DNA from: Gemmatimonadota bacterium
GTDB taxonomy: Bacteria > JAAXHH01
Assembly: GCA_026702745.1 (NCBI GenBank)
Contig: JAPPBT010000083.1
Coordinates: 1-64,000, forward strand
Direction of reading: 5' to 3'
DNA length: 64,000 nt
The notes beneath the pieces are model-generated. The model was not told the DNA's origin. It was given only the letters and a program-made list of their open reading frames with translations, and ran no database searches. Both the position numbers and the translations under genes were made by a program. Of this stretch, positions 1 to 64,000 are shown one piece after another (the stretch's first letter is position 1; each line of letters begins with the position of its first letter).

Positions 1-2
1 AA

Positions 3-332
3 CTCATCGAGGCTGCGCGCATGGATGGTTGCGGGGAGTGGGGGGTATTTCAGCGGGTGATCCTGCCGCTGGCGAAACCGGGGATGGGCGTGCTGGCCAT
101 CTTCACCTTCATGGGGGTATGGAACGACTTCCTGTGGCCGCTGATCGTGATTAACCAAAGCTCGATGCTGACCCTGCAGGTCGGGCTCAACTCCCTGCAG
201 AACCAGTACTACACCGACTACGGCCTGCTCATGGCCGGGGCCGCGGTGTCGGCCCTGCCCATGATCGCCTTCTTTCTCGTCTTCCAGCCCTATTTCGTGC
301 GGAGCATTACGATCGGAGCGGTGAAGGGGTAG
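3..332 (+). CDS. Carbohydrate ABC transporter permease, C-terminal part (5' end outside window)
   Basis: The reading frame is open from the left edge, so only the last 109 residues are present. They begin with the cytoplasmic EAA loop of MalG-type permeases (EAA-x3-G-x9-V-x-LP, residues 3-20), which docks on the ATPase subunit. After it come hydrophobic segments (VLAIFTFMGVWNDFLWPLIV and a last helix near MAGAAVSALPMIAFFLVFQP), and the usual end FVRSITIGAVKG. The family imports sugars or glycerol phosphates together with a binding protein and a second permease, which should lie upstream of the window. Substrate cannot be read from this fragment. Confidence 0.9.
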   Translation, partial: LIEAARMDGCGEWGVFQRVILPLAKPGMGVLAIFTFMGVWNDFLWPLIVINQSSMLTLQVGLNSLQNQYYTDYGLLMAGAAVSALPMIAFFLVFQPYFVRSITIGAVKG

Positions 333-342
333 GTCCCCCGCG

Positions 343-930
343 CTAGTCCAGGGCCGGGAAGTCTTCCTGGTCGCGCAGGGTGTAGGAAAGCAGGGCGAGG
401 TCGTGCACGCTTCCCTCGATGTCGCGGACCTGGCCGGGCAGGATGGCGCGCTGCACGAACCCGACGAGCTGCAGCAGGAGGATCGCGCCGCGCTGGACGT
501 CCACCATGCACTCGGCGTTGAGCTGCTCGATGGATCCGGTGTGAAGGGCGACGGCGATCAGTTCGTTGATCATATCGACGGCCAACCCCTGGCGGCGGAA
601 GTCGGGGTGTACGACGAGGCGGAGCTTGCCGATATGGCTTTTCCATCCGCGGCGCTCGCGATGCAGCGAGACCTCGGCGACGATATCGTCGTCCACGATC
701 GCCACGATGGGGATGACGACGTCCCAGTCGATATTGCTGCACCATCCCTGGATGATGCTCTTGTCGCGGATATCGTCCTTCAGGAAGATCCGGTCCTTGC
801 GCGGGATCGACTGGAAAAAGGCGTACAGCGCTTCCACGTCGTCCGCTTCGAGCGGGCGGATCGAAACCTTGGTACCGTCCTTCAACGTCTCCTGTTTCGG
901 ATATTCCTGGGCCAGGATTTCATCCAGCAT
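343..930 (-). CDS. GNAT family N-acetyltransferase
   Basis: A 195-residue protein with a GNAT fold: an early beta strand TKVSIRPLEADDVEALYAFF (about residues 20-39) and the acetyl-CoA binding motif A, LRLVVHPDFRRQGLAVDMI (about 105-123), where R/Q-x-x-G-x-A holds the pyrophosphate. The start at 930 was chosen because an AGGGAG site lies just upstream; an in-frame ATG further upstream at 1020 has no ribosome site. It is convergent with the ABC permease gene. The acceptor substrate is not predictable. A sigma-70-like promoter lies about 100 bases upstream. Confidence 0.8.
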   Translation of the reverse strand: MLDEILAQEYPKQETLKDGTKVSIRPLEADDVEALYAFFQSIPRKDRIFLKDDIRDKSIIQGWCSNIDWDVVIPIVAIVDDDIVAEVSLHRERRGWKSHIGKLRLVVHPDFRRQGLAVDMINELIAVALHTGSIEQLNAECMVDVQRGAILLLQLVGFVQRAILPGQVRDIEGSVHDLALLSYTLRDQEDFPALD

Positions 931-1036
931 GGCGGGCTCCCTTTGGCCTTCGTGCCCTCGCATTGCCGAGAACAGCCAGCCGGCTGGCGCGCGACTGTAC
1001 TCGACAAGGTGCCAGAACACCTGTACTTTTCACTGA

Positions 1037-1065
1037 AATTTAGATTGATCGGTACCGGTTGTCAA
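1037..1065 (-). promoter_or_regulatory. Sigma-70-like promoter for the GNAT gene
   Basis: On the minus strand TTGACA (1065-1060) is followed after 17 bases by TAAATT (1042-1037), four of six matches to the -10 consensus. Predicted transcription start is near 1030, giving a leader of about 100 nt. Confidence 0.5.
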
Positions 1066-1149
1066 GCGGGGTCTGTTCGTGCGCGGGCGGGACTTGCGCA
1101 GACCCTGACAACCGCCGGCGAAACCGTGCGCAAACCGGCCAAAAACCGC

Positions 1150-1183
1150 TTGACAGGAACGCTCCTTCCGCTTAGCCTAAAAT
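1150..1183 (+). promoter_or_regulatory. Possible weak promoter for the gene at 1325
   Basis: The 394-base gap 931-1324 holds no gene I can support. On the plus strand it contains a perfect TTGACA (1150-1155). A poor -10 (TAGCCT, 1173-1178) lies at 17 bases, and a good-looking TAAAAT (1178-1183) at 22 bases, which is too far for the usual spacing. The assignment is tentative. Confidence 0.3.
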
Positions 1184-1324
1184 GCAGACCAACGCCACGT
1201 TAAGATCCAGCTTTAGTTTCAGGTCGCAACACGTTCAGCAGGCCTGCCTGCGCTGCGTCCCTCATTCTTGTGCTGTCATACCGATTTGCAGGTATACGGC
1301 CCGTGGCCGGAGAGGAGCCTTTCC

Positions 1325-1672
1325 ATGAAGCTTACATTCACCGATCTCAACGATATGATACGCGAGTTGAAGGAAAAAAGCGTCCAGTCGATCCGGGTGA
1401 ATGAAGTGATTCGTGATGTACAGGTGATGATTCCGGATGAGTATCCCATGCCCATCAAAACCTTTTCGGTCTACGTAACCGCCAGTATCGATGGAGAATG
1501 GAACGAGGAACTCGTGGCAGAATACGTGGAGCACGTCGGTTGCGTCGACGAGCTTGCGGGCGAGGAGGTCCTCGGCGATCTGCATCGGCGTACGGGCAAC
1601 AAGGTGGAGATCCTGCACGAATTGCTCGCGGGCGAATTCCTGACCGTGGGTTCGGGCCGATTCGAAGAATGA
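1325..1672 (+). CDS. Small hypothetical protein (115 aa)
   Basis: The start at 1325 follows a GGAGAGGAG ribosome site; upstream in-frame codons lack one. The 115-residue product is acidic and soluble-looking, with a helix MKLTFTDLNDMIRELKEKSV at the start, then beta-rich text (VQVMIPDEYPMPIKTFSVYV) and a C-terminal segment ending in GEFLTVGSGRFEE. I see no membrane segment, signal peptide or catalytic motif and recognise no family. It precedes a Gfo/Idh/MocA gene by 88 bases, a gap that contains a GC-rich inverted repeat, so co-transcription is uncertain. Confidence 0.7.
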   Translation: MKLTFTDLNDMIRELKEKSVQSIRVNEVIRDVQVMIPDEYPMPIKTFSVYVTASIDGEWNEELVAEYVEHVGCVDELAGEEVLGDLHRRTGNKVEILHELLAGEFLTVGSGRFEE

Positions 1673-1691
1673 ACGGCATTGCATCGCGTGT

Positions 1692-1723
1692 CGGTCCGGC
1701 AGGAGGAAGTCCCGCCCGGACCG
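1692..1723. other. GC-rich inverted repeat in an intergenic gap
   Basis: CGGTCCGG (1692-1699) and CCGGACCG (1716-1723) are perfect 8-base arms around a 16-base loop. There is no following T-run, so it is not a convincing intrinsic terminator. It might act as an RNA hairpin between the hypothetical gene and the oxidoreductase gene. Confidence 0.35.
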
Positions 1724-1760
1724 GCGATGATCTATCCAGTCACATGAAAAGGAGTTCGAC

Positions 1761-2735
1761 TTGAGCACCGATCCCGTCGGTTTCGGCGTGATAGGGCTTG
1801 GCATGGGCGCGGTGCGCGCCCGTTTCATAAGCGAGACGGAGGGCGCGAGGCTCGTGGCGGTGGCCGAACTCGACGAGGAGCGGGGCCGGAAGGCCGAGGC
1901 AGAGTACGGCATCGACTGGTACCGGGACTACCGCCGCCTGCTCGACCGCGACGATATCGACGTCATCACGGTGATGACGCCCAGCGGTACCCATGCGGAC
2001 TTCGCCATCGCGGCCGCGAATGCGGGCAAGCACGTCATCACCACCAAGCCCGTGGAGGTCAGCCTGGAAAGGGCGGACCGGATGATCGCGGCCTGCCGCG
2101 AGGCCGGCGTGATCCTGGCCGTCGATTTCGAAGCGCGGTACATGGCCGACAACGTGCGCGTCAAGCAGGCCGTGGACGAAGGTCGCCTCGGGCGAATGAT
2201 CCTGGGCGAAGTGCGGCTGAAGTGGTTCAGGAACGATGCTTACTACGAGGGCTGGCACGGCACGTGGGCGTTGGACGGCGGCGGCTCGCTGATCAACCAG
2301 TCCGTGCACCAGATCGATTTGCTGGGCTGGTACATGGGCGAGGTCGAAAACGTCCAGGGACAGATCGGGGTGTTCAACCACGACATCGAATCCGAGGACC
2401 TAGGCATGGCCATGCTCCGGTTCAAGAGCGGCGCCGTCGGAACCATCCTGGGTACGACGACCTGTCCCGTCACCATCCCCGCCGGGGTGGAACTGCACGG
2501 CACGCAGGGGCTGGTCATAACGGCCGGAAACAAGGTCGCTGCCTGGCATGTCCCGGATGAATCGGCCGACGATCCCTTTCCCTACGAGGGTCCGCGCAAC
2601 GTGATCGAGGACATGGTCAGCCTGATCCGGCACGGCGGCACGCCCCGCATCACGGGCGAGGAAGCCAAGAAGTCCCTCGCGCTCATCCTCGCCATCTACG
2701 AATCTTCCCGAACGGGACAGGCCGTGTCCCTTTAA
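1761..2735 (+). CDS. Gfo/Idh/MocA family oxidoreductase
   Basis: A 324-residue NAD(P)-dependent sugar-type dehydrogenase. The N-terminal Rossmann motif is GFGVIGLGMGAVRA (about residues 6-19). The family motif for nicotinamide and substrate binding appears as KHVITTKPVEVSLERADRMI near residue 94, a variant of the usual EKP. The C-terminal half is the alpha/beta substrate domain (GGGSLINQSVHQIDLLGWYMG). The start is a TTG preceded by AAAAGGAG. It is the first clear gene of a plus-strand run leading into tyrS. The substrate is likely a sugar, inositol or related polyol but cannot be named. Confidence 0.87.
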   Translation: MSTDPVGFGVIGLGMGAVRARFISETEGARLVAVAELDEERGRKAEAEYGIDWYRDYRRLLDRDDIDVITVMTPSGTHADFAIAAANAGKHVITTKPVEVSLERADRMIAACREAGVILAVDFEARYMADNVRVKQAVDEGRLGRMILGEVRLKWFRNDAYYEGWHGTWALDGGGSLINQSVHQIDLLGWYMGEVENVQGQIGVFNHDIESEDLGMAMLRFKSGAVGTILGTTTCPVTIPAGVELHGTQGLVITAGNKVAAWHVPDESADDPFPYEGPRNVIEDMVSLIRHGGTPRITGEEAKKSLALILAIYESSRTGQAVSL

Positions 2736-2767
2736 CTCGTTGTCCCAGTAAATCGGAATCTCCCAGC

Positions 2768-4054
2768 ATGTCCAGTGCATTCGAAGTATTGAAGGAACGA
2801 GGGTTCGTCTCCCAGGTCACGAACGAAGAGGCCGTGTCCCGGGCCTTCAAAAACGAGACCGTCACCTGCTATATCGGGTTCGATCCGACGGGGCAGAGCC
2901 TGCACGTCGGCAATCTCGTCCAGATCATGATGCTGGCCCACGTGCAGCGCGGCGGTCACCGGCCCATCGCCCTGGTGGGCGGCGGCACGGCGATGATCCC
3001 CGATCCGAGCGGCAAGGACGCCCTGCGTCCCCAGCTTTCGGCGGAGGACATCGATCAGAACATCCTTCGGATCAAGAAGCAGCTGAGCAGCTACCTCGAT
3101 TTCGACGGCGGCCACGAGGGCCAGGCGGGCCACGAGGACCAGGCGGGTCACGAGGGCCAGGCGGGCCGGGCGTCGATGGTGAACAACGCGGACTGGCTGC
3201 GCACGCTGAACTACATCTCCTTCCTGCGGGAGATCGGAGAACATTTCAGCGTAAACCGGATGCTGACGGCCGAGGCCTACAGGCTGCGCATGGAGACGGG
3301 CCTCACCTTCCTGGAATTCAACTACCAGATCCTCCAGGCCTACGACTTCCTCATGCTCTTCCGGGAGTACGGCTGCACGATGCAGTTCGGGGGAGACGAC
3401 CAGTGGGGGAACATCGTGGCCGGCGTGGACCTGATCCGTCGCAAGGAACGGGCGGCCGCGCAGGCGATTACCACGCCCCTGCTGACCCTGTCGGACGGCA
3501 AGAAGATGGGCAAGACGGCCGAGGGCGCCGTCTGGCTCGATCCCGAGATGACCTCGCCCTACGACTTCTACCAGTTCTGGATCAACGTGGACGACCGGGA
3601 CGTGGAAGGCCTCCTGGGCCATTTTACCTTCCTGCCCATGGAGCAGGTGCGGGAACTCGGCGCCCTCGAGGGCGAGAAGATCCGCCACGCCAAGTCGGTC
3701 CTGGCCTTCGAGGCGACGAAGATTACCCACGGAGAGGAAGCGGCGACCCAGGCGGAGCGCGGCGCACGAAGCGTATTCGGCGGCGCGCAGGCGGGGGCGG
3801 AGGACGTGCCCACCGTGAAGATCGGCCGGGACCGCCTGGAGGCCGGCATCAACGTGGTCGACCTGTTCGTGGAAGCCGAACTGGGCAGGAGCAAAAGCGA
3901 GGTGCGCAGGCTGATCCAGCAGGGCGGCGCGTCCGTCAACGGCGAGCGCGTGGCCGCCATCGACCGGATGCTCGGCACGGGGGATCTCGACGACGAAGGC
4001 GTCCTGCTCCTGAGGGCGGGCAAGAAGCGGTTCCAGCGCGTCAAGACCGGGTAA
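2768..4054 (+). CDS. tyrS: Tyrosyl-tRNA synthetase
   Basis: A 428-residue class I synthetase that charges tRNA-Tyr. It has a HIGH-type motif HVGN near residue 45, the tyrosine pocket region (YDFLMLFREYGCTMQFGGDDQ), a KMSKS-type motif KKMGKT near residue 245, and a C-terminal S4 RNA-binding domain (EAELGRSKSEVRRLIQQGGA). Between SSYLDFD and MVNNADWL there is an inserted Gly/His/Glu/Gln-rich stretch of about 20 residues, encoded by an 18-base tandem repeat (3110-3163). Family members normally have only a few residues at this position. The rest of the protein looks intact. Confidence 0.96.
   Translation: MSSAFEVLKERGFVSQVTNEEAVSRAFKNETVTCYIGFDPTGQSLHVGNLVQIMMLAHVQRGGHRPIALVGGGTAMIPDPSGKDALRPQLSAEDIDQNILRIKKQLSSYLDFDGGHEGQAGHEDQAGHEGQAGRASMVNNADWLRTLNYISFLREIGEHFSVNRMLTAEAYRLRMETGLTFLEFNYQILQAYDFLMLFREYGCTMQFGGDDQWGNIVAGVDLIRRKERAAAQAITTPLLTLSDGKKMGKTAEGAVWLDPEMTSPYDFYQFWINVDDRDVEGLLGHFTFLPMEQVRELGALEGEKIRHAKSVLAFEATKITHGEEAATQAERGARSVFGGAQAGAEDVPTVKIGRDRLEAGINVVDLFVEAELGRSKSEVRRLIQQGGASVNGERVAAIDRMLGTGDLDDEGVLLLRAGKKRFQRVKTG
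3110..3163. repeat. 18-bp in-frame tandem repeat inside tyrS (3 copies)
   Basis: Three head-to-tail 18-base copies (3110-3127, 3128-3145, 3146-3163) differ from each other at only one or two positions. They encode a repeated GHEGQA/GHEDQA hexapeptide. The period is a multiple of three, so the frame is kept. The repeats lie at a surface linker just before the MVNNADWL segment. Confidence 0.9.
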
Positions 4055-4065
4055 GGCCGGGGCAT

Positions 4066-4920
4066 ATGTACAAGAACCTCAACCCGGGCATGATCGGCAT
4101 CCACGCTTCCCTGGACGAAGCGCTGGATATGGCCCTGCAGTACGGGTTCGACGGCGTCGATGTCAACCTGCCTGATCTGGCCGAACTGGCCCGGGAGACT
4201 TCTGCCGGGGAGGTCCGCGATCTTTTCGGGAGGGCCGGCTGCCGTCCCGGCAACTGGGGCCTGCCGATCGAATGGCACGGGGCCGGGAAAAAGTGGACGG
4301 AAGAACTGACCCGGCTTCGCCGGTATGCCGCCCTGGCACGGGACATCGGCGCATTGCGGACGACTGCCGTGGTCATGCCCTGGTCCGATGAACAGACCTT
4401 CGACGAAAACTACGCCTTTCACGTAGAAAGGCTGAAGCCCGTGGCGGAGATCCTCGGGGAGCACGACTGCCGGTTCGGCCTGGAGTTCATCGGCCCGGAA
4501 ACGCTTCGCCGGGGCAGGAAGCACGCGTTCATCCATACCATGGACGGCATGCTGTCGTTATGCCGCGACCTGGGTCCGAACGTGGGTCTGCTACTGGACC
4601 TGTGGCACTGGTACACGTCCCGCGGCACCTGGGATGACCTCGCGCGGCTGTGCAACGGCGACGTGGTCAACGTGCACGTCAACGACGCGCCGGCCGGGAT
4701 CCCGGTGGACGAGCATATCGACAACGTACGGTGCCTGCCCGGCGAAACCGGCGTCCTCGACATAGCCCGGTTCCTCAAAGCACTGGACGCCATGGGTTAC
4801 GATGGACCGGTCACCGCCGAACCTTTCAGCGCGCGGGTGAACGCCCTGGCCCCGCGGGACGCCCTGCGGGAGACGTCCGAAGCGATGCATCGAGCATGGG
4901 CGTCGGCTGGTATTGCGTAG
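4066..4920 (+). CDS. Sugar phosphate isomerase/epimerase (xylose isomerase-like TIM barrel)
   Basis: A 284-residue AP endonuclease 2/xylose isomerase-like barrel protein. Typical elements are GIHASLDEALDMALQYGFDG at the N terminus, metal-ligand regions FGLEFIGPETL and VGLLLDLWHWYTS, the HVNDAP loop (about residue 205) and the closing GYDGPVTAEPFS. Such enzymes interconvert keto-sugars, inosose or hydroxypyruvate. It starts 11 bases after the tyrS stop, so it is probably co-transcribed. A long open frame extends upstream through tyrS but has no homologous content, so the ATG at 4066 is chosen. Confidence 0.85.
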   Translation: MYKNLNPGMIGIHASLDEALDMALQYGFDGVDVNLPDLAELARETSAGEVRDLFGRAGCRPGNWGLPIEWHGAGKKWTEELTRLRRYAALARDIGALRTTAVVMPWSDEQTFDENYAFHVERLKPVAEILGEHDCRFGLEFIGPETLRRGRKHAFIHTMDGMLSLCRDLGPNVGLLLDLWHWYTSRGTWDDLARLCNGDVVNVHVNDAPAGIPVDEHIDNVRCLPGETGVLDIARFLKALDAMGYDGPVTAEPFSARVNALAPRDALRETSEAMHRAWASAGIA

Positions 4921-4946
4921 TCGCAACCATCGAAACAGGTTTGAGC

Positions 4947-5789
4947 ATGGCCTCATTCCCCGAACGCGTTTCCGTCCACGGCGGCCACAGCGGTGAGTTC
5001 TGCGATCACGCGGAGGACTCGCTGGAGGAGATCGTACGGGCCTACATCGACCATGGATACACCTGGGTGGGCATCACCGAGCACATGCCGCCGGAGCGGG
5101 ACGCATTGAGCTACCCCGACGAACTGGCTGCCGGGTTGAACGCCGTCGATCAGCAGGCGAGATTCGCCAGGTACATGGCGGTCTGCCGCCGACTCCGGGA
5201 CAAGTACGCGTTGCAGATCAGGGTCCTGGTAGCCTTCGAAACGGAGGCGTACAGCGGGTATGAAAGCTGGGTACCCGTGGTAAGGGAGGCGCACGAACCC
5301 GACTATATCGTGGGTTCCGTGCACCAGATCAACGACGAGTTGTTCGATGGATCGCCAGAATGGTACCGTGGCGCGGCGGAAACGGTCGGGGGCGTGGACG
5401 AGTTGTACTGCGCGTACTTTGACCGGCAGTACGAGATGATCACGAAGCTGCGTCCCGAGGTGATCGGCCACTTCGACCTGGTCAGGATCTTCGACCCCGA
5501 TTACAGGACGCGCCTCGTCAAGTCCTTCGTGTGGGACCGGGTAGTGCGCAACCTGGAGGCAATCCGGGATCTCGGTTCGATCCTGGACTACAACCTGGCC
5601 GCGCTCAAAAAAGGCCAGGCCGAGCCCTATGTCTCCCGGCCGGTACTCGAGCAAGCGCTGAAAATGGGAATTGCCGTGGTACCCGGGGACGATTCCCACG
5701 GCGTAGGCAACGTCGACCGCCACTGGGACGAGGGCATCCGCTTCTTGCGGGAAGCGGGGTGCGACCTGAACTGGAAATGCCCTGCCTAG
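4947..5789 (+). CDS. PHP-domain phosphatase, histidinol-phosphatase-like
   Basis: A 280-residue PHP-fold metallophosphoesterase. Metal-binding residues are visible in VHGGHSGEFCDHAEDSLEE (N terminus), GITEHMP (about 40-46), the FETEAYSG region, GSVHQ, IGHFDLVRIF and the C-terminal PGDDSHG. This arrangement matches HisJ/HIS2-type histidinol-phosphate phosphatases of histidine synthesis, but no other his gene is nearby, so another phosphoester substrate is possible. The ATG at 4947 is preferred; TTG at 4941 is in frame. Its stop overlaps the convergent TPP-enzyme stop by four bases. Confidence 0.82.
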   Translation: MASFPERVSVHGGHSGEFCDHAEDSLEEIVRAYIDHGYTWVGITEHMPPERDALSYPDELAAGLNAVDQQARFARYMAVCRRLRDKYALQIRVLVAFETEAYSGYESWVPVVREAHEPDYIVGSVHQINDELFDGSPEWYRGAAETVGGVDELYCAYFDRQYEMITKLRPEVIGHFDLVRIFDPDYRTRLVKSFVWDRVVRNLEAIRDLGSILDYNLAALKKGQAEPYVSRPVLEQALKMGIAVVPGDDSHGVGNVDRHWDEGIRFLREAGCDLNWKCPA

Positions 5790-7363
5790 TACCTTCGCTC
5801 CCAGGGCCCGACCGGCACCTCGATCAGGGTCGGTGCGTCCGCTGTAACGGCTTCGGCTACTGCCGCTTCCAGCTGTGACGCATCCTCGGCCAACACCCCC
5901 CTTGCGCCATAGGCTTCCGCCAGTTTCACAAAATCCGGATTGTGGAGTTCGGTGCCGATGACGCGGCCATCGAATTCCTCCATCTGGGCCCGCAACACGT
6001 TGCCGTAGGCGTTGTCGTTGAAGACGACAGCCACGATGTTAATGCCGTACTGCACGGCCGTGGCGAGTTCCTGGAGGTTGTAGAGGATGCCGCCGTCGCC
6101 GGAGACCACGACGACCGCGCGGTCGGGGCGTCCGATCTTGAGGCCGATGCCGACGGGGAACACGCTGCCCAGCGTGCCGTGGTGCGAGGAAGTCTGGTAT
6201 CCCCTCGGGGACTGAGATTGGTAGTAGTTCCGTCCGTAGTATCCCATCTGGTTCATCCCGCCCACGAAGATCCCGTCGTCCGGTATGGCTGCACGCATGG
6301 CGTCCATGAAGGCGCCCTGGGGCTGGAGTTGTTCCGCCGGACCGAAACGGTGGGCGTTGATCGCCTGGATGTCCTCGGTGACGTTTTGCCTCGGCGCGGA
6401 CAGGCCGGCCAGGTTTTCGTACAGGACCTCCAGGCTCAGCGCGGCGTCGCCCAGGATGCCGTGAGTATGGTTTCCGTCCTGGTCGATCTCGTCGGGGTCG
6501 TCGTCGATCCGGATCACCGTCTGCCCATCCAGTCGCGCGCTCAGGTCGGTCGCCGTGCCCACGGCCAGGATCACGTCGCATTCGTCCACCCGGTCCTTCA
6601 GCGGCTTGAACCGCGCCTCGAACATCCCCAGCGAAAGCGGATGCCGTGCCGGAAGGATGCCCTTCCCGCTGCGGCTGCTGACGACCGGGCTGCCCAGGTG
6701 ATCGGCAATCTCCCTAATCAGCGGCGCGCCTTCCGACGCCCCGGCGCCGACCCAGACCAGGGGCCGTTTCGAATCCGCCAGCAGCCGGGCCGCGTGCGCC
6801 AGCTGGCCGGCGTCGCCCGCCGCGGGCGAGTACGACGCCGCTTCCACTAGGCGGACCTCCTCCTCGGCCCTGAATACGTGAGGGCCGATCTCCAGGACGA
6901 CGGGCCGTTTCCGCGGGGTGCTGAGTTGGCGGAAGGCCTCCCGGACCAGGCCGGGGACGTCTCCGGGCGAATCCGCACGGCCCGCCCACTTCGAGTAGGC
7001 GCCGTAGTCGCCCCGGCTGTCGTGCGGGGCCTGGCCGGGTATGGACACGCCGTGGTGATCGCCGGTAACCAGCAGCACGGGCGAGGACTGGGCGTAAGCG
7101 GTGGCCAGTCCGGCCGTGGTGTTGAAGAACCCGGGCCCTTCGACCGCGATGCCCACGCCCGGCTTGCCGCTCACGCGGGCGTAACCGTCCGCTATGTAGC
7201 TGATCGCCTGTTCGTTCCGCGTGGTGACGTACCGCATGCCCTCCTGCCGGTAGATCGCGTCGATGGCTTCGTACTGGCCGGCGCCGGGCAGTCCGAAGAC
7301 GACCTCGACGCCGTTGGCGTGCAGGGACCGGACGAGGGCCTCGCCGCCGTTCATGACGGGCAT
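5786..7363 (-). CDS. Thiamine pyrophosphate enzyme, acetolactate synthase large-subunit-like
   Basis: A 525-residue three-domain TPP enzyme. The N-terminal Pyr domain has GVEVVFGLPGAGQYEAIDAI and the activating glutamate in TTRNEQ (Glu51). The central domain is Rossmann-like. The C-terminal PP domain has the TPP motif, starting GDG near residue 419 and ending with NDNAYG. The family includes acetolactate synthase, glyoxylate carboligase, oxalyl-CoA decarboxylase and similar enzymes. No small regulatory subunit gene is adjacent, so a catabolic carboligase or decarboxylase is as likely as branched-chain amino-acid synthesis. Start supported by AGAGGAG. Confidence 0.85.
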   Translation of the reverse strand: MPVMNGGEALVRSLHANGVEVVFGLPGAGQYEAIDAIYRQEGMRYVTTRNEQAISYIADGYARVSGKPGVGIAVEGPGFFNTTAGLATAYAQSSPVLLVTGDHHGVSIPGQAPHDSRGDYGAYSKWAGRADSPGDVPGLVREAFRQLSTPRKRPVVLEIGPHVFRAEEEVRLVEAASYSPAAGDAGQLAHAARLLADSKRPLVWVGAGASEGAPLIREIADHLGSPVVSSRSGKGILPARHPLSLGMFEARFKPLKDRVDECDVILAVGTATDLSARLDGQTVIRIDDDPDEIDQDGNHTHGILGDAALSLEVLYENLAGLSAPRQNVTEDIQAINAHRFGPAEQLQPQGAFMDAMRAAIPDDGIFVGGMNQMGYYGRNYYQSQSPRGYQTSSHHGTLGSVFPVGIGLKIGRPDRAVVVVSGDGGILYNLQELATAVQYGINIVAVVFNDNAYGNVLRAQMEEFDGRVIGTELHNPDFVKLAEAYGARGVLAEDASQLEAAVAEAVTADAPTLIEVPVGPWERRY

Positions 7364-7405
7364 CTATAACTCCTCTTTTTCTTGATCTGTGAGTTAATCA
7401 AAAAC

Positions 7406-7433
7406 CTGAAGTCTGCAATCTGAAGTCTACGCA
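7406..7433. repeat. 14-bp tandem duplication across the permease stop codon
   Basis: Two 14-base units (7406-7419 and 7420-7433) share CTGAAGTCT; the permease stop (7427-7429) lies in the second unit as read on the plus strand. The other five bases of each unit differ. Confidence 0.5.
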
Positions 7434-8827
7434 CCGGCCGCCTGCCTGCGGAACCACAGCAGGTACACCGGCACGCCGAGGAGCAGGACGATAATGCCCG
7501 GCAGGGCGTCGCCGAAGCTGAAAACGACGGTCGATACGATGTATCCGAGAGATACCACGATAAAGAAGAGCGGTGTGATAGGGTAGCCCCACACCTTGAA
7601 CGGCCGGGGTTCGTCAGGATACTTCCGGCGTAGGATGAACACGGCGATCACGGTCAACACGTAGAACACGAACAGCACGTACATCACGGCCAGGACGATT
7701 TCCATGAAGTTGCCGACGAGGCTCCACGCCATGCCCAGGATGGTCAGGGTGGTGATCGTTCGCGACGGGGTCCGAAACCTGGGATGCACCCGGGTGAACC
7801 AGTTGAAGAAGAGGCGCTCGCGGGCCATGCCGTAGGCGATGCGCGGCATGTACATGATGTTGGCGTTCAAGGTGCCGAAGGTGGCGACGATAACCGCCAG
7901 GGAGGTGAGTGAGCCGCCTACCGGCCCGATCAGCCTTTCCGCCACCTCGGCGGCGATCTGGTTCGACCCGGCGATTTCGTCGATGTTCATGACGTAAAGG
8001 TATGCCCAGTTGACGGCCAGATAGACCAGCATGCAGAGGCTCAGCCCGATGATGATGGCCAGTGGCAGCACGCGGCGCGGGTCCTTCACCTCACCCGCCA
8101 CGTTGTTCGTGTTGTACCAGCCGTTGTACGAGAACAGGATGCCGACCATGGCCGTACCCAGCGCACCGAACAGGCTCATCTCCCTGCCCGTGGCCGACGG
8201 GGTGGAGAAATGCTCCGCGGACCCACCGACGATCAGGGCGAGGAATACAAGGCCCAGCAGGGCCGCGACCTTGGCGAAGGTCGACACATTGGATATGATG
8301 CCCCCGAATCGAACGCCCGCATAGTTGACGGCTCCGAGCAGGGCCAGGACGGCGAAAATCGCCAGGTGCTGGGTCGAGACCATCACCGGTCCAGCCTGCA
8401 GCAGCACGTTTTCCAGGGAGATATCAGGTACGAAGTAACCGAGGTAAGAGGTGCAGATCATGGCGACGGCGGCCAGCGCGCCGGGACAGATCACGGCGGT
8501 CTCCGTCCACCCGTATAGAAAGGACACGTGGGGGGGATAGGACTCTCGCAAGTACACGATGATGCCGCCCGTACGGGGCATCATGGCGCCCAGTTCGGCG
8601 AAGCACAGCGCACCCGAGAAGCAGAGCAGGCCGCCGATGACCCAGACCAGCAGGAACAGATCGGGGGAGCCCAGAACGGCCGCGATACCCGCGGGCGCGC
8701 CGAATATGCCGGATCCGATGATGCCGCCGACGATGATCGTCGTGGCCGCGACCAGGCCGAGATCCCGGGCCAGCTCGGTCTCGAGTTGAAATCGACTTCC
8801 GACGCGATCGGGTGATGATTCAGCCAT
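7427..8827 (-). CDS. Amino acid permease (APC superfamily)
   Basis: A 466-residue inner-membrane transporter with about twelve hydrophobic helices. The first helix carries the APC substrate-binding signature GGIIGSGIFGAPAGI (about residues 34-48), followed by CFAELGAMMPRTGGIIVYL, typical of the LAT/CAT-type amino acid exchangers. Its start is supported by GGAGG. It lies 63 bases upstream of the TPP-enzyme gene on the same strand and may be co-transcribed with it. Transport specificity cannot be inferred. Confidence 0.9.
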   Translation of the reverse strand: MAESSPDRVGSRFQLETELARDLGLVAATTIIVGGIIGSGIFGAPAGIAAVLGSPDLFLLVWVIGGLLCFSGALCFAELGAMMPRTGGIIVYLRESYPPHVSFLYGWTETAVICPGALAAVAMICTSYLGYFVPDISLENVLLQAGPVMVSTQHLAIFAVLALLGAVNYAGVRFGGIISNVSTFAKVAALLGLVFLALIVGGSAEHFSTPSATGREMSLFGALGTAMVGILFSYNGWYNTNNVAGEVKDPRRVLPLAIIIGLSLCMLVYLAVNWAYLYVMNIDEIAGSNQIAAEVAERLIGPVGGSLTSLAVIVATFGTLNANIMYMPRIAYGMARERLFFNWFTRVHPRFRTPSRTITTLTILGMAWSLVGNFMEIVLAVMYVLFVFYVLTVIAVFILRRKYPDEPRPFKVWGYPITPLFFIVVSLGYIVSTVVFSFGDALPGIIVLLLGVPVYLLWFRRQAAGA

Positions 8828-8946
8828 GGCCTGCCTCCGTTGCCGTCACGCACGGGAATGGGGTCGTTATTGAATCGTCGAAGAAACTTAAAACAAAATG
8901 GACGCGGGGTGATCGTCAAGGACAATCTATCCCGCATACATCCGCT

Positions 8947-8975
8947 TTGACAGGACCCTGCGAAATGGGTATATT
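8947..8975 (+). promoter_or_regulatory. Strong sigma-70-type promoter for the kinase-like gene
   Basis: A perfect TTGACA (8947-8952), a 17-base spacer and TATATT (8970-8975, five of six). Predicted transcription start is near 8982, about 39 nt before the ATG at 9021. Confidence 0.75.
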
Positions 8976-9020
8976 CAGCCCGGTTTTCGTCTTCCTTCTC
9001 TGCAACCAGGCGGTCCTGAA

Positions 9021-9602
9021 ATGCACCTAATCGTCGCCATCGTAGGCATGACCGGGTCTGGGAAATCGACGGCCGCCGAATGTCTGGTCGACCGGGGCTG
9101 GCGCCATATCCGATTCGGCCAGGTGACCATCGACCGGCTCAGGGCGGAAGGACGGGAAGTGAACCCTGAGAACGAGAAGGAGATGCGCGAAGGGCTGCGG
9201 CGCGTCCACGGGATGGGCGCCTTCGCACTGCTATCGCTGCCCGCCATCGAGGACGGACTGAAACACGGCCACGTGGTGATCGACGGGCTGTATTCGTGGT
9301 CGGAACACAAGATCCTCAAAGAGACCTTCGGCGACCGCATCCACGTGGTGGCCGTGGTCTCTTCGCCGAAGACCCGTTACCGCCGGCTGGAGTGCCGGAC
9401 GCACGACGCGCGGACGGACCCTCAGTTCCGGATGCGTCCCCTCACGGCGGATGAGGCGCGTAAGCGGGACCACGCGGAGATCGAGAACATCGAGAAGGGC
9501 GGGCCCATCGCTATGGCGGACTTCACCGTCGTCAACGAATCGGTCCCGCAGGACCTGGTCGACGCCGTCCTGGCCTACGTGGACCGCGTCACTTCTACGT
9601 AA
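9021..9602 (+). CDS. P-loop nucleotide kinase, dephospho-CoA kinase-like
   Basis: A 193-residue P-loop NTPase with Walker A GMTGSGKST (residues 9-17) and a fold resembling nucleoside monophosphate or dephospho-CoA kinases: a lid-like RYRRLECRTHDARTD segment, then an ADFTVVNESVPQDLVDAV end comparable to the C terminus of such kinases. It lacks enough specific motifs to call it coaE. It has its own promoter and stands alone between the permease and a convergent Gfo/Idh/MocA gene. Confidence 0.75.
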   Translation: MHLIVAIVGMTGSGKSTAAECLVDRGWRHIRFGQVTIDRLRAEGREVNPENEKEMREGLRRVHGMGAFALLSLPAIEDGLKHGHVVIDGLYSWSEHKILKETFGDRIHVVAVVSSPKTRYRRLECRTHDARTDPQFRMRPLTADEARKRDHAEIENIEKGGPIAMADFTVVNESVPQDLVDAVLAYVDRVTST

Positions 9603-9623
9603 CAGGCCAGCACAGCTCCGTGA

Positions 9624-9641
9624 ACGGTGGGTCCGCACCGT
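9624..9641. terminator. Hairpin in a convergent gap, possible bidirectional terminator
   Basis: ACGGTG (9624-9629) pairs with CACCGT (9636-9641) around a GGTCCG loop, halfway between two convergent stop codons. There is no T-run on either side, so factor-independent termination is uncertain. Confidence 0.3.
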
Positions 9642-9652
9642 CCGCCCAACGC

Positions 9653-10684
9653 TTACAACGGCAGGGCGATGGCCTTGCCTTCCGACATGCTCCGGGTCAC
9701 GGCTTCGGTGAATTCCATGTACTTGATCCCGACGTCGAAGGGCGTGTGGGACACCTTCTCCAGTCCGCGAATGGCGTTGATAAACTCCTCTTCGACCCGC
9801 CATTCCCCATGGTCTTCGGGCCGGATCTCGATCTCGCTCAGGGCGTCGTCCCCCCGCCGAGCACCGTAAAGCTTGCCTTCGCCCATACGGATCGTGCCTT
9901 CGCTGCCGTAGATGGTGGCTTCGCTTTCGTTGGCCAGGCCCTGGACGACTGATATCTTGATGTAGGCAGACGCGCCGCAGATCATGTCCATCACGATGTC
10001 GACGTGCTCCGGCACCCTGACGGCGCGCATGACGCCGCTTTCGGCGTCACGGCGCATCTTCGTGAAGGTCTTGCCCTGGGCGAAAACCGAAAGCGGATCC
10101 CCGACCCAGCGCCGCATGGCCTCGTACCAGATCCCCATGGTCATGACGTTCATCCCGCTGTAGTCCGTGTTGTGCCGCCAGTGCAGCGGACCTTCGCTGT
10201 CGATGAAATCGCTGCCGGAGGAGCGGAGTTCCACGCTGAGGATTTCGCCCACGTACCCATCCGCGATCAGGCGCTGAATGGTCTTGTCCGCCCACAGCGT
10301 CATGGGGGAAGGCACGATCTGGGCGACGAGGTCCGGGTTATTCTGCGCGGCGTCGTACATGAGCTGGGCCTCTTCGTAATTCATGGCCATGCGCGCCTCG
10401 CACAGGATGTGCTTGCCGTTCGCCAGGGCCGACAGGCTCGTGGCGCAGTGCAGATAGGGCCAGGTCCCGACGACGATAGCGTCCGTATCTTCGGCCTCGA
10501 TCAACTCGGTCCACGTTTCGTAGATCGTCGGGATGCCGAACTGCTTCGCCACCCGCTCCGACGAAGCGCGGCTGCGGTTGCACACGCTGACGATCTTCAC
10601 TCCTTTAATCGCCTGCAGCTTCGGTATATGCATGGTCACGGTATTGGTGCCGGCGCCAACCACGCCTACCCGGATGGTTTCCAT
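9653..10684 (-). CDS. Gfo/Idh/MocA family oxidoreductase
   Basis: A 343-residue NAD(P)-dependent dehydrogenase. The N-terminal Rossmann motif is VGVVGAGTNTVTMHIPKL (residues 6-23). The central DAIVVGTWPYLHCATSLSAL and GKHILCEARMAM occupy the place of the EKP motif, here CEAR, which departs from the consensus. The C-terminal domain has the family beta sheet. It is the last gene of a minus-strand run with hydrolases and an aldo/keto reductase, suggesting sugar or cyclitol catabolism. Ribosome site AAGGGGA precedes the ATG. Confidence 0.85.
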   Translation of the reverse strand: METIRVGVVGAGTNTVTMHIPKLQAIKGVKIVSVCNRSRASSERVAKQFGIPTIYETWTELIEAEDTDAIVVGTWPYLHCATSLSALANGKHILCEARMAMNYEEAQLMYDAAQNNPDLVAQIVPSPMTLWADKTIQRLIADGYVGEILSVELRSSGSDFIDSEGPLHWRHNTDYSGMNVMTMGIWYEAMRRWVGDPLSVFAQGKTFTKMRRDAESGVMRAVRVPEHVDIVMDMICGASAYIKISVVQGLANESEATIYGSEGTIRMGEGKLYGARRGDDALSEIEIRPEDHGEWRVEEEFINAIRGLEKVSHTPFDVGIKYMEFTEAVTRSMSEGKAIALPL

Positions 10685-10722
10685 TTGTTTCCCCTTTTGG
10701 CCTGCCGAATGATGTTTAAAGA

Positions 10723-11715
10723 CTACGTTCTGCGCGCACTAATGATGTCCGCCAGGTTTCGCGCCATCTCCTCGAAACCGGCGGGCGCCGGATGCACGAG
10801 GTCCACCGTGAGGCCGGTGTTGGACCGGAGCATGGCGCTTCCCGGAATATGTACGAGCCTGGGACGGTTCAACTCCAGCACCCGTTCGGCCACGATGGAC
10901 CGGAAGGTCTCGCATTTTTCGACGCCCGTAAAATCATACCGGCACGGGAAGATGTCAATGCAGAAGATCCAGTCGTCGGGATGGGCATCGGCGATCGTGG
11001 TCACGAAGTACGCGACGCGGTTGTAAAACTCGTCCACGCTGAAGGACTGCACGACGTTGATGCCCATCTCCAACGTGGCGATGTGCCAGTCCGTGCGTCC
11101 GGCGATGTAATCCGCCATGCCCCCTTCCATGTGGGCGCCGCCGCCGAATCCCAGGTTGAAGAGATCGGTGCCCAGCAACTCTGCGGTCCGGGCGGGGTAT
11201 GTGCCCGTGGGCCGGACGGCCGTACTGCCGTGGGTAATCGACGAACCGTAGGCCAGATACCGGGTCTGCGGCGCCTGGTCCGGCCTCGGCAGGGACGTCT
11301 CGCCTTCGATGGAAACCAGACGGACCGCGGGTCGCCACGGCAGGACCACCCGGGTAAGGCCGGTATCGAACCGCGCATCGGACGGCGTGACCCGGCGCAT
11401 GTCCGCTTCGGACTCGGGGCGCGCCACGGAGATCCGCGTAGGGGACGCGTCCACGATATGCAGGGCGCTGAAGAAATCACCCTGGTACACTTCCGCGAGT
11501 GTCGGACCGTCGGGGCTCTGGAGCGTGATGACCGCCTCCGGTCCCTCCAGGTTGAACCGGATCTCGCACCCGGAGGCCTGCAGGGCATTGTTCTTCGCCG
11601 ATTCGTTCAGCGTCACGCGCAGGTCGTTCGGCACGCGGCAGCAGATACTGCCCGCGCCGCCGGGGTCGTCCAGCAGTTCGTGTACGTTGTGCAGTTCAGC
11701 CTGGCCGAGAATCAC
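10723..11715 (-). CDS. SGNH/GDSL-type hydrolase
   Basis: A 330-residue protein with an N-terminal beta-rich region (about 1-145), then an SGNH hydrolase domain. Block I is YGSSITHGS (catalytic serine near residue 156), block II is NLGFGGGAHMEG, block III appears as EMGINVV, and block V is DLVHPAPAGFEEMA with the catalytic Asp and His near 303-306. The architecture, with an N-terminal jelly-roll-like domain, is that of carbohydrate esterases acting on acylated sugars. No signal peptide is visible, so it probably acts in the cytoplasm. It sits 15 bases downstream of an amidohydrolase gene. Confidence 0.82.
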   Translation of the reverse strand: MILGQAELHNVHELLDDPGGAGSICCRVPNDLRVTLNESAKNNALQASGCEIRFNLEGPEAVITLQSPDGPTLAEVYQGDFFSALHIVDASPTRISVARPESEADMRRVTPSDARFDTGLTRVVLPWRPAVRLVSIEGETSLPRPDQAPQTRYLAYGSSITHGSTAVRPTGTYPARTAELLGTDLFNLGFGGGAHMEGGMADYIAGRTDWHIATLEMGINVVQSFSVDEFYNRVAYFVTTIADAHPDDWIFCIDIFPCRYDFTGVEKCETFRSIVAERVLELNRPRLVHIPGSAMLRSNTGLTVDLVHPAPAGFEEMARNLADIISARRT

Positions 11716-11730
11716 GTAACCCTCCTGTCC

Positions 11731-12480
11731 TTAAATGCCCAGCAGCCGGGCCGCGTTTTCGCCCAGTGCCATGCGTTTCGCCTCGTTGGATATCCGGGCC
11801 GTGATGATCTTGCCGATCTGCGGCCTGGGGTCCATCAGGGGCATGTCCGATCCGTAAAGCACGCGGTCGGCCCCGCCCTTTTCCACCAGTTCTTCGATCA
11901 CGCCGGGCGTACGGTACGTCGAGCAGGTTTCCAGGTAGACGTTCGGGTACTTCCGCGCGGCGGCGATGGCCTCCGCGCGGGCTTCGGGCACGTTGCCGCA
12001 GTGGGCGGAGACGAAGTTCACCCGGGGGTAGGCCGGCGCGAGGTCTTCAAAGTAACGGGGCCGGCTGTTGATGAAGTGGTCCGTGTGGAAGATAATGGCC
12101 AGCCCCCGGTCCTGGGCGAATTCGTAGATCGGATGCCAGGGTTCCTCGTTGAAGGGCCAGGGCGTATAGGGCGGGTAGAGCTTGATGGCCGGAAACCCCA
12201 GCTTGTCGATCGCCCTCTCCAGTTCGGGTACCATCCGTTCGGGCATGGTCGGCGAGACATAGGCGAAACCCACGAAGCGGTCCGGGTTCTTGGCGACGAA
12301 TTTCGCCGTCAGATCATTGCCCGTGGTCCCGTCGGGATGAAATATGTGGAACAGGCACGCGATATCGATGCCGGCGGCATCCATGGCCCCCAGGAGGAGC
12401 TTCGGATCGTCCACCATGCCGTACCGTTCCCACCGGCCAACGTGTCCGTGGTAGTCGATCACCCTCGTGCCGTCTATCAT
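11731..12480 (-). CDS. Amidohydrolase family protein (TIM-barrel metal-dependent hydrolase)
   Basis: A 249-residue amidohydrolase 2-type protein. Metal ligands are seen in VIDYHGHVG (HxH, residues 8-15), the central FPAIKLYPPY, FHTDHF (about 140-145), VSAHCGN and the C-terminal VLYGSDMPL with the conserved aspartate. Related enzymes include ACMS decarboxylase and lactonases, so both hydrolysis and decarboxylation are possible. The start overlaps the stop of the next amidohydrolase gene upstream by four bases, so the two are translationally coupled and may form a pair. Confidence 0.85.
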   Translation of the reverse strand: MIDGTRVIDYHGHVGRWERYGMVDDPKLLLGAMDAAGIDIACLFHIFHPDGTTGNDLTAKFVAKNPDRFVGFAYVSPTMPERMVPELERAIDKLGFPAIKLYPPYTPWPFNEEPWHPIYEFAQDRGLAIIFHTDHFINSRPRYFEDLAPAYPRVNFVSAHCGNVPEARAEAIAAARKYPNVYLETCSTYRTPGVIEELVEKGGADRVLYGSDMPLMDPRPQIGKIITARISNEAKRMALGENAARLLGI

Positions 12481-13238
12481 GACCCCTCCGTGACTCCGAG
12501 CAGTCGCTCGACGTTCCCCGCGCAGATCCGAGCGAGTTCATCCTCGCCCATGCGCGTGTGGTGCAGGTAGAACAGGATCGGCCCCATGGCGTACCGGGGA
12601 TACCACGAGCCGTAGACGAACCGTTCCGCGCCGAACCGTTCCACGAGAGCCTCCACCTCGCCGATGGGTTCGTACCGGCTGAGTTCCATTACGGCAAGGG
12701 AACTCGCTTCCAGCAGCCCGCGAACGACCAGCGCGTGGGTATAATGCGCGCCGACGAGTACGGCGTGCAGGTCCGGATAGGCCTTGAGCGTCGTGACCAG
12801 GTGGTCCACCTCGACGTCCATCAACGGGATCCAGATCGGGATCCCGGCATCTGAAATAAAAGTCAGGAGTTCGTCGTAACCCCATGGAAGAAAAGGAAGT
12901 CCGGCGGACTGGCAGTCGTGAAGCCGGACGGAACGCACGCGGCCCTGGCCGTGGAGATCCTCTAGCTGCTGCATGGAGGTTTCCACCGGCGCAACCGACC
13001 ACTGGGGGATAAGACGTCCGTCCTCGTCGAGCCAGTCCTCCAGGTACCGATTGCCGTCCGTCGGGCTGATCTGTTCACCCTGGGCATGGTAGATCACGGC
13101 CCGCCCGACCCGGTGGAAATCCATTTCGTCGAGCAGTTGCGCCGGGCTCTGGCAGGGCGACGGTCCGGTATGGTGATTGCCCACGCACACATTCGCGTCG
13201 ATGACGGGTACGCGGGGCGAGAAGTTCAGTGAGGACAA
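12477..13238 (-). CDS. Second amidohydrolase-like protein
   Basis: A roughly 253-residue barrel protein of the amidohydrolase 2 type, related to its downstream neighbour. The first strand VIDANVCVGNH replaces the usual HxH metal motif with NxC, the later region reads GAHYTHALVVRGL, and the closing region FVYGSWYPRYA lacks the aspartate of GSDMP. The metal site therefore looks degenerate, which suggests a non-catalytic partner of the adjacent amidohydrolase. The start is uncertain: TTG at 13238 has AAAGGG 12 bases upstream, while ATG at 13274 would overlap the preceding gene. Confidence 0.7.
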   Translation of the reverse strand: MSSLNFSPRVPVIDANVCVGNHHTGPSPCQSPAQLLDEMDFHRVGRAVIYHAQGEQISPTDGNRYLEDWLDEDGRLIPQWSVAPVETSMQQLEDLHGQGRVRSVRLHDCQSAGLPFLPWGYDELLTFISDAGIPIWIPLMDVEVDHLVTTLKAYPDLHAVLVGAHYTHALVVRGLLEASSLAVMELSRYEPIGEVEALVERFGAERFVYGSWYPRYAMGPILFYLHHTRMGEDELARICAGNVERLLGVTEGS

Positions 13239-13257
13239 CGTGGTCAGGTTCCCTTTG

Positions 13258-14160
13258 TTATGACAGTCCGGCATCCATGCCCGGACGGATGCCGAAATCC
13301 CGGTCGAACGCTTCCCAGAGTTCGGTCGAAATCGTCTCGGTGGCGGCCTCGTAGGCCTCCTGGACGTGCCGGATGCTCGCCGGTCCGAACATGACGATGC
13401 TGTCCACCGGCGCCGCCAGGCAGAACTGTATGGCCAGGTGGCGAATGTTGACACCATGCTCGCGGCACCAGGTCCAGATTCGATGGGCGCGCGGCTCGGA
13501 CCCTGGATGCATGCCCCGCTCGCGTTCCGGATCGGGCTCCTGTCCGGTGAGCAGGCCCATGCCCTGCACGCTGGCCAGGATGACGCCCGTTGCCCGCTTC
13601 CTGGCCGCCGGAAAGATGGTGGCTGCGGCCGACTGATTGACCAGGGTGTAGTCCAGGAAGGTCAGGGACACGTCGCAGAAGCCTTCGTCGATCAGCCGTA
13701 CGTGCCAGTCATGGGAACGGGCACCGAGCCCTATGTTCCTGACCACGCCCTGCGATTTCATTTCGCGCAGCACGTCGAAAACCGCGCCTTCGCGCAGCAA
13801 TTCGTCCACATCGGCCGGATCGTGCACGAGTACGCAGTCGAGGTAGTCTGTCTTCAGGGATCGCAGGCTCTGGTCCAGGCTCCACCTGGCGCTTTCCCCG
13901 GAGAAGTCCTTCCTGCGTTCGGGATGGGTGCCGATCTTGGCCTGGAGATAGTAGGAGGACCGGGGAACGCCGGAAAGCGCGTCACCCCATTTCTCCTCGT
14001 GGTGGCCCGGATAGGTATCGAAATAGTTGACGCCCAGTTCCAGGGCGGTCTGAATGGCCTCGACCGCCTCGGGACTTTCGTGAAGAAAGGCGGCTCCCAT
14101 GGCCAGCGCCGCCGGACGCATGCCGGTTCGCCCGAACGAACGGGCGGGTAGGTTGTTCAC
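13258..14160 (-). CDS. Aldo/keto reductase
   Basis: A 300-residue NADPH-dependent AKR with the full barrel pattern: LARSFGRTGMRPAALAMG-like N terminus, the catalytic aspartate and tyrosine in GVNYFDTYPGHHEEKWGDAL, the lysine in YYLQAKIG, and the DYLDCVLVHDP strand with the usual histidine. The C-terminal NADP-binding part includes SIVMFGPASIRHVQEAY. Members reduce sugar aldehydes or oxidise galactose-type sugars. It lies 12 bases after the cupin gene and within the same run of catabolic genes. Confidence 0.88.
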   Translation of the reverse strand: MNNLPARSFGRTGMRPAALAMGAAFLHESPEAVEAIQTALELGVNYFDTYPGHHEEKWGDALSGVPRSSYYLQAKIGTHPERRKDFSGESARWSLDQSLRSLKTDYLDCVLVHDPADVDELLREGAVFDVLREMKSQGVVRNIGLGARSHDWHVRLIDEGFCDVSLTFLDYTLVNQSAAATIFPAARKRATGVILASVQGMGLLTGQEPDPERERGMHPGSEPRAHRIWTWCREHGVNIRHLAIQFCLAAPVDSIVMFGPASIRHVQEAYEAATETISTELWEAFDRDFGIRPGMDAGLS

Positions 14161-14172
14161 GTACGCTTTCGA

Positions 14173-15594
14173 TTAACGTCTGTCCGCATCAGGGGAATCG
14201 TCGTCCTCCCCTGTTTCGTCCTCCACGGCGGTTTCATCTTCGTCTTCGATATCGAAGTCCGCATCGTCGTCTTCCAGGTCGAAATCGTCGTCGTCCGCTT
14301 CGACACTTCCGGTAGCCTGGTCCGCTTCGGCCTGGTCCGCTTCGGTCTGGTCCTCTTCGACCAAATCTTCTATTTCCTCTTCCTCAACCTCGGCGTCTTC
14401 CTCGACCTCGGCGTCATCTACATCCTCGTCCGCGACCTCCTCGACCTCGGCGTCATCTACATCCTCTACTGCGACATCCTCGTCCGCGACCTCCTCGACC
14501 TCGGCGTCATCTAATTCTACTTCCGTTTCGCCATCATCGGTCGCCTCGGCGACTTCCGCTGCGACCTCCGCTTCGTCATCGGCCTCCTCTTCGGTCGTCG
14601 CGGCGTCATCCGCCGCGGCCTCCACCTCATCTTCAGCCTCTGCCTCGGCCTCATCTTCGGCCTGTGCCGACTCCACGTCATCGTCGGCCCCGTCCTCCTC
14701 GATTTCCTCTTCGGTCTCCACCGCGTCGGCGTCGTCCCAGTCGACTTCCGCCACCACGGCGGACTCGGCGATTTCCTCCACGCCGTACTGCTCAGCCGGC
14801 GCTGCGGACTCCTCGAATACTTCGGATTCGTCCGGCGCTTCGACCTCACCAACATCGACGGCGAACGTGACATACTCGAGCCAGCCCTCGCCCTCGTTGG
14901 AGAATCGATGGGCAACCCCGGGCAGCACGTGGACCGCGGAACCTTCCGTGACCAGTTGGCGGTCTCCGTCCAGATCCACGACGATCCCGAATCCGCTGAG
15001 CACGTAGTGGACCAGCTCGATGCCATCCAGCTGCTGCCAGGCCGTTCCCTGGCGCCCCTGAACCGCATATCGGGTCACGCTTTGCACGCGCTGGAGCACG
15101 CCGCCTTCGCCGGCCGGGGCTTCCTCCTCGCGTCGCAGGAGCGGCCAGGACACGGTGCCGCCTTCCAGTACGACCGGATGGACGTCGCGCCAGTCCCGCA
15201 CCGCGGGCGTGCCCTCCCGGATTTCGTCGAGCGGGCAACTGACGATCAGGTGCTCCATCCAGCCTTCGCTGTCGTTGAACGCCTGGTGAGGCACGTTGAC
15301 GGGCATGTAGACGGCCGTGCCGTCCCGTACGTCCACCTTGTCGTCCCCGATCAGCAACTGGCCGCGCCCGCGGAGGATGAAATACAACTGCTCTATGGCG
15401 TCGTGCTGGTGGTGGTCCGAGTGTTGATGGCCCTGCAGACCGTGCTTGACGAAACTGTTGATGCCGTGGAGCCGGTTGATTTCCGGCGGAGAGGTCTCGT
15501 CTTTGTCATGGGACTGGTATAGCGTCCAGACCAGCGCGCTGATATGCCCGACATAAGGCGCCTGGTCACGCCAGTTTCGCACGCGGATGCTCAT
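14173..15594 (-). CDS. Double-cupin protein with a long acidic C-terminal tail
   Basis: A 473-residue protein. Residues 1-260 hold two cupin barrels: the first with metal-type histidines in GHQHSDHHQHDAIEQLYFIL and MPVNVPHQAFN, the second with GIELVHYVLSGFGIVVD and LPGVAHRFSNEGEGWLEYV. From about residue 265 to the end it is almost entirely Glu, Asp, Ala and Val, with tandem EVEEVADEDVDDA-type units ending in DEDETAVEDETGEDDDS. The cupin half may be a sugar isomerase or small-molecule sensor in the catabolic run. The second ATG is used as start because AAAGGAG is correctly spaced for it. Confidence 0.8.
   Translation of the reverse strand: MSIRVRNWRDQAPYVGHISALVWTLYQSHDKDETSPPEINRLHGINSFVKHGLQGHQHSDHHQHDAIEQLYFILRGRGQLLIGDDKVDVRDGTAVYMPVNVPHQAFNDSEGWMEHLIVSCPLDEIREGTPAVRDWRDVHPVVLEGGTVSWPLLRREEEAPAGEGGVLQRVQSVTRYAVQGRQGTAWQQLDGIELVHYVLSGFGIVVDLDGDRQLVTEGSAVHVLPGVAHRFSNEGEGWLEYVTFAVDVGEVEAPDESEVFEESAAPAEQYGVEEIAESAVVAEVDWDDADAVETEEEIEEDGADDDVESAQAEDEAEAEAEDEVEAAADDAATTEEEADDEAEVAAEVAEATDDGETEVELDDAEVEEVADEDVAVEDVDDAEVEEVADEDVDDAEVEEDAEVEEEEIEDLVEEDQTEADQAEADQATGSVEADDDDFDLEDDDADFDIEDEDETAVEDETGEDDDSPDADRR
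14386..14513. repeat. Repeats encoding the acidic tail of the cupin protein
   Basis: A 20-base unit CTCGACCTCGGCGTCATCTA occurs at 14401-14420, 14440-14459 and 14494-14513, embedded in longer direct repeats with spacings of 39 and 54 bases (both multiples of three). These encode the DVDDAEVEE-like units. Confidence 0.85.
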
Positions 15595-15618
15595 CATATC
15601 TCCTTTGGGATTCGGCTG

Positions 15619-16881
15619 CTACTCCCCGATTCGGGATGCGTGAACTGCGCCTAGTCGTATCAATTGGTCGATCTCGTCATCGTCGTATCCGGAATCCGAT
15701 AGCACCGATCGCGTATGTTCACCTTTGACGGGAGGCGGAAGCTGGGCTTCGGACTCCAGCGGATCTGTACGGTACGGCGGCCTGACCTGGCGGCTTTCCG
15801 ACAGGTCGGAAGCGACGAGATGATAAAACGGGTTTCGATACTGTATATAAGGGTCGTCCGGCAACTCGTCAAGATGGTAAATCGGTGCGCAGGGAACGTC
15901 GGCTTCGCGCAGTCTCCGGTCCCATTCCCGGCAGGATGCCGTGGCGAAAACGGCGCGGAGTTTCTCCCTTATTTCGGCCGCTCGGGCCAGGCGCTTTTCC
16001 GTGGGCCAGTCCCGCCACTCGTCGAGTTCAAGCACGCCACACAGGCGCGCCCAGAAATGGTCCTCGTGGACGATCCCGAGGCTGATATGCCGGCCGTCCG
16101 AGGTCTTGAAGATCCCGTAATGCGGGATGTTCCCGAGGAACTGCCCACGAGCCGCGTCTGGATCCTGCGCCGCCGCGTCTGGATCCTGCGCCGCCGCGTC
16201 TGGATCCTGCGCCGCCGCGTCTGGATCCTGCGCCGCCGCGTCTGGATCCTGCGCCGCCGCGTCTGGATCCCGCGCCGCCTCGGCGAGATCGAGCGCCATC
16301 CATGAAAGGACGCAGTCGGTCATGGACAGATCGATGAAGCTTCCCTCCCCCGTGGCCGCGCGCCGCAAGAGGGCGGCGGAAACGGCCAGCGCGGCATACA
16401 GGCCGGAGGAAAGATCTGAAATCAGTACGGGAGGGACCGCGAGCTGATCGCCGCGACCGAGCATGCCGCCGATCGCGAGGTAGTTGATGTCATGGCCGGC
16501 ACGGTCCCGGTAGGGGCCTTCCTGTCCGAATCCCGAGATGGCGCAGTACACGACGGCGGGGTTCAGACTTTTTGCCGCCGGATAGTCCACGCCGAGCCGT
16601 TCCGCCACGCCGGGCCGGAATCCTTCCAGCACGACGTCCGCCCGGCCGATCAGGCGGCTCATGACCGCCCTCCCCGCGTCCTTTTTGAGGTCGATCACGA
16701 TGTTCCGCTTGCCGCGGTTGACGCTGGCGTACGCCGGGGGGAAACCGCGCAGGGGATCCCCGCCGGGCGGTTCCACCTTGATCACCCGGGCGCCGAGATC
16801 GGCCAGCAGCATGGCGCAGTAGGGACCCGGCAATTGCGTGGTCAACTCCACCACCAGGCAGTCGGTCAGTGCGCGAATCAT
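15619..16881 (-). CDS. CaiB/BaiF CoA-transferase family protein, alpha-methylacyl-CoA racemase-like
   Basis: A 420-residue class III CoA enzyme. The N-terminal VVELTTQLPGPYCAMLLADL and VIKVEPPGGDPLR bind CoA, VNRGKRNIVIDLK follows, and the catalytic aspartate lies in GHDINYLAIGGML (about residue 139). HDINY is typical of alpha-methylacyl-CoA racemases rather than formyl-CoA transferases. Between WMALDLAEAA and RGQFLGNIPHYG sits an insertion of a seven-residue unit AQDPDAA repeated six times, encoded by a 21-base tandem repeat. The ATG overlaps the stop of the acyl-ligase fragment by four bases, so the two are translationally coupled. Confidence 0.87.
   Translation of the reverse strand: MIRALTDCLVVELTTQLPGPYCAMLLADLGARVIKVEPPGGDPLRGFPPAYASVNRGKRNIVIDLKKDAGRAVMSRLIGRADVVLEGFRPGVAERLGVDYPAAKSLNPAVVYCAISGFGQEGPYRDRAGHDINYLAIGGMLGRGDQLAVPPVLISDLSSGLYAALAVSAALLRRAATGEGSFIDLSMTDCVLSWMALDLAEAARDPDAAAQDPDAAAQDPDAAAQDPDAAAQDPDAAAQDPDAARGQFLGNIPHYGIFKTSDGRHISLGIVHEDHFWARLCGVLELDEWRDWPTEKRLARAAEIREKLRAVFATASCREWDRRLREADVPCAPIYHLDELPDDPYIQYRNPFYHLVASDLSESRQVRPPYRTDPLESEAQLPPPVKGEHTRSVLSDSGYDDDEIDQLIRLGAVHASRIGE
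16154..16279. repeat. 21-bp in-frame tandem repeat, six copies, in the CoA racemase/transferase gene
   Basis: Six head-to-tail 21-base copies begin at 16154, 16175, 16196, 16217, 16238 and 16259. The first five are identical and the sixth has one change (T to C). Each contains GGATCC and encodes AQDPDAA on the minus strand. Confidence 0.95.
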
Positions 16882-17525
16882 GGTTGCTCGGACACTTCCT
16901 GTAACGCGATGGCCAGCCCGTCGCGCCACGCGTCGAGCTGCTCCAGGTCGTATCTTTCGTCGCCGTGACAGTGCGTGGTTTCGGTGGCCGGCGATCCCTG
17001 GTCGTACACGACGATGCACGGATCGGATCCGTGCGTCTCCACCGCATTGAAGCCGGCCGGGGCGAGGGAGACCCGGCGATCGAAATCCACCCACCCCTCG
17101 CGCTCCCAGCCTACGGACAGCCAGTGGGTGATCCGGCTGCAGTCGTCCATGATCCGGCCGATCACGTCCGCGACGGCGTCGGACGCGATCACCAGCGTCG
17201 ATCGGGACTGATTGATCTGGTCCTTCAGCACCTGTGACGTGGACGCGTCCTGGCCCAGTACGGCCACGGCGCCCGCGCGCATGCAGCCGAGCACGGACTC
17301 CCACCAGGCCGTGCACAGCGGCAGCAGGATGAATACCCGCTGTCCCGGACGCACGCCGTGGTTGCGCAACACGCAGGCGACTTTCTCGGAGCGTATCTTC
17401 ATGTCCAGGAAGGTCACGTCCGTCGTGTAGCCGCCTGCGTTTTGCCATCGCAGCGCGACCCGGCCTGGTTGCCTCGCATGCCGGTCCACGACGTCCAGGG
17501 CGAAATTTGAAACGGATGTGGTCAT
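16878..17525 (-). CDS. Stand-alone N-terminal part of a medium-chain acyl-CoA synthetase-like protein
   Basis: A 215-residue product that matches only the beginning of ANL-superfamily acyl-CoA ligases (usually about 540 residues): SNFALDVVDRHARQPGRVAL, the VACVLRNHGVRPGQRVFIL block and the AGAVAVLGQDASTSQVLKDQ block. Where the ATP phosphate loop (YTSGTTGxPK) is expected the text reads IVVYDQGSPATETTHC, so the loop is lost, and the protein ends 40 residues later. The gene has clean four-base overlap with the CoA enzyme gene and two-base spacing to the SDR gene, so it looks like a maintained short gene rather than random decay. It cannot adenylate on its own. Confidence 0.75.
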   Translation of the reverse strand: MTTSVSNFALDVVDRHARQPGRVALRWQNAGGYTTDVTFLDMKIRSEKVACVLRNHGVRPGQRVFILLPLCTAWWESVLGCMRAGAVAVLGQDASTSQVLKDQINQSRSTLVIASDAVADVIGRIMDDCSRITHWLSVGWEREGWVDFDRRVSLAPAGFNAVETHGSDPCIVVYDQGSPATETTHCHGDERYDLEQLDAWRDGLAIALQEVSEQP

Positions 17526-17527
17526 GG

Positions 17528-18274
17528 TCAGTCCATCAACAGGCCGCCGTTGACGTCCAGGATCTCGCCGGTGATGTGCCGCGACCGGTCCGATGCCAGG
17601 AACAGCGCCGCCTCGGCCACGTCCCGTGGTTCCCCTTTGCTGCCGCCCAGGGGGATCGCGTCGACGAATGCAGGATCGTGATGGGCGGTCAGGGCGGTAT
17701 CTATGATCCCGGGCGCGATGGCGTTGACACGGACCCCGTGCGGCGCAAGCTCGCGGGCCAGCGACTTGGTCAGGCACTCGATCCCGGCCTTGGAGACCGA
17801 ATAGGGCGCTCCGGACACTACGCCGCCGGTCTTCCCCGCGACCGAGGCCAGGTTGATTACCGCCCCGGATCGCCGGGCGATCATGGTGGGCAACAGGGCC
17901 TTTGACAGCAGGAACGGTCCCTTGAGGTTGACCGCCATCACCCGGTCCCATTCTTCCTCCGTGCACGCTTCCACCGATCTGAACAGGGCCAGTCCCGCGT
18001 TATTCACGAGAATGTCCACGCGGCCGTATTCCTCGACGACACCGTCCGCCAGAGCGCTGATCTCCGCCGCGACCGAGATGTCCGCCCGGACGGCCCGCGC
18101 GGACCGTCCGGGATAGCCTTCCCGGTTCAGCATCCGGGCGGTCTCCTCTGCGGCGGATTCGTTGATATCCACGACCACGACGGCGGCGCCTTCTTCGGCG
18201 AAGATACCGCAAATCGCCCGGCCGATGCCCTGCCCGCCGCCGGTTACGATGGCCGTACGGTCCTTCAGGATCAT
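17528..18274 (-). CDS. SDR family NAD(P)-dependent oxidoreductase
   Basis: A 248-residue classical short-chain dehydrogenase. It has the cofactor motif TGGGQGIGRAI (residues 11-21), the acidic residue VVVVDIN that favours NAD, the NNAGLALF motif, the catalytic serine in NLASVAGK, and Tyr/Lys in YSVSKAGIECL (about residues 152-156). The C-terminal GGLLMD end is also typical. The start at 18274 overlaps the nucleoside hydrolase stop by four bases. Likely oxidises a hydroxyl group of a sugar or hydroxyacyl intermediate in this run of catabolic genes. Confidence 0.9.
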   Translation of the reverse strand: MILKDRTAIVTGGGQGIGRAICGIFAEEGAAVVVVDINESAAEETARMLNREGYPGRSARAVRADISVAAEISALADGVVEEYGRVDILVNNAGLALFRSVEACTEEEWDRVMAVNLKGPFLLSKALLPTMIARRSGAVINLASVAGKTGGVVSGAPYSVSKAGIECLTKSLARELAPHGVRVNAIAPGIIDTALTAHHDPAFVDAIPLGGSKGEPRDVAEAALFLASDRSRHITGEILDVNGGLLMD

Positions 18275-19233
18275 GCGAGCACCCTTTCCTCGAACAACCT
18301 GGTGAATGCCTGGACGTCCACCGCGGTGCAGACCCTCGCGTTCGGTTCGCCCCACCGGTCGGAACGAAGGTCGGACACGGTCATGCCCGTGGTGAGATCG
18401 CCTGCAGTTTCCACGTCCACCCGGGCCGGTACCGTCGTGACGAGGTCTTCCCGGACGGCGACGGCCACGGCGAGGGGATCGTGGAGGAAGCAGCCGTTGA
18501 CGCCCCTCTTCTGCCGGTGAAAGGCCACGTAACGGGCCGTGCAGTCGCGTACGAAGGTTGCCCTTGCACCCGCACCAGCGGCAAAACGGTCGATCGTTCC
18601 CGCATCCAGGAACGCCTGCCGGGTCGCGTCGAGTGGAACGAAGACCAGGGGGATTCCGGCATCGCAGACGATTTGCGCGGCATGGGGATCGGCGTGGATG
18701 TTGAATTCCGCCACCGGAGAAACATTTCCGCCGGTCTCGAAGGCGCCGCCCATGATGATGATCTCCCTTAGCCCGCGCATGCGGTCCGGATCCTTCATGA
18801 CGGCCCGAGCGACGTTGGTGAGCGGACCCACGGCGACCAGGATGAGCTCACCCGGGTACCGGCCGGCGAGGTCCAGGATCAGTTCGACGGCGTGAACGGT
18901 ACTCGTCTGCCGATCGGGGTCCGGATATACGCGGCGCCCGTCCGCGTCCACCTGATTGGTCACTCCGCCCAGTCCGTCGTCGCCGTGGATATCCCCGGCG
19001 AAGGCCAGTTCGCGGACCAGCGGCCGTTCCTCTCCGCGGGCGACAACCGGCGTTTCACGGGCATCGACTACGTTCAGGGTGAGGTGTATGTTCCGTATGC
19101 AGTTCTCAAGCGACGTGTTTCCGCAGACCCCCGTGATGGCCTCGACGCGAAGCTCGGGCGACCGCATGGCCAGCAGGATGGCCAGGGCGTCGTCGACCCC
19201 CGTATCGGTGTCCAGGATGATGCGTGAAGGCAT
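18271..19233 (-). CDS. Nucleoside hydrolase (inosine-uridine preferring type)
   Basis: A 320-residue N-ribohydrolase that splits nucleosides into base and ribose. The calcium-binding motif DTDTGVDDALAIL is at residues 8-20; GPLTNVA, the EFNIHADPHAAQIV segment and the HDPLAVAVAV segment complete the active site. It is the first gene of the closely packed catabolic run 19233-9653. Upstream, between its start and the M14 peptidase stop, lie 15-base tandem repeats. Confidence 0.9.
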   Translation of the reverse strand: MPSRIILDTDTGVDDALAILLAMRSPELRVEAITGVCGNTSLENCIRNIHLTLNVVDARETPVVARGEERPLVRELAFAGDIHGDDGLGGVTNQVDADGRRVYPDPDRQTSTVHAVELILDLAGRYPGELILVAVGPLTNVARAVMKDPDRMRGLREIIIMGGAFETGGNVSPVAEFNIHADPHAAQIVCDAGIPLVFVPLDATRQAFLDAGTIDRFAAGAGARATFVRDCTARYVAFHRQKRGVNGCFLHDPLAVAVAVREDLVTTVPARVDVETAGDLTTGMTVSDLRSDRWGEPNARVCTAVDVQAFTRLFEERVLA

Positions 19234-19285
19234 TCGGGCTCCGTCGGGAGTAGATTCAGGGCCGTCGCGGGCCCTTCCGAGCAGC

Positions 19286-19345
19286 TAAGGGTCGGCCGCC
19301 TATGGGTCGGATGCCTATGGGTCGGCCGGTTATGGGTCGGCCGGT
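19286..19345. repeat. 15-bp tandem repeat across the M14 peptidase stop codon (4 copies)
   Basis: Four 15-base units start at 19286, 19301, 19316 and 19331; the last two are identical and the others differ at a few positions. The peptidase stop codon (19330-19332) lies at the unit boundary, so its last four codons are copied three times beyond the stop. Confidence 0.92.
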
Positions 19346-20916
19346 TCGCGCAGTATGGGATAGTGTTCCGCGCCTTCGAGCACATCGTCCAACAGCGCCC
19401 AAGCGACCAGGCCGTCGTCAGACCGGGGTTCCAGCAGGTAGTATACCAGCCTGCCCAGCTTCTGATCGACGGGTACGACCAGCGTGCCGGGTTCCAGCGT
19501 GTGGACCACGGGTTCGTAGACGCCCGACAGGGTCCGTTCGTGTCTACCCTGGAAGGGCCGTTCGGCGGCCTGCGAAACGTCTATCCTGAACCGCTCCAGC
19601 GCCAGTTCGCGCGGACCGGAGAGTTCCTCGTACCAGATGCCGTGGGCATCCAGCCGTTCGATCACGGTGGACAGGGAGGGAGGTACGAAATACGTCCGGG
19701 GCGCACGCTCCGTCTCCGTCGCGGAGAATGTCCCGTACTCGTACATCGAAGTCGGTTTCAGGACTTCCTTCCGGAGATACATGACCTCGCCTGTGTAGGG
19801 GTTGCGCATCTCGTCGACTTCACCAAGCAGGATTTCCACCGGTTCACCGGACCGGGCGAATGCGGAACGGACGGCCAGGTCCCGGCCCACGACCGATTCC
19901 AGGTCCACGGTCTCCAGGGTCTCGCGTATCGAAGACGCGTTCCGGTGGGCGAAGTGGACGTTTTCCTTCACGAAGGCCAGTGTGGCCATGATGCGGTCTT
20001 CGAAGGACGCGTAGGCATAGGCTTCACTCAGTATGGCGATACGGTTCCGGAGTCCCACGTAGTTGTTGTTGAACCGGGGCCGGTGATCGAAGGTGTACCA
20101 CCCCGGTTCACGGGCCGACCCGGCCCGGGGCACGTTGCCGTAGTAGTAGAACTCCCACCCGTAAGCCTCCCGGACGGTGGCTCGCACTTCGGGCAGCCAC
20201 CGATCCCGCATCAGTTCGATGATCCGGCGGTCGGTATTGGGGTTGAGCGGCGGCGAGTAGGTAAGGTGGTAGCCGTGGACGGTGCCGTTCGTGGTGTGGA
20301 GATCGATCAGCACGTGGGGATCGTATTCGTTCATGAGCCAGACCAGGGACCGCGCCTCGGGGGAGTCCAGCTTCATGTGATCGCGGTTCAGGTCGAAACC
20401 CTGGACGTTCGGCCGCTGCCCCATGCCCCCCACGGGTCCATGCTGGCGCGGGCGGTTGTACAGGCTGATCCGCTCGTTGCCGTCGGCATTGTAGATCGGC
20501 GCCATCATCAGCACCAGGGAATCGGCCCAGTCCGCATACGCTCCGGAGGCCAGTTCCCGGATCAGCATGAGCAGGGCTTCCTTGCCGCACACCTCACCGG
20601 CGTGGATGTTCGCCTGGACGAACACCCTCGTTTTGCTGGTCCGGGCGACTTCCGCCGCGGATGCGTCCCAGACGTCGCCGAAGACGAGCAGGGGCAGGGT
20701 ACGGCCTTCCGTCGTGTAGCCGAATTCGGTCAGGTGGAGCCGGTCGGATGCGAGCACGGCGGCCCGGAGGTAGGACATGACCTCCGCGTACCGGGTCGTC
20801 TCGTCGTAATCGGAGAACTCGGCGCGCGTCTGGAGCTCGGATACGTCATATTCCTGGGCAATGGCGGGGCAAGCGGCCGCCACGACCAGGGCGAGGGTGG
20901 CGAAGATTCGGTACAT
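19330..20916 (-). CDS. Secreted M14 family zinc carboxypeptidase
   Basis: A 528-residue protein with a signal peptide (MYRIFATLALVVAAACPAIAQ). The M14 zinc ligands are seen as HAGE in NIHAGEVCGKEALLMLIREL (about residues 103-106) and the histidine in DLHTTNG; the catalytic glutamate is probably in the NRIAILSEAYAYASFED segment. The C-terminal 180 residues are an extra beta domain. It probably trims peptides or cleaves amides in the periplasm or outside the cell. The ATG at 20916 is chosen because the signal peptide starts there; the ribosome site is weak (AGAGA). Confidence 0.87.
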   Translation of the reverse strand: MYRIFATLALVVAAACPAIAQEYDVSELQTRAEFSDYDETTRYAEVMSYLRAAVLASDRLHLTEFGYTTEGRTLPLLVFGDVWDASAAEVARTSKTRVFVQANIHAGEVCGKEALLMLIRELASGAYADWADSLVLMMAPIYNADGNERISLYNRPRQHGPVGGMGQRPNVQGFDLNRDHMKLDSPEARSLVWLMNEYDPHVLIDLHTTNGTVHGYHLTYSPPLNPNTDRRIIELMRDRWLPEVRATVREAYGWEFYYYGNVPRAGSAREPGWYTFDHRPRFNNNYVGLRNRIAILSEAYAYASFEDRIMATLAFVKENVHFAHRNASSIRETLETVDLESVVGRDLAVRSAFARSGEPVEILLGEVDEMRNPYTGEVMYLRKEVLKPTSMYEYGTFSATETERAPRTYFVPPSLSTVIERLDAHGIWYEELSGPRELALERFRIDVSQAAERPFQGRHERTLSGVYEPVVHTLEPGTLVVPVDQKLGRLVYYLLEPRSDDGLVAWALLDDVLEGAEHYPILREPADP

Positions 20917-20936
20917 CGGGTCTCTGCGTTGCTTGA

Positions 20937-21359
20937 TCAATGTTCCTGGAAGAACTCGATCACCTCGCCGCACGGACCTTTGAAGAAGGCGACGGTTACT
21001 TCCAGTCCTCCCAGATTGACCTCTTTCGGTTCGATCGTCACTTCGTATCCATGGGACCGGACGTGTTCGATCGCGGTCCGCGCATCCGTCGTGGCCAGCG
21101 CGATGTGGGTGACCGGGTCATTGGGCGAGGGACCGCCGGGCAATGGGGTATCCGCTGTGGGCTGGAACAGTTCGATGTGACTGCCATCCCCGGCGTCGAG
21201 GAGCAGGATCCGCCGCTCAGCGGGGCCGAACTCCGCCACGGGTTGCATGCCCAGGACCTCCTGGTACAGCCGAAGCGATGCGTTCCAGTCCCGCGTCTGG
21301 ACGGCCACGTGATGGGTTCCGCATCCGGGAACCAGTTGGTTTCTGTTGCCTACCGGCAT
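20937..21359 (-). CDS. VOC (glyoxalase/bleomycin resistance) family protein
   Basis: A 140-residue vicinal oxygen chelate protein with two beta-alpha-beta-beta-beta modules: GTHHVAVQTRDWNASLRLYQEVLGM near the start and THIALATTDARTAIEHVRSHGY in the second half. The metal ligands expected are the histidine of HHVAV, a glutamate in SHIELFQP and the histidine of THIAL, with the closing glutamate in GEVIEFFQE. The ATG at 21359 is preferred, with GGAG nine bases upstream; a TTG 13 codons upstream is the alternative. The substrate is unknown. It lies 20 bases before the M14 peptidase gene. Confidence 0.83.
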   Translation of the reverse strand: MPVGNRNQLVPGCGTHHVAVQTRDWNASLRLYQEVLGMQPVAEFGPAERRILLLDAGDGSHIELFQPTADTPLPGGPSPNDPVTHIALATTDARTAIEHVRSHGYEVTIEPKEVNLGGLEVTVAFFKGPCGEVIEFFQEH

Positions 21360-21403
21360 GAATGTAGTCTCCAGGTTTTCAGCGTGCGTGGTCTTCAACG
21401 TAC

Positions 21404-21455
21404 GTGGTTCGGTCTACCGCGCGGGTCCGTCTGCCGTGTGGTTCGGCCTACCGCG
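21404..21455. repeat. 34-bp imperfect tandem duplication across the argG stop codon
   Basis: The 18-base block GTGGTTCGGYCTACCGCG occurs at 21404-21421 and 21438-21455 with a period of 34 bases. The argG stop (21448-21450 on the minus strand) lies inside the second block, and the first block repeats it beyond the gene. Confidence 0.7.
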
Positions 21456-22692
21456 TCTGTCTGGTCTGACCGCATGATTTGAGCGCCCGTGCGCTGACGC
21501 CCAGCACGCCCAGGAATCCCTCGGAATCCTTGTGGTCGAAATCACCCACACCTTCCATGGAAGCCGTCGTCTCGGAATAGAGCGAGTTGGGGACGTCCTC
21601 GGCCGACACGAAGGACACGCCGCCTTTGTACAGATCGACGTGAATGGTCCCCGTTGCGAGCCGGTTGAACACGTCGACGGATGCCCGCAGCGCCTGGGTG
21701 GCGGGATCGTACCAGTACCCCTGGTAGATCTGCTCCGCGATGACTGCCGAGGCCTGGTCGAAGGAACGACGTGCGCGGCGGTCGAGAATGAGCTGCAGCA
21801 GGAACTCGTAGCACTGACCGAGGAGCGTCATGGCCGGCGACTCGTAAACGCCCCGGCTCTTGATGCCCACGAAGCGGTTTTCCACCGTGTGGATCCCGAT
21901 CCCGACGCCGTTTCTGCCGCCGATCCGGTTGGCCGTCTCGATGGCCGACAGCGGCGTCGCCGGGTCTCCGTTTACCCGGACCGGCACGCCTTGTTCGAAG
22001 CGGACGGTAAACCGTTCGGACGCATCGGGCGCTTCCCTGGGATGGACGCCCATGCCGGGCGTGATGAAACCGGCCGGGGTCTCGAGCGACTCGAGGCGGC
22101 CGGCCTCGTGGGTCAACCCGAGGATGTTCGCGTCCGTGGAATAGGGTTTCTCGTGGGAAGCCTGTATCGGCAACGCCCGGTCTTCACAGAAGTCGATCAT
22201 TTCCTTTCGTCCGGGAAAATCGTCCAGGAAAGCCTGGTCCCTCCAGGGGGCGTAGACCTCGACCGCAGGGTCGATCATGTTGGCCACGAGCTGGAACCTG
22301 ACCTGGTCGTTTCCGCGGCCGGTCGCGCCGTGGGAGAGGATATCGATGCCGCGCTTCTTGAGCTCGGGCAGCAGGGAACGCACGGTGATGTGACGGGCGA
22401 TGCCGGTCGTATTCCAGTAGCTCCCTTCGTACATGGCCTGACACTGGATGACCTCGATCCCGGCCTGCGCCAATTCATCCTTCGCATCTACGATTACGGA
22501 GTCCTTCGCGCCGCACCGCATCATGCGTTCGGCGACGTAGTCGATGCGTTCTTCATCCGGCTGGCCCAGGTCGGCGGTCACGCAGACCACGTCCACGTCG
22601 TGGTCCGCAAGCCACCGGGTGACGGTACAACTGTCCAGGCCGCCCGATACCGCGGCACCGACGGTCCTGCCCTTCAATCCACTCAGGTCCAT
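21448..22692 (-). CDS. argG: Argininosuccinate synthase
   Basis: A 414-residue enzyme that joins citrulline and aspartate with ATP in arginine synthesis. The ATP pyrophosphatase loop SGGLDSCT is at residues 16-23, the citrulline/aspartate region includes EGSYWNTTGIARH and SHGATGRGNDQVRFQL, and HEAGRLESLETP and NGVGIGIHTVENRFVGIKSRGVYE follow. The last dozen residues (SARALKSCGQTRQTR) are an irregular tail where the tandem duplication begins. No other arg genes are nearby. It is divergent from the 2-oxoglutarate dehydrogenase gene. Confidence 0.95.
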   Translation of the reverse strand: MDLSGLKGRTVGAAVSGGLDSCTVTRWLADHDVDVVCVTADLGQPDEERIDYVAERMMRCGAKDSVIVDAKDELAQAGIEVIQCQAMYEGSYWNTTGIARHITVRSLLPELKKRGIDILSHGATGRGNDQVRFQLVANMIDPAVEVYAPWRDQAFLDDFPGRKEMIDFCEDRALPIQASHEKPYSTDANILGLTHEAGRLESLETPAGFITPGMGVHPREAPDASERFTVRFEQGVPVRVNGDPATPLSAIETANRIGGRNGVGIGIHTVENRFVGIKSRGVYESPAMTLLGQCYEFLLQLILDRRARRSFDQASAVIAEQIYQGYWYDPATQALRASVDVFNRLATGTIHVDLYKGGVSFVSAEDVPNSLYSETTASMEGVGDFDHKDSEGFLGVLGVSARALKSCGQTRQTR

Positions 22693-22980
22693 GAAGTCGA
22701 AACTCCCCGAAGCAACCGGTTAACAAGGATTAAGATCAAAATCTGGAAGTAATGCATACGCAAGTTAAAAGTCAAGGCACTAATAGGGGAAAAGGACCTT
22801 CATCCGGCGCTTCAGCGCCCACCCGGAATGCCTACAATTCATTTGCCTTTCCCCGGTGGCGCCTCTATCTTCGTAGGCGGGTTGAAACGGCGATGAACCG
22901 GAGTCGAGGACGTCGTCGCCAGGCATTGATTCGTTGCCCGCCAGCCACGTCGAAATCAGTCGCCCGTGGGAGGATTCGAG

Positions 22981-25902
22981 TTGGATCTCTTGCGCGAGTT
23001 CCATGGCCCAAACGCCGGTTACGTGATCGCGTTGTACGAGCAATACCTCGAAGATCCCGAGTCTGTGGACGCGGCAACCCGCGCGCTGTTCTCCCGCCTT
23101 GCAGTTGACCTGGACGGAGATCCCGCGGCCAGCCCGACCAGGCCGGCCGGCGATTCCGCGCCCGGCCCGTCTGGCACCACCGGCACCGTTAGTTCCGCCA
23201 GCGCCGACGGCAACGCCAGTCCGGCCGATATCGATCAGATCGTCTTCATCGCCAATCTCGCCCAGAACGTCCGCGAGTACGGACATCTCGGCGCCCATCT
23301 GGACCCCCTGGCCGATCCCAGGTACTTCCCCTATTCCGTCTTCGCGACCGAGGACGACGCCGCGCTGGGCGACCCACTGACGGAGCTCGAACTGCAGGCG
23401 CAGGGCGTGACGGAAGAGACGATGCGCAGTCTGCCCTCCTCCCTGATCGGCGGTCCGGTGGGCCAGCAGTGCGGCAACGCTTCCGAGGCTCTTAAGAAAC
23501 TCAAGCGCGTCTATTCCGCCACCACCGGTTACGACTATATGCACATCGAGGTCCCCGGAGAGCGGGAATGGCTGCAGGAGGCGGCGGAAACGGGGCGGTT
23601 CAGACCCTCGGAGGACGACGACAGCGCAATGGCCATCCTGGACCGTCTCACCGAGGTAGAAGTCTTCGAGCAGTTCCTGCACCGGACTTTCCCCGGAAAG
23701 ACCCGGTTCTCCATCGAAGGCCTGGATACCATGATCCTCATCCTGGACGGGGTGATCGGCGAGGCCGCGGAGAACAACACCTGCAATATCCTGATCGGCA
23801 TGGCCCACCGGGGCCGGCTCAATGTGCTGGCCCACATCCTGCACAAACCCTATGAACACATTCTGGCCGAATTCAGGGACCCGGTGCAGCGGGTCAACAA
23901 GACCGGCAACGACACGGGCTGGACCGGCGACGTGAAGTACCACAGCGGCGCCCAGCGCAGATACCAGGACCAGCAGGGCAAGGAAGTGGATCTGCATATC
24001 CACCTCGCGCCGAATCCCAGCCACCTGGAAGCGGTCAACCCGGTGCTCGAGGGCATGGCCCGCGCCGCGGGGACGATCGTCAACCTGCCGGGGGACGTCC
24101 GGCCGCTGCCCGAACGGAACCTGCCCATCCTGATCCACGGCGACGCGGCCTTTTCGGGCCAGGGCGTCGTCGCGGAGACCTTTACGCTTTATCGCATTCC
24201 GGGTTTCAGGACGGGCGGCACGATACACCTCATCACCAACAACCAGCTCGGATACACCACGCCGTCGGAACAGTCCCGAAGCACACTGTACGCCAGCGAC
24301 ATCGCCCGGGGATTCGAAATCCCGATCATCCATGTGAATGCCGACGACCCGGTGGCCTGCCTGGAGGCTGCCCGCATCGCCTACGCATACCGCGTCAAGT
24401 TCCGCAAGGACTTCCTGATCGACCTGATCGGGTACCGACGCCACGGCCACAACGAGGGAGACGACCCTTCGCTCACCCATCCGAGTCTCTACCGGCGGAT
24501 CGACGCCCATCCAACGGTCAGGAAGCTGTGGGCCGACCGGCTCGTGGCGGAGGGCCGGATCGAAGCGGGGAAGCCGGAGAAATGGGTCGCCGGCCACATG
24601 GAGACCATGCAGACGATGCTGGATGAACTGAAACCCGAGGAAGTGCTCGAGGTGCCCTACTACAAACCGCCTCGATCCGGCACCGCGAAGCGAGCGCGCT
24701 CTTCTGTTTCAATGCGGCGTCTGAAGAACCTGAACAAGGCGCTGTGGACGTTTCCGGATCAGTTCACCCTGCATCCCAGGCTCAAGCGGGTGATCGAACG
24801 CCGGCAGCGGGCGCTGGACGACGTGGACGCCCGGAAAATCGACTGGGCCCATGCCGAGACCCTGGCCTTCGCCTCCATCGTCGAGGATGGCGTGCCGGTC
24901 CGCTTAACGGGCCAGGACGTGGAGCGAGGGACCTTCAGCCAGCGGCACAACGTGCTGCACGACTACGAGACCGACCGGGCCTGGACGCCGTTGCGGCGGC
25001 TGCCTCAGGCGAACGCCTCCTTCGAGACGCGGAACACGCCGCTGACCGAATACGCCGCGTTGGGATTCGAGTACGGATACAGCATCCAGGCGCCGGAGCG
25101 GTTCGTACTCTGGGAAGCCCAGTACGGGGACTTCGTGGACGGCGCCCAGATCATCATCGACGAATTCCTCGTCTCCGGACGCGCCAAGTGGGGGCAGACC
25201 TCGTCCCTGACCATCCTGCTCCCCCACGGATTCGAAGGGCAGGGGCCTGATCACTCCAGCGGGCTGATGGAACGATTCCTGTCCTTCGGCGCCGATTTCA
25301 ACATCCGCATCGCCAACTGCACTACGGCGGCCCAGTATTTCCATCTGCTGAGGCGGCAGTCCCGGCTGCTCGAATCCGACCCGCTGCCCCTCATCATTAT
25401 GACGCCCAAGAGCCTGTTGCGTCATCCCGACGTGGCCTCTTCCGCCCGTGAGCTGGCCGAAGGGAAATGGATGCCGATTATAGAAGACGAGCGCGCGGAG
25501 GAACATCCCGATAAGATCCGGAGACTGGTGTTCTGCAGCGGCAAGGTGTACGTCGACCTTATGAACGACGAGCTGTGGGAAAGCGCAACCCATGCCGCGG
25601 TCGTTCGTATTGAACAGCTCTATCCGGTGGCGGAGGACCAGGTGGCCGGGATCATCGGGCAGTTTCCCGGGCTGGAGGAAGTCGTCTGGCTCCAGGAAGA
25701 ACCGGAGAACATGGGCGCCTGGGACTACATCCGCAAGGTCCTGGAGACGGTCCTGGATGGCCGGTGCCCGGTCTACCGCGTATCCCGACCGCCGAGTGCG
25801 GTGCCCTCGGAAGGTTCGACGGCCATTCACAACCACAACCAGCGGAATCTGGTTAAAATGGCCTTTGCCATGGGGGCGTCGGGTAATATCGAGATGCATT
25901 GA
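22981..25902 (+). CDS. sucA: 2-oxoglutarate dehydrogenase E1 component
   Basis: A 973-residue TPP-dependent decarboxylase of the TCA cycle. The N-terminal segment LLREFHGPNAGYVIALYEQYLEDP is the family start (E2-binding region), followed by a Gly/Ser/Ala linker (about 50-85). The TPP and active-site region holds GMAHRGRLNVL, HLAPNPSHLEAVNPV, GDAAFSGQGVV, and the transketolase-like C-terminal domain includes GQTSSLTILLPHGFEGQGP and VVWLQEEPENMGAW. The start is TTG at 22981 because GGGAGG sits six bases upstream; GTG at 22966 is in frame. It lies 172 bases before the E2 gene; no E3 gene is visible. Confidence 0.95.
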   Translation: MDLLREFHGPNAGYVIALYEQYLEDPESVDAATRALFSRLAVDLDGDPAASPTRPAGDSAPGPSGTTGTVSSASADGNASPADIDQIVFIANLAQNVREYGHLGAHLDPLADPRYFPYSVFATEDDAALGDPLTELELQAQGVTEETMRSLPSSLIGGPVGQQCGNASEALKKLKRVYSATTGYDYMHIEVPGEREWLQEAAETGRFRPSEDDDSAMAILDRLTEVEVFEQFLHRTFPGKTRFSIEGLDTMILILDGVIGEAAENNTCNILIGMAHRGRLNVLAHILHKPYEHILAEFRDPVQRVNKTGNDTGWTGDVKYHSGAQRRYQDQQGKEVDLHIHLAPNPSHLEAVNPVLEGMARAAGTIVNLPGDVRPLPERNLPILIHGDAAFSGQGVVAETFTLYRIPGFRTGGTIHLITNNQLGYTTPSEQSRSTLYASDIARGFEIPIIHVNADDPVACLEAARIAYAYRVKFRKDFLIDLIGYRRHGHNEGDDPSLTHPSLYRRIDAHPTVRKLWADRLVAEGRIEAGKPEKWVAGHMETMQTMLDELKPEEVLEVPYYKPPRSGTAKRARSSVSMRRLKNLNKALWTFPDQFTLHPRLKRVIERRQRALDDVDARKIDWAHAETLAFASIVEDGVPVRLTGQDVERGTFSQRHNVLHDYETDRAWTPLRRLPQANASFETRNTPLTEYAALGFEYGYSIQAPERFVLWEAQYGDFVDGAQIIIDEFLVSGRAKWGQTSSLTILLPHGFEGQGPDHSSGLMERFLSFGADFNIRIANCTTAAQYFHLLRRQSRLLESDPLPLIIMTPKSLLRHPDVASSARELAEGKWMPIIEDERAEEHPDKIRRLVFCSGKVYVDLMNDELWESATHAAVVRIEQLYPVAEDQVAGIIGQFPGLEEVVWLQEEPENMGAWDYIRKVLETVLDGRCPVYRVSRPPSAVPSEGSTAIHNHNQRNLVKMAFAMGASGNIEMH

Positions 25903-26074
25903 CAGATCGCCGCGTCCGGCGCATTTTGTACGATTCGGGCGTGCGTTCGGAATCTTGAGCATGCTGGCTCAGGGCAGCCCCGCCAGTCTGGTCTGGCAGG
26001 GTCTGAATCGCGGTTGTCCTGTTCGGCGATTGAAGCGAACGTTTGCATTTGAAGTGAAGACCCGGAGAGTGTGA

Positions 26075-27457
26075 ATGGCCATCGATATCACCGTGCCGCA
26101 ACTGGGTGAATCCATCGTAGAGGCTACCGTCGTCCAATGGTTCAAGCAGGAAGGTGACCCGGTTACGACCGGCGAACCCCTCCTGGAGCTTGAGACGGAG
26201 AAAGTCACCCTCGAGGTGAACGCCAATGACAGCGGCGTGCTGGCCCGTATCGAACGTGCCGCGGGCGAGGACGTCCGCATCGGCGACTTGCTCGGTGTGC
26301 TGGATGATAGCGAAGTAACGGCAGGCGCGGACGCAACCGTCGCCGCCGCTGCCGAGGCGGCAGCGGCGGACACGCCAGTCGCTTCAGCGGGCGAATCCGT
26401 TTCCGTGGATGAAACAGAAACCGCGGATATGTCCCCTGAACCCGCCCGGGAAGCGCCAGGCCCGTCCGAAGCGGTCTCCGACGACCGGGTCACGCCTGTG
26501 GCTCGGCGCATGGCGGAGGAAGCGGGGATTTCCCTGACGGACGTGGAAGGGACCGGGATGGGCGGCCGGATCCGCAGGGAAGACGTGGAACGGGCGGTGG
26601 CGGCGCGAAAAGAACAGAACATTGCCGCGCAGACTACGTCGACCGGCGAAGAACCGGCTGAACCGAAGACTCGCGCGGCCGAACCCACGGCGCGCTTGGA
26701 CGAACCGACGACTCGCGCGGCTGAACCGCCGGCGCGTGCGGCCGGACAGGCCGGTGACGACCGGGAAGAAATCGTGCCCATGTCCCGGCGCCGGCGCACC
26801 ATCGCCAGCCGGCTCGTGGAGGCGCAGCAGACCGCGGCGATGCTGACGACCTTCAACGAGATCGACATGAGCACGGTGATGACGATACGCCGCAGGAACC
26901 GGGAGGCCTTCGAGGAACGGCACGGCGTGCGGCTGGGATTCATGTCTTTCTTCGTCAAGGCCGTGATCGGGGCGCTCAGGGATTTCCCCGAACTCAATGG
27001 CGAGATTCGCGGGGACGCGATCGTCAGGAAGCACTACTACGACATCGGGATTGCGGTGGGCGCCGAAGACGGACTCGTGGTGCCGGTCCTGCGGGACGCG
27101 GACCGCATGTCATTCGCCGAGATCGAAAGCAATATCAGACAGTACGCGGCTAAGGCGGGCGAGGGCAAATTGTCGCTCGAGGACCTGCGCGGCGGCACCT
27201 TCACGATCACGAACGGCGGAGTTTTCGGTTCGATGCTGAGCACGCCCATCCTGAACCCGCCGCAGGTCGGCATACTGGGGTTGCACCGAATCGACGACCG
27301 GCCCGTTGCCGTCGACGGAGAGGTCGTGATCAGACCCATGATGTACGTGGCGCTGAGCTACGACCACCGGATCATCGACGGACGGGAAGCCGTGCAGTTC
27401 CTGGCCAGGGTCAAGTCCTTGATCGAGGTGCCCGCGGCTTTGCTGCTCGAAGTGTGA
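26075..27457 (+). CDS. sucB: Dihydrolipoyllysine-residue succinyltransferase (2-oxoglutarate dehydrogenase E2)
   Basis: A 460-residue acyltransferase. Residues 1-78 form the lipoyl domain with the lipoylated lysine in ETEKVTLEV (Lys43). A long Ala/Pro/Glu linker follows, then a peripheral subunit-binding domain ([19 protein letters not shown], about 142-175), a second linker with repeated TRAAEP units, and the catalytic domain (about 230-460) with [28 protein letters not shown] and the catalytic DHRIIDG near residue 430. The order matches SucB. It forms a complex with the upstream E1. Confidence 0.95.
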
Positions 27458-27479
27458 CGTTCTTTACGACGTTCTGTCA
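27456..27479. repeat. 12-bp near-tandem duplication at the sucB stop
   Basis: GACGTTCT begins two adjacent 12-base units (27456-27467 and 27468-27479), overlapping the last two bases of the sucB stop codon. The tail four bases of the units differ, so the case is weak. Confidence 0.35.
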
Positions 27480-27507
27480 GCGATTCACCTGATTCCAGGA
27501 GGAACTG

Positions 27508-27939
27508 ATGGCGTGGTGGGTCTGGATTGTTGGCGGCGTGTTGCTCTGCCTGGCCGAGATGGCCACGCCCGGCGCCTTCTACCTGCTGTTCTTCGGCGTC
27601 GCCGCGCTCGTGGTCGGCGTGCTGGCCTGGGTGGGACTGGTGGAAACGACCTGGGTTCAGTTTCTACTGTTTTCGGTCGTCTCCATCGCCTCGCTCGTCC
27701 TGTTCCGTCGGATGCTGACCGAAAAACTGAATCCCGATGAGCCCGCCACGAAGATCAACACTTTGGAGGGCGAATCAGCAACCGCCCTCGAGGACATCCC
27801 GGCCCAGGGCACCGGCAAGGTGGAAGTGCGCGGCACGAACTGGAACGCCGTGAACAAGGGAGACACACTTATCGAAAAGGGACAGGCCTGCGTTGTCGAA
27901 CGTGTTGAAGGCGTCTCACTCTGGGTAAGGAGCGCGTAA
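27508..27939 (+). CDS. NfeD family membrane protein
   Basis: A 143-residue short NfeD protein: three N-terminal hydrophobic helices (WVWIVGGVLLCLAEMATPG, FYLLFFGVAALVVGVLAWVG and FLLFSVVSIASLVLF), then a C-terminal OB-fold domain (about 75-143) including TALEDIPAQGTGKVEVRGTNW and VERVEGVSLWVRS. NfeD proteins act with SPFH/stomatin-like proteins at the membrane, and the SPFH gene lies 72 bases downstream. AGGAGG precedes the ATG. Confidence 0.92.
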   Translation: MAWWVWIVGGVLLCLAEMATPGAFYLLFFGVAALVVGVLAWVGLVETTWVQFLLFSVVSIASLVLFRRMLTEKLNPDEPATKINTLEGESATALEDIPAQGTGKVEVRGTNWNAVNKGDTLIEKGQACVVERVEGVSLWVRSA

Positions 27940-28011
27940 ACTCAACCCGGATGGCGTCGAGGGGTTTCTAACGACCTCGCCCGTCTCTAATCGCGCTGGA
28001 AGGAATCTGTA

Positions 28012-28956
28012 ATGGAAACCTTGATTGTAACCATCGTCGTCGCGATCGCCGCGATCATATTCCTGAGAAACCTGATCATCGTCGTGCCGCAGCAGGAAGC
28101 CCGCGTCATCGAAAGGCTGGGGAAGTACAGCAAGACGCTAAATGCCGGTTTCTACATCCTGCTGCCCTTCGTGGACCGGGTGGCTTATCGGCACACGCTG
28201 AAGGAACAGTCCATCGACATCCCGGAACAGCTCTGCATCACGCGGGACAACGTCCAGGTCGGCGTGGACGGGGTCCTCTACATGCAGGTGCTGGACGCGG
28301 AGCGGGCCTCCTACGGCATAGCCGATTACGACCTGGCCATCACGCAGCTCGCCCAGACGACCCTGAGAAGCGAGGTCGGCAAGATCGATCTGGACAAGAC
28401 CTTCGAAGAGCGCGGCGCCATCAACTTTGCCGTTGTCAGCGAACTGGACAAGGCGTCCGATCCCTGGGGCGTCAAGGTCCTGCGGTACGAAATCAGCAAT
28501 ATCAGTCCGCCGCGGGACGTCCTGGAAGCCATGGAGAAGCAGATGCGGGCGGAACGGGAGAAGCGTGCGGCCATCCTGAATTCGGAGGGGCTGCGCGACT
28601 CCAACATCAACCAGGCCGAGGGCGAGAAGCAGAAGGTCATCAAGGAATCCGAGGCCACGAAGCAGCAGCAGATCAACGAGGCCGAGGGCGAGGCCCAGGC
28701 CATTCTCACCGTCGCCAACGCCACGGCCGAGGGCGTCCGGGCCATCGCGGGCGCCATCAAGTCGGATGGTGGCGACGAGGCCGTGCAGCTGCGGGTGGCC
28801 GAGCAGTACATCGAGACCTTCGGCAACCTGGCCAAGTCGGGCAACAGCCTGATCATTCCGTCCAATCTCAGTGACGTCAGTTCCATCATCGCGTCGGCCA
28901 TGTCCGTGATCAAGCACGACCGGACCGCGGACAACGGCGATCGGGGGCGCGTCTAG
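28012..28956 (+). CDS. SPFH/Band 7 (stomatin-like) protein, QmcA type
   Basis: A 314-residue protein with one N-terminal membrane helix (LIVTIVVAIAAIIFLRNLIIVV), then the SPFH domain (PQQEARVIERLGKYSKTLNAGFYILLPF through DKTFEERGAINFAVVSELD), an Ala/Glu/Lys-rich coiled coil (about 180-240, AEREKRAAILNSEGLRDSNI) and a C-terminal oligomerisation segment. This is the QmcA/paraslipin arrangement and it forms large membrane microdomain assemblies with the NfeD partner encoded just upstream. Confidence 0.92.
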   Translation: METLIVTIVVAIAAIIFLRNLIIVVPQQEARVIERLGKYSKTLNAGFYILLPFVDRVAYRHTLKEQSIDIPEQLCITRDNVQVGVDGVLYMQVLDAERASYGIADYDLAITQLAQTTLRSEVGKIDLDKTFEERGAINFAVVSELDKASDPWGVKVLRYEISNISPPRDVLEAMEKQMRAEREKRAAILNSEGLRDSNINQAEGEKQKVIKESEATKQQQINEAEGEAQAILTVANATAEGVRAIAGAIKSDGGDEAVQLRVAEQYIETFGNLAKSGNSLIIPSNLSDVSSIIASAMSVIKHDRTADNGDRGRV

Positions 28957-28965
28957 CTCACGACC

Positions 28966-30159
28966 ATGCCCAACCGACCGAAGATCGCCGCGATCACGAC
29001 CATCTACCACCCGTACGCCCACACACAGCATATCGTGGACCGCTTTCTGGAGGGGTACGGCTGGGCCGGACGGCACCACCACCCGCCTATGGACCTGGTA
29101 TCCCTGTACGTGGACCAGGTGCGGGAGAACGATCTCAGCAGGGACCGGGCCGCTCGGTTCCCCGGGATGAAGATCTACCCCACGGTCGCCGAAGCCCTCA
29201 CCCTGGGCGGGGATGCTCTGCAGGTGGACGGCGTCCTCCTGGTGGGCGAGCACGGCGAGTATCCGGCCAACGAGAAGGGGCAGCGCCTCTATCCGCGCTA
29301 CGAACTGTTCCGCGAGATCGTGGAGGTCTACGAGACCAGCGGCCGTTCCGCGCCGATCTTCAACGACAAGCACCTGTCATGGAACTGGGATTGGGCCCGG
29401 GAGATGTACGATACGTCGCGGCGGCTGGGGTTTGCTTTCATGGCGGGGTCCAGCCTGCCGGTCACCTGGCGGACACCCTCGGTCGACATGCCCCTGCACG
29501 CCGAGGTAGAGGAGGCCGTGTGCGTGTGCTACGGCGGGGTCGACAGCTACGACTTCCACGGCCTGGAGACCCTGCAGTGCATGGTCGAACGGCGCAGTGG
29601 CGGAGAAACGGGCGTAGCCTGGCTCCACGCCCGGCGCGGCGAGGCCTTCTGGGAAGCCTACCACGAGGAAGCGTGGTCCCGCGAACTCTTCGAAGCGGCG
29701 CTCTGCCGCAGCCATACGCTGAAACCCTCCCGCGACGGCTTCAACCATATCTTCCCGACCATCAACGAGATGAAGCGGATGGTGGAAGATCCGGTGGCCT
29801 ACACCTACGAGCACCGCGACGGGCTCCGGTGCACCATGATCCTCTTCAACGGACTGGTGGAGGACTTCAACTTCGCGGCGCGTATCGCAGGACGGAGCGA
29901 CCCGCTGTCGACGCAGATGTACCTGCCCATGCCGCCCGCGCGCACCTCGCTGGCCAACTTCTTCTCGCCGCAGGTCAACAACGTGGAGCAGATGTTCCTC
30001 ACCGGCGAGGCCGCCTATCCCGTGGAAAGGACCCTGCTGACGACAGGCCTCACCGCGGCCGGGGTCGACAGCCTGCACGAGGGACAGGTACGCCTCGAAA
30101 CGCCTCATCTCGACGTGGCCTACCCGGCGCCCGAAAACTCCACTTTCTGGAGATATTGA
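28966..30159 (+). CDS. Conserved protein of unknown function, paralogue A
   Basis: A 397-residue cytoplasmic-looking protein whose function I cannot name. It is clearly paralogous to the next gene. Shared blocks include YPTVAEAL near residue 67, the VDGVLLVGEHGEYPANEKGQ block (about 85-104), KHLSWNWDWAREM, MAGSSLPVTWR (about 162-172), ETLQCMVERR and the closing ERTLLTTG. The N-terminal KIAAITTIYHPYAHTQHIVDRFL resembles a nucleotide-binding or Rossmann-like opening but without a glycine motif. It starts 10 bases after the SPFH gene with no clear ribosome site. Confidence 0.75.
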   Translation: MPNRPKIAAITTIYHPYAHTQHIVDRFLEGYGWAGRHHHPPMDLVSLYVDQVRENDLSRDRAARFPGMKIYPTVAEALTLGGDALQVDGVLLVGEHGEYPANEKGQRLYPRYELFREIVEVYETSGRSAPIFNDKHLSWNWDWAREMYDTSRRLGFAFMAGSSLPVTWRTPSVDMPLHAEVEEAVCVCYGGVDSYDFHGLETLQCMVERRSGGETGVAWLHARRGEAFWEAYHEEAWSRELFEAALCRSHTLKPSRDGFNHIFPTINEMKRMVEDPVAYTYEHRDGLRCTMILFNGLVEDFNFAARIAGRSDPLSTQMYLPMPPARTSLANFFSPQVNNVEQMFLTGEAAYPVERTLLTTGLTAAGVDSLHEGQVRLETPHLDVAYPAPENSTFWRY

Positions 30160-30197
30160 CATTCTGGAGTTACTGACTTACAGGAGATACTGACACT
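30147..30197. repeat. 17-bp degenerate tandem repeat across the stop of paralogue A (3 copies)
   Basis: Units start at 30147, 30164 and 30181 and share the pattern CTGGAGATAYTGAC with changes. The first contains the stop TGA of paralogue A, each has a TGA in the same place, and the third supplies the GGAG upstream of the ATG of paralogue B. Confidence 0.8.
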
Positions 30198-31397
30198 ATG
30201 TCCAGGCGGCTTGCCGTCATCAGTTCCATCTACACCTATCTGTCTCACTCCCAGCACTTCGCGGACCGGTTCCTCGTGGGCTATCCGCGGTCCGGCCGCT
30301 GGCACCGGCCGGACGTGGAAGTGGTGTCGCTCTACGTCGACCAGCGGCCCGAAGGAGACCAGAGTACCGGCCGCGCCCGCGAGTTCGGCTTCGAGGTCTA
30401 TCCAACCATCGCCGAAGCGCTGCGGTGCGGCGGGGATACGCTGGCGGTGGACGGGATCCTGATCATCTGCGAACACGGCGACTATCCGGACAACGAAAAA
30501 GGACAGAAGCTCTACCCGCGCTACGAGATGTTCAAGGCCTGCGTCGAGGTGTTCGAACAGGACGGCCGCGCGGTGCCGGTCTACAACGACAAGAACCTGT
30601 CCTATAGCTTCGACCGGGGCCTGGAAATGGTGGCCGATTCTAATCGACTCGGCTTCCCCGTACTCGCGGGCTCGAGCCTGCCCGTCACCTGGCGGCTGCC
30701 CGACCTGGAACTCCCGCTGGAATGCGACATCGAGGAAGCGTTGATGGTGGGCGTCGGCGGGTCGGACGCCATGGACTATCACGCCCTCGAAGCCATGCAG
30801 TGCATGATCGAGCGGCGCAGGGGCGGAGAGACGGGGGTCAGGGCGGTTCAGATGATCGTGGGCGACGCCGTGTGGGAGGCCGGCGAGCAGGGACGCTATT
30901 CGAAGGAACTGCTGGGATCGGCGCTGTCCCGCTGCGACAGTCCGAAGGGGCTGCCCGAAAAGGACGGCCGTACCCAGGACCTGCTGGGCACGGGCGAGTT
31001 GCAACGGCTCGCCACTGAGCCGGCCGCCTACTTCATCGAACATGTGGATGGACTGCAGACCACGCTGCTCATGCTCAACGGCGCCATAGGGGACTACTGT
31101 TTCGCCGCCCGCCTGAAGGACGAACCCGCGCCGCAGTCGACCCAGTTCTTCCTGCCGCCCACGCCTCCGGTCACCTATTCCGCCTGCCTGGTGGCGAAGA
31201 TCGACGAGATGTTCGAGACCGGGGTTTCCCCGATCCCGGTGGAACGGACGCTCACCGTATGCGGCATCCTCGACCACTGTCTCACGTCGAAGCAGCGGGG
31301 CGGCGTCCGACTGGAGACGCCCGATCACCGCGTGCAATACCGGGCGCCGGACCGGCCGCAGCACTGCGGCGCCGCGCAGGACGGGTACACTTCCTGA
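30198..31397 (+). CDS. Conserved protein of unknown function, paralogue B
   Basis: A 399-residue paralogue of the preceding protein. Corresponding blocks are YPTIAEALRCGGDTLAVDGI, IICEHGDYPDNEKGQKLYPR, NDKNLSYSFDRGLEM, LAGSSLPVTWRLP, EAMQCMIERRRGGETG and VERTLTVCGI. Positions differ enough that the duplication is old. No catalytic motif is obvious; the conserved histidine/acid pairs in the EHG-Y-NEKGQ block could bind a metal. The only GGAG lies 12 bases from the ATG in the repeat unit. It is convergent with the radical SAM gene. Confidence 0.75.
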   Translation: MSRRLAVISSIYTYLSHSQHFADRFLVGYPRSGRWHRPDVEVVSLYVDQRPEGDQSTGRAREFGFEVYPTIAEALRCGGDTLAVDGILIICEHGDYPDNEKGQKLYPRYEMFKACVEVFEQDGRAVPVYNDKNLSYSFDRGLEMVADSNRLGFPVLAGSSLPVTWRLPDLELPLECDIEEALMVGVGGSDAMDYHALEAMQCMIERRRGGETGVRAVQMIVGDAVWEAGEQGRYSKELLGSALSRCDSPKGLPEKDGRTQDLLGTGELQRLATEPAAYFIEHVDGLQTTLLMLNGAIGDYCFAARLKDEPAPQSTQFFLPPTPPVTYSACLVAKIDEMFETGVSPIPVERTLTVCGILDHCLTSKQRGGVRLETPDHRVQYRAPDRPQHCGAAQDGYTS

Positions 31398-31434
31398 GTC
31401 AGCGTTTACAAAGTTTAGATGACGATTAGATGAA

Positions 31435-31451
31435 CGAGCCTTTCCGGCTCG
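31435..31451. terminator. Hairpin between convergent genes, possible bidirectional terminator
   Basis: CGAGCC (31435-31440) pairs with GGCTCG (31446-31451) around TTTCC, midway between the stops at 31397 and 31465. On the minus strand it is followed by TTCATCT, a weak U-rich tract. Confidence 0.35.
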
Positions 31452-31464
31452 CTGTAGGCTCCGC

Positions 31465-32955
31465 TCAGCAGAACCAGGCCTCGGTCAGCCTGGGGACGCG
31501 CCGCCTTTTGAGCGGGATGTCGTGAGAAGGCTGCTCCGCGGGTGCCTCGTCGCCCGCCGCTTCCGCCGCCAGGCACCTGATCCGGTGGAACACGCGGCGG
31601 TTGTCCCTCTCCTCTCCCGACGCGTCGGCTTCCTCCACGAGACTGGAAACCTTTTGATGCAGGCGGTCCATGCGCGCATCGCCGTGGCGCCACGCATAGG
31701 TGAACCCCGCTTCATCCAGCGCTCCAATCCATGACCGGGTATCCGGCTCATCCAGCAGGGCCGACCCCGGTGGTACGAGCAGGCGGATGGTATACTGCAC
31801 CGGGTCGATGTGGTCGACCAGGTCGTGGACTTCGACGAAATCCAGCAGATCCAGGTAGTCGTCCAGGGTCGCCCAGGGCGTGAAGGCCACCAGCGAGGGC
31901 CGCATGGGCAGGCCCGCGTCCCGCAGGATGGCGAGGGCCCGGACGATGTCGTCGCGGGTGTGTCCTTTCCTGAGACGCTCCAGCACCAGGTCGCTGACCG
32001 ACTCCACGGCCGATACGACGAAGATGCCGCCCAGGTCACGGGCCTCCGGGAAAAAGGATGGGTGCCGGAGGATGTGTTCGATCTTGGTGGTGAAATCGAA
32101 GGTGAGGCCGGGGTGGGCGTCGCTCATCCTGCGCAGGATACGCAGGACGTGGGTGGGGCCGTTCAGGAAATCCGGGTCCCCGAAGGTGATGTGCCGGGCT
32201 CCCATGCGCACCTGCTGGTCCACGTCGGCGAGCACCACGTCGGCGGGCACGGCGAAGAACCGGCCGTTGTACACCGGCGTGATCGGGCAGTGCAGGCAGG
32301 TATGCAGGCAGCCGCGCGTGGTCTCGGTGTACCCGGCCGGAAGTGATTCAATGCCGTTGTCCAACTGGGCGTAACGCTTCAGCCCAGGCAGCGTATCGCG
32401 ATCCGGGACCAGCCATTCCTGGCGGGCGAGATGCGGGGCGCCGGCCGCACCGCCGGCCGCACCGCCGGTCGATGCGGGATCCGCGTCCGATGCGTGATCG
32501 CCGTCTGATGACGGATCCCGGGCCGATGCAGGATCCCCGGCCTTAGGGAGTTCTCCGGTCGCCGCTGACGATTCGCCGTCGCACAGCTTCCCGACCAGGT
32601 CGCAAAGCGGCTGCTCGAACTCGGCGCCGATTACCGAGTCGGCCCCGTGGGACAGGAGATACTCGGCGTTCAGCGTGGCATAGAGTCCGTAGAAGCAGAG
32701 ATGCGCGCCGGGGTTGAGGATCCGAATGCGGCGCGACAGGTCCATCCCGACCCGCATGGCCGTGTGCATGGGCACCGAAATGCCGATGAAGCCGGCCCGG
32801 CGGACGATATCCTCCGGGACCGGTTCGATCGCGGCGTCGACGACAGAGACGTTATATCCTACGGACTTCATGCGAGCGGCGGGGGAGGCCAGGCTGAAGG
32901 GCTGATGGCCCAGTTCATAGCAGGAGATGAGCAGGATATCATCGTCACGCTTCAT
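31465..32955 (-). CDS. B12-binding-domain radical SAM protein
   Basis: A 496-residue protein. The N-terminal part (about 1-160) has the arrangement of the cobalamin-binding fold seen in many radical SAM enzymes, though no DxHxxG motif is obvious. A repetitive Asp/Ala/Ser-rich linker (about 140-185) follows, then the radical SAM domain with the iron-sulfur motif CLHTCLHC (C-x3-C-x2-C, preceded by TTRG) and GDPDFLNGP. The C-terminal region has a KVSSLVEEAD coiled segment. The substrate is unknown. The ATG at 32955 has only a weak ribosome site. It is 47 bases downstream of the YggX-like gene. Confidence 0.82.
   Translation of the reverse strand: MKRDDDILLISCYELGHQPFSLASPAARMKSVGYNVSVVDAAIEPVPEDIVRRAGFIGISVPMHTAMRVGMDLSRRIRILNPGAHLCFYGLYATLNAEYLLSHGADSVIGAEFEQPLCDLVGKLCDGESSAATGELPKAGDPASARDPSSDGDHASDADPASTGGAAGGAAGAPHLARQEWLVPDRDTLPGLKRYAQLDNGIESLPAGYTETTRGCLHTCLHCPITPVYNGRFFAVPADVVLADVDQQVRMGARHITFGDPDFLNGPTHVLRILRRMSDAHPGLTFDFTTKIEHILRHPSFFPEARDLGGIFVVSAVESVSDLVLERLRKGHTRDDIVRALAILRDAGLPMRPSLVAFTPWATLDDYLDLLDFVEVHDLVDHIDPVQYTIRLLVPPGSALLDEPDTRSWIGALDEAGFTYAWRHGDARMDRLHQKVSSLVEEADASGEERDNRRVFHRIRCLAAEAAGDEAPAEQPSHDIPLKRRRVPRLTEAWFC
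32471..32542. repeat. 18-bp in-frame tandem repeat in the radical SAM gene linker (4 degenerate copies)
   Basis: Units start at 32471, 32489, 32507 and 32525, each opening GATG and containing GGATC or GATCG. On the minus strand they encode hexapeptides such as GDPASA and RDPSSD. Directly before them, 32441-32476 holds a 12-base repeat CCGGCCGCACCG encoding Gly-Ala-Ala-Gly. Confidence 0.8.
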
Positions 32956-33001
32956 GATGAAACCACGGGCGGCGACGGCTGCGGTGACGGCGGCGGCCGG
33001 T

Positions 33002-33277
33002 TTATTTCGTCTGAGGGGGACGGTATCCCGGCGGCATTTCGGCGCCTTCTCCAAAGAAGAACTCTTCCAGGTGCCGGTCGTAGACTTCCTGGCCCTCGGT
33101 CGTGGCGAGATTCAGGCGGTACTCGTTGATCACCATGACCGAATAGTTGATCCACATCTGCCAGGCCTGTTTGGAAATGTTATCGTAGATGCGCTGGCCG
33201 AGTTCGTTGGGGAAGGGGACGAAATCGAGTCCTTCGAGTTCCTCTTTGAGCTTGGCGCAGTGGACCATGCGGGCCAT
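33002..33277 (-). CDS. Oxidative damage protection / Fe(II) trafficking protein, YggX family
   Basis: A 91-residue protein of standard YggX length. It carries the family motif MVHCAKL with the conserved cysteine (Cys7), GLDFVPFPNELGQRIYDNIS, WQMWINYSVMVINEYRLNL and the C-terminal FFFGEGAEMPPGY. YggX protects iron-sulfur clusters from oxidation in the cytoplasm. It has a strong promoter and an excellent GAGGAGG ribosome site. Confidence 0.95.
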   Translation of the reverse strand: MARMVHCAKLKEELEGLDFVPFPNELGQRIYDNISKQAWQMWINYSVMVINEYRLNLATTEGQEVYDRHLEEFFFGEGAEMPPGYRPPQTK

Positions 33278-33352
33278 GCCGGGCCTCCTCGTAACGGGCG
33301 TAGTCTTCGCTGATCAATGACCGGATAGTATTGCTTGCGTTACAACACAGGC

Positions 33353-33381
33353 TATATACCCGCCCGCCCGAGGTTTGTCAA
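33353..33381 (-). promoter_or_regulatory. Strong sigma-70-type promoter for the YggX-like gene
   Basis: On the minus strand TTGACA (33381-33376), 17-base spacer, TATATA (33358-33353). Predicted start near 33346, giving a leader of about 70 nt. Confidence 0.75.
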
Positions 33382-33476
33382 GTTGACCGTGGTCGTTTGC
33401 CAGTGTCGAAGCGCAGCTACCGGACGAGGAACCCGCTGGCGCCCTTAGGCGATCCCGCCTTACGCCACACTTCGCC

Positions 33477-34997
33477 TCAGTCTTCAATGTACCGCGACAG
33501 CACCGCGTCCATGGCGGCGTTGCCGCTGGGATAGCGTCCCTCCGGAACGCCGAGACCGTGGTCGAGCAGCATTCCGAGCGCGGCGGGGTACCCGCCGTCG
33601 TCCCGATACCACTGGCAGTGGATCACGGCGTGGATCGGGTCCTGGAAATACCCGCCGATGGGCTTGGTGGAGACGCCCCGCCGGAGGAGGAAGTCGACCA
33701 TTTCGGAGTTTCCCTTGCACAGGGCCCAGTACAGCGGCGTGGCCTCCATCCAGCCCCGGGCGTCCACGGACCATCCCAGGTCCGCCATGAGACGGACCGC
33801 GGCCCAGTTGTCCACCTGGGCCACGTGGCTGATCAGGGTCCGGTCGTCGTCGGTCAGGCCGGGCAGATATCGGTCTTTCAACTGCTCCACGACATCGAGG
33901 TCCGTATTGGCGCACGCGACTATGAAGCGATCGTATTCGGACATGGGGGACGGCACGGCGCCATGCTTCCTGAGGAGCTCCGCGACCTCTCCGCGACCGA
34001 GCCGCAGGGCGAAATCCAGCGGGGTCCGGCCGACGATCCCGAGCGCCGTACTCTTCCCGGTCGAGGTGGCGGCGTTTGGATCCGCGCCGGATTCCAGGAG
34101 CGCGCCGATCACTACGGCCGAGTTGTTTCTCTTTACGGCCCAGTGCAGGGACGTTTCCCCGTCAGCGGGATGAATAGCATTGGGGTCCGCGCCCTGGTCG
34201 AGAAACCACCGGATGCCCTCGGTCCAGTTCATGTCCATGACATGCTTGATGCAATAGGAAACGGCTTCCGCGTCCAGCCCGTTCGCCGCGACCGTATCCA
34301 GCAGTTCCAGGTTGAACTTCTCGCAGGCGTGGTACAGGGATTCGTTGTCGTTGGGGTCGGCGCCCGCGTCCACCAGCACCCGGGCCGCCGGCACGCAGTT
34401 GTTTTCCACGCATCCGTAGAGGGCCGACTCCTTCCAATCGTCATCGTTCACCCAGTAGCTGTCCGGATCGGCGCCGTGCCGCAGCAGCAGTTCCAGGATG
34501 CGGACCATGGCGTCGACACGCTTGGAAAGGAAACAGGACCATGTCACGTGGAGGATCGGGGTCCAATCCTTCGGGCCGCCCTTCGTCGTGGCCGCCGCGG
34601 GATCGGTCGCCAGGATGCCTGAAACGGCATCCATGTCCCCGGCGGCGCAGGCGGCATGGATATCTCCCCGGACGAGTTCCGGCGCCGATTCGAGCACGGC
34701 TTCGGCGCGTTTCAGGTCGCCCCATAACCAGGCCGAGGACAGAAACATCTCCCGCTTCTCGTCCAGGTTCCTTGTGGCGATTTCGAGGTGGATCTTCAGG
34801 TGGGGCCAGGATCTGAACCCGTGTTCCAGGGCGATAGCGTGATAGGCGTCCGACAGCACGATGCGTTCACGCTGCGCGCCGGTGGCCGACCGGATCCTGT
34901 CGACGGCGTGTACTTCGCCGTTGCGCGCGGACTTCAGCAGCGTTTTCGCCTGCAGCCTGAGATGGCGTATATCGGGATGAGAAGGCAGGGACGGCAT
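33477..34997 (-). CDS. Ankyrin-repeat protein 1 (506 aa)
   Basis: Residues 1-75 are a helical module (HPDIRHLRLQAKTLLKSARN, ending in AIALEHGFRSWPHLKIHL) that also appears, diverged, in the two ankyrin proteins at 36999 and 38892. The remaining 430 residues consist of ankyrin repeats with GADPDSYW, GADPNDNESLYHACEKFN, TSLHWAVKRNN and GRTPLDFALRLGRGEVAELL. No signal peptide, so probably a cytoplasmic protein-binding scaffold. The start at 34997 has AAGGAGG. It is divergent from the AraC gene and shares an inverted-repeat operator region with it. Confidence 0.87.
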   Translation of the reverse strand: MPSLPSHPDIRHLRLQAKTLLKSARNGEVHAVDRIRSATGAQRERIVLSDAYHAIALEHGFRSWPHLKIHLEIATRNLDEKREMFLSSAWLWGDLKRAEAVLESAPELVRGDIHAACAAGDMDAVSGILATDPAAATTKGGPKDWTPILHVTWSCFLSKRVDAMVRILELLLRHGADPDSYWVNDDDWKESALYGCVENNCVPAARVLVDAGADPNDNESLYHACEKFNLELLDTVAANGLDAEAVSYCIKHVMDMNWTEGIRWFLDQGADPNAIHPADGETSLHWAVKRNNSAVVIGALLESGADPNAATSTGKSTALGIVGRTPLDFALRLGRGEVAELLRKHGAVPSPMSEYDRFIVACANTDLDVVEQLKDRYLPGLTDDDRTLISHVAQVDNWAAVRLMADLGWSVDARGWMEATPLYWALCKGNSEMVDFLLRRGVSTKPIGGYFQDPIHAVIHCQWYRDDGGYPAALGMLLDHGLGVPEGRYPSGNAAMDAVLSRYIED

Positions 34998-35149
34998 GGA
35001 ACCTCCTTCGGGCGATCGTGTGACCGCCAGTGTACCCGTGTGTCCGCCGGACGGGCAGGAAGAAGGTTGCCACGGCAGAAGGGAACCGATACAGGTGAAC
35101 TTGTGTTCTTTCCGCGGACGGGCGGCGTCCTGCACACGCCGGTCATGGA

Positions 35150-35178
35150 ATGGTACAGGCGCCTCGCGGGTGCGTCAA
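35150..35178 (-). promoter_or_regulatory. Promoter for ankyrin gene 1
   Basis: On the minus strand TTGACG (35178-35173), 17-base spacer, TACCAT (35155-35150). The -35 hexamer lies inside one arm of the 9-base inverted repeat described at 35171-35201. The leader would be about 145 nt. Confidence 0.5.
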
Positions 35179-35201
35179 GTGAAAGCGTCCGGCTTGACGC
35201 A
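35171..35201. promoter_or_regulatory. Perfect 9-bp inverted repeat between divergent promoters, candidate AraC operator
   Basis: TGCGTCAAG (35171-35179) and CTTGACGCA (35193-35201) are exact complements around a 13-base spacer, 22 bases centre to centre (two helical turns). Each arm contains the -35 hexamer of one of the two divergent promoters (ankyrin gene 1 and araC). The core TGACGCA recurs downstream of the AraC gene. Confidence 0.6.
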
Positions 35202-35222
35202 GGCACCAATTCCCGTTACCTA
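35194..35222 (+). promoter_or_regulatory. Possible promoter for the AraC-family gene
   Basis: TTGACG (35194-35199), 17-base spacer, TACCTA (35217-35222), a weak -10. Transcription would start within about 5 bases of the ATG at 35234, and no ribosome site precedes that ATG, so a leaderless message is possible. Confidence 0.35.
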
Positions 35223-35233
35223 TCGCATCAGCC

Positions 35234-36058
35234 ATGATCTATCGGGAATTCGAAACGCACGCAGACCTCGCCCCCTACGTCCAACTCGTTTGGATGATGG
35301 AATCCGAGCATGAGGACGACCACGCGCCCAGGTCGCTCATCGTGCCGGACGGCATCGTGGAGATCGTCTTTCACTACGGCGATCCGTGGATCACGACCGT
35401 GGCAGGCGGGAAGCGCAGGGTCCAGCCGCGGAGTTTCGCGGTCTCCCAGATGCGCAAGTATATAGAGATCGAGTCCAATGGTCGGACGGGTTTCGTTTCG
35501 GTGCGCTTCTTTCCGTGGGGTGCCTACCATTTCTTCGACCTGCCCGTCCGCGGTTTTCTGGATGATACGGTAAGCACCGCGACCCTGTGGCCAATGCATT
35601 ACGAAGACTTGATGGAGAAACTCCGTACGGCGGCGTGTGGCGCGAGCGGCGCGGGCGGCGCGGGCTTCGCCTCTGTCGTGCAGGGGTTCCTGTTGGACCG
35701 GTTGGAGGAGCATTACAAGGATGACGCGGCGCTGGACGAAGCGGTCAAGCTCATCCGGTCCACGGGCGGGCAATTGCCCGTTGAAGAGGTCGGTGAACGC
35801 GTCGATCTCTCAAGGAAGCAGCTGGAAAGGAAGTTCGCGGCTACGGTCGGCACGACGCCGAAGACCTTCGCCCGTATCAGCCGGTTCCTGAACATCTGCC
35901 ATCATCTGGGCAGGTACCGGGACAGTACGCTGACCAGACTGGCCCACGAATGCGGGTACTTCGACCAGGCCCATTTCATCCGGGAATTCAGTGCCTTTAC
36001 CGGGTTTACGCCTAAGGCCTTTTTTGCAAAAAACAACGTGAGTTACACGGAACTTTAG
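35234..36058 (+). CDS. AraC family transcriptional regulator
   Basis: A 274-residue regulator. Residues 1-150 form an N-terminal sensor domain of the type YREFETHADLAPYVQLVWMM, RSLIVPDGIVEIVFHYGDPW and VSVRFFPWGAYHFF, resembling the DUF6597-like domain of AraC proteins. Residues about 170-270 are the DNA-binding domain with two helix-turn-helix units: VEEVGERVDLSRKQLERKFA and LTRLAHECGYFDQAHFIREF, followed by the family signature FTGFTPKAFF. A Gly/Ala/Ser stretch near residue 136 joins the two. It is divergent from ankyrin gene 1 and upstream of a VOC gene; the motif TGACGCA occurs on both sides. Confidence 0.88.
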   Translation: MIYREFETHADLAPYVQLVWMMESEHEDDHAPRSLIVPDGIVEIVFHYGDPWITTVAGGKRRVQPRSFAVSQMRKYIEIESNGRTGFVSVRFFPWGAYHFFDLPVRGFLDDTVSTATLWPMHYEDLMEKLRTAACGASGAGGAGFASVVQGFLLDRLEEHYKDDAALDEAVKLIRSTGGQLPVEEVGERVDLSRKQLERKFAATVGTTPKTFARISRFLNICHHLGRYRDSTLTRLAHECGYFDQAHFIREFSAFTGFTPKAFFAKNNVSYTEL

Positions 36059-36082
36059 TCCTGTGTCTCTTTTTTACAATTT

Positions 36083-36099
36083 CAACGCACCGCGCGTTG
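36083..36099. terminator. Possible terminator hairpin after the AraC gene
   Basis: CAACGC and GCGTTG form a 6-base stem around ACCGC, 25 bases after the araC stop and followed by TATCTTTTG. The stem is short, so this is a weak candidate. Confidence 0.25.
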
Positions 36100-36122
36100 T
36101 ATCTTTTGATATGAAAGTGATC

Positions 36123-36207
36123 TGACGCAGGCGAACCCGCCACCTGCGCGGTGGCCCAGCAAATCCACTACGAGGTGACGCAGGTAATCCCGCCACCTGC
36201 GCGGTGG
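36123..36207. repeat. Two 32-bp direct repeats upstream of the VOC gene
   Basis: Copies at 36123-36154 and 36176-36207 are identical except for a 4-base core (CGAA versus TAAT). Each starts TGACGCAGG and ends with the palindrome-like CCACCTGCGCGGTGG (stem CCACC/GGTGG). Their 53-base period is close to five helical turns. The second copy ends 21 bases before the GTG start of the VOC gene, just before its AAGGAG site. Confidence 0.92.
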
Positions 36208-36228
36208 CTTACTATAAGGAGAACTATC

Positions 36229-36654
36229 GTGAAACTGGTACCCTATCTGGCATTCAATGGTCAATGCGAGGAGGCCCTTGAGTTCTACCGCGATTGTCTG
36301 GGCGGTTCAGTCGTGAACTTAAGCCGCTACACCAAAGACCAGGACATCGGCATGGACATTCCCGACCACATGGTGGGTCAGGCCATGCACATGTCCATCC
36401 AGTTCGGCGAAAACATGCTCATGGGCTCCGATCATATTGAAACGGTTCCTTCGGACACCAACATCTCGCTCTCGATCGACTTCGCGTGCGTGGATGAACA
36501 GGAGCAGGCGTTCAACGCCATGTCCTCTGGCGGCGAAGTGACCATGCCGCTGCAGGATACCTTCTGGGGCTCCCGTTTCGGAATGATCACGGACAAATTC
36601 GGCATAAACTGGATGTTCAACTGTCACCTGAACACACCGGAGCATTCGTCATGA
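36229..36654 (+). CDS. VOC family protein, PhnB-like
   Basis: A 141-residue PhnB/3-demethylubiquinone methyltransferase-like glyoxalase-fold protein. It opens KLVPYLAFNGQCEEALEFYR and has MHMSIQFGENMLMGSD in the middle and the PhnB-type end PLQDTFWGSRFGMITDKFGINWMFNC split across two strands. The start is GTG at 36229 with AAGGAG upstream. Members of this family bind small hydrophobic molecules; no enzymatic role is certain. Its stop overlaps the next gene (ATGA). The two 32-base repeats in front suggest regulation by the adjacent AraC protein. Confidence 0.85.
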   Translation: MKLVPYLAFNGQCEEALEFYRDCLGGSVVNLSRYTKDQDIGMDIPDHMVGQAMHMSIQFGENMLMGSDHIETVPSDTNISLSIDFACVDEQEQAFNAMSSGGEVTMPLQDTFWGSRFGMITDKFGINWMFNCHLNTPEHSS

Positions 36655-36977
36655 AGCGCGTACCATTGGGTTTGATCGCCGGCGGCGTACTCGGCCTGCT
36701 GGACGGGCTGTCCGCTTTCCTGATTCCCGAGGCGCAGGGCATGATGACCGAGATCATCATATGGGGAACGGCGAAGGGACTGGTCACGGGTCTGTTGGTT
36801 GGCCTGATCGCGTGTAGAGTCGAGGGGGTCGGCATGAACGTGCTTGCCGGCGGCGCGGTGGGTGCGGCCCTTTCTCTCCTTGCGGCGGTCTCGACGGGTT
36901 CCTATGTCGAAATCGTGCCCCCGGGGATCGTCGTCGGTCTGCTGACGGGCCTGGTCGTTTCGAAATGGGGAAAGTGA
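36651..36977 (+). CDS. Small integral membrane protein
   Basis: A 108-residue hydrophobic protein with about four glycine-rich helices (LGLIAGGVLGLLDGLSAFLI, IIIWGTAKGLVTGLLVGLIA, NVLAGGAVGAALSLLAAVST and VPPGIVVGLLTGLVVS). I cannot assign a family. It is translationally coupled to the VOC gene by a four-base overlap, so the two are one operon. Confidence 0.75.
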   Translation: MKRVPLGLIAGGVLGLLDGLSAFLIPEAQGMMTEIIIWGTAKGLVTGLLVGLIACRVEGVGMNVLAGGAVGAALSLLAAVSTGSYVEIVPPGIVVGLLTGLVVSKWGK

Positions 36978-36998
36978 TCCCGGGAAACGGTTGAGGAT

Positions 36999-38813
36999 TT
37001 ACGAAGACGAGTCGGCATCGTCTGATTCCACGCCCCCGTATCCGCGCAGCAATTCAGCCAGGTCGTCTCTTCGACTAAAACCGGCGAGACGCTCCAGCCT
37101 GTCGAGCGGTGTCAGGCCTGCTTTGTTTCTGGCATTGACATCGCCTCCGTGTGTCACGAGCAGCCGGAGTACCTCCTCTGTATCCTCCATCCTGTTATCC
37201 ACGTCGAGGCAGTGCAGCGGCGTGTTCCCCGCGTCGTCCCGTTCGCGGGCACAGGCGGGGTCATTCTCCAGTAGCTCCCGAACACGTACCAGCAGATCCG
37301 ATTTTACGGCCCGGTGTATCCCGGCGAACGGTGCCAGATATTCGGTTACGTGGTCCTGCTGGTAGTGGCTGGCATGGCCGATCGCGTCGATTCCGTGTTC
37401 CCCGTCCCGGTGTGACGCATCGACCCCCAGCTCGATCAGCAGTTTGATCATGTCCAGGTGACCGTACCGGGCCGCTTCGTGCATACCGCAGGCATTCAGA
37501 TCAAATCCCACTTCGGCCATCAGCCGGACCGCGTCCCGGTTGTCCGATCCGATGGCGTTTTCCATAAGCGCGTTACCGCGTTCGCCGAGTTTTTCTGTCA
37601 GTAATGGGTCGTGGGCCAGCAATGCGCGGGCACGGTCTAGGTCTCCACGGATGCACGCACCGGCGAACCGGTCCAGATCGTCCAGCGGGAACGTACGCGC
37701 GCCGCAGGCCGCCAGGTACTCGGCAATGGCCTCATTCCCGTGGTAGATGGCTTCGCCGTAAGGGGAGCGCGCATCAGGCCGGTTGGACGGCCGATTTACG
37801 TCTGCTCCGTTCTCGACCAGCAGGCGAACCCGGTCCGGATAGTTCCACCGGGCGGCCCACTGCAGTTGATAGGCCAGCATGTCCGCCGGACTACTCATCC
37901 AGCCCCTCGATTGCTCGCCCAGTAACCGGTGCCAGGGCCGTTCCCCTTCCTTTCCCAGTCCGTGGACGAACAGGAACCGCAGGTGCTCGTCGTCACGGCT
38001 GAACATCCGGTTGTAGAGCGTCTGCGCGTCGTTGGGATCGGCGCCGGCCGCGATCAGGATCTCAGCCAGTTCGTAGCAGTTCCGGTGCGACGGGCACCTC
38101 GCCGGGCCGTTTTCCCCTTCGCCGAATACACCGGTCAGGACCGTGTATGGACAGGGGAATCCGGCCCACAGATAACCTGCGTTCGGGTCGGCGCCATGGG
38201 CGAGCAGCAACCGAGTTACCTCGACGTCCGCATGTTCGGCTGTTCCGGCGTCGAGACGGGAAAACGCTACATAGAGCAGCGGTTCCCAGTCATGAGGGCC
38301 GCCGGAGGTCTTCGCAAGTTCGGGGCTTGTTTCCAGGAAATCGATTACGGCGGGTACGTCACCGGCTGCAGAGGCGGTGTAAATACTCATCCGGGAAAGC
38401 TCCGGATGGGCTTCCAGCATGCTCCTGGCCCTTGCCCACCTCGACGGGTGATCCTGCGCGCCCTGCGTCAGACAGGCGAGGCGGAGGAAATCGTCGGCGT
38501 ATCCGGCGCCTTCATTCGGCTTCGACGGCATGGGTTCCAGGTTGGGGCTGTGCGAACGGCTTTCGACGGTGTGGAAGTACTGTTCGATGTGGGTCCAGTC
38601 CGGAAAACCGTAGCTTCGGGCCACGGCGTCGCGAGCGTCAAGCGGAGTGAGGGTGGACGGATCCAGTGGGGGATGGTTCCGGGCCGTCCGAACCGTCGCT
38701 GCTTCGGCATCGGTCCGTTGCGCCTCGAACAGCTCGCGGGCTTCCGCGGCGATATCGTTCAGGGCGACCGGGTACGGCCATGGTCTGGGAGGAAGTGGAT
38801 CCAAATGCGGCAT
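36999..38813 (-). CDS. Ankyrin-repeat protein 2 (604 aa)
   Basis: The first 85 residues contain the same kind of helical module as ankyrin protein 1, ending AVARSYGFPDWTHIEQYF. The rest is made of many ankyrin repeats, for example GADPNAGYLWAGFPCPYTVL, GADPNDAQTLYNRMFSRDD, GADVNRPSNRPDARSPYGEA, LMAEVGFDLNACGMHEAARY and GNTPLHCLDVDNRMEDTEEV. No signal peptide or membrane segment. It is 78 bases downstream of ankyrin gene 3 on the same strand, separated by GC-rich 28-base repeats. Ribosome site weak. Confidence 0.86.
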   Translation of the reverse strand: MPHLDPLPPRPWPYPVALNDIAAEARELFEAQRTDAEAATVRTARNHPPLDPSTLTPLDARDAVARSYGFPDWTHIEQYFHTVESRSHSPNLEPMPSKPNEGAGYADDFLRLACLTQGAQDHPSRWARARSMLEAHPELSRMSIYTASAAGDVPAVIDFLETSPELAKTSGGPHDWEPLLYVAFSRLDAGTAEHADVEVTRLLLAHGADPNAGYLWAGFPCPYTVLTGVFGEGENGPARCPSHRNCYELAEILIAAGADPNDAQTLYNRMFSRDDEHLRFLFVHGLGKEGERPWHRLLGEQSRGWMSSPADMLAYQLQWAARWNYPDRVRLLVENGADVNRPSNRPDARSPYGEAIYHGNEAIAEYLAACGARTFPLDDLDRFAGACIRGDLDRARALLAHDPLLTEKLGERGNALMENAIGSDNRDAVRLMAEVGFDLNACGMHEAARYGHLDMIKLLIELGVDASHRDGEHGIDAIGHASHYQQDHVTEYLAPFAGIHRAVKSDLLVRVRELLENDPACARERDDAGNTPLHCLDVDNRMEDTEEVLRLLVTHGGDVNARNKAGLTPLDRLERLAGFSRRDDLAELLRGYGGVESDDADSSS

Positions 38814-38842
38814 CCTGCATGTTCCCGTGTTCGATTCAACCG

Positions 38843-38895
38843 CCCGCGGCCTGCGGGTACGGTTCAGCTGCCCGCGGCCTGCGGGTACGGTTCAG
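38843..38895. repeat. 28-bp tandem repeat with hairpins across the stop of ankyrin gene 3
   Basis: A 25-base block occurs identically at 38843-38867 and 38871-38895 (period 28). Each contains CCCGCGGCCTGCGGG, a 5-base-stem hairpin, and ends GGTTCAG, which on the minus strand holds a TGA. The TGA at 38894-38892 is the stop codon of ankyrin gene 3. A third, more diverged unit overlaps the last codons. Confidence 0.92.
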
Positions 38896-40115
38896 CCGCA
38901 CGCGGCCGTGACACGTCGAAGCGCGTCCTGGTTGACGAGATCAGGATAGACGAATCTCCGGGCGTACTCGGCCGCCGTCACATCCCTCCACGTGTATTCC
39001 CCGCCCTCCGGCGTCGGTTTGCGAAGGGACGCGCGCAGCAATGGGTCGGCGCCGTGTTCCAGGAGCAGGTCCGCCATGTCCGTGAAATTACGTGGTACGT
39101 GCAGAGAGGCCATGGCATGGAATAGTGGCGTCCAGCCCCCGTACCCCTCGTGGTCGGTACCGGCAGGCGCATTGACATCAGCTCCGCGTTCGAGCAGCCA
39201 CACGGCCATTTCCACGTCGCAGAACTCGACCGCCATGTGGAGCAGTGTTACGCCACCGGCAAGGGGGGTCGCGCAGGCGTACGGCGAGGGATGCTTGATC
39301 CCGTAGTCCGGCGGGAAGATCTCCTCCGCACTGAACAGCCTATCGAGCATGTGAGGATCGCCACTCACGTGCCGCGTGAGACGGTTCCCGTCCCTGAGAT
39401 GCAGCGCCATGGGCGGCGTATCCGGTAGCGATACCCCAGCCTGTTGCAGGACGCACAGGCATGCGGCCTTGTCTACGGGCCGGCGTTCATTCGTCGCCAG
39501 GATCATCCCGGCGTTGTCCGGCAAGAGCGTACCTCCCGCCGAAACCAGGCGGTCGAGCATCGCCGGCGCCAACGTCATGCAGGGATAGTCGATCACCCGG
39601 TACGGTACACCGGAGGGAGAGGTCGTCGACGCGTCGGGGTCCGCGCCGCGGCCGAGTAGCATGTCGACGGCGGGGATGTTCCGATCGAAACACGCCGCCG
39701 CCCGCAAGGCCATTTCCTCCCCTTCGTGTATGTCCACACCGGCATCTATAAAGGTCTTCATGACTCCGGTTTTGCCGAAAAAGGCGGCATAGGCCAGGGG
39801 CCGGTAACCGTTGTGCCGCCGCCGCTTAACCCAGTGCCCTTCCCGGTGTATCAGGTAGGGATCGGCCCGCAGCAACCGACTCACCCGATCGGTATCGTCC
39901 GCCTGAATCGCCAATTCGAGTTCCCCCATGACGCCGATCGACCCGACATAGGCCGCCAGTTTCGGCCAATCGGGAAACCCGTACCGCGCGGCGACCCGCA
40001 GCCGTGCATCGGGGAGCGATTGGCAGGAACCTTCCTCGAGAAGGTCTTCAGCCTCCGCTTCAAGGCGTTCCAGGTCGGGGTGGTCAGGCAGTTGTATTAT
40101 GGCGGTACCGGTCAT
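38892..40115 (-). CDS. Ankyrin-repeat protein 3 (407 aa)
   Basis: Residues 1-60 show the shared N-terminal module most clearly: HPDLERLEAEAEDLLEEGSC and RVAARYGFPDWPKLAAYV. Ankyrin repeats follow, including YRPLAYAAFFGKTGVMKTFI, ADPDASTTSPSGVPYRVID, VTLLHMAVEFCDVEMAVWLL and GADVNAPAGTDHEGYGGWTP. It is divergent from a nucleotidyltransferase-fold gene 147 bases away. GGTGAG precedes the ATG. Confidence 0.86.
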   Translation of the reverse strand: MTGTAIIQLPDHPDLERLEAEAEDLLEEGSCQSLPDARLRVAARYGFPDWPKLAAYVGSIGVMGELELAIQADDTDRVSRLLRADPYLIHREGHWVKRRRHNGYRPLAYAAFFGKTGVMKTFIDAGVDIHEGEEMALRAAACFDRNIPAVDMLLGRGADPDASTTSPSGVPYRVIDYPCMTLAPAMLDRLVSAGGTLLPDNAGMILATNERRPVDKAACLCVLQQAGVSLPDTPPMALHLRDGNRLTRHVSGDPHMLDRLFSAEEIFPPDYGIKHPSPYACATPLAGGVTLLHMAVEFCDVEMAVWLLERGADVNAPAGTDHEGYGGWTPLFHAMASLHVPRNFTDMADLLLEHGADPLLRASLRKPTPEGGEYTWRDVTAAEYARRFVYPDLVNQDALRRVTAACG

Positions 40116-40210
40116 GATTGCTCACCAGCTATACAGTCGTGCTTCCATTCATACTACATAGGGACTACTATCGAGACGGCTGTTTATTCATTTTTTGGAC
40201 ATTAGCATGA

Positions 40211-40219
40211 TGTTACATT
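40211..40219 (+). promoter_or_regulatory. Extended -10 element upstream of the nucleotidyltransferase gene
   Basis: TGTTACATT is an extended -10 (TGn followed by TACATT) with no clear -35. It sits 44 bases before the ATG at 40263, in the divergent gap shared with ankyrin gene 3. Confidence 0.4.
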
Positions 40220-40262
40220 GCACAGACGAATTACGAAGTCACCGCCATAGACCGAGGTCGTC

Positions 40263-41132
40263 ATGGATCTGGATTTCTCGTTTCTGCCTGATCTGCCCCA
40301 GATAGAAACGCTGAAGCAGGTCGCGCCCGCGATTTGGTCCAACGAAGATGTGGGGGCCCTCTGGATTGAAGGCAGCTTCGGACAGGGGACCGCGGACCGG
40401 TACAGCGACGTGGACCTTCGGCTGGCAGTTCCCGCCGCGCGGTTCCGGAAATGGGAAACCCCCGATTTTGCGGCGCTATTCAAGGGCCTGTGTATCGCGC
40501 ACCAACAGCTGTTTTCGCAAGAAGAAGCGATCCTGCATCACGTTCTGCTCGAAACCGGCGAGATGTACGACCTCGGCATCCAACGGGTCGATCGGCTTGC
40601 CCTGCATGGCACCAGCCACCTGCTTGGTTGCCGGGACCCCGCGCTGGCCGACAGTTTCACGGAACCGGCCGCTGTATCGGCAGCTGTATCGTCCGAACCG
40701 ATTCGTTCGGATCCAGACCCCGATTCCGTACGACAGGTGATTGTCGACTTCTGGATTAACTCCAACAAACACCACAAGGTGCTGTACCGCGGTCTCGATC
40801 CCATGGTCGTCGTGGGACTGCAGATCGAGCGCGCCATCTTGATCCGGCTCTGGGCGATACACGCTTCCGGACGAGATTTGGGCGCGGTGACACCGACTAT
40901 CCATACGCTGACGCCCCAGATTCGGTCGATCGTGGAAACCGGGAGCAACGCGCTGGAAGTCCTCGGAGCACCGGTACGAACTCGCGGCGAACTGAGGGCG
41001 CTGATCGAACGGCATCGGGATGAGGTCGCCCGCGTCGGACGTGCGCTGGCGGAGCAGTATGCCTTCGGCTATCCTGAGGTCGTGGAAGATACGGTCAGAG
41101 CCGGCTGGGACGAGTTTCTTTCCACGGAATGA
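40263..41132 (+). CDS. Nucleotidyltransferase-fold protein A
   Basis: A 289-residue protein with the polymerase-beta-type nucleotidyltransferase signature: IEGSFGQGTADRYSDVDLRL (residues 35-54), in which Gly-Ser (37-38) and the metal-binding Asp49 and Asp51 are all present. The C-terminal 160 residues are helical, with a WINSNKHHKVLYRGLDP segment as in aminoglycoside nucleotidyltransferase-like proteins. Substrate unknown; antibiotic modification, tRNA or protein nucleotidylylation are all possible. It is divergent from ankyrin gene 3, an arrangement repeated at 58.4-61.2 kb. Confidence 0.82.
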   Translation: MDLDFSFLPDLPQIETLKQVAPAIWSNEDVGALWIEGSFGQGTADRYSDVDLRLAVPAARFRKWETPDFAALFKGLCIAHQQLFSQEEAILHHVLLETGEMYDLGIQRVDRLALHGTSHLLGCRDPALADSFTEPAAVSAAVSSEPIRSDPDPDSVRQVIVDFWINSNKHHKVLYRGLDPMVVVGLQIERAILIRLWAIHASGRDLGAVTPTIHTLTPQIRSIVETGSNALEVLGAPVRTRGELRALIERHRDEVARVGRALAEQYAFGYPEVVEDTVRAGWDEFLSTE

Positions 41133-41164
41133 TGACCCGGCCGTTATGCATCCGCTCAACATCC

Positions 41165-42859
41165 TCAGTGCCCGTACTCCCGGATCAGTTTAATGATCTC
41201 CTCCTCTCCCTTCTCTGCGGCAATCGCCAGTGGTCGGGTCCAGGGCCAGTCGGCCAGGCCGGGGTCGGCGCCGTTTTCCAGAAACAGGCGGACCATGCCG
41301 GTCTGGCCGTGCGCGACCGCGACGGCCAGGGGCGTGCGGCCATCTTTCTCATCGAGTACGTTCACCGACGCGCCCCGTTCGATCAAGGATCGGGCGGTGG
41401 ATGCCCAGCCATGCCGGGCGCAGACGTGTAAGTAGGTCTGACCGTCGAAGGTGCGGCGGTTCGGATCCAGGCCCGCCGCGACCAGTTTGCCGGTGATCGC
41501 GGCGCTGTCGCCCCAGGCCGGCAGGTATTGAAGATCATCCAGGCGTCCGGGCGCTTCGGGATCATCGGCTAGCACGGAATCTATCAGCGTTTCATTTTCT
41601 GATTCCAGCACCTGCGCGAACAGGTAGGGGTCTCGTACCCTGCAGTGCTTGCCGTTCACCATGTCGCACAGCCTGTCTTCATTCAGGCTCCAGGACGGCG
41701 GGTAAACCGCGCCGTGGCGTATAAGCAGGTCCCTTATGACTTGATCGTTCGTGCCCGCGGCGCATCCGCAGGAGTCCAGTTCCACATTGGGATTGGCGCC
41801 ACTTTCGAGTAAAAGGTGGACCAAATCCGTCTGCTTGTGCCACACCGCCACGAAAAGCGCTTCGTCTACAAGGTGTTCGTCGGTACCCGCTTCGAGCAGC
41901 AGCTGAACGATGCGTTGGTGCCCTGCGCGCACCGCATAGGACAGGGGGGACATCAGCGCGGCATCGCGGTGCTTATCGGCGGGATGCGCTTCGAGGATCG
42001 ACACTGTCCATTCGTAGTCGCCCAGGTGGCAGGCCGCGGTGATGGCGTAATGCGCCCCGTTCTCCAACAGGAGTTCCGTAAGGCCTAGTTTCGGATCGGG
42101 CGGATCGAGTCCGAATCCGACATCGAACGACAGCGTCAGCGGGGTCTTGCCGTCCGCACGCCGATCATCGATGGGCAGGCCGTGGTCCAGAAACAGTTCG
42201 ATCAGGTCTTTCCGGCCGTTCAGTACGCCCAGGTGAACGCCGTTGTTGCCATCTTCGTCGGACCGATCAACAAGGTCGGGCTGTTCTCTCAGGATCGTCT
42301 CAACGCGATCGGCACTGCCGTCGCTTTTCACCAGCGCGGCGATCTCCCCGAACGCAGGATCGTAGCCAAAACGGGCGTTCATCGCGTTTTCAAGGACTTC
42401 TGTCACGTCAACGAAGCCGCGTTCCCTGGCGCCTTCGAGGAGACTCGCCCAGGTCGGACCGAAAATGTTGAGTCCGGGATCGGCACCTCGGTCGAGCAGC
42501 AGCTGCACGGCATCGACATGGCCGTGGCGCGCGGCCATGTGTACCGGTTGGGCGTACCAGTGCAGAGCGTTCACCAGGCGCGGATCTTCGTCGAGGAGCG
42601 CCTCAATGGCCACCAGATCGCCGGCAGCGCCGGCCTTGAACAGGAACCAGGCGGATTCGCCGTCGATCCAGTCGGTCTCGTCGCCCCAGCGGTCGTCGTA
42701 GTACGGACGGCCGTAATCGGGCCCCAGGCCTGGACAAATCATGAATCCGGTTCGGCAGGCGTCCTGGTGCACCCGTCCACAGAACTTCCCGGGAAACGCC
42801 ATGCGCGCGGCGCGGTCGGGGTACTTTCCCTTGATTTCCAGTGCGTTGCTCCGATCCAT
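41165..42859 (-). CDS. Ankyrin-repeat protein 4 (about 564 aa)
   Basis: After a 45-residue leader containing IKGKYPDRAARMAFPGKFCG and paired cysteines, the protein is built of ankyrin repeats: QPVHMAARHGHVDAVQLLLD, NGVHLGVLNGRKDLIELFLD, SPLSYAVRAGHQRIVQLLLE, TYLHVCARHGWASTARSLIE and TPLAVAVAHGQTGMVRLFLE. The start is uncertain: ATG at 42859 is used, but TTG at 42919 would overlap the stop of ankyrin gene 5 and couple the two. No good ribosome site is seen for either. Convergent with nucleotidyltransferase A. Confidence 0.84.
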   Translation of the reverse strand: MDRSNALEIKGKYPDRAARMAFPGKFCGRVHQDACRTGFMICPGLGPDYGRPYYDDRWGDETDWIDGESAWFLFKAGAAGDLVAIEALLDEDPRLVNALHWYAQPVHMAARHGHVDAVQLLLDRGADPGLNIFGPTWASLLEGARERGFVDVTEVLENAMNARFGYDPAFGEIAALVKSDGSADRVETILREQPDLVDRSDEDGNNGVHLGVLNGRKDLIELFLDHGLPIDDRRADGKTPLTLSFDVGFGLDPPDPKLGLTELLLENGAHYAITAACHLGDYEWTVSILEAHPADKHRDAALMSPLSYAVRAGHQRIVQLLLEAGTDEHLVDEALFVAVWHKQTDLVHLLLESGANPNVELDSCGCAAGTNDQVIRDLLIRHGAVYPPSWSLNEDRLCDMVNGKHCRVRDPYLFAQVLESENETLIDSVLADDPEAPGRLDDLQYLPAWGDSAAITGKLVAAGLDPNRRTFDGQTYLHVCARHGWASTARSLIERGASVNVLDEKDGRTPLAVAVAHGQTGMVRLFLENGADPGLADWPWTRPLAIAAEKGEEEIIKLIREYGH

Positions 42860-42915
42860 TGGCTGATCGACGCCGATCCGTTGCCCGCTCGACGCCGTAT
42901 GGCCGATTCTCGTTC

Positions 42916-43797
42916 TCAACCGGTGTTGCCGCCAAGTTCAACGAGCGCGTGGAACGCCGTCCGGCCCCGCGCGGAAGCGGCACAGTCCAGGGGCGTTCTG
43001 CCCCCATGGTCCCGCGCGTCCGGGTCGGCGCCGGCTTCGACCAACGCGCGGATCGTTTCTGCTCCCGTCCCTCTCGCGCAGATCAGGTGCAGCGCGGTAC
43101 GGCATTCACCATCCCGAAGGTTGGGATCGGCCCCGAAATTCAGGAGCAAACGGACCCGCTTGCCGTGTCCGTGATTGACGTCGTGGTGCAGGAGGGTGCG
43201 ACCGTCCACCCGCTCGTTGATGTCCCAGCCGTGCCGGACCAGCAGTTCGAGGCTCTCAGCCATCGATGCGCTCGGTGTATGCTTGAGTCCGCCCCGGTTC
43301 GGTTCCGCGCCGTTATCCAGCAGGAATCGCGCGCCTTCCAGGGTGCCGAATCGTAATTGCATCATGAGCGGGGTTTCGCCGGCGCACCCCACGGTAGTCA
43401 GGGCGTTCACGTCGGCCCCGCCGTCCAGCAGCAGCCTGCCGACGGGGACGGACCGCCAGTGATGTATCGCCAGGGCGATACCCCGGCCTCCGGTGAATTC
43501 GGCATGTACGAGCCTGGGATCTTCCGCCAGCCCGGACCGGACCGCTTCGATCCGGTCCGCCATCACGGCATCCCTGAAGGCGCGCACCCGTTCGGGAATC
43601 AGCAGGTCCGCGATCTCCCTATGGGTCGATTTATAGCAGTGGCCGCAGTTCCGGCGGACAAACTCCCGCAGGAGTGGGTGAGCCGCGATCCCGTCGTAGC
43701 CGGCAAGCCGTGGCCGGCTATCGATAAAGGCCCGTGCGGCTACCAGATCCCCGCGTTCGAACATCGCAAGGAAGGCTTCGTCAGATCCGGATTCCAT
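42916..43797 (-). CDS. Ankyrin-repeat protein 5 (293 aa)
   Basis: The N-terminal 75 residues form a helical region with RNCGHCYKSTHREIADLLIP (possible Cys/His cluster). Ankyrin repeats follow from about residue 85: IALAIHHWRSVPVGRLLLDG, GCAGETPLMMQLRFGTLEGA, RTLLHHDVNHGHGKRVRLLL, RTALHLICARGTGAETIRAL and GRTPLDCAASARGRTAFHAL. It lies directly upstream of ankyrin gene 4 on the same strand; the two are probably one transcription unit. Confidence 0.86.
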   Translation of the reverse strand: MESGSDEAFLAMFERGDLVAARAFIDSRPRLAGYDGIAAHPLLREFVRRNCGHCYKSTHREIADLLIPERVRAFRDAVMADRIEAVRSGLAEDPRLVHAEFTGGRGIALAIHHWRSVPVGRLLLDGGADVNALTTVGCAGETPLMMQLRFGTLEGARFLLDNGAEPNRGGLKHTPSASMAESLELLVRHGWDINERVDGRTLLHHDVNHGHGKRVRLLLNFGADPNLRDGECRTALHLICARGTGAETIRALVEAGADPDARDHGGRTPLDCAASARGRTAFHALVELGGNTG

Positions 43798-43832
43798 GCC
43801 GGTTCGTCCCTCCGGGCACTACGTGCGTCATA

Positions 43833-43884
43833 CCCTGGCGTCTCAATCCCTGGCGTCTCAATCCCTGGCGTCTCAATCCCTGGC
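43833..43884. repeat. 15-bp tandem repeat across the stop of a membrane protein gene (3.5 copies)
   Basis: CCCTGGCGTCTCAAT is repeated exactly at 43833-43847, 43848-43862 and 43863-43877, with a partial fourth unit to 43884. The stop codon of the membrane protein gene (43875-43873 on the minus strand) lies in the third unit, so its end Arg-Asp-stop is repeated twice beyond the gene. Confidence 0.95.
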
Positions 43885-44283
43885 CGCCAACTGCCCGCCG
43901 ATCCATGCCATGGGCAGATAAGCGCCGATCAGGTCCGCCGCAATAAACCAGCCCGGCGCGGGCAGCATCATGGCGTTGGCGATGCCGCCGAGGAGGAACA
44001 GCGATCCGATGAGCATGGATAGCTTCAACCTGTACCCCGATGCAATCTTCACGGCCAGGTACGCGGCCGCCAGGGTGCCGGCCGCATGGGCCAGAAAGGG
44101 AAAGACGAAATGCCTGAACTGGAACAGGTGCATGGACGACGACAGGGATTCCATATCCGTTACGTCGACGCCGGGCGGCGGCGGTATGACCATGGGGCCC
44201 AACAAAACCAGGCCCATGTTGACCGCGCTGCCGGCCGCCATGCCCAGCACCACCGCCAGGACGATTCTGATCGTTCTACCCAT
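43873..44283 (-). CDS. Small integral membrane protein
   Basis: A 136-residue protein with four hydrophobic helices (IRIVLAVVLGMAAGSAVNMG, a helix near HFVFPFLAHAAGTLAAAYLA, LSMLIGSLFLLGGIANAMML and the closing WFIAADLIGAYLPMAWIGG). Between the first two lies a Pro-rich loop. I do not recognise a characterised family. It has a GAGGGA ribosome site, and its stop lies in a tandem repeat. It is divergent from the SelA-like gene and upstream of ankyrin gene 5. Confidence 0.8.
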   Translation of the reverse strand: MGRTIRIVLAVVLGMAAGSAVNMGLVLLGPMVIPPPPGVDVTDMESLSSSMHLFQFRHFVFPFLAHAAGTLAAAYLAVKIASGYRLKLSMLIGSLFLLGGIANAMMLPAPGWFIAADLIGAYLPMAWIGGQLAARD

Positions 44284-44488
44284 GGCGTTCCCTCATTGTT
44301 TGGTGGGGAGTGTGGTCGGTTTCTATGAAACCTACCTTCCAACCGGCACGCTGGCAAAGCAAATCAACGTCGGTTTATGGACTTGTCCGGCTTTCGTGCC
44401 GGTAGTACGTTGGAATGCGTCGTCCGAATCCAGTCGGACCGCAGCGTACCATCAACATCACGCAGATGAAGCTTGCAAGGGAGCAATC

Positions 44489-45571
44489 ATGGGCGTTTAC
44501 GAGGAACTGGGCATCCGTCCGTTCATCAATGCCGCGGATCATTACACGCGGTACGGCGGGTCGATCATGTGGCCCTGCGCGGTGGAAGCCATGGTCGAGG
44601 CGTCCCGCCAGTACGTCAACCTGTTCGAGATGCAGACCCGGGTCGGCGAGGCCATCGCGGAATTGACCGGTAACGAAGCCGCGTACGTGAGCTGCGGCGC
44701 CGCGGGCGGAATCGCGTTGGCGGTCGCGGCCTGCATGGCCGGCACGGATCCGGAAAGGATCGAACAACTGCCCGATTCGACGGGCATGAAGAACGAAGTC
44801 ATCGTGCACCGGTGCGCGCGGTTTTACGAGGACATCGCCATCCAGGTCCCCGGTGCGACGATCGTGGAAATGGGCGACGAGCACGGCGCCACGGAAGCAC
44901 AGCTCGCCGCCTGCATCAACGAGCGCACGGCCGCGGTGTTGACCCTGTCGCCGTGGGGCCGCATGCTGCCCATCGACCGGATCGTCCGCATCGCCCATGC
45001 CCGCGGCGTACCGGTCCTCGTGGATGCCGCCTTCAGCATACCGCCCAAGGCCAATTTCCGGTACTTCACCCGCGAACTGGGCGTCGATGCCATCATCGCC
45101 AGTGGGGGTAAGGCGATCCGCGGCCCCCAGACCACCGGGCTCGTCTTCGGAAAGAAGTCCCTCGTGGAAGCATGCGCCGCCCACGGAAATCCCAACCGGG
45201 CCATCGGCCGTACCATGAAGGTCGGAAAAGAAGAGCTGGCCGGCATCTACGCGGCGGTGAAGTTCATCATGGAAAGGGACGAGGACGCAGTCAGCGGGGA
45301 AGTCAACCGGATGGGGCTGGATATCCGCCAGGGGTTGTCCCGCTCACCCCTGGTGAAGTCGGTCAAGCGCAGCGGAGACGTGGTATCGATTGACATCGAC
45401 CTCGAGCGGCCAGGCTGGTCGGACCAGGAGTTCGAACGGCTGCTGCTCGACGGCGATCCCTCTATCGTGACCTGGTGCAGAAACGGTCGCTTCCGGGTGA
45501 AACTCGGTACGCTGCAACCGGGCGAGGTGGACCGGGTGATCCGGCGGCTGCGGGAACTGTTATGCGACTGA
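44489..45571 (+). CDS. PLP-dependent SelA/DgaE-like enzyme (aminotransferase class V fold)
   Basis: A 360-residue fold-type I PLP enzyme of the selenocysteine-synthase-like group. ELGIRPFINAADHYTRYGGS is the typical start (compare RxxINAxGxxTxxGGS), VSCGAAGGIALAVAACMAGT binds the phosphate, VLVDAAFSIPP holds the PLP-ring aspartate, and the Schiff-base lysine is in IIASGGKAIRGPQTTG (about residue 210). Members include D-glucosaminate-6-phosphate ammonia-lyase and other sugar-acid lyases, more likely here than SelA because no selenocysteine genes are present. AAGGGAG precedes the ATG. Confidence 0.83.
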   Translation: MGVYEELGIRPFINAADHYTRYGGSIMWPCAVEAMVEASRQYVNLFEMQTRVGEAIAELTGNEAAYVSCGAAGGIALAVAACMAGTDPERIEQLPDSTGMKNEVIVHRCARFYEDIAIQVPGATIVEMGDEHGATEAQLAACINERTAAVLTLSPWGRMLPIDRIVRIAHARGVPVLVDAAFSIPPKANFRYFTRELGVDAIIASGGKAIRGPQTTGLVFGKKSLVEACAAHGNPNRAIGRTMKVGKEELAGIYAAVKFIMERDEDAVSGEVNRMGLDIRQGLSRSPLVKSVKRSGDVVSIDIDLERPGWSDQEFERLLLDGDPSIVTWCRNGRFRVKLGTLQPGEVDRVIRRLRELLCD

Positions 45572-45586
45572 GCGCGCAGGATCGTC

Positions 45587-46735
45587 ATGCCATCTGAACC
45601 TTCGTACTACCCGTCTGTTACTTCCCTCTCCCTCATCGAAGGGACGTATCTGTCCCGGCCCAACCGATTCAGCGTTACGTGCCTGATCGACGGCATGGAG
45701 GAGTACGTCTTCATGCCGAATCCCGGCAGGATGAGAGAACTGCTTCTGCCGGGGGTACGCCTGATCCTGGCCGATCACGGCCGGCAAGCAGACCGGAAGA
45801 CACGGTATACGGTGATGGCCGTGCACTACCGTCAGCGCATCGTGTTTCTCCACACCCATCTGAACAACCTCGCGGCGCGCCGACTGGTCGAAGGCAGGGC
45901 GATCCCCGGACTAAGGGAATTCGCGGTCGCGGGAACGGAGGTGACCGTTGGCTCCCACCGGTTCGACCTCCTCCTGCGGGACAGCGCGGCGGACCTGTAC
46001 CTGGAAGTCAAATCCTGTACTCTGTCCGCGAACGGTGTCGCCATGTTCCCCGACGCGGTCACGGACCGGGGGCGCAGGCATCTGCTGGCACTGGCGCAGA
46101 TGAAGGCGGAGGGTAAGCGGGGGGCCCTGATGTTCCTGGTTCACCACGGCGACACCAGGGCTTTTCTGCCGGATTATCACACGGATTTCGCATTCGCCAG
46201 GGCATTCTGCGACGTGGAGGACCGGCTGCCCGTCCTGGCCTGTGCACTGGAGTGGACACCTGACCTGCGCTATCGGGTCTCGAATCCGCGGGTAAACATC
46301 CCGTGGGAAACCATTCGCAAGGAATGCGTGGACCGGGGTCACCTGGTCTGCGTCGATTGCATTGGGACGGAATACCGGGTTTCGCTGACACGCTATTCGG
46401 GTAAACTGTCCGAACTGTCGCGGAAAACGGGAACGCTTGCGGGCAAGGCGGGGACGCGCACAGGTCGCGCAGGCCGCGCAGGCCGCGCAGATCGCGTAGG
46501 CAGCACAAACCGCAGAGGCCGCACAGGCCAAGCAGGCGCGGAATTTCCCGTCCGGTCTTCCATCGACAGTTCGGAGAGTATGGCGGGGGTGCTTTCGCGG
46601 CTTTATGGTAACCCGTCAGAAGACGCCGACGGCTGGACGTTCAGGTGTGCAACCGACCCGGTACCTACGCCCGAGTTTCAAGAGGCGCTCCTGGACTTCC
46701 GCATGCCGCGCCGGCTGCTGCCGGATTCGCACTGA
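45587..46735 (+). CDS. sfsA: SfsA family DNA-binding/nuclease protein with a C-terminal extension
   Basis: A 382-residue SfsA-like protein (typical length about 235). The N-terminal OB-like domain has YLSRPNRFSVTCLIDGMEEY and PNPGRMRELLLPG; the nuclease-like half has LYLEVKSCTLSANGVAMFPD, with DAVTDRGRRHLLAL. Family-like sequence ends near residue 245. After it comes a basic, repetitive Gly/Arg/Thr/Ala-rich stretch (about 285-320) made of a 9-base repeat, and a final non-repetitive 60 residues. The basic stretch could add non-specific DNA binding. It starts 15 bases after the SelA-like gene. Confidence 0.88.
   Translation: MPSEPSYYPSVTSLSLIEGTYLSRPNRFSVTCLIDGMEEYVFMPNPGRMRELLLPGVRLILADHGRQADRKTRYTVMAVHYRQRIVFLHTHLNNLAARRLVEGRAIPGLREFAVAGTEVTVGSHRFDLLLRDSAADLYLEVKSCTLSANGVAMFPDAVTDRGRRHLLALAQMKAEGKRGALMFLVHHGDTRAFLPDYHTDFAFARAFCDVEDRLPVLACALEWTPDLRYRVSNPRVNIPWETIRKECVDRGHLVCVDCIGTEYRVSLTRYSGKLSELSRKTGTLAGKAGTRTGRAGRAGRADRVGSTNRRGRTGQAGAEFPVRSSIDSSESMAGVLSRLYGNPSEDADGWTFRCATDPVPTPEFQEALLDFRMPRRLLPDSH
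46458..46540. repeat. 9-bp degenerate repeat in the sfsA extension
   Basis: Units of the type GCAGGCCGC repeat with a 9-base period over 46458-46540, with changes increasing toward the 3' side. They keep the frame and encode Gly-Arg-Ala-type tripeptides. Confidence 0.75.
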
Positions 46736-46770
46736 ATTGCCTTTCATCGAAGTCGTCACGTACTGGAGGC

Positions 46771-47382
46771 TTACTTGAGCAGTTGCAGCACGTTCGGCAT
46801 ACGGCCGTTACGGACCGCGTAGTCCAGCGGAGTTTCTCCCCGGGAGGACTTCGCCGACCGGTCTGCGCCGTGGGTCAGAAGTATTTCGATGACTTCCCGG
46901 TCGGCCCCCGCAGCGGCGAAATGCAGGGCCGTCTCACCGTATACGTGTCCGGGGTCTGGCGTCGGCGCGTCATCGTGGCAGGACTGGTCGACGTTGGCGC
47001 CGTTCTCGAGGAAGAAACGCACGACATCCGGCAGGTTGTGCTGGACCGCCACGTGCAGTCCCGTGACGCCGTTCATGGGCTGGGCGAGATTGATGTCGGC
47101 GCCTGCTTCCAGGTAGAGGCGCAGGTACCGCAGTTGGCCCCGGTACGCGGAAAACGTCATGAGGATGCCTTCGTCGAAACCGGCGAAATTCACATCGGTG
47201 CCGGCGGAGAACAGGTATCTCATGATCTCGTGATGTTCATCGGTTTCCTGCTGAGGTGGTATGTGCACCGGGGTAATACAGGCCGGATCGGCACCCCGCT
47301 CGACCGCCCTGTACACCTTCGCCAGGTCGCCGTTCTCCACGGCATCGATCAAAGTCTCGTTCCAGTCTGCCTTGTCAGACAC
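46771..47382 (-). CDS. Ankyrin-repeat protein 6 (203 aa)
   Basis: A short protein that is almost entirely ankyrin repeats: WNETLIDAVENGDLAKVYRA, the NGVTGLHVAVQHNLPDVVRF block, GETALHFAAAGADREVIEIL and GETPLDYAVRNGRMPNVLQL. The start is GTG at 47382 with GAGG upstream. It is divergent from dinB, with a palindrome between them. Convergent with sfsA. Confidence 0.85.
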   Translation of the reverse strand: MSDKADWNETLIDAVENGDLAKVYRAVERGADPACITPVHIPPQQETDEHHEIMRYLFSAGTDVNFAGFDEGILMTFSAYRGQLRYLRLYLEAGADINLAQPMNGVTGLHVAVQHNLPDVVRFFLENGANVDQSCHDDAPTPDPGHVYGETALHFAAAGADREVIEILLTHGADRSAKSSRGETPLDYAVRNGRMPNVLQLLK

Positions 47383-47446
47383 GATTGCCTCACTTCCGTC
47401 GGCAGTCCGGGGATTAGACCCGTGAACCTGCCGGTCAACAAAGCCC

Positions 47447-47465
47447 TTGTACGCTCGCCGTACAA
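47447..47465. promoter_or_regulatory. Perfect palindrome upstream of dinB, candidate LexA-type operator
   Basis: TTGTACG (47447-47453) and CGTACAA (47459-47465) are exact inverted arms around CTCGC. A -10-like TATAGT (47482-47487) lies 16 bases downstream, so the right arm would overlap the -35 region. dinB genes are often SOS-controlled, and LexA sites differ between phyla; the GTAC core recalls the cyanobacterial type. No lexA gene is in the window. Confidence 0.45.
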
Positions 47466-47481
47466 AACATTTAATTAGATG

Positions 47482-47487
47482 TATAGT
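47482..47487 (+). promoter_or_regulatory. -10 element of the dinB promoter
   Basis: TATAGT matches five of six consensus positions, 44 bases before the GTG start. No consensus -35 is present; the position is occupied by the right arm of the palindrome. Confidence 0.4.
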
Positions 47488-47530
47488 AACCAGTCAATGC
47501 ATTCACATCCACCGTGTTTTTGCATCTGCC

Positions 47531-48700
47531 GTGAATCGCCCACGTACCATCCTGCACGCGGATATGGATGCCTTTTTCGCGGCCGTTGAGCAGCGGGACC
47601 GGCCCGAACTGCAGGGCAAACCGGTCATCGTCGGCGGCGATGGACCGCGGTCCGTCGTGTCGACCTGTTCCTATGAGGCGCGAAAATACGGCGTCCATTC
47701 CGCCATGCCGGGCACGACGGCCAGGAAGCTGTGTCCAAAGGGGATCTTTCTACCCGTCAGATCTGAGGCCTACGGAGCGGTCTCACGACAGGTACAGGAG
47801 GTCTTCCACCGGTATACGCCCCTCGTCGAACCACTGTCACTCGACGAGGCGTTCCTGGACGTCACCGGTTCGTCCCAACTGTTCGGCGACGGCGAAGCAA
47901 TCGCCCGGTCGATCAAGGCGGACGTGCTGAAGGAAACGCGTCTCACCATATCCGTCGGCGTGTCGCCGTGCAAATTCGTGGCCAAAGTGGCCTCCGACCT
48001 GGACAAACCCGATGGCCTGGTGATCGTTCCCACGGACCGCGTACTGGATTTCCTGGCGCCGCTGCCCATTTCCTGCCTCTGGGGCGCGGGCAGGGACATG
48101 CAGGAACGCATGGTCCGTCACGGACTCCGGACGATCGGGGATGTGCAGCGGCGATCATCGGAGGAGCTGCAACGGTTGCTCGGTAACGCCGCTGGCGCTC
48201 ATTTCGCGAGGATCTCCCGGGGGCAGGACGACCGGCCCGTGGTGACCGGGCATCCCGCGAAGTCGGTGGGTCACGAAAACACCTTCGGCACGGACTTGGT
48301 CGACCGGCAGGAATGCCACGGCGTGCTGGTGGACCAGAGCGACAAGGTGGGACGCCGGCTGCGGAAAGCGGGACGGCTGGGCAGGACGGTCCGGATCAAG
48401 GTCCGGTTCGGGGATTTCAAGACCCTCACGCGACAGGCGGCCGTCGCGCCAACAGACAACGATTTCGTCATCGGCAAGGCGGCCGTGGACCTGTTCGACG
48501 GCGTATGGGACGGCAAGACAGGCATTCGGTTGCTCGGTGTGGCCGTCGGCAACCTGGTAAGGCCGGAGGAGCCCGTTCAAACCGATCTCTTCACGGAAGG
48601 CGACGGGCAGTCGGATCGCCTCGTGCGCGCGCTCGACACCATCAGGGACCGTTACGGCCGCAGCGCCATACGGCACGGCGCATCCGCGATGAAGGCCTGA
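47531..48700 (+). CDS. dinB: DNA polymerase IV
   Basis: A 389-residue Y-family translesion polymerase. The catalytic acidic residues are in ILHADMDAFFAAVEQRD (start) and PLSLDEAFLDVTGS (about residue 100), the thumb follows with ISCLWGAGRDMQERMVRHGL, and a little-finger domain includes HENTFGTDLVDRQE. Near the C terminus VQTDLF (about residue 348) fits the sliding-clamp-binding peptide. The GTG at 47531 is taken as the start since homology begins with NRPRTILHADMD; no ribosome site precedes it. The last codons lie in a 35-base tandem duplication. Confidence 0.94.
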   Translation: MNRPRTILHADMDAFFAAVEQRDRPELQGKPVIVGGDGPRSVVSTCSYEARKYGVHSAMPGTTARKLCPKGIFLPVRSEAYGAVSRQVQEVFHRYTPLVEPLSLDEAFLDVTGSSQLFGDGEAIARSIKADVLKETRLTISVGVSPCKFVAKVASDLDKPDGLVIVPTDRVLDFLAPLPISCLWGAGRDMQERMVRHGLRTIGDVQRRSSEELQRLLGNAAGAHFARISRGQDDRPVVTGHPAKSVGHENTFGTDLVDRQECHGVLVDQSDKVGRRLRKAGRLGRTVRIKVRFGDFKTLTRQAAVAPTDNDFVIGKAAVDLFDGVWDGKTGIRLLGVAVGNLVRPEEPVQTDLFTEGDGQSDRLVRALDTIRDRYGRSAIRHGASAMKA

Positions 48701-48751
48701 TCCGCGTTCGGACCTGATCCGCGATGAAGGCCTGATCCGCGTTCGGACCTG
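48682..48751. repeat. Perfect 35-bp tandem duplication across the dinB stop codon
   Basis: 48682-48716 and 48717-48751 are identical. Each contains ATGAAGGCCTGA, which in the first copy is the end of dinB (Met-Lys-Ala-stop). The copies have not diverged at all, so the event looks recent. Confidence 0.97.
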
Positions 48752-48774
48752 CGAAATACTGGGATGGGAGGATT

Positions 48775-49467
48775 ATGATAAAAAAACTGTTGCTGGTCTT
48801 TGTCGTCGCAGTCGTGGCTGGCGTTTCCGTGATGGGCTATTACCTGTGGAAGGGCCCCGACCTTTCCTCTTATGGTCATCTCGTCGAACCCGCGATTTCG
48901 TCCATGCAGCCCCAGCGGATGATCGTGGTCGAAGTCAGGGGCGACCCGGACCGCGTGGCATCCGAAGCTTACGAAATGCTGTACGATCTGTACTACAGTG
49001 TCGATGGCGTGGATTACTGGCCCCTGCCCGCACCCAGGGCCCGATGGCCGGTCTTGCCCGATCGCCCCAGGGAAGAGTGGGTAGGCATCTATGGCATACC
49101 CGTTCCCGATTCGGTGGCGGAACTGCCGGAATACGTCCACATACCCGGCATGTCGGTTTCTCTTACGACCTGGGATTATGGTGAAGTCGTGGAACTGCTC
49201 TACATCGGTCCCTATGAAGAAGAAACCCCCTCCATTGAACGACTGCGGAATTTCGCGGCAGAGAGAGGATATACATTCGCCGGACCCCACGAGGAAGAGT
49301 ACCTGAAAGGACCCGGCATGATTTTCAGGGGAAACCCCGAGGAATATGTCACCATCCTGCGATATGTGGTCCGTCCGGTGATGGATTCTCCGGATAGCGA
49401 AACCACCACGGAACCACCTGGCAGGAACGGAAGAGAACCATCGGAAGGTACGGTCGTACCGGAATAA
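48775..49467 (+). CDS. Membrane-anchored GyrI-like ligand-binding domain protein
   Basis: A 230-residue protein with a single N-terminal hydrophobic helix (LLLVFVVAVVAGVSVMGYYL), then a GyrI-like/SOUL-type effector-binding fold: MIVVEVRGDPDRVASEAYEM, EVVELLYIGPYEEETPSIER and a later GYTFAGPHEEEYLKGPG, followed by a VTILRYVVRPV strand. The C-terminal 30 residues are polar and Pro/Glu-rich. The helix suggests the domain faces the periplasm. GyrI-like domains bind small molecules; no enzymatic activity is implied. Confidence 0.78.
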   Translation: MIKKLLLVFVVAVVAGVSVMGYYLWKGPDLSSYGHLVEPAISSMQPQRMIVVEVRGDPDRVASEAYEMLYDLYYSVDGVDYWPLPAPRARWPVLPDRPREEWVGIYGIPVPDSVAELPEYVHIPGMSVSLTTWDYGEVVELLYIGPYEEETPSIERLRNFAAERGYTFAGPHEEEYLKGPGMIFRGNPEEYVTILRYVVRPVMDSPDSETTTEPPGRNGREPSEGTVVPE

Positions 49468-49510
49468 ACCCTTCCACACTTGTCAATCCCTGCTGATCCA
49501 AGGAGGCGTC

Positions 49511-49915
49511 ATGCTTGAGTTAACCGGACTGAACTGGCTGGCCATTCTCGTGGCAACGGTAGCTGGATTCGCACTCGGCGCGATCTGGTACGGCCCGATT
49601 TTCGGCGAGGCGTGGCTGGCCGCGCTGGGCAAGACGGCGGACCAGATTCAGCCGTCCCCCACCCCATTCGTCATCAGTTTCTTCACCGCACTGATTACAG
49701 CGGTCGTACTCGCGATGTTCATCAGCGCCCTGGACGTATCGACATTGGGTGGAGGTATAACAATCGGGCTACTCGTGGGCATCGGCTTCATCGCCACGGC
49801 GATGGCTTCGGACAGCGCCTTCGGCGACACGGGGCTGAAACTGTGGTTGATCCAGTCCGGATACCGCGTGCTCTACAGTGTGCTGATGGGCGCGATTCTC
49901 GCCGTGTGGCGGTAG
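49511..49915 (+). CDS. DUF1761 family membrane protein
   Basis: A 134-residue protein with four hydrophobic helices. It begins LNWLAILVATVAGFALGAIW followed by YGPIFGEAWL, the characteristic start of DUF1761 proteins, and continues with FVISFFTALITAVVLAMFIS, a glycine-rich helix and a last helix LIQSGYRVLYSVLMGAILAV. Function unknown. AAGGAGG precedes the ATG. It lies 15 bases before pdxH. Confidence 0.87.
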   Translation: MLELTGLNWLAILVATVAGFALGAIWYGPIFGEAWLAALGKTADQIQPSPTPFVISFFTALITAVVLAMFISALDVSTLGGGITIGLLVGIGFIATAMASDSAFGDTGLKLWLIQSGYRVLYSVLMGAILAVWR

Positions 49916-49930
49916 GCGGACAGCACCCTC

Positions 49931-50569
49931 ATGGACCCGGACGCACTCCGCAGGGAATACGTATTCGGCAGTCTGGAAGAACAGGATCTGAACGCAGACC
50001 CGTTCAGGCAGTTCGACACCTGGTTCGGAAACGCGGTCGACGCGGGGATCGAGCTGGCGGACGTGATGACGGTCGCCACGGCTTCGCAGGCCGGCGTGCC
50101 ATCGGCCAGGATCGTCGTGCTGCGGGGGGTCGACGAGCGGGGGTTCGTATTCTACACGGACTACCGTAGCACGAAGAGCCGGGACCTGGATGAGAATCCC
50201 AGGGCCGCGCTGGTGTTCTACTGGCGCGAGCTCGGTCGCCAGGTCCGGATCGCGGGCGCGGTTCACCGGGTATCCGTGGAAGAATCCGCCCGTTACTTCC
50301 AATCCAGACCCCTGGAAAGTCGCCTGGCGGCCCTGGCTTCGAGCCAGAGCGAGGTCATAGCCGATCGGAAGGTGCTGGAAGACCGCTTCGAGGCACTGAG
50401 GGCGGAATACCCCTCAGGTGACGTACCCTTTCCCGACAACTGGGGCGGATACCGCGTTTCGCCCGATGAGTTCGAATTCTGGCAGGGACGGGAACTACGC
50501 CTGCACGATCGTATACGTTACCGGCGCGGGGAAGACGGCCTTTGGGTGAACGAACGGCTTTCACCCTAG
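49931..50569 (+). CDS. pdxH: Pyridoxamine 5'-phosphate oxidase
   Basis: A 212-residue FMN enzyme that makes pyridoxal phosphate from pyridoxine or pyridoxamine phosphate. All family blocks are present: DPFRQFDTWFGNAVDAGIEL, PSARIVVLRGVDERGFVFYT, the FMN-binding region with NPRAALVFYWRELGRQVRI, ESARYFQSRPLESRLAALAS, and the C-terminal NWGGYRVSPDEFEFWQGREL with LHDRIRYRR. Length is standard. Confidence 0.96.
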   Translation: MDPDALRREYVFGSLEEQDLNADPFRQFDTWFGNAVDAGIELADVMTVATASQAGVPSARIVVLRGVDERGFVFYTDYRSTKSRDLDENPRAALVFYWRELGRQVRIAGAVHRVSVEESARYFQSRPLESRLAALASSQSEVIADRKVLEDRFEALRAEYPSGDVPFPDNWGGYRVSPDEFEFWQGRELRLHDRIRYRRGEDGLWVNERLSP

Positions 50570-50617
50570 ATATCGCGCTCGCCATGGATCCCGCCGTCCC
50601 TGACAGGGGAACAAGCA

Positions 50618-51679
50618 ATGACCAATAATCAAACGATGGCACAGGAAGTAAACGCGATTCGGTTCGGCGTAGTGGGCTGCGGAGGGGCCGGTCATGCTGC
50701 CATTCGTTCGGCCTGTGCCAGCACGCTGCTCGACGTCGTGGCGATCAGCGACCTGCTCGAGGAACGACGGAGCCGGGTGGGCCGTGAGGAGGACATCCCC
50801 CGTCTGTACGGACCCTACCAGGACCTCCTGGCCGACACGGACGTGGAAGCCGTCCTCCTGGCGGTGAATCCACCCGCCCGCTACCCCATGGTCCTCGATG
50901 CGATCGCAGCGGGCAAGCACGTGCTGGTACAGAAACCGCACGCCACCCGCGCCGATCATATCCTGACGTTCAAGGAAGCGGCCGAGCGCGCCGGTGTAAC
51001 GATGCAGTTCTGCTTCTTCATGCGTCACGATCCGGTGAACCGCAGGACGCGCGTCGCGTTAAGCCGGGGGCGCATCGGCGAACCGTACCACGCTCGCATA
51101 TTTCTGAAATACAACCACAGAGCGCCATTGGACAGTCCCGAAGCCTGGACCCACGTGTTCGGCCAGAAGGGAGGTGCCCTCGGCCAGCACGCCTCTCACG
51201 AGCTGGACCTGGCCTGGTGGTGGATGGGTTGTCCGGATCCCCGGTGGGCCTTTGCCGCCAAGCACGTCGTCGAGGCATTGTACGACGGTCCGGAAGGGCC
51301 GGCCGAAGACTATTTATCGGGGATTGCTGGTTTCGAGGGAGGCAAGACCATCCAGATTGACTGCTCCCGCTGGGTACACTGCGATACACCCACCGTGGTG
51401 GAGGTACACGGGAGCGAGGGTGCCTATTCCCACGGTCAGTTGTGGCACATGGAAGACGGCGTTTTCACCTCCCGGGAGATCGACGACGAATCCGATGTGC
51501 CCCATTCCGATCCGCCTGAAGACGGCCTGCCCTTCTTCCATGAGGTCGAACACTTCGCCCGGGCGGTCGCCGGCCGTGTGGAGCCCGATGTGAATGCGGA
51601 TGACGCCTACCGGTACATGAAGCTACTTGACGCGATGTACGACAGTGCGAAGACCGGCGAAAAGGTGCACATCGGCTGA
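50618..51679 (+). CDS. Gfo/Idh/MocA family oxidoreductase
   Basis: A 353-residue NAD(P)-dependent dehydrogenase. The Rossmann motif is RFGVVGCGGAGHAAIRSAC (about residues 10-28), the cofactor-binding block is KHVLVQKPHATRADHIL, a QKP version of the family's EKP, and the substrate domain has GQHASHELDLAWWWMGCPDP. The start has a GGGGA site. Its stop directly abuts a truncated SDR gene on the other strand, which points to a deletion at this boundary. Confidence 0.87.
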   Translation: MTNNQTMAQEVNAIRFGVVGCGGAGHAAIRSACASTLLDVVAISDLLEERRSRVGREEDIPRLYGPYQDLLADTDVEAVLLAVNPPARYPMVLDAIAAGKHVLVQKPHATRADHILTFKEAAERAGVTMQFCFFMRHDPVNRRTRVALSRGRIGEPYHARIFLKYNHRAPLDSPEAWTHVFGQKGGALGQHASHELDLAWWWMGCPDPRWAFAAKHVVEALYDGPEGPAEDYLSGIAGFEGGKTIQIDCSRWVHCDTPTVVEVHGSEGAYSHGQLWHMEDGVFTSREIDDESDVPHSDPPEDGLPFFHEVEHFARAVAGRVEPDVNADDAYRYMKLLDAMYDSAKTGEKVHIG

Positions 51680-51956
51680 GTGCGCCCGCGTTGTTTACGG
51701 CGAAATCCAGGCTTCCGAAGCGTTTTCTGGTCTGCCGTACCGCTGTCCGAACCTGGGCGGCATCGGTTACGTCGGTGCGAATGAAGTGCACCTTCTCGCT
51801 GCGTGTCCGGAAAAGCTCCAGGCTGCGTGGGCAGGGAGTCAGGTCGACCGCAGTCACCGAAGCGCCGGCCTCCAGCATCGAAATAGTCGTGAATCGCCCG
51901 ATTCCCTTGCAAGCACCGGTCACCAGGGCGGTTTTGCCGGAAAAATCGTAGGCCAT
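51680..51956 (-). pseudogene. 5' remnant of an SDR gene
   Basis: From ATG at 51956 the translation is a normal SDR start: MAYDFSGKTALVTGACKGIG, cofactor-side VTAVDLTP, DVTDAAQVRTAV and the FAVNNAGA motif. Then homology stops exactly where the convergent Gfo/Idh/MocA stop codon begins. The catalytic Ser-Tyr-Lys half is missing. The frame remains open for another 70 codons antisense to the Gfo/Idh/MocA gene, but that text is not SDR-like. A deletion has removed the 3' two-thirds. Confidence 0.75.
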
Positions 51957-52007
51957 GGCCTGATCCACCGTTCTCATGGTTTCGGACGATCGCATCCCCA
52001 CGCCTGC

Positions 52008-52802
52008 CTAGAGCAGACGGACGATGTCCTCGCCTCGCCCGACCCGCAGGGCAACTTCGCGCGGAGTTTCATCGGCGACGTTGGCCTGGGACCGGCTGCA
52101 GCCGGCGGCGATCAGCGCCTCGATCACTTCGGGTCTGTTCAACTGGGCGGCCATGTGCAGCGGCGCATCGCCCTGGTAGACGGGTCCCCAGTCCGACTGG
52201 ACGCCGACGCCCGCACGGTGGTTCGGATCCAGACCGGCTTCTTTTAAAATGTGTATGGTCTCGAGGTGATCGGCAACCTGTTCGTCGCCGGGTCTGACCT
52301 CCGCGGCGGAATGTAAGGCGGATGATCCGTTGTGGGGATTGATCTGACCGGGATCGGCGCCCAGCCGGATCTGCATCTTCAAACGGTCCGGATCGATCTG
52401 CCAGACCGCGAAATACACCGGCGCGCCCCCGTTGTCGTGCCACCGGTTGATGTCACCGCCATGGTCGATCAGGTACCGCGCCATGCGTTCTTCACGGCAT
52501 AGGCAGAGGGGCCGGCCGTGCACGTTTTCGATATTGGGGTCGGCGCCCGCTTCGACGAGCAGCTTCACCATGTCGAAGTTAGTCCTGCGTTCCACCTGTC
52601 GCCAGTCGATCTGCTGTTGCGGAGGACCGCTGACGGCGAGGGAAAGGGTATATACAGGGAAACGGCCCTCCCGGTAAGGATCGTCGAAGGCTTCGTGGCA
52701 GTAATTGGCCAGAGACGGATCTTCAGCCAGCATCTCGGCCATGAGGACGAGGTCTTCGGCGTACACTGCGCCGATCCACTGTTTTTCCTTGTCAAAGCGC
52801 AT
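52008..52802 (-). CDS. Ankyrin-repeat protein 7 (264 aa)
   Basis: Begins with a helix MRFDKEKQWIGAVYAEDLVL and LLVEAGADPNIENVHGRPLC, then GGDINRWHDNGGAPVYFAVW, GSSALHSAAEVRPGDEQVAD, GDAPLHMAAQLNRPEVIEAL and a last repeat ending ETPREVALRVGRGEDIVRLL. GGGAGCGG lies at a good distance before the ATG. It runs toward the SDR remnant and is divergent from the SRPBCC gene across a 245-base gap in which I see no clear promoter. Confidence 0.85.
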   Translation of the reverse strand: MRFDKEKQWIGAVYAEDLVLMAEMLAEDPSLANYCHEAFDDPYREGRFPVYTLSLAVSGPPQQQIDWRQVERRTNFDMVKLLVEAGADPNIENVHGRPLCLCREERMARYLIDHGGDINRWHDNGGAPVYFAVWQIDPDRLKMQIRLGADPGQINPHNGSSALHSAAEVRPGDEQVADHLETIHILKEAGLDPNHRAGVGVQSDWGPVYQGDAPLHMAAQLNRPEVIEALIAAGCSRSQANVADETPREVALRVGRGEDIVRLL

Positions 52803-53047
52803 AAACCGCTCCCATTATATCGACAAAACATGGTTAGTGCCGACGGGTTGCACTGTCAATACAAACCTCGAAATGCCCCGGCAGTGAGGTGAGTCGGATG
52901 AAGCACCTCGGATTGGTGGCTCTTGCAGTTGCTGGTTCGCATCAAACCGCAATTCCCTGAAGACAGTGTTCGAGTTCTCGACCGGATCTCTTTATTTGTA
53001 ACGCCGACCGTTCTAATTGACACTAACACTATAGCGCAGTGATCAAT

Positions 53048-53545
53048 ATGGCAGAACCTCTGGCCAGGATAACGTCGGAATTCTGTATCGACATCGAACG
53101 GGAGTACCCTTTTCCGATCGACCAGGTCTGGGCGGCCGTTACGACGGCGGAAGGGATCTCGGCCTGGATGAAGTACGAAGCCACGCTGGACCGCCGCCTG
53201 GGCGGCAGGATCTTCGTGGACTTCAAGTCGGAAGGAAACCTGGAAGGCACGGTCTGCGAATGGGTTCCAGAACGGGTTTTTGCCTATACCTGGGGCATTT
53301 CCGTGGTCCGGTGGGTACTCGAACCCTGTGAGGGCGGCACGCGTCTGCACTTCACGAATTCACACGTCACTCCGGACATCCTGATGGGATTCGCGGCGGG
53401 CTGGCACGCTTTCATCGACCACCTGGGTCCGTACCTGGCCGGGACCACCGTGGAAGACCGGTACGACGATCTCATGAAGGTCTATGTCGATCGATACGGC
53501 CACCTGGTCGCGGGCAACGACGACTCCGAGGAGAAAAAACCATGA
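53048..53545 (+). CDS. SRPBCC (AHSA1/START-like) domain protein
   Basis: A 165-residue helix-grip-fold protein. It opens IDIEREYPFPIDQVWAAVTT with AEGISAWM, typical of the AHSA1/CalC group, continues GGRIFVDFKSEGNLEGTVCE, and closes with a long helix GFAAGWHAFIDHLGPYLAGT. Such proteins bind hydrophobic ligands or, in the Aha1 group, stimulate Hsp90; no more specific role can be given. ATG 53048 is used; GTG 53039 is in frame. Its stop overlaps the start of ankyrin gene 8 by four bases, so the two are coupled. Confidence 0.84.
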   Translation: MAEPLARITSEFCIDIEREYPFPIDQVWAAVTTAEGISAWMKYEATLDRRLGGRIFVDFKSEGNLEGTVCEWVPERVFAYTWGISVVRWVLEPCEGGTRLHFTNSHVTPDILMGFAAGWHAFIDHLGPYLAGTTVEDRYDDLMKVYVDRYGHLVAGNDDSEEKKP

Positions 53546-55251
53546 CGAACGTGACGGAATCCGGCGCCTTCACCGTGGCCGAGCTTTGCGAAGCGTCGGC
53601 CGATGGAGATTTGAAGCGCATCAACTCTATTCTGGCCGTTGCACCCCACCTGGTGGAGGTGGACACGGCATCCTACGACGAGCACCGCGCCCTGCACCAC
53701 GCGGTGATGAACCGCCGGATCGAAGCCGTTTCCGCGCTAATGGCCGCGGGGGCCGACCCGAACCAGGGCGTCTATCCCCATCGGGATGCCTCCACGCCTC
53801 TGGTCATGGCCCGCGACCGCGGATTTGAAGACGTTGTAGAGACGATCAACGAGGAAATGGAGCGGCGGCGGGAAGCGAATCTCTGCCCCAATCTGACCGT
53901 CGCGCCGGAAGTGGTGCTCCTCGCCGAGAAAGTCGCGGAAGGCGACGTGGCCGGCGCGATGCGGGAAATCCACGCCGCGCCCGAACTCGCGGAGGCCTGC
54001 GACGAAGACGGAAACACGGTCCTGCACCACGCGGCCAGCTATGGTCATCCCGGACTCGTTCAAGCGCTCCTGGCGATCAAGGCCGACACAGGTAAGACCA
54101 ACCTCGAAGACCGGACTCCCCTCGAACTGGCCGTGGATCAAACGGCCGCAACGGACCGGCGGCGGTCGGAAGGGTGTTTCATGGCCGCCGGCATCCTTAT
54201 GAGCGCGGGTGCCCCGAGAAGCCTGCGCACGAACGTGATGCTGGGGGACGCGGAAGCTGTACGCGAAGTCGCGGCGAGTCACCCCGGCCTGTTCGAGCCG
54301 GATATTGAAACCGAAACCCACTTGCTGGGGGACGCGGTCCGCCACAATCGGTACGAAATGGTGAAGCTGCTGCTCGATCTCGGCATGGATCCCAATCAGC
54401 GGTACCGCATCCAGTCCCTGGAGGAAGAGACGTACAACTGGGGCGAACCGCTGTGGATCGCGGCCGGCGACGGCCAGCACGATATCGCGCGGTTGCTGCT
54501 CGAGCGGGGCGCCGACGCCAACGCCGCCGTGTATGCCTCCGGCAATCCCATGAGCCGCGCCTACAATAACCGGGACGAGCGTATGAAGCGGCTGCTGTAC
54601 CGGTACGGAGGATCGATGACGCCGGACGGCGCGGCCCTGGAATGCGATACCTCTGCGGCCGTCATGGCGCTGAACCTGCAGCCCGACCTGGTCGAGCAGA
54701 TCCTGTGGGGCGCCGCCTGCGGGGGCGATCCCAGCGTGGTCGGCGTGTGCCTGCGCAGACTGGAATGGGCCCTGGACGATCCACGGTGGTACAGACTCCT
54801 CATCCAGCCCATTGGCATCTGGCCCTGCGGTCCTCATCGCAAGTACCGGGATTTCGATCGATCCGTGTTTCCCGAGATCCTCCGCATGTTCCTCGATCAC
54901 GGGGTGGACCCGAACGTGAAGGGCCGGCGCGACACATCACTCCCGCACTACATCGCGGCTACGGGTAAAGTATGGGGCGAACCGAATTTGAAAGAGGACG
55001 AACGGATCGAGTTCGCCCGCCTGCTCCTCGAATACGGTGCTTCGCTCGACGGCAGGGATACGCTGCTTCAATCCACGCCCCTGGCTTGGGCAGCCCGCTG
55101 GGGCCGCACCGCGCTGGTCGACCTTTATCTCGAGCACGGCGCCGATCCACAGCCCGACGGGGAACCCTGGACCACGCCGCTCGCCTGGGCCGAACGGTAT
55201 GGGCACACTGCCATCGTGGAGCGACTGCGGCAAGCCGGCGCCGTTTCCTGA
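53542..55251 (+). CDS. Ankyrin-repeat protein 8 (569 aa)
   Basis: Ankyrin repeats run along the whole length, in two blocks around a less regular middle: HRALHHAVMNRRIEAVSALM, GNTVLHHAASYGHPGLVQAL, GEPLWIAAGDGQHDIARLLL, ADPNQGVYPHRDASTPLVMA, TPLAWAARWGRTALVDLYLE and TPLAWAERYGHTAIVERLRQ. No signal peptide. GAGGAG lies within the end of the SRPBCC gene. The last codons lie in a 31-base tandem duplication. It likely forms a complex with the SRPBCC protein, an inference from coupling only. Confidence 0.86.
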   Translation: MTNVTESGAFTVAELCEASADGDLKRINSILAVAPHLVEVDTASYDEHRALHHAVMNRRIEAVSALMAAGADPNQGVYPHRDASTPLVMARDRGFEDVVETINEEMERRREANLCPNLTVAPEVVLLAEKVAEGDVAGAMREIHAAPELAEACDEDGNTVLHHAASYGHPGLVQALLAIKADTGKTNLEDRTPLELAVDQTAATDRRRSEGCFMAAGILMSAGAPRSLRTNVMLGDAEAVREVAASHPGLFEPDIETETHLLGDAVRHNRYEMVKLLLDLGMDPNQRYRIQSLEEETYNWGEPLWIAAGDGQHDIARLLLERGADANAAVYASGNPMSRAYNNRDERMKRLLYRYGGSMTPDGAALECDTSAAVMALNLQPDLVEQILWGAACGGDPSVVGVCLRRLEWALDDPRWYRLLIQPIGIWPCGPHRKYRDFDRSVFPEILRMFLDHGVDPNVKGRRDTSLPHYIAATGKVWGEPNLKEDERIEFARLLLEYGASLDGRDTLLQSTPLAWAARWGRTALVDLYLEHGADPQPDGEPWTTPLAWAERYGHTAIVERLRQAGAVS

Positions 55252-55282
55252 GCGTCTGCGGCAAGCCGACGCCGTTTCCTGA
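55221..55282. repeat. 31-bp tandem duplication across the stop of ankyrin gene 8
   Basis: 55221-55251 and 55252-55282 match at 29 of 31 positions. The first copy ends with the stop codon TGA (55249-55251) and the second repeats the final codons and the TGA. Confidence 0.95.
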
Positions 55283-55293
55283 ACGACTTTTAC

Positions 55294-56466
55294 TCACCCA
55301 ACTTGAGGGCCCGGCGGCCTGTCCCGGTCTGGATGCCAGTGGGTAGCGGCGACATGGGTGGTATCATCTTCCGTCGTGATGTAATAGACGGTCAGGATGG
55401 TACCATCACCCAACTCCGCCGAAATTGGATAGCCCACATCCGCGCCACCCATCCGGGGACGCTTCTCCGCCGGCCACGCACTCGATACACCACCGCCGTC
55501 ATCCCGAAGCACGTATTCGTGGTCCGTGTCCCAGGTGCGTCCGCCGTCCTCGCTGATCAGGGCCCGTATACCCATCGGGGCGCGGCGGTAGCCGTAGGTA
55601 CACAGAATCCGTCCGTCACGCAGTTTGAGCAGGTGGTTCGGATAGCCCTCGAAGGACGCTTCGACCGGGCTGGTCCAGGTCCTGCCGCCGTCTTCGGACC
55701 AGACTTCCAGGGTGTAAAACCGGTCCCTGTGATAGGTACGCTCAACGACAGCCGGATCCCAGTAACACGTCGAGCGGATATGGCCCAGGACGCGGTTCGG
55801 CTCCGTCTCCACCAGGGCCCATTCGCTGCCGATACGCGGCACCGCCTCATGGAGATGCCAGGTCTCCCCGTCATCGCTGGACCGGAACAGGAGACAATCG
55901 CTTTCGCCCCCGGCGCGTATCGTGTAAATGGGAAACAACCACGTACCGTCTTCAAGTATGATCCCGCGCGGAAAACCCACCGCGGTTTCATAGCCCGGTA
56001 CGGTCCAGGTACGCCGCTCCCACGTACGTCCTTCATCCCGGGATCGAATCACCGACAGTCGATGCCCAGTTATGATCAACTTTCCCGGAAAAAGGGACGT
56101 GTACGACTCGTCCTTTACAAAACCCAGGCCACGGGCTTCGGCTTCCTCCCGGCGGCCCAGTGTCCAGAATTCCTGTCCCACCGAGCCCACCGCCATTAAA
56201 GTGCCGTCGGGTAGAACGCCGGAGAGCCTGTCGTACCGTTCCCGCGGCGATGTACCCGGCCAGTTGGGCGGCAGCATAGGATCTTCCGCCGGTGTCCAGG
56301 TTCGTCCATCGTCTCGGGACTCAAGCGTCAGCCAGTCGCCCAGACCGTAATGATCCCCGAAAGGCGAAGAAATACAGCCGATCGAAAGCCGCCCGTCCGG
56401 TAGTTGATTCAATACGGGGAACGCGTTGTATCGTCCCTTTTCTTTCGTAACAATACGGTGTTGCAT
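55294..56466 (-). CDS. Sialidase-like BNR-repeat protein
   Basis: A 390-residue six-bladed propeller of the exo-alpha-sialidase type. Five Asp-box motifs (S-x-D-x-G-x-x-W) are visible: SRDDGRTWT, SRDEGRTWE, SSDDGETWH, SEDGGRTWT and SEDGGRTWD. There is no signal peptide with the ATG at 56466, which has AAGG upstream. A glycosidase role cannot be assumed because the arginine triad cannot be confirmed by eye; many such proteins bind or cleave other glycans. Convergent with ankyrin gene 8. Confidence 0.83.
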   Translation of the reverse strand: MQHRIVTKEKGRYNAFPVLNQLPDGRLSIGCISSPFGDHYGLGDWLTLESRDDGRTWTPAEDPMLPPNWPGTSPRERYDRLSGVLPDGTLMAVGSVGQEFWTLGRREEAEARGLGFVKDESYTSLFPGKLIITGHRLSVIRSRDEGRTWERRTWTVPGYETAVGFPRGIILEDGTWLFPIYTIRAGGESDCLLFRSSDDGETWHLHEAVPRIGSEWALVETEPNRVLGHIRSTCYWDPAVVERTYHRDRFYTLEVWSEDGGRTWTSPVEASFEGYPNHLLKLRDGRILCTYGYRRAPMGIRALISEDGGRTWDTDHEYVLRDDGGGVSSAWPAEKRPRMGGADVGYPISAELGDGTILTVYYITTEDDTTHVAATHWHPDRDRPPGPQVG

Positions 56467-56520
56467 GGTTAACCTTGATGATGCATCGATCGATCGGGAA
56501 ATGCGCGTGAAGCGAGGATG

Positions 56521-56549
56521 ATTTACTAGCGTAAGGCCTGTTGTGTCAA
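56521..56549 (-). promoter_or_regulatory. Promoter for the sialidase-like gene
   Basis: On the minus strand TTGACA (56549-56544), 17-base spacer, GTAAAT (56526-56521), a weak -10. It adjoins a perfect TATAAT of the divergent gene. Confidence 0.45.
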
Positions 56550-56555
56550 TATAAT
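56550..56555 (+). promoter_or_regulatory. Perfect -10 element for the gene at 56607
   Basis: TATAAT, directly adjacent to the divergent TTGACA. No consensus -35 lies at 16-18 bases upstream, so activity may need a regulator. The predicted leader is about 45 nt. Confidence 0.4.
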
Positions 56556-56606
56556 TCGGGTGTAACGGCCCACTGCGCTGACACCTGGCGTGCATCCAGG
56601 AATACC

Positions 56607-57299
56607 ATGGAAAGCATTCCCCATCCCCACAGTCTCTCCATAACGCTGGACCGTATCAACGAACGGCACTTCCTCGGCCATTCGTTCGACCGGATCGAAG
56701 CGGAACGCACCCTGGACTGGCTGGCCGGTCGTTTCGGCTCGGATTCCGCCTATGCCGGGACGTTCGGCCTTACGGAACAGGACAGCCGGTCCAAAATCTA
56801 TACCTTTACGGGTGAACGGCTTCAATCGGCGTCGCTGCGGCATATCCAGGCCGAAGAAACCTGCCGGGCGATCATCCTGCTGAACCGCCGTGTCGGGCGC
56901 GACCGGCTTCCCGAACTCGAGGCGGCAACGTCCAAATTGCTCGAGTGTTTCGAGGTGGCGCACGCGAAGGGTAGACTGCGGGGAACGTTCTGCTGCGGAC
57001 CTTGCACAGTCTCTCTCTGGCGCCACATGGCCATGGGTGGCCTCGGCGACTACGCCCGTCACCTGGATGAAGGCATCGGCGTATTGACGAGCCATGAAGA
57101 TGGGGCGGGTACGTGGCGCCGGTTCCCATTCTACTACACCCTGCTTGCTTTGTCTGAGGTCGACACGCCAAACGCCCGACGCGCCGTTTCCTACGCCTTG
57201 CCGGAATGCGAGCGCCGCGTGAAGTCCATCCGGCGAAATCCCCCGTTTGGCACTCGCAGATACCGGTTGTTATCCCGGATCCTCGATCAAAACCCTTAG
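56607..57299 (+). CDS. Hypothetical protein (230 aa)
   Basis: I do not recognise this protein. It is soluble and mainly helical, with a Cys cluster FCCGPCTVSLWRHMAMGG in the middle (about residues 132-149) and later helices YYTLLALSEVDTPNARRAVS and ECERRVKSIRRNPP. The helical repeats recall prenyltransferase- or terpenoid-cyclase-like alpha/alpha barrels, but this is weak. The ATG at 56607 has CCAGG upstream. The ankyrin gene 9 start lies 57 bases after the stop, so they may be co-transcribed. Confidence 0.7.
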   Translation: MESIPHPHSLSITLDRINERHFLGHSFDRIEAERTLDWLAGRFGSDSAYAGTFGLTEQDSRSKIYTFTGERLQSASLRHIQAEETCRAIILLNRRVGRDRLPELEAATSKLLECFEVAHAKGRLRGTFCCGPCTVSLWRHMAMGGLGDYARHLDEGIGVLTSHEDGAGTWRRFPFYYTLLALSEVDTPNARRAVSYALPECERRVKSIRRNPPFGTRRYRLLSRILDQNP

Positions 57300-57355
57300 G
57301 CACCCACGCATCCATGCATCCATGCATCGAACAGGACGGAAGAGAGGATAGCCCG

Positions 57356-58393
57356 ATGTCCGAATCCCGTGAACCCTCCCCCCAAGCGGACTCGCACTTC
57401 GGTGCGGCCATGAAACGACTGCGAACCGCCATCTGGCAGATGGATCCGGCCGGGGTCGAAGCAGCCCTTTCCCAGGTACCTGGTATAGTCAATGATGCCA
57501 TGGACCATCCGCGCTGGGGAGGCCGACCCACCCCCATCCAGCTGGCGGCGGAACGCGGGGACACGAAGGTCATCGAAATACTGTTGCGCAACGGGGCGGA
57601 CCCGAACGGCGGAACGGACACCTACGGAGGCTGGACCGCACTCCACCTCGCGGCCCACTGGGGACACACGGATGCAGCCGAAACGTTGCGGTCATTCGGC
57701 GCGAACGTGGATCTGCATGCCGCGTGCCTGCTGGATGATGTCGCCGCCATCCGGGCGATACTGGCGGAAGATCCAGGCGCAGCATCCCGTCCGGCATTGG
57801 GAGGAGAGCCACCCCTTCACGTAGCGGTGTCTGCGGAGACGGCCGAGGTTCTGCTGGACCACGGTGCGCGGCTGGACACGACCGATAGCGAAGACAACAC
57901 GCCGCTGGGTGCGGCGCTGGCCCGCGGTGAACGTTGTCGCAGGTTGGCAGAATTCCTGATCGACCGGGGCGCGCCGGCGGATCCCTGCCAGCTCGCCGCC
58001 CTGGGAAGGACAGACCAGCTCGGGCGGCTTTGCCGGGCCGATGCAGGCACGTCGGCGTACGAAGGGAAGATCGGGGTTCATGCCGTGGTGGGGACGCCCT
58101 TGCACGCCGCGGTGCAGCATGTACGGGCGGAAACGGTCAGGATTCTGCTTGACTGCGGCGCGGATGCGAACGCCCGGGCGGACTCCGGGCAGACGCCCCT
58201 GCATTTATGCGGAGATGCCGGGATCGCGAAGATGCTCGTCGATGCCGGCGCCGATCCGGGTGCCACAGACGATGAACACGGCACGACGCCACTGGTATGG
58301 GCGGAAGTGGGGATTGAAATCCACGGCACGACGCCGGAGCGCGTGGCCCTGGTAACGTACCTGAAGGATATTACGCCGGCACGGAAGGACTAG
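57356..58393 (+). CDS. Ankyrin-repeat protein 9 (345 aa)
   Basis: After a 20-residue polar leader the protein is ankyrin repeats: PTPIQLAAERGDTKVIEILL with GADPNGGTDTYGG, WTALHLAAHWGHTDAAETLR, EPPLHVAVSAETAEVLLDHG, NTPLGAALARGERCRRLAEF, TPLHAAVQHVRAETVRILLD and QTPLHLCGDAGIAKMLVDAG. AGAGAGGA precedes the ATG at 57356. Its 3' end overlaps the convergent globin-ankyrin gene by 23 bases. Confidence 0.87.
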   Translation: MSESREPSPQADSHFGAAMKRLRTAIWQMDPAGVEAALSQVPGIVNDAMDHPRWGGRPTPIQLAAERGDTKVIEILLRNGADPNGGTDTYGGWTALHLAAHWGHTDAAETLRSFGANVDLHAACLLDDVAAIRAILAEDPGAASRPALGGEPPLHVAVSAETAEVLLDHGARLDTTDSEDNTPLGAALARGERCRRLAEFLIDRGAPADPCQLAALGRTDQLGRLCRADAGTSAYEGKIGVHAVVGTPLHAAVQHVRAETVRILLDCGADANARADSGQTPLHLCGDAGIAKMLVDAGADPGATDDEHGTTPLVWAEVGIEIHGTTPERVALVTYLKDITPARKD

Positions 58394-59966
58394 CGGCTTC
58401 GAACATGGAGACGATGCGTTCCTTGTCGGGGCGCTTCATCCGGCGGGCGATCCCAAGAGGCGACTTGCCCAGTCTATCTTCAAGGGTCGGATCCGCGCCG
58501 TGGGCCAACAACAGTGCCACCGATCTCACCATGTCCGCCCGTGGACCCGCCTTCAGCGCGTAAAACAGGGGGGTCTCGCCCTTTTCGCTCCGCCCGTCGA
58601 CCGGGGCGCCGTTGTCCAGCAGCACCTCCATTGCTTCGGTAAACCCGGCCTTGGCGGCAAAGTGCAGGGCGCCGGCCCCGCGCAATACCGTGTCGATCCG
58701 GGCCCCTTTGTCCAGCAGGGCCTGCACGTACCAGGGATCGTCCCGCTGGCTGTTGTTCCCCGTACAGGCCGTCCAGATCCAATTACCTTCGGGATAGTTG
58801 ACGTCGGCGCCGCTGGCGATAAGCAGGGCCGACTCTTCTTCGTCGAGTACCCATCTGCCGCAGCCGATCCGGGTGGCGTCCGCGCCATGTTCCAGCACCA
58901 GCCGAAGCAGTTCGGTCCGCCGTCGGCCGGCGGCGTAACTGACCAGGGCCGTGCTGTTTACGCCGACCCTGGCGCCGCGGTCGAACAGCATGCTCGCGAC
59001 TTCTATGTGTCCGCCGTACACCGCGTGATGCAGCGGGGTAACGGGTAGCAGGTCGCAGGCGGGGTCGTGGGCATTGACCAGTCCGGGCGCTGCATCCAGC
59101 AGTTCGCCAACCCGGTCCAGGTCACCTAGAAAACTGGCGCTGAAGACATCATACACCGCACCCCGCTCCAGCAGGAACGCGGCCGTTTCGTCCTTCTTCT
59201 TGCTAAGCGCGGCACAGTGGGCGGTCATCATGATGTCGCTCGAATCGGCAAACGGTATGTTCACGTCCACCCCCCGGTCGAGCAGCACGGCCGCTACCTT
59301 TGTGTGGCCCCGCAACGCTGCCTCTCCAAGCAGGATTGCGCTGTGACGGGGGTCGTCCAGCACTGAAGCGTCCTCGTCCAGGAATCGCTCAAGGCCTTCC
59401 AACTGGCCCCTGGCCGCCATTCTCGCCGGTACTCGCCATCGTTTCTCCCGGTGACATCTCATTTCCCACCCGTGCCGGGCGGGTTCCCGCTCGTTGACGA
59501 GGCCGTGGGCAAGGGGCCGGAGCACGTGCAGTACTTCGGCAACGAGCGTTTCGTCACCAATGTGATCCCGCAGCGAAGCGGCCATGTGCGTGAGCCACCG
59601 GTCGGCGGATGCACGGGTGATGTGAATGTGACCGTGCCGGTTTTTCAGACCGCCGTAGGCGTGGTGCCGCGTGTAGCCCGGTTCGCCGCCCATCCACTCC
59701 ACCATGAACGCCTTCTGCTTCATGCGTTCGGGCGCCAGCGTACGGGTGAACATGGGCCGTAGCTCGGCGTCCTTTTCGATACGGTCATACAGGCCGTCAA
59801 TGATGCCCGCGACCACGGATCGGCCGCCGACGCGCTCAAAGAGGGTCGGATCGGGTCTCAAGGTTGAAGCGAGCCCGCCCCGGTGGGCCAGCAGGTCCTG
59901 GATCCGGGACGAATCGGTGGATGCTGGAGATGAAGTAGATGAAGGAGACGCTGGTGATGGCGTCAT
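58371..59966 (-). CDS. Truncated haemoglobin (group 2)-ankyrin fusion protein (ankyrin protein 10)
   Basis: A 531-residue fusion. Residues 1-35 are Ser/Pro/Thr-rich. Residues about 41-160 match a group-2 truncated haemoglobin: LFERVGGRSVVAGIIDGLYD with the B10 tyrosine at 60, the WMGG segment at 91-94, the proximal F8 histidine in LKNRHGH (His111), and the G8 tryptophan in ADRWL (Trp124). From about residue 185 come ankyrin repeats (LGEAALRGHTKVAAVLLDRG, TPLHHAVYGGHIEVASMLFD, GALHFAAKAGFTEAMEVLLD, ETPLFYALKAG). A haem-based gas or redox sensor that controls protein binding is plausible but inferred. Divergent from a nucleotidyltransferase-fold gene. Confidence 0.88.
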   Translation of the reverse strand: MTPSPASPSSTSSPASTDSSRIQDLLAHRGGLASTLRPDPTLFERVGGRSVVAGIIDGLYDRIEKDAELRPMFTRTLAPERMKQKAFMVEWMGGEPGYTRHHAYGGLKNRHGHIHITRASADRWLTHMAASLRDHIGDETLVAEVLHVLRPLAHGLVNEREPARHGWEMRCHREKRWRVPARMAARGQLEGLERFLDEDASVLDDPRHSAILLGEAALRGHTKVAAVLLDRGVDVNIPFADSSDIMMTAHCAALSKKKDETAAFLLERGAVYDVFSASFLGDLDRVGELLDAAPGLVNAHDPACDLLPVTPLHHAVYGGHIEVASMLFDRGARVGVNSTALVSYAAGRRRTELLRLVLEHGADATRIGCGRWVLDEEESALLIASGADVNYPEGNWIWTACTGNNSQRDDPWYVQALLDKGARIDTVLRGAGALHFAAKAGFTEAMEVLLDNGAPVDGRSEKGETPLFYALKAGPRADMVRSVALLLAHGADPTLEDRLGKSPLGIARRMKRPDKERIVSMFEAASPSVPA

Positions 59967-60107
59967 TGCACCATCCTCGAATTATGGAGTCTGGCCGTAA
60001 TGACCTGGAGGTTCCTGCGCGGCTGGGATGCTGGGTTTGTAGCAAAGTAGCCGCCGCCGGGCGTTCCAATCAAGGGGTTTCATCGCCTTTCCACCCGTAA
60101 TTGCGCG

Positions 60108-60136
60108 TTGACGAAAGCACGATGGCGTATTATATA
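60108..60136 (+). promoter_or_regulatory. Strong sigma-70-type promoter for nucleotidyltransferase B
   Basis: TTGACG (60108-60113), 17-base spacer, TATATA (60131-60136). Start predicted near 60143, leader about 74 nt. The 250-base gap to the globin-ankyrin start holds no other gene. Confidence 0.7.
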
Positions 60137-60216
60137 GAAACGGGCGCATCCACGGATCGGTGACGGTTTGTGGTATGCGCTTTATCCTTTTGGATGCCTT
60201 TTCCAGGGATCCCCCG

Positions 60217-61173
60217 ATGGAAACCACGCACTCGACCATAGAGCGTAAATTCGAGTCGGCCCTCGCGTCCTTCGTAAGCAAGGCGCGGGAGGACCGGCAC
60301 GTGCTGGCGGCGATTCTCTTCGGCAGCCTCTCCGCCGACCGGGTATGGGAGAAATCCGATATCGATCTGATCGTCGTCACCCGGGACGACAAGGACCTGT
60401 TTCGCCGGGAAGGCGGGGATGACGACGAGGTGTCCGAAGGCGCCGCGCTCCTGGAGAACGACGTATACATCCACGTGTTCATGCAGCCTCGCTCCGCGTT
60501 CAGGAAGATGATCGAAGGCGGACTGCAGAGCTCGTTCATGCACTCGGCCCTCGCCCGCAGCCGTCTGCTCTTCACCCACGACGAGACGATCCGGGAACTG
60601 TACGACGGCATTCAGGCGTTGCACGCGAAAGACCGCCAGGTCCAGCTCATGCACGCGGCATCGCACGTGTTACCCACGCTGTACAAGGCAGAGAAATGGT
60701 TTCACGTCCGGCACGATCTCCACTACGCGTTTCTCTATATCATGTGGTGCGTGAGCAGTCTCGCAAAAATCGAGGTTTTCATGCACGGCCAGCTTGCCGG
60801 ACGCGAAGTCATCCAGCAGGCGCTGGAACTCAATCCGGAGTTTTTCAGGAAGGTGTATACGAACCTGATCGACCAGCCGAAGACCGAGGCGCTGGTGGGT
60901 GAAGCGCTAGGACTGATCGATTCCTATCTCGAGGAACGCCTGCCGGACCTGTTCCAGCCCATTCTCGACTACCTCGCAGAAGAAGGATCGGCCAGGTCGG
61001 TCACGGAAATCGAGACCTGGTTCGATAACCAGATGAATCTAAGGGGCGTTACCACCGTGTGTGAATGGCTCGCGGACAAGGACATCATATCCCGGGTATC
61101 CAGCCCGCTGCGGCTCACATTGAAAAGCAACGTGGAGTACGAGGAACTCGGATTCTACTACTACCGCGGGTGA
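60217..61173 (+). CDS. Nucleotidyltransferase-fold protein B
   Basis: A 318-residue protein with a polymerase-beta-type nucleotidyltransferase domain: ILFGSLSADRVWEKSDIDLI (residues 33-52) with Gly-Ser (36-37) and metal-binding Asp48 and Asp50. The acceptor half is helical, with a histidine-containing KWFHVRHDLHYAFLYIMWCV segment, and the C terminus looks like a winged-helix domain (VCEWLADKDIISRVSSPLRL followed by a closing beta hairpin). The ATG at 60217 has CAGGGA. Substrate unknown. Its start region is divergent from the globin-ankyrin gene; uvrA follows after 69 bases. Confidence 0.83.
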   Translation: METTHSTIERKFESALASFVSKAREDRHVLAAILFGSLSADRVWEKSDIDLIVVTRDDKDLFRREGGDDDEVSEGAALLENDVYIHVFMQPRSAFRKMIEGGLQSSFMHSALARSRLLFTHDETIRELYDGIQALHAKDRQVQLMHAASHVLPTLYKAEKWFHVRHDLHYAFLYIMWCVSSLAKIEVFMHGQLAGREVIQQALELNPEFFRKVYTNLIDQPKTEALVGEALGLIDSYLEERLPDLFQPILDYLAEEGSARSVTEIETWFDNQMNLRGVTTVCEWLADKDIISRVSSPLRLTLKSNVEYEELGFYYYRG

Positions 61174-61223
61174 TTCCACAACTGCCGTGGGCGATTTTTC
61201 GGTTACCGTGGGAGTATCCGCTC
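61161..61223. repeat. 21-bp degenerate tandem repeat across the stop of nucleotidyltransferase B
   Basis: Units start at 61161, 61182 and 61203 with the shared pattern YTRCCGYGGG; the first holds the stop TGA (61171-61173). Divergence is considerable, so this would be an old event. Confidence 0.55.
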
Positions 61224-61242
61224 AGTGATTCAGGAGCATGGC

Positions 61243-64000
61243 ATGTCCGAAATCCCGGTCCGGCCCCGTACATCCGCCGATCCCGCATCGGCCGGTCCAA
61301 CAACAGTCGGTCCACAAGCCAACACAAGCGGCGACGGGGCCGGTCCTCGCACAACGATCCTGGTTCAGGGCGCCCGGGAGCATAACCTCAGGGACATTAC
61401 GGTAGAACTGCCGCGCAACCGGTTGATCGTGGTAACCGGACTTTCCGGCTCGGGGAAATCGTCCCTGGCCTTCGATACGATCTACGCGGAAGGCCAGCGG
61501 CGCTACATGGAGTCGCTTTCCTCCTACGCCCGCCGGTTCATCCAGCAGGTGGGCAAGCCGGACGTGGACTATCTCTTCGGCCTTTCTCCCGTCATCTCCA
61601 TCGAGCAGAAGACCGTCGCGCGCAATCCACGCTCCACCGTGGGCACCATGACCGATGTCAGCAGTTACCTGAACCTGCTGTTCGCCACGATCAGCAGCGC
61701 CCGCTGTCCCTATTGCGGCCACGATCTACCAATCAAGACCGCGGTGCAGATTCTCGATGAGCTGCTGTCACTGCCCGAAGGCACCGAAGTGGAACTGCGC
61801 GCGCCGGTTTCCCGGATCTATGGCGAGGACCTCGACTTTCTCTTCACGGAGATCCGAAAGAAGGGGTACCGCCGCATGGTGATCAACGAAACGCCCGTGG
61901 ACATCAGCGGCGAGGTCGATGTGGACGAATCCGGTGACCTGCGCATGGAGGTGATCGTAGACCGGTTCGTCCTGAAACCCGGCGTGGAGAAACAGCTGGT
62001 CAAGGGGATACAGGACGCCCTGATCGCCGGGGATCAGTTCCTCAGGATCCACGTGGCGGCCTGCGGCAGCAAATCCGCCGCCGATCGATTCTACGCGTCC
62101 TTCGGCTGCCCGGAACACCATCTCGCGGTGGGCGACCTGGCGCCGGACTACTTCCAGTTCAACAATCCGTCCAGCGCGTGCCGGACCTGTCTCGGACTGG
62201 GCACGTACATGGTCGTGCACCGGGATCTGCTGGTGCCGGACAAATCGCTGAGCATCCGGGACGGTTGCTTCGTCAAGGACGCCTTCAACTACAACCCGGA
62301 TACCTGGTCCGGTCGGGTCATGTACAGCCTATCGGTGTACATGGGATTCAGCCTCGATACACCCTTCCGTGCATTACCACCACCTGTCCAGGACGTGCTG
62401 TTCGACGGCACGCCGGACAAGTTTCCCCTGCTGGCGCCGCCCGACGCGAAGGAACCCGATCACAAGCTGCTCGGTAAGCCATGGGGATTCGGCGGCATCG
62501 GCAAGGGGATCGAGCGGAACTACAAGCGGTACCGGCAGAAGCAGGTGGCCAGTTCAGGTATGGAGGCCTGGCTCGAAAAGGTCATGGTGGAGCGGGTGTG
62601 TCCCGACTGCGAGGGATCCCGGCTCAAGGAGACACGGCACAGGTTCCGGATCAACGGCCGCACGGTCCACGATTTCGGGGAGATCAACTTCGACGAGCTT
62701 CGCGCCGAGTTGGATGACATCGAACCCGCGGGACGCCAGGAATTGGCCGGCCGGCAGGTGATCCGGGAGATTACCGGCCGGCTCGACCTGCTGTTGGGCA
62801 TCGGCCTGGACTACCTCAACTTCAACCGCCGCGCCGGCACCCTTTCGGGCGGCGAAGCGCAGCGCATCCGGCTCTCCACGCAGATCGGATCGGGCCTCAT
62901 GGGCATGCTGTACGTGCTGGACGAACCGAGCATTGGGCTGCATCCCCGCGACAACGTGAAGATGATCCGCACGCTCAGGCAACTGCGCGATCTCGGCAAT
63001 ACGGTCATCGTGGTGGAGCACGACGAGGAGACCATCCGGGCGGCCGACCACATCGTGGAAATGGGGCCGGGACCGGGCGTGCACGGTGGAGAGGTCGTGG
63101 TGCAGGGCGATCTCGACGATATCCTGCACTGTGCCGGGTCGCCTACCGGCCAGTATCTATCGGGTGCGCGGACCATCGAGACCCCGCACGTACGGCGCGG
63201 CCCGACCGGAAAGACGCTGCGCATCCTGGGCGCGCGGGAGAACAACCTCAACGACATCGACGTCGAGATCCCCCTTGGACAGTTCGTCTGCGTGACCGGT
63301 GCATCCGGATCCGGGAAGAGTACACTGATCAACGAAGTGTTATACAAAAAGCTGTACAACCAGCTGTACGACAGCCGGGTGCTCGCGGGAGACCACGACC
63401 GGCTCGAAGGCGTCGAGCACATCAAGCACGTCATCAACATAGACCAGTCGCCCATCGGCCGGAACGCCCGTTCGAACCCGGCCACCTACATCGGGTTCTA
63501 CGACCAGATCAGAACGCTCTTCTCGAAGACCGACGAGGCGGTATCGCGTGGCTACCGGCCAGGTCGGTTCAGCTTCAACGTGGCCGAGGGACGCTGTGCC
63601 GAATGTAATGGGGAGGGTACGATCACTACCCAGCTCTACTTCATGCCGGACGTGGAGGTGCCGTGCGAAGCCTGCAAGGGGGCCAGGTACAACCCGGAGA
63701 CGCTGGAAGTGACCTATCGGGGGAAGACCATCGCCGACGTGCTGAACATGTCCGTCGAAGAGGGGGTCACCTTCTTCGAGGAAAGGCCCACCATCGCAAA
63801 GAAGATCGGGACACTCGACCAGTTGGGTCTGGGCTACCTCACACTGGGCCAGTCCGCCACCACCCTCTCCGGGGGCGAGGCCCAGCGCATCAAGCTGGCG
63901 AGCGAACTGGGAAAGCTGCGCCGGGGCAGCCATATCCTGTACATCCTGGACGAGCCCACCACCGGGCTGCACCTGGCCGACATCGTCCACCTGCTGTCCA
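61243..64000 (+). CDS. uvrA: Excinuclease ABC subunit A (3' end outside window)
   Basis: The first 919 residues of the DNA damage-recognition ATPase of nucleotide excision repair. A Pro/Thr/Gly-rich N-terminal extension of about 38 residues precedes the first ATPase domain (Walker [10 protein letters not shown] near 66-74, CPYCG zinc region near 155, signature [12 protein letters not shown] near 535). The second ATPase domain has GASGSGKST near 686, a zinc finger CAECNGEGT...CEACKG, and [12 protein letters not shown] near 876. The UvrB-binding region ([20 protein letters not shown]) is present but diverged. AGGAG precedes the ATG. The frame is open at the right edge. Confidence 0.95.

Follow-up and report, generated by a model that had tools for sequence, protein, structure and literature searches.

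A truncated haemoglobin joined to ankyrin repeats in two bacterial phyla, a candidate for haem-based sensing through protein contacts

Truncated globins are widespread, yet their roles are largely unsettled. In a 64,000-nucleotide stretch of DNA from a Gemmatimonadota bacterium (GCA_026702745.1, contig JAPPBT010000083.1, positions 1 to 64,000; hereafter the window), a preliminary description made from the sequence alone pointed to one reading frame that joins such a globin to a long series of ankyrin repeats. The locus raises the question of whether this is a genuine protein and, if so, what a haem domain could be doing on a protein-binding scaffold. A permanent join to a partner-binding scaffold, kept in two phyla, offers a direct handle on the role of truncated globins. 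The GTDB lineage of the window, JAAXHH01, to which contig names in the phylum also point, is listed as Candidatus Ifutiota, with genomes from freshwater, marine, sponge and hypoxic seawater habitats (PMC11382960).

One gene with a group II-type globin and an ankyrin module

The fusion gene (Table 1) is an uninterrupted frame of 531 codons from ATG, with nearly equal third-position G+C in its two parts (globin 0.79, ankyrin 0.77), as expected for one gene. A scan of GTDB species genomes recovered the same full-length frame in seven other named MAG records at 77–89% identity. In one genome (G011) the gene is divided between two contig ends, and in another (G005, locus L008, JAAXHH010000014.1) there is a frameshift at the C-terminus. 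Apart from Bac_globin and ankyrin families, no further Pfam domains were found in the window protein (P0001). The architecture of globin plus ankyrin repeats in one frame, as first described, is thus upheld by the open frame, the Pfam matches and the orthologues. A sequencing error joining two separate genes had been named as one way in which this could be wrong. Nothing beyond the single window speaks for a sequencing or assembly error, and the identical join in many independent assemblies and in two phyla rules it out with near certainty.

Table 1. Features of the fusion gene and further ankyrin-repeat frames in the window
Feature	Position	Strand	Evidence
Whole fusion gene, globin then ankyrin, 531 aa	58371..59966	-	Open frame, Pfam, full-length orthologues
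Conserved leader motif HRGG codons, residues 28-31 (approximate), directly N-terminal of globin	59876..59885	-	Six-protein alignment
Truncated globin domain, residues 41-156	59499..59846	-	PF01152 match, alignments, fold match
Ankyrin-repeat solenoid, residues about 178-525	58392..59435	-	Pfam ankyrin families; free-standing homologues start at about the same residue
Further ankyrin-repeat ORF	41165-42919	-	
Further ankyrin-repeat ORF	42916-43797	-	
Further ankyrin-repeat ORF	52008-52802	-	
Further ankyrin-repeat ORF	53542-55251	+	
Further ankyrin-repeat ORF	57206-58393	+	

The globin domain scored 65.6 bits for Bac_globin (PF01152; cut-off 21), and a phmmer search of the first 177 residues against PDB sequences placed group II truncated globins on top (2bkm, E = 1.6e-17, then 5d1v and 1ux8). 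In the alignment to group II structures the pocket residues are Tyr60 (B10), Phe73 (CD1), His111 (F8) and Trp124 (G8), and counting positions along the same alignment puts Glu80 at E7 and Gln84 at E11. None of the aligned fused proteins departs from Tyr B10, His F8 or Trp G8. A full-length AlphaFold model, built with eight close sequences, gave a fair prediction across much of the ankyrin repeats but a poor one for the globin, hence the globin was modelled separately (mean pLDDT 76.7, with a weak stretch between helices E and G). The best Foldseek matches of this apo model were group II truncated globins (TM-score 0.65–0.70, probability 1.00). The preliminary description had assigned the domain to group 2 with Tyr60 at B10, proximal His111 and Trp124 at G8, and had proposed structure prediction as a check, with a model lacking a haem pocket as a refutation. 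That outcome was not seen: family match, phmmer search and fold matches all agree with the assignment, each of the three residues aligns to its group II counterpart, and the globin-only model, although made without haem, resembles group II truncated haemoglobin structures.

The matched structures, Bacillus subtilis YjbI (1ux8) and the Geobacillus (2bkm) and Chloroflexus (5d1v) proteins, share B10 Tyr, CD1 Phe, F8 His and G8 Trp with the window globin at about 30–34% identity in the fold match. They are single domains, however, whereas the window globin continues into about 350 residues of ankyrin repeats, and in a globin tree the fused globins form a group of their own. This group stands apart from group-1-like sequences and has no settled place among those of group II.

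Several ankyrin Pfam families matched up to the C-terminus, with Ank_2 (98.8 bits), Ank_4 and Ank above their cut-offs, and the fold matches of the full-length model were ankyrins and DARPins. In a second phylum, 58 of 85 genomes encode free-standing ankyrin relatives about 390 aa long. These align to residues about 178–523 at 32–40% identity, with motifs common to both, and represent the same module as in the fusion but with no globin. Judged from such alignments, the ankyrin half is a defined family or module and not a random repeat array. A match to the ankyrin part on a Thermus plasmid was set aside, as no globin was present.

Distribution, origin and selection

The window's phylum was covered by 16 genomes, of which 14, the window's own among them, carry the fusion. 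They comprise the whole genus together with one genome of the same family (G001, 56% identity) and one of the same order (G014, 53%). The globin query matched 15 of the 16, G013 solely via an unrelated stand-alone globin; G013 and G015 possess other globins and no fusion. In the second phylum two genomes of a single genus (G390 and G391) carry the fusion, with Bac_globin at 63 and 56 bits, respectively, and ankyrin matches in both. Across about 275 residues from the N-terminal end of the fusion they are 35% identical to the window protein, and at this distance none of the four pocket residues (Tyr B10, Phe CD1, His F8, Trp G8) has changed. The leader residues HRG (H, R and the first G) are identical in six of six aligned fused proteins, second phylum included. 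Positions E7 and E11 are Gly and Leu in the second phylum versus Glu and Gln in the window protein, hence ligand chemistry may differ between the phyla.

Bac_globin is otherwise almost missing from the second phylum (3 of 85 genomes). Such rarity would be expected if a ready-made fusion had been transferred between phyla, and loss elsewhere may also account for it. In a maximum-likelihood globin tree the nine fused domains formed one group (support 97/89) against 24 stand-alone globins, and in a tree of the ankyrin module a branch with support 100/99 separated the ten fused modules from 25 free-standing homologues. As the fused domains are a single group in both trees, one fusion event can account for all copies, which is the simplest explanation from these sequences, in trees where some rows are long-branched and the root and direction of transfer are unsure. 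Two separate fusions, one per phylum, are disfavoured, since both domain trees place the fused proteins on one branch side.

Outside the two phyla, no globin-ankyrin proteins were found in domain-wide samples of 384 and 387 genomes, which partly overlap and cover large phyla thinly, or in a PF01152 survey of the first sample. Rarer or independent fusions may exist in other large, thinly sampled phyla. None was seen on plasmids or viral contigs. Four genomes (G260, G110, G100 and G043) have long PF01152 frames, in each case ordinary globins inside a spurious open frame, and candidates from G142 and G278 contain tandem globins instead. The latter proteins (L085 in G142, 2209–3342; L086 in G278) have two truncated-globin domains in tandem and what looks like a lipoprotein or export signal; G142 carries two such genes side by side.

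Comparison of the window gene with seven orthologues gave dN/dS of 0.11–0.18 for the globin, 0.14–0.23 for the ankyrin part and 0.3–0.9 for the N-terminal tail. On these estimates the globin and ankyrin domains are under purifying selection and the N-terminal tail is nearly free of it.

Genomic neighbourhood

Gene order is largely kept within the genus, running uvrA, nucleotidyltransferase gene, fusion, ankyrin gene and further genes. No conserved neighbours were found outside the genus: G001, G014, G390 and G391 each have other flanking genes, hence the neighbourhood names no partner or pathway, and the idea that the fusion shares a conserved operon with its partner was dropped because the genus gene order is absent in these four genomes. 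Ferrochelatase is encoded in all 11 genomes of the genus, and no globin of the PF00042 type was found in the genus.

Three of the five other ankyrin frames in the window lie within 8 kb of the fusion, and one of these (57206-58393), on the opposite strand, is convergent with the fusion gene, their ends sharing 23 bases. Amid the ankyrin genes is a gene for a BNR-repeat (sialidase-like) protein (55294–56595, minus strand), which is kept with them in the genus. Furthermore, four genomes of the window's genus (G010, G003, G007 and G009; L089, L090, L091 and L092) encode a second truncated globin, apparently secreted and degenerate, whose low-complexity tail is very acidic. In G001 a methionine sulphoxide reductase gene (L073:4824–5474) and the fusion are convergent neighbours, in that genome only.

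The free-standing ankyrin gene has a recurrent context of its own. In family f42 of the second phylum it comes after at least one PhyH-like gene in 18 of 19 genomes examined, and an aminoglycoside 3-N-acetyltransferase-like gene is often next, followed by a further conserved gene (L080, L119-L122, L095-L113). PhyH proteins are Fe(II)/2-oxoglutarate dioxygenases. As the pairing comes from one bacterial family it counts as one observation, and it hints that the ankyrin module may be associated with oxygen-linked chemistry; no PhyH neighbours of fused genes were found in the stretches examined. There is a small chance that the module is an adaptor of O2- or NO-responsive pathways, acting either in cis with a globin (in the window's phylum and one genus of the other), where the fusion would be a gas sensor with ankyrin output, or in an operon with PhyH-type dioxygenases and no globin.

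Possible function and relation to known systems

The reading that we favour, tentatively, is a haem switch in which a change of ligand or redox state at the globin alters the docking of a partner on the ankyrin repeats. The protein has two domains and is probably cytoplasmic. Its N-terminal group II-type globin would bind haem and thereby a small ligand, most likely O2 or NO, and its C-terminal ankyrin solenoid would bind a conserved protein partner. A change in ligand or redox state could then change how the ankyrin face docks that partner, such that gas or redox state would be read out through protein contact and without an attached enzyme. The points in favour are the intact fusion with its single origin, conservation in two phyla, unchanged pocket residues, the group II fold matches, constraint on both halves, an orthologous ankyrin module with its PhyH-linked context elsewhere and the presence of ferrochelatase in a genus where no PF00042 globin was found. 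Against it count the E7/E11 difference between the phyla and the want of any conserved neighbour beyond the genus that would indicate a pathway. We infer haem binding, ligand, partner and switching alike from sequence, and nothing found conflicts with the gas or redox sensor acting via protein contacts that was first proposed.

The conservation would be equally expected of a globin that catalyses or scavenges. The globin might be a NO dioxygenase, a peroxidase or a scavenger of sulphide or peroxynitrite, with the ankyrin part merely positioning it at the protein that it serves or protects and no signalling involved. This is a serious though lesser possibility. Group II globins with a pocket of this kind are credited with O2 and NO chemistry, no canonical globin besides the fusion turned up in the window's genome, and the genus yielded none of the flavohaemoglobin type. 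The methionine sulphoxide reductase gene beside the fusion in G001 would also suit such chemistry, but it is limited to one genome, and no reductase partner gene lies near the fusion.

A role directed at a host or community is unlikely. Here the ankyrin part would act on a eukaryotic host, as in other sponge-associated bacteria, with the globin as cargo or survival aid. At least five further ankyrin genes in the window would fit, as would the apparent sponge origin of some related genomes (from record titles and the habitat list in PMC11382960) and the recurrence of ankyrin proteins as a theme in the sponge-symbiont literature. However, the gene is slowly evolving and constrained and there is no hydrophobic export signal at the N-terminus of the fusion, which makes a sponge-host role less likely, and homologous ankyrin modules are found in operon-like order with metabolic genes. 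Less probable still is a degenerate globin that keeps its fold, has lost haem binding and structurally caps the ankyrin solenoid. The degenerate and secreted appearance of the truncated-globin relatives in the genus (L089-L092), and a structure model made without haem, leave some room for it, but the four hallmark pocket residues are unchanged across two phyla, while the degenerate type has lost them. On the sequence evidence the haem switch thus ranks as most likely, with tethered haem chemistry close behind and the host role below both.

Literature searches yielded no described bacterial globin-ankyrin protein, in line with the initial impression that no system of this kind had been described. 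The nearest published case is KnNOS2 of the alga Klebsormidium nitens, a eukaryotic NO synthase in which the globin is of the M family, with distal and proximal His, and ANK is merely a motif (PMC8728061). Unlike KnNOS2, the fusion chain contains no NO synthase domain in the Pfam search. A further chimeric bacterial truncated globin was seen in our own samples (L088 in G260), with what looks like an ABM-like monooxygenase domain; there the partner is enzyme-like and on the N-terminal side, and the globin sits on a distant branch. In globin-coupled sensors the globin belongs to a different family and the output is an enzymatic or a chemoreceptor domain. The fusion differs in pairing a truncated globin with a binding scaffold, and no sensor-type (protoglobin-like) globin domain was found in it, Bac_globin being the sole Pfam globin match at E up to 1. 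Haem-based sensing would gain a new kind of output if the switch is real. Chimeric globins as such are well known, and globin-coupled sensors likewise use a globin at the N-terminus to drive an output domain at the C-terminus (PMC1457004); the new element here is the ankyrin partner domain on a chimeric truncated globin.
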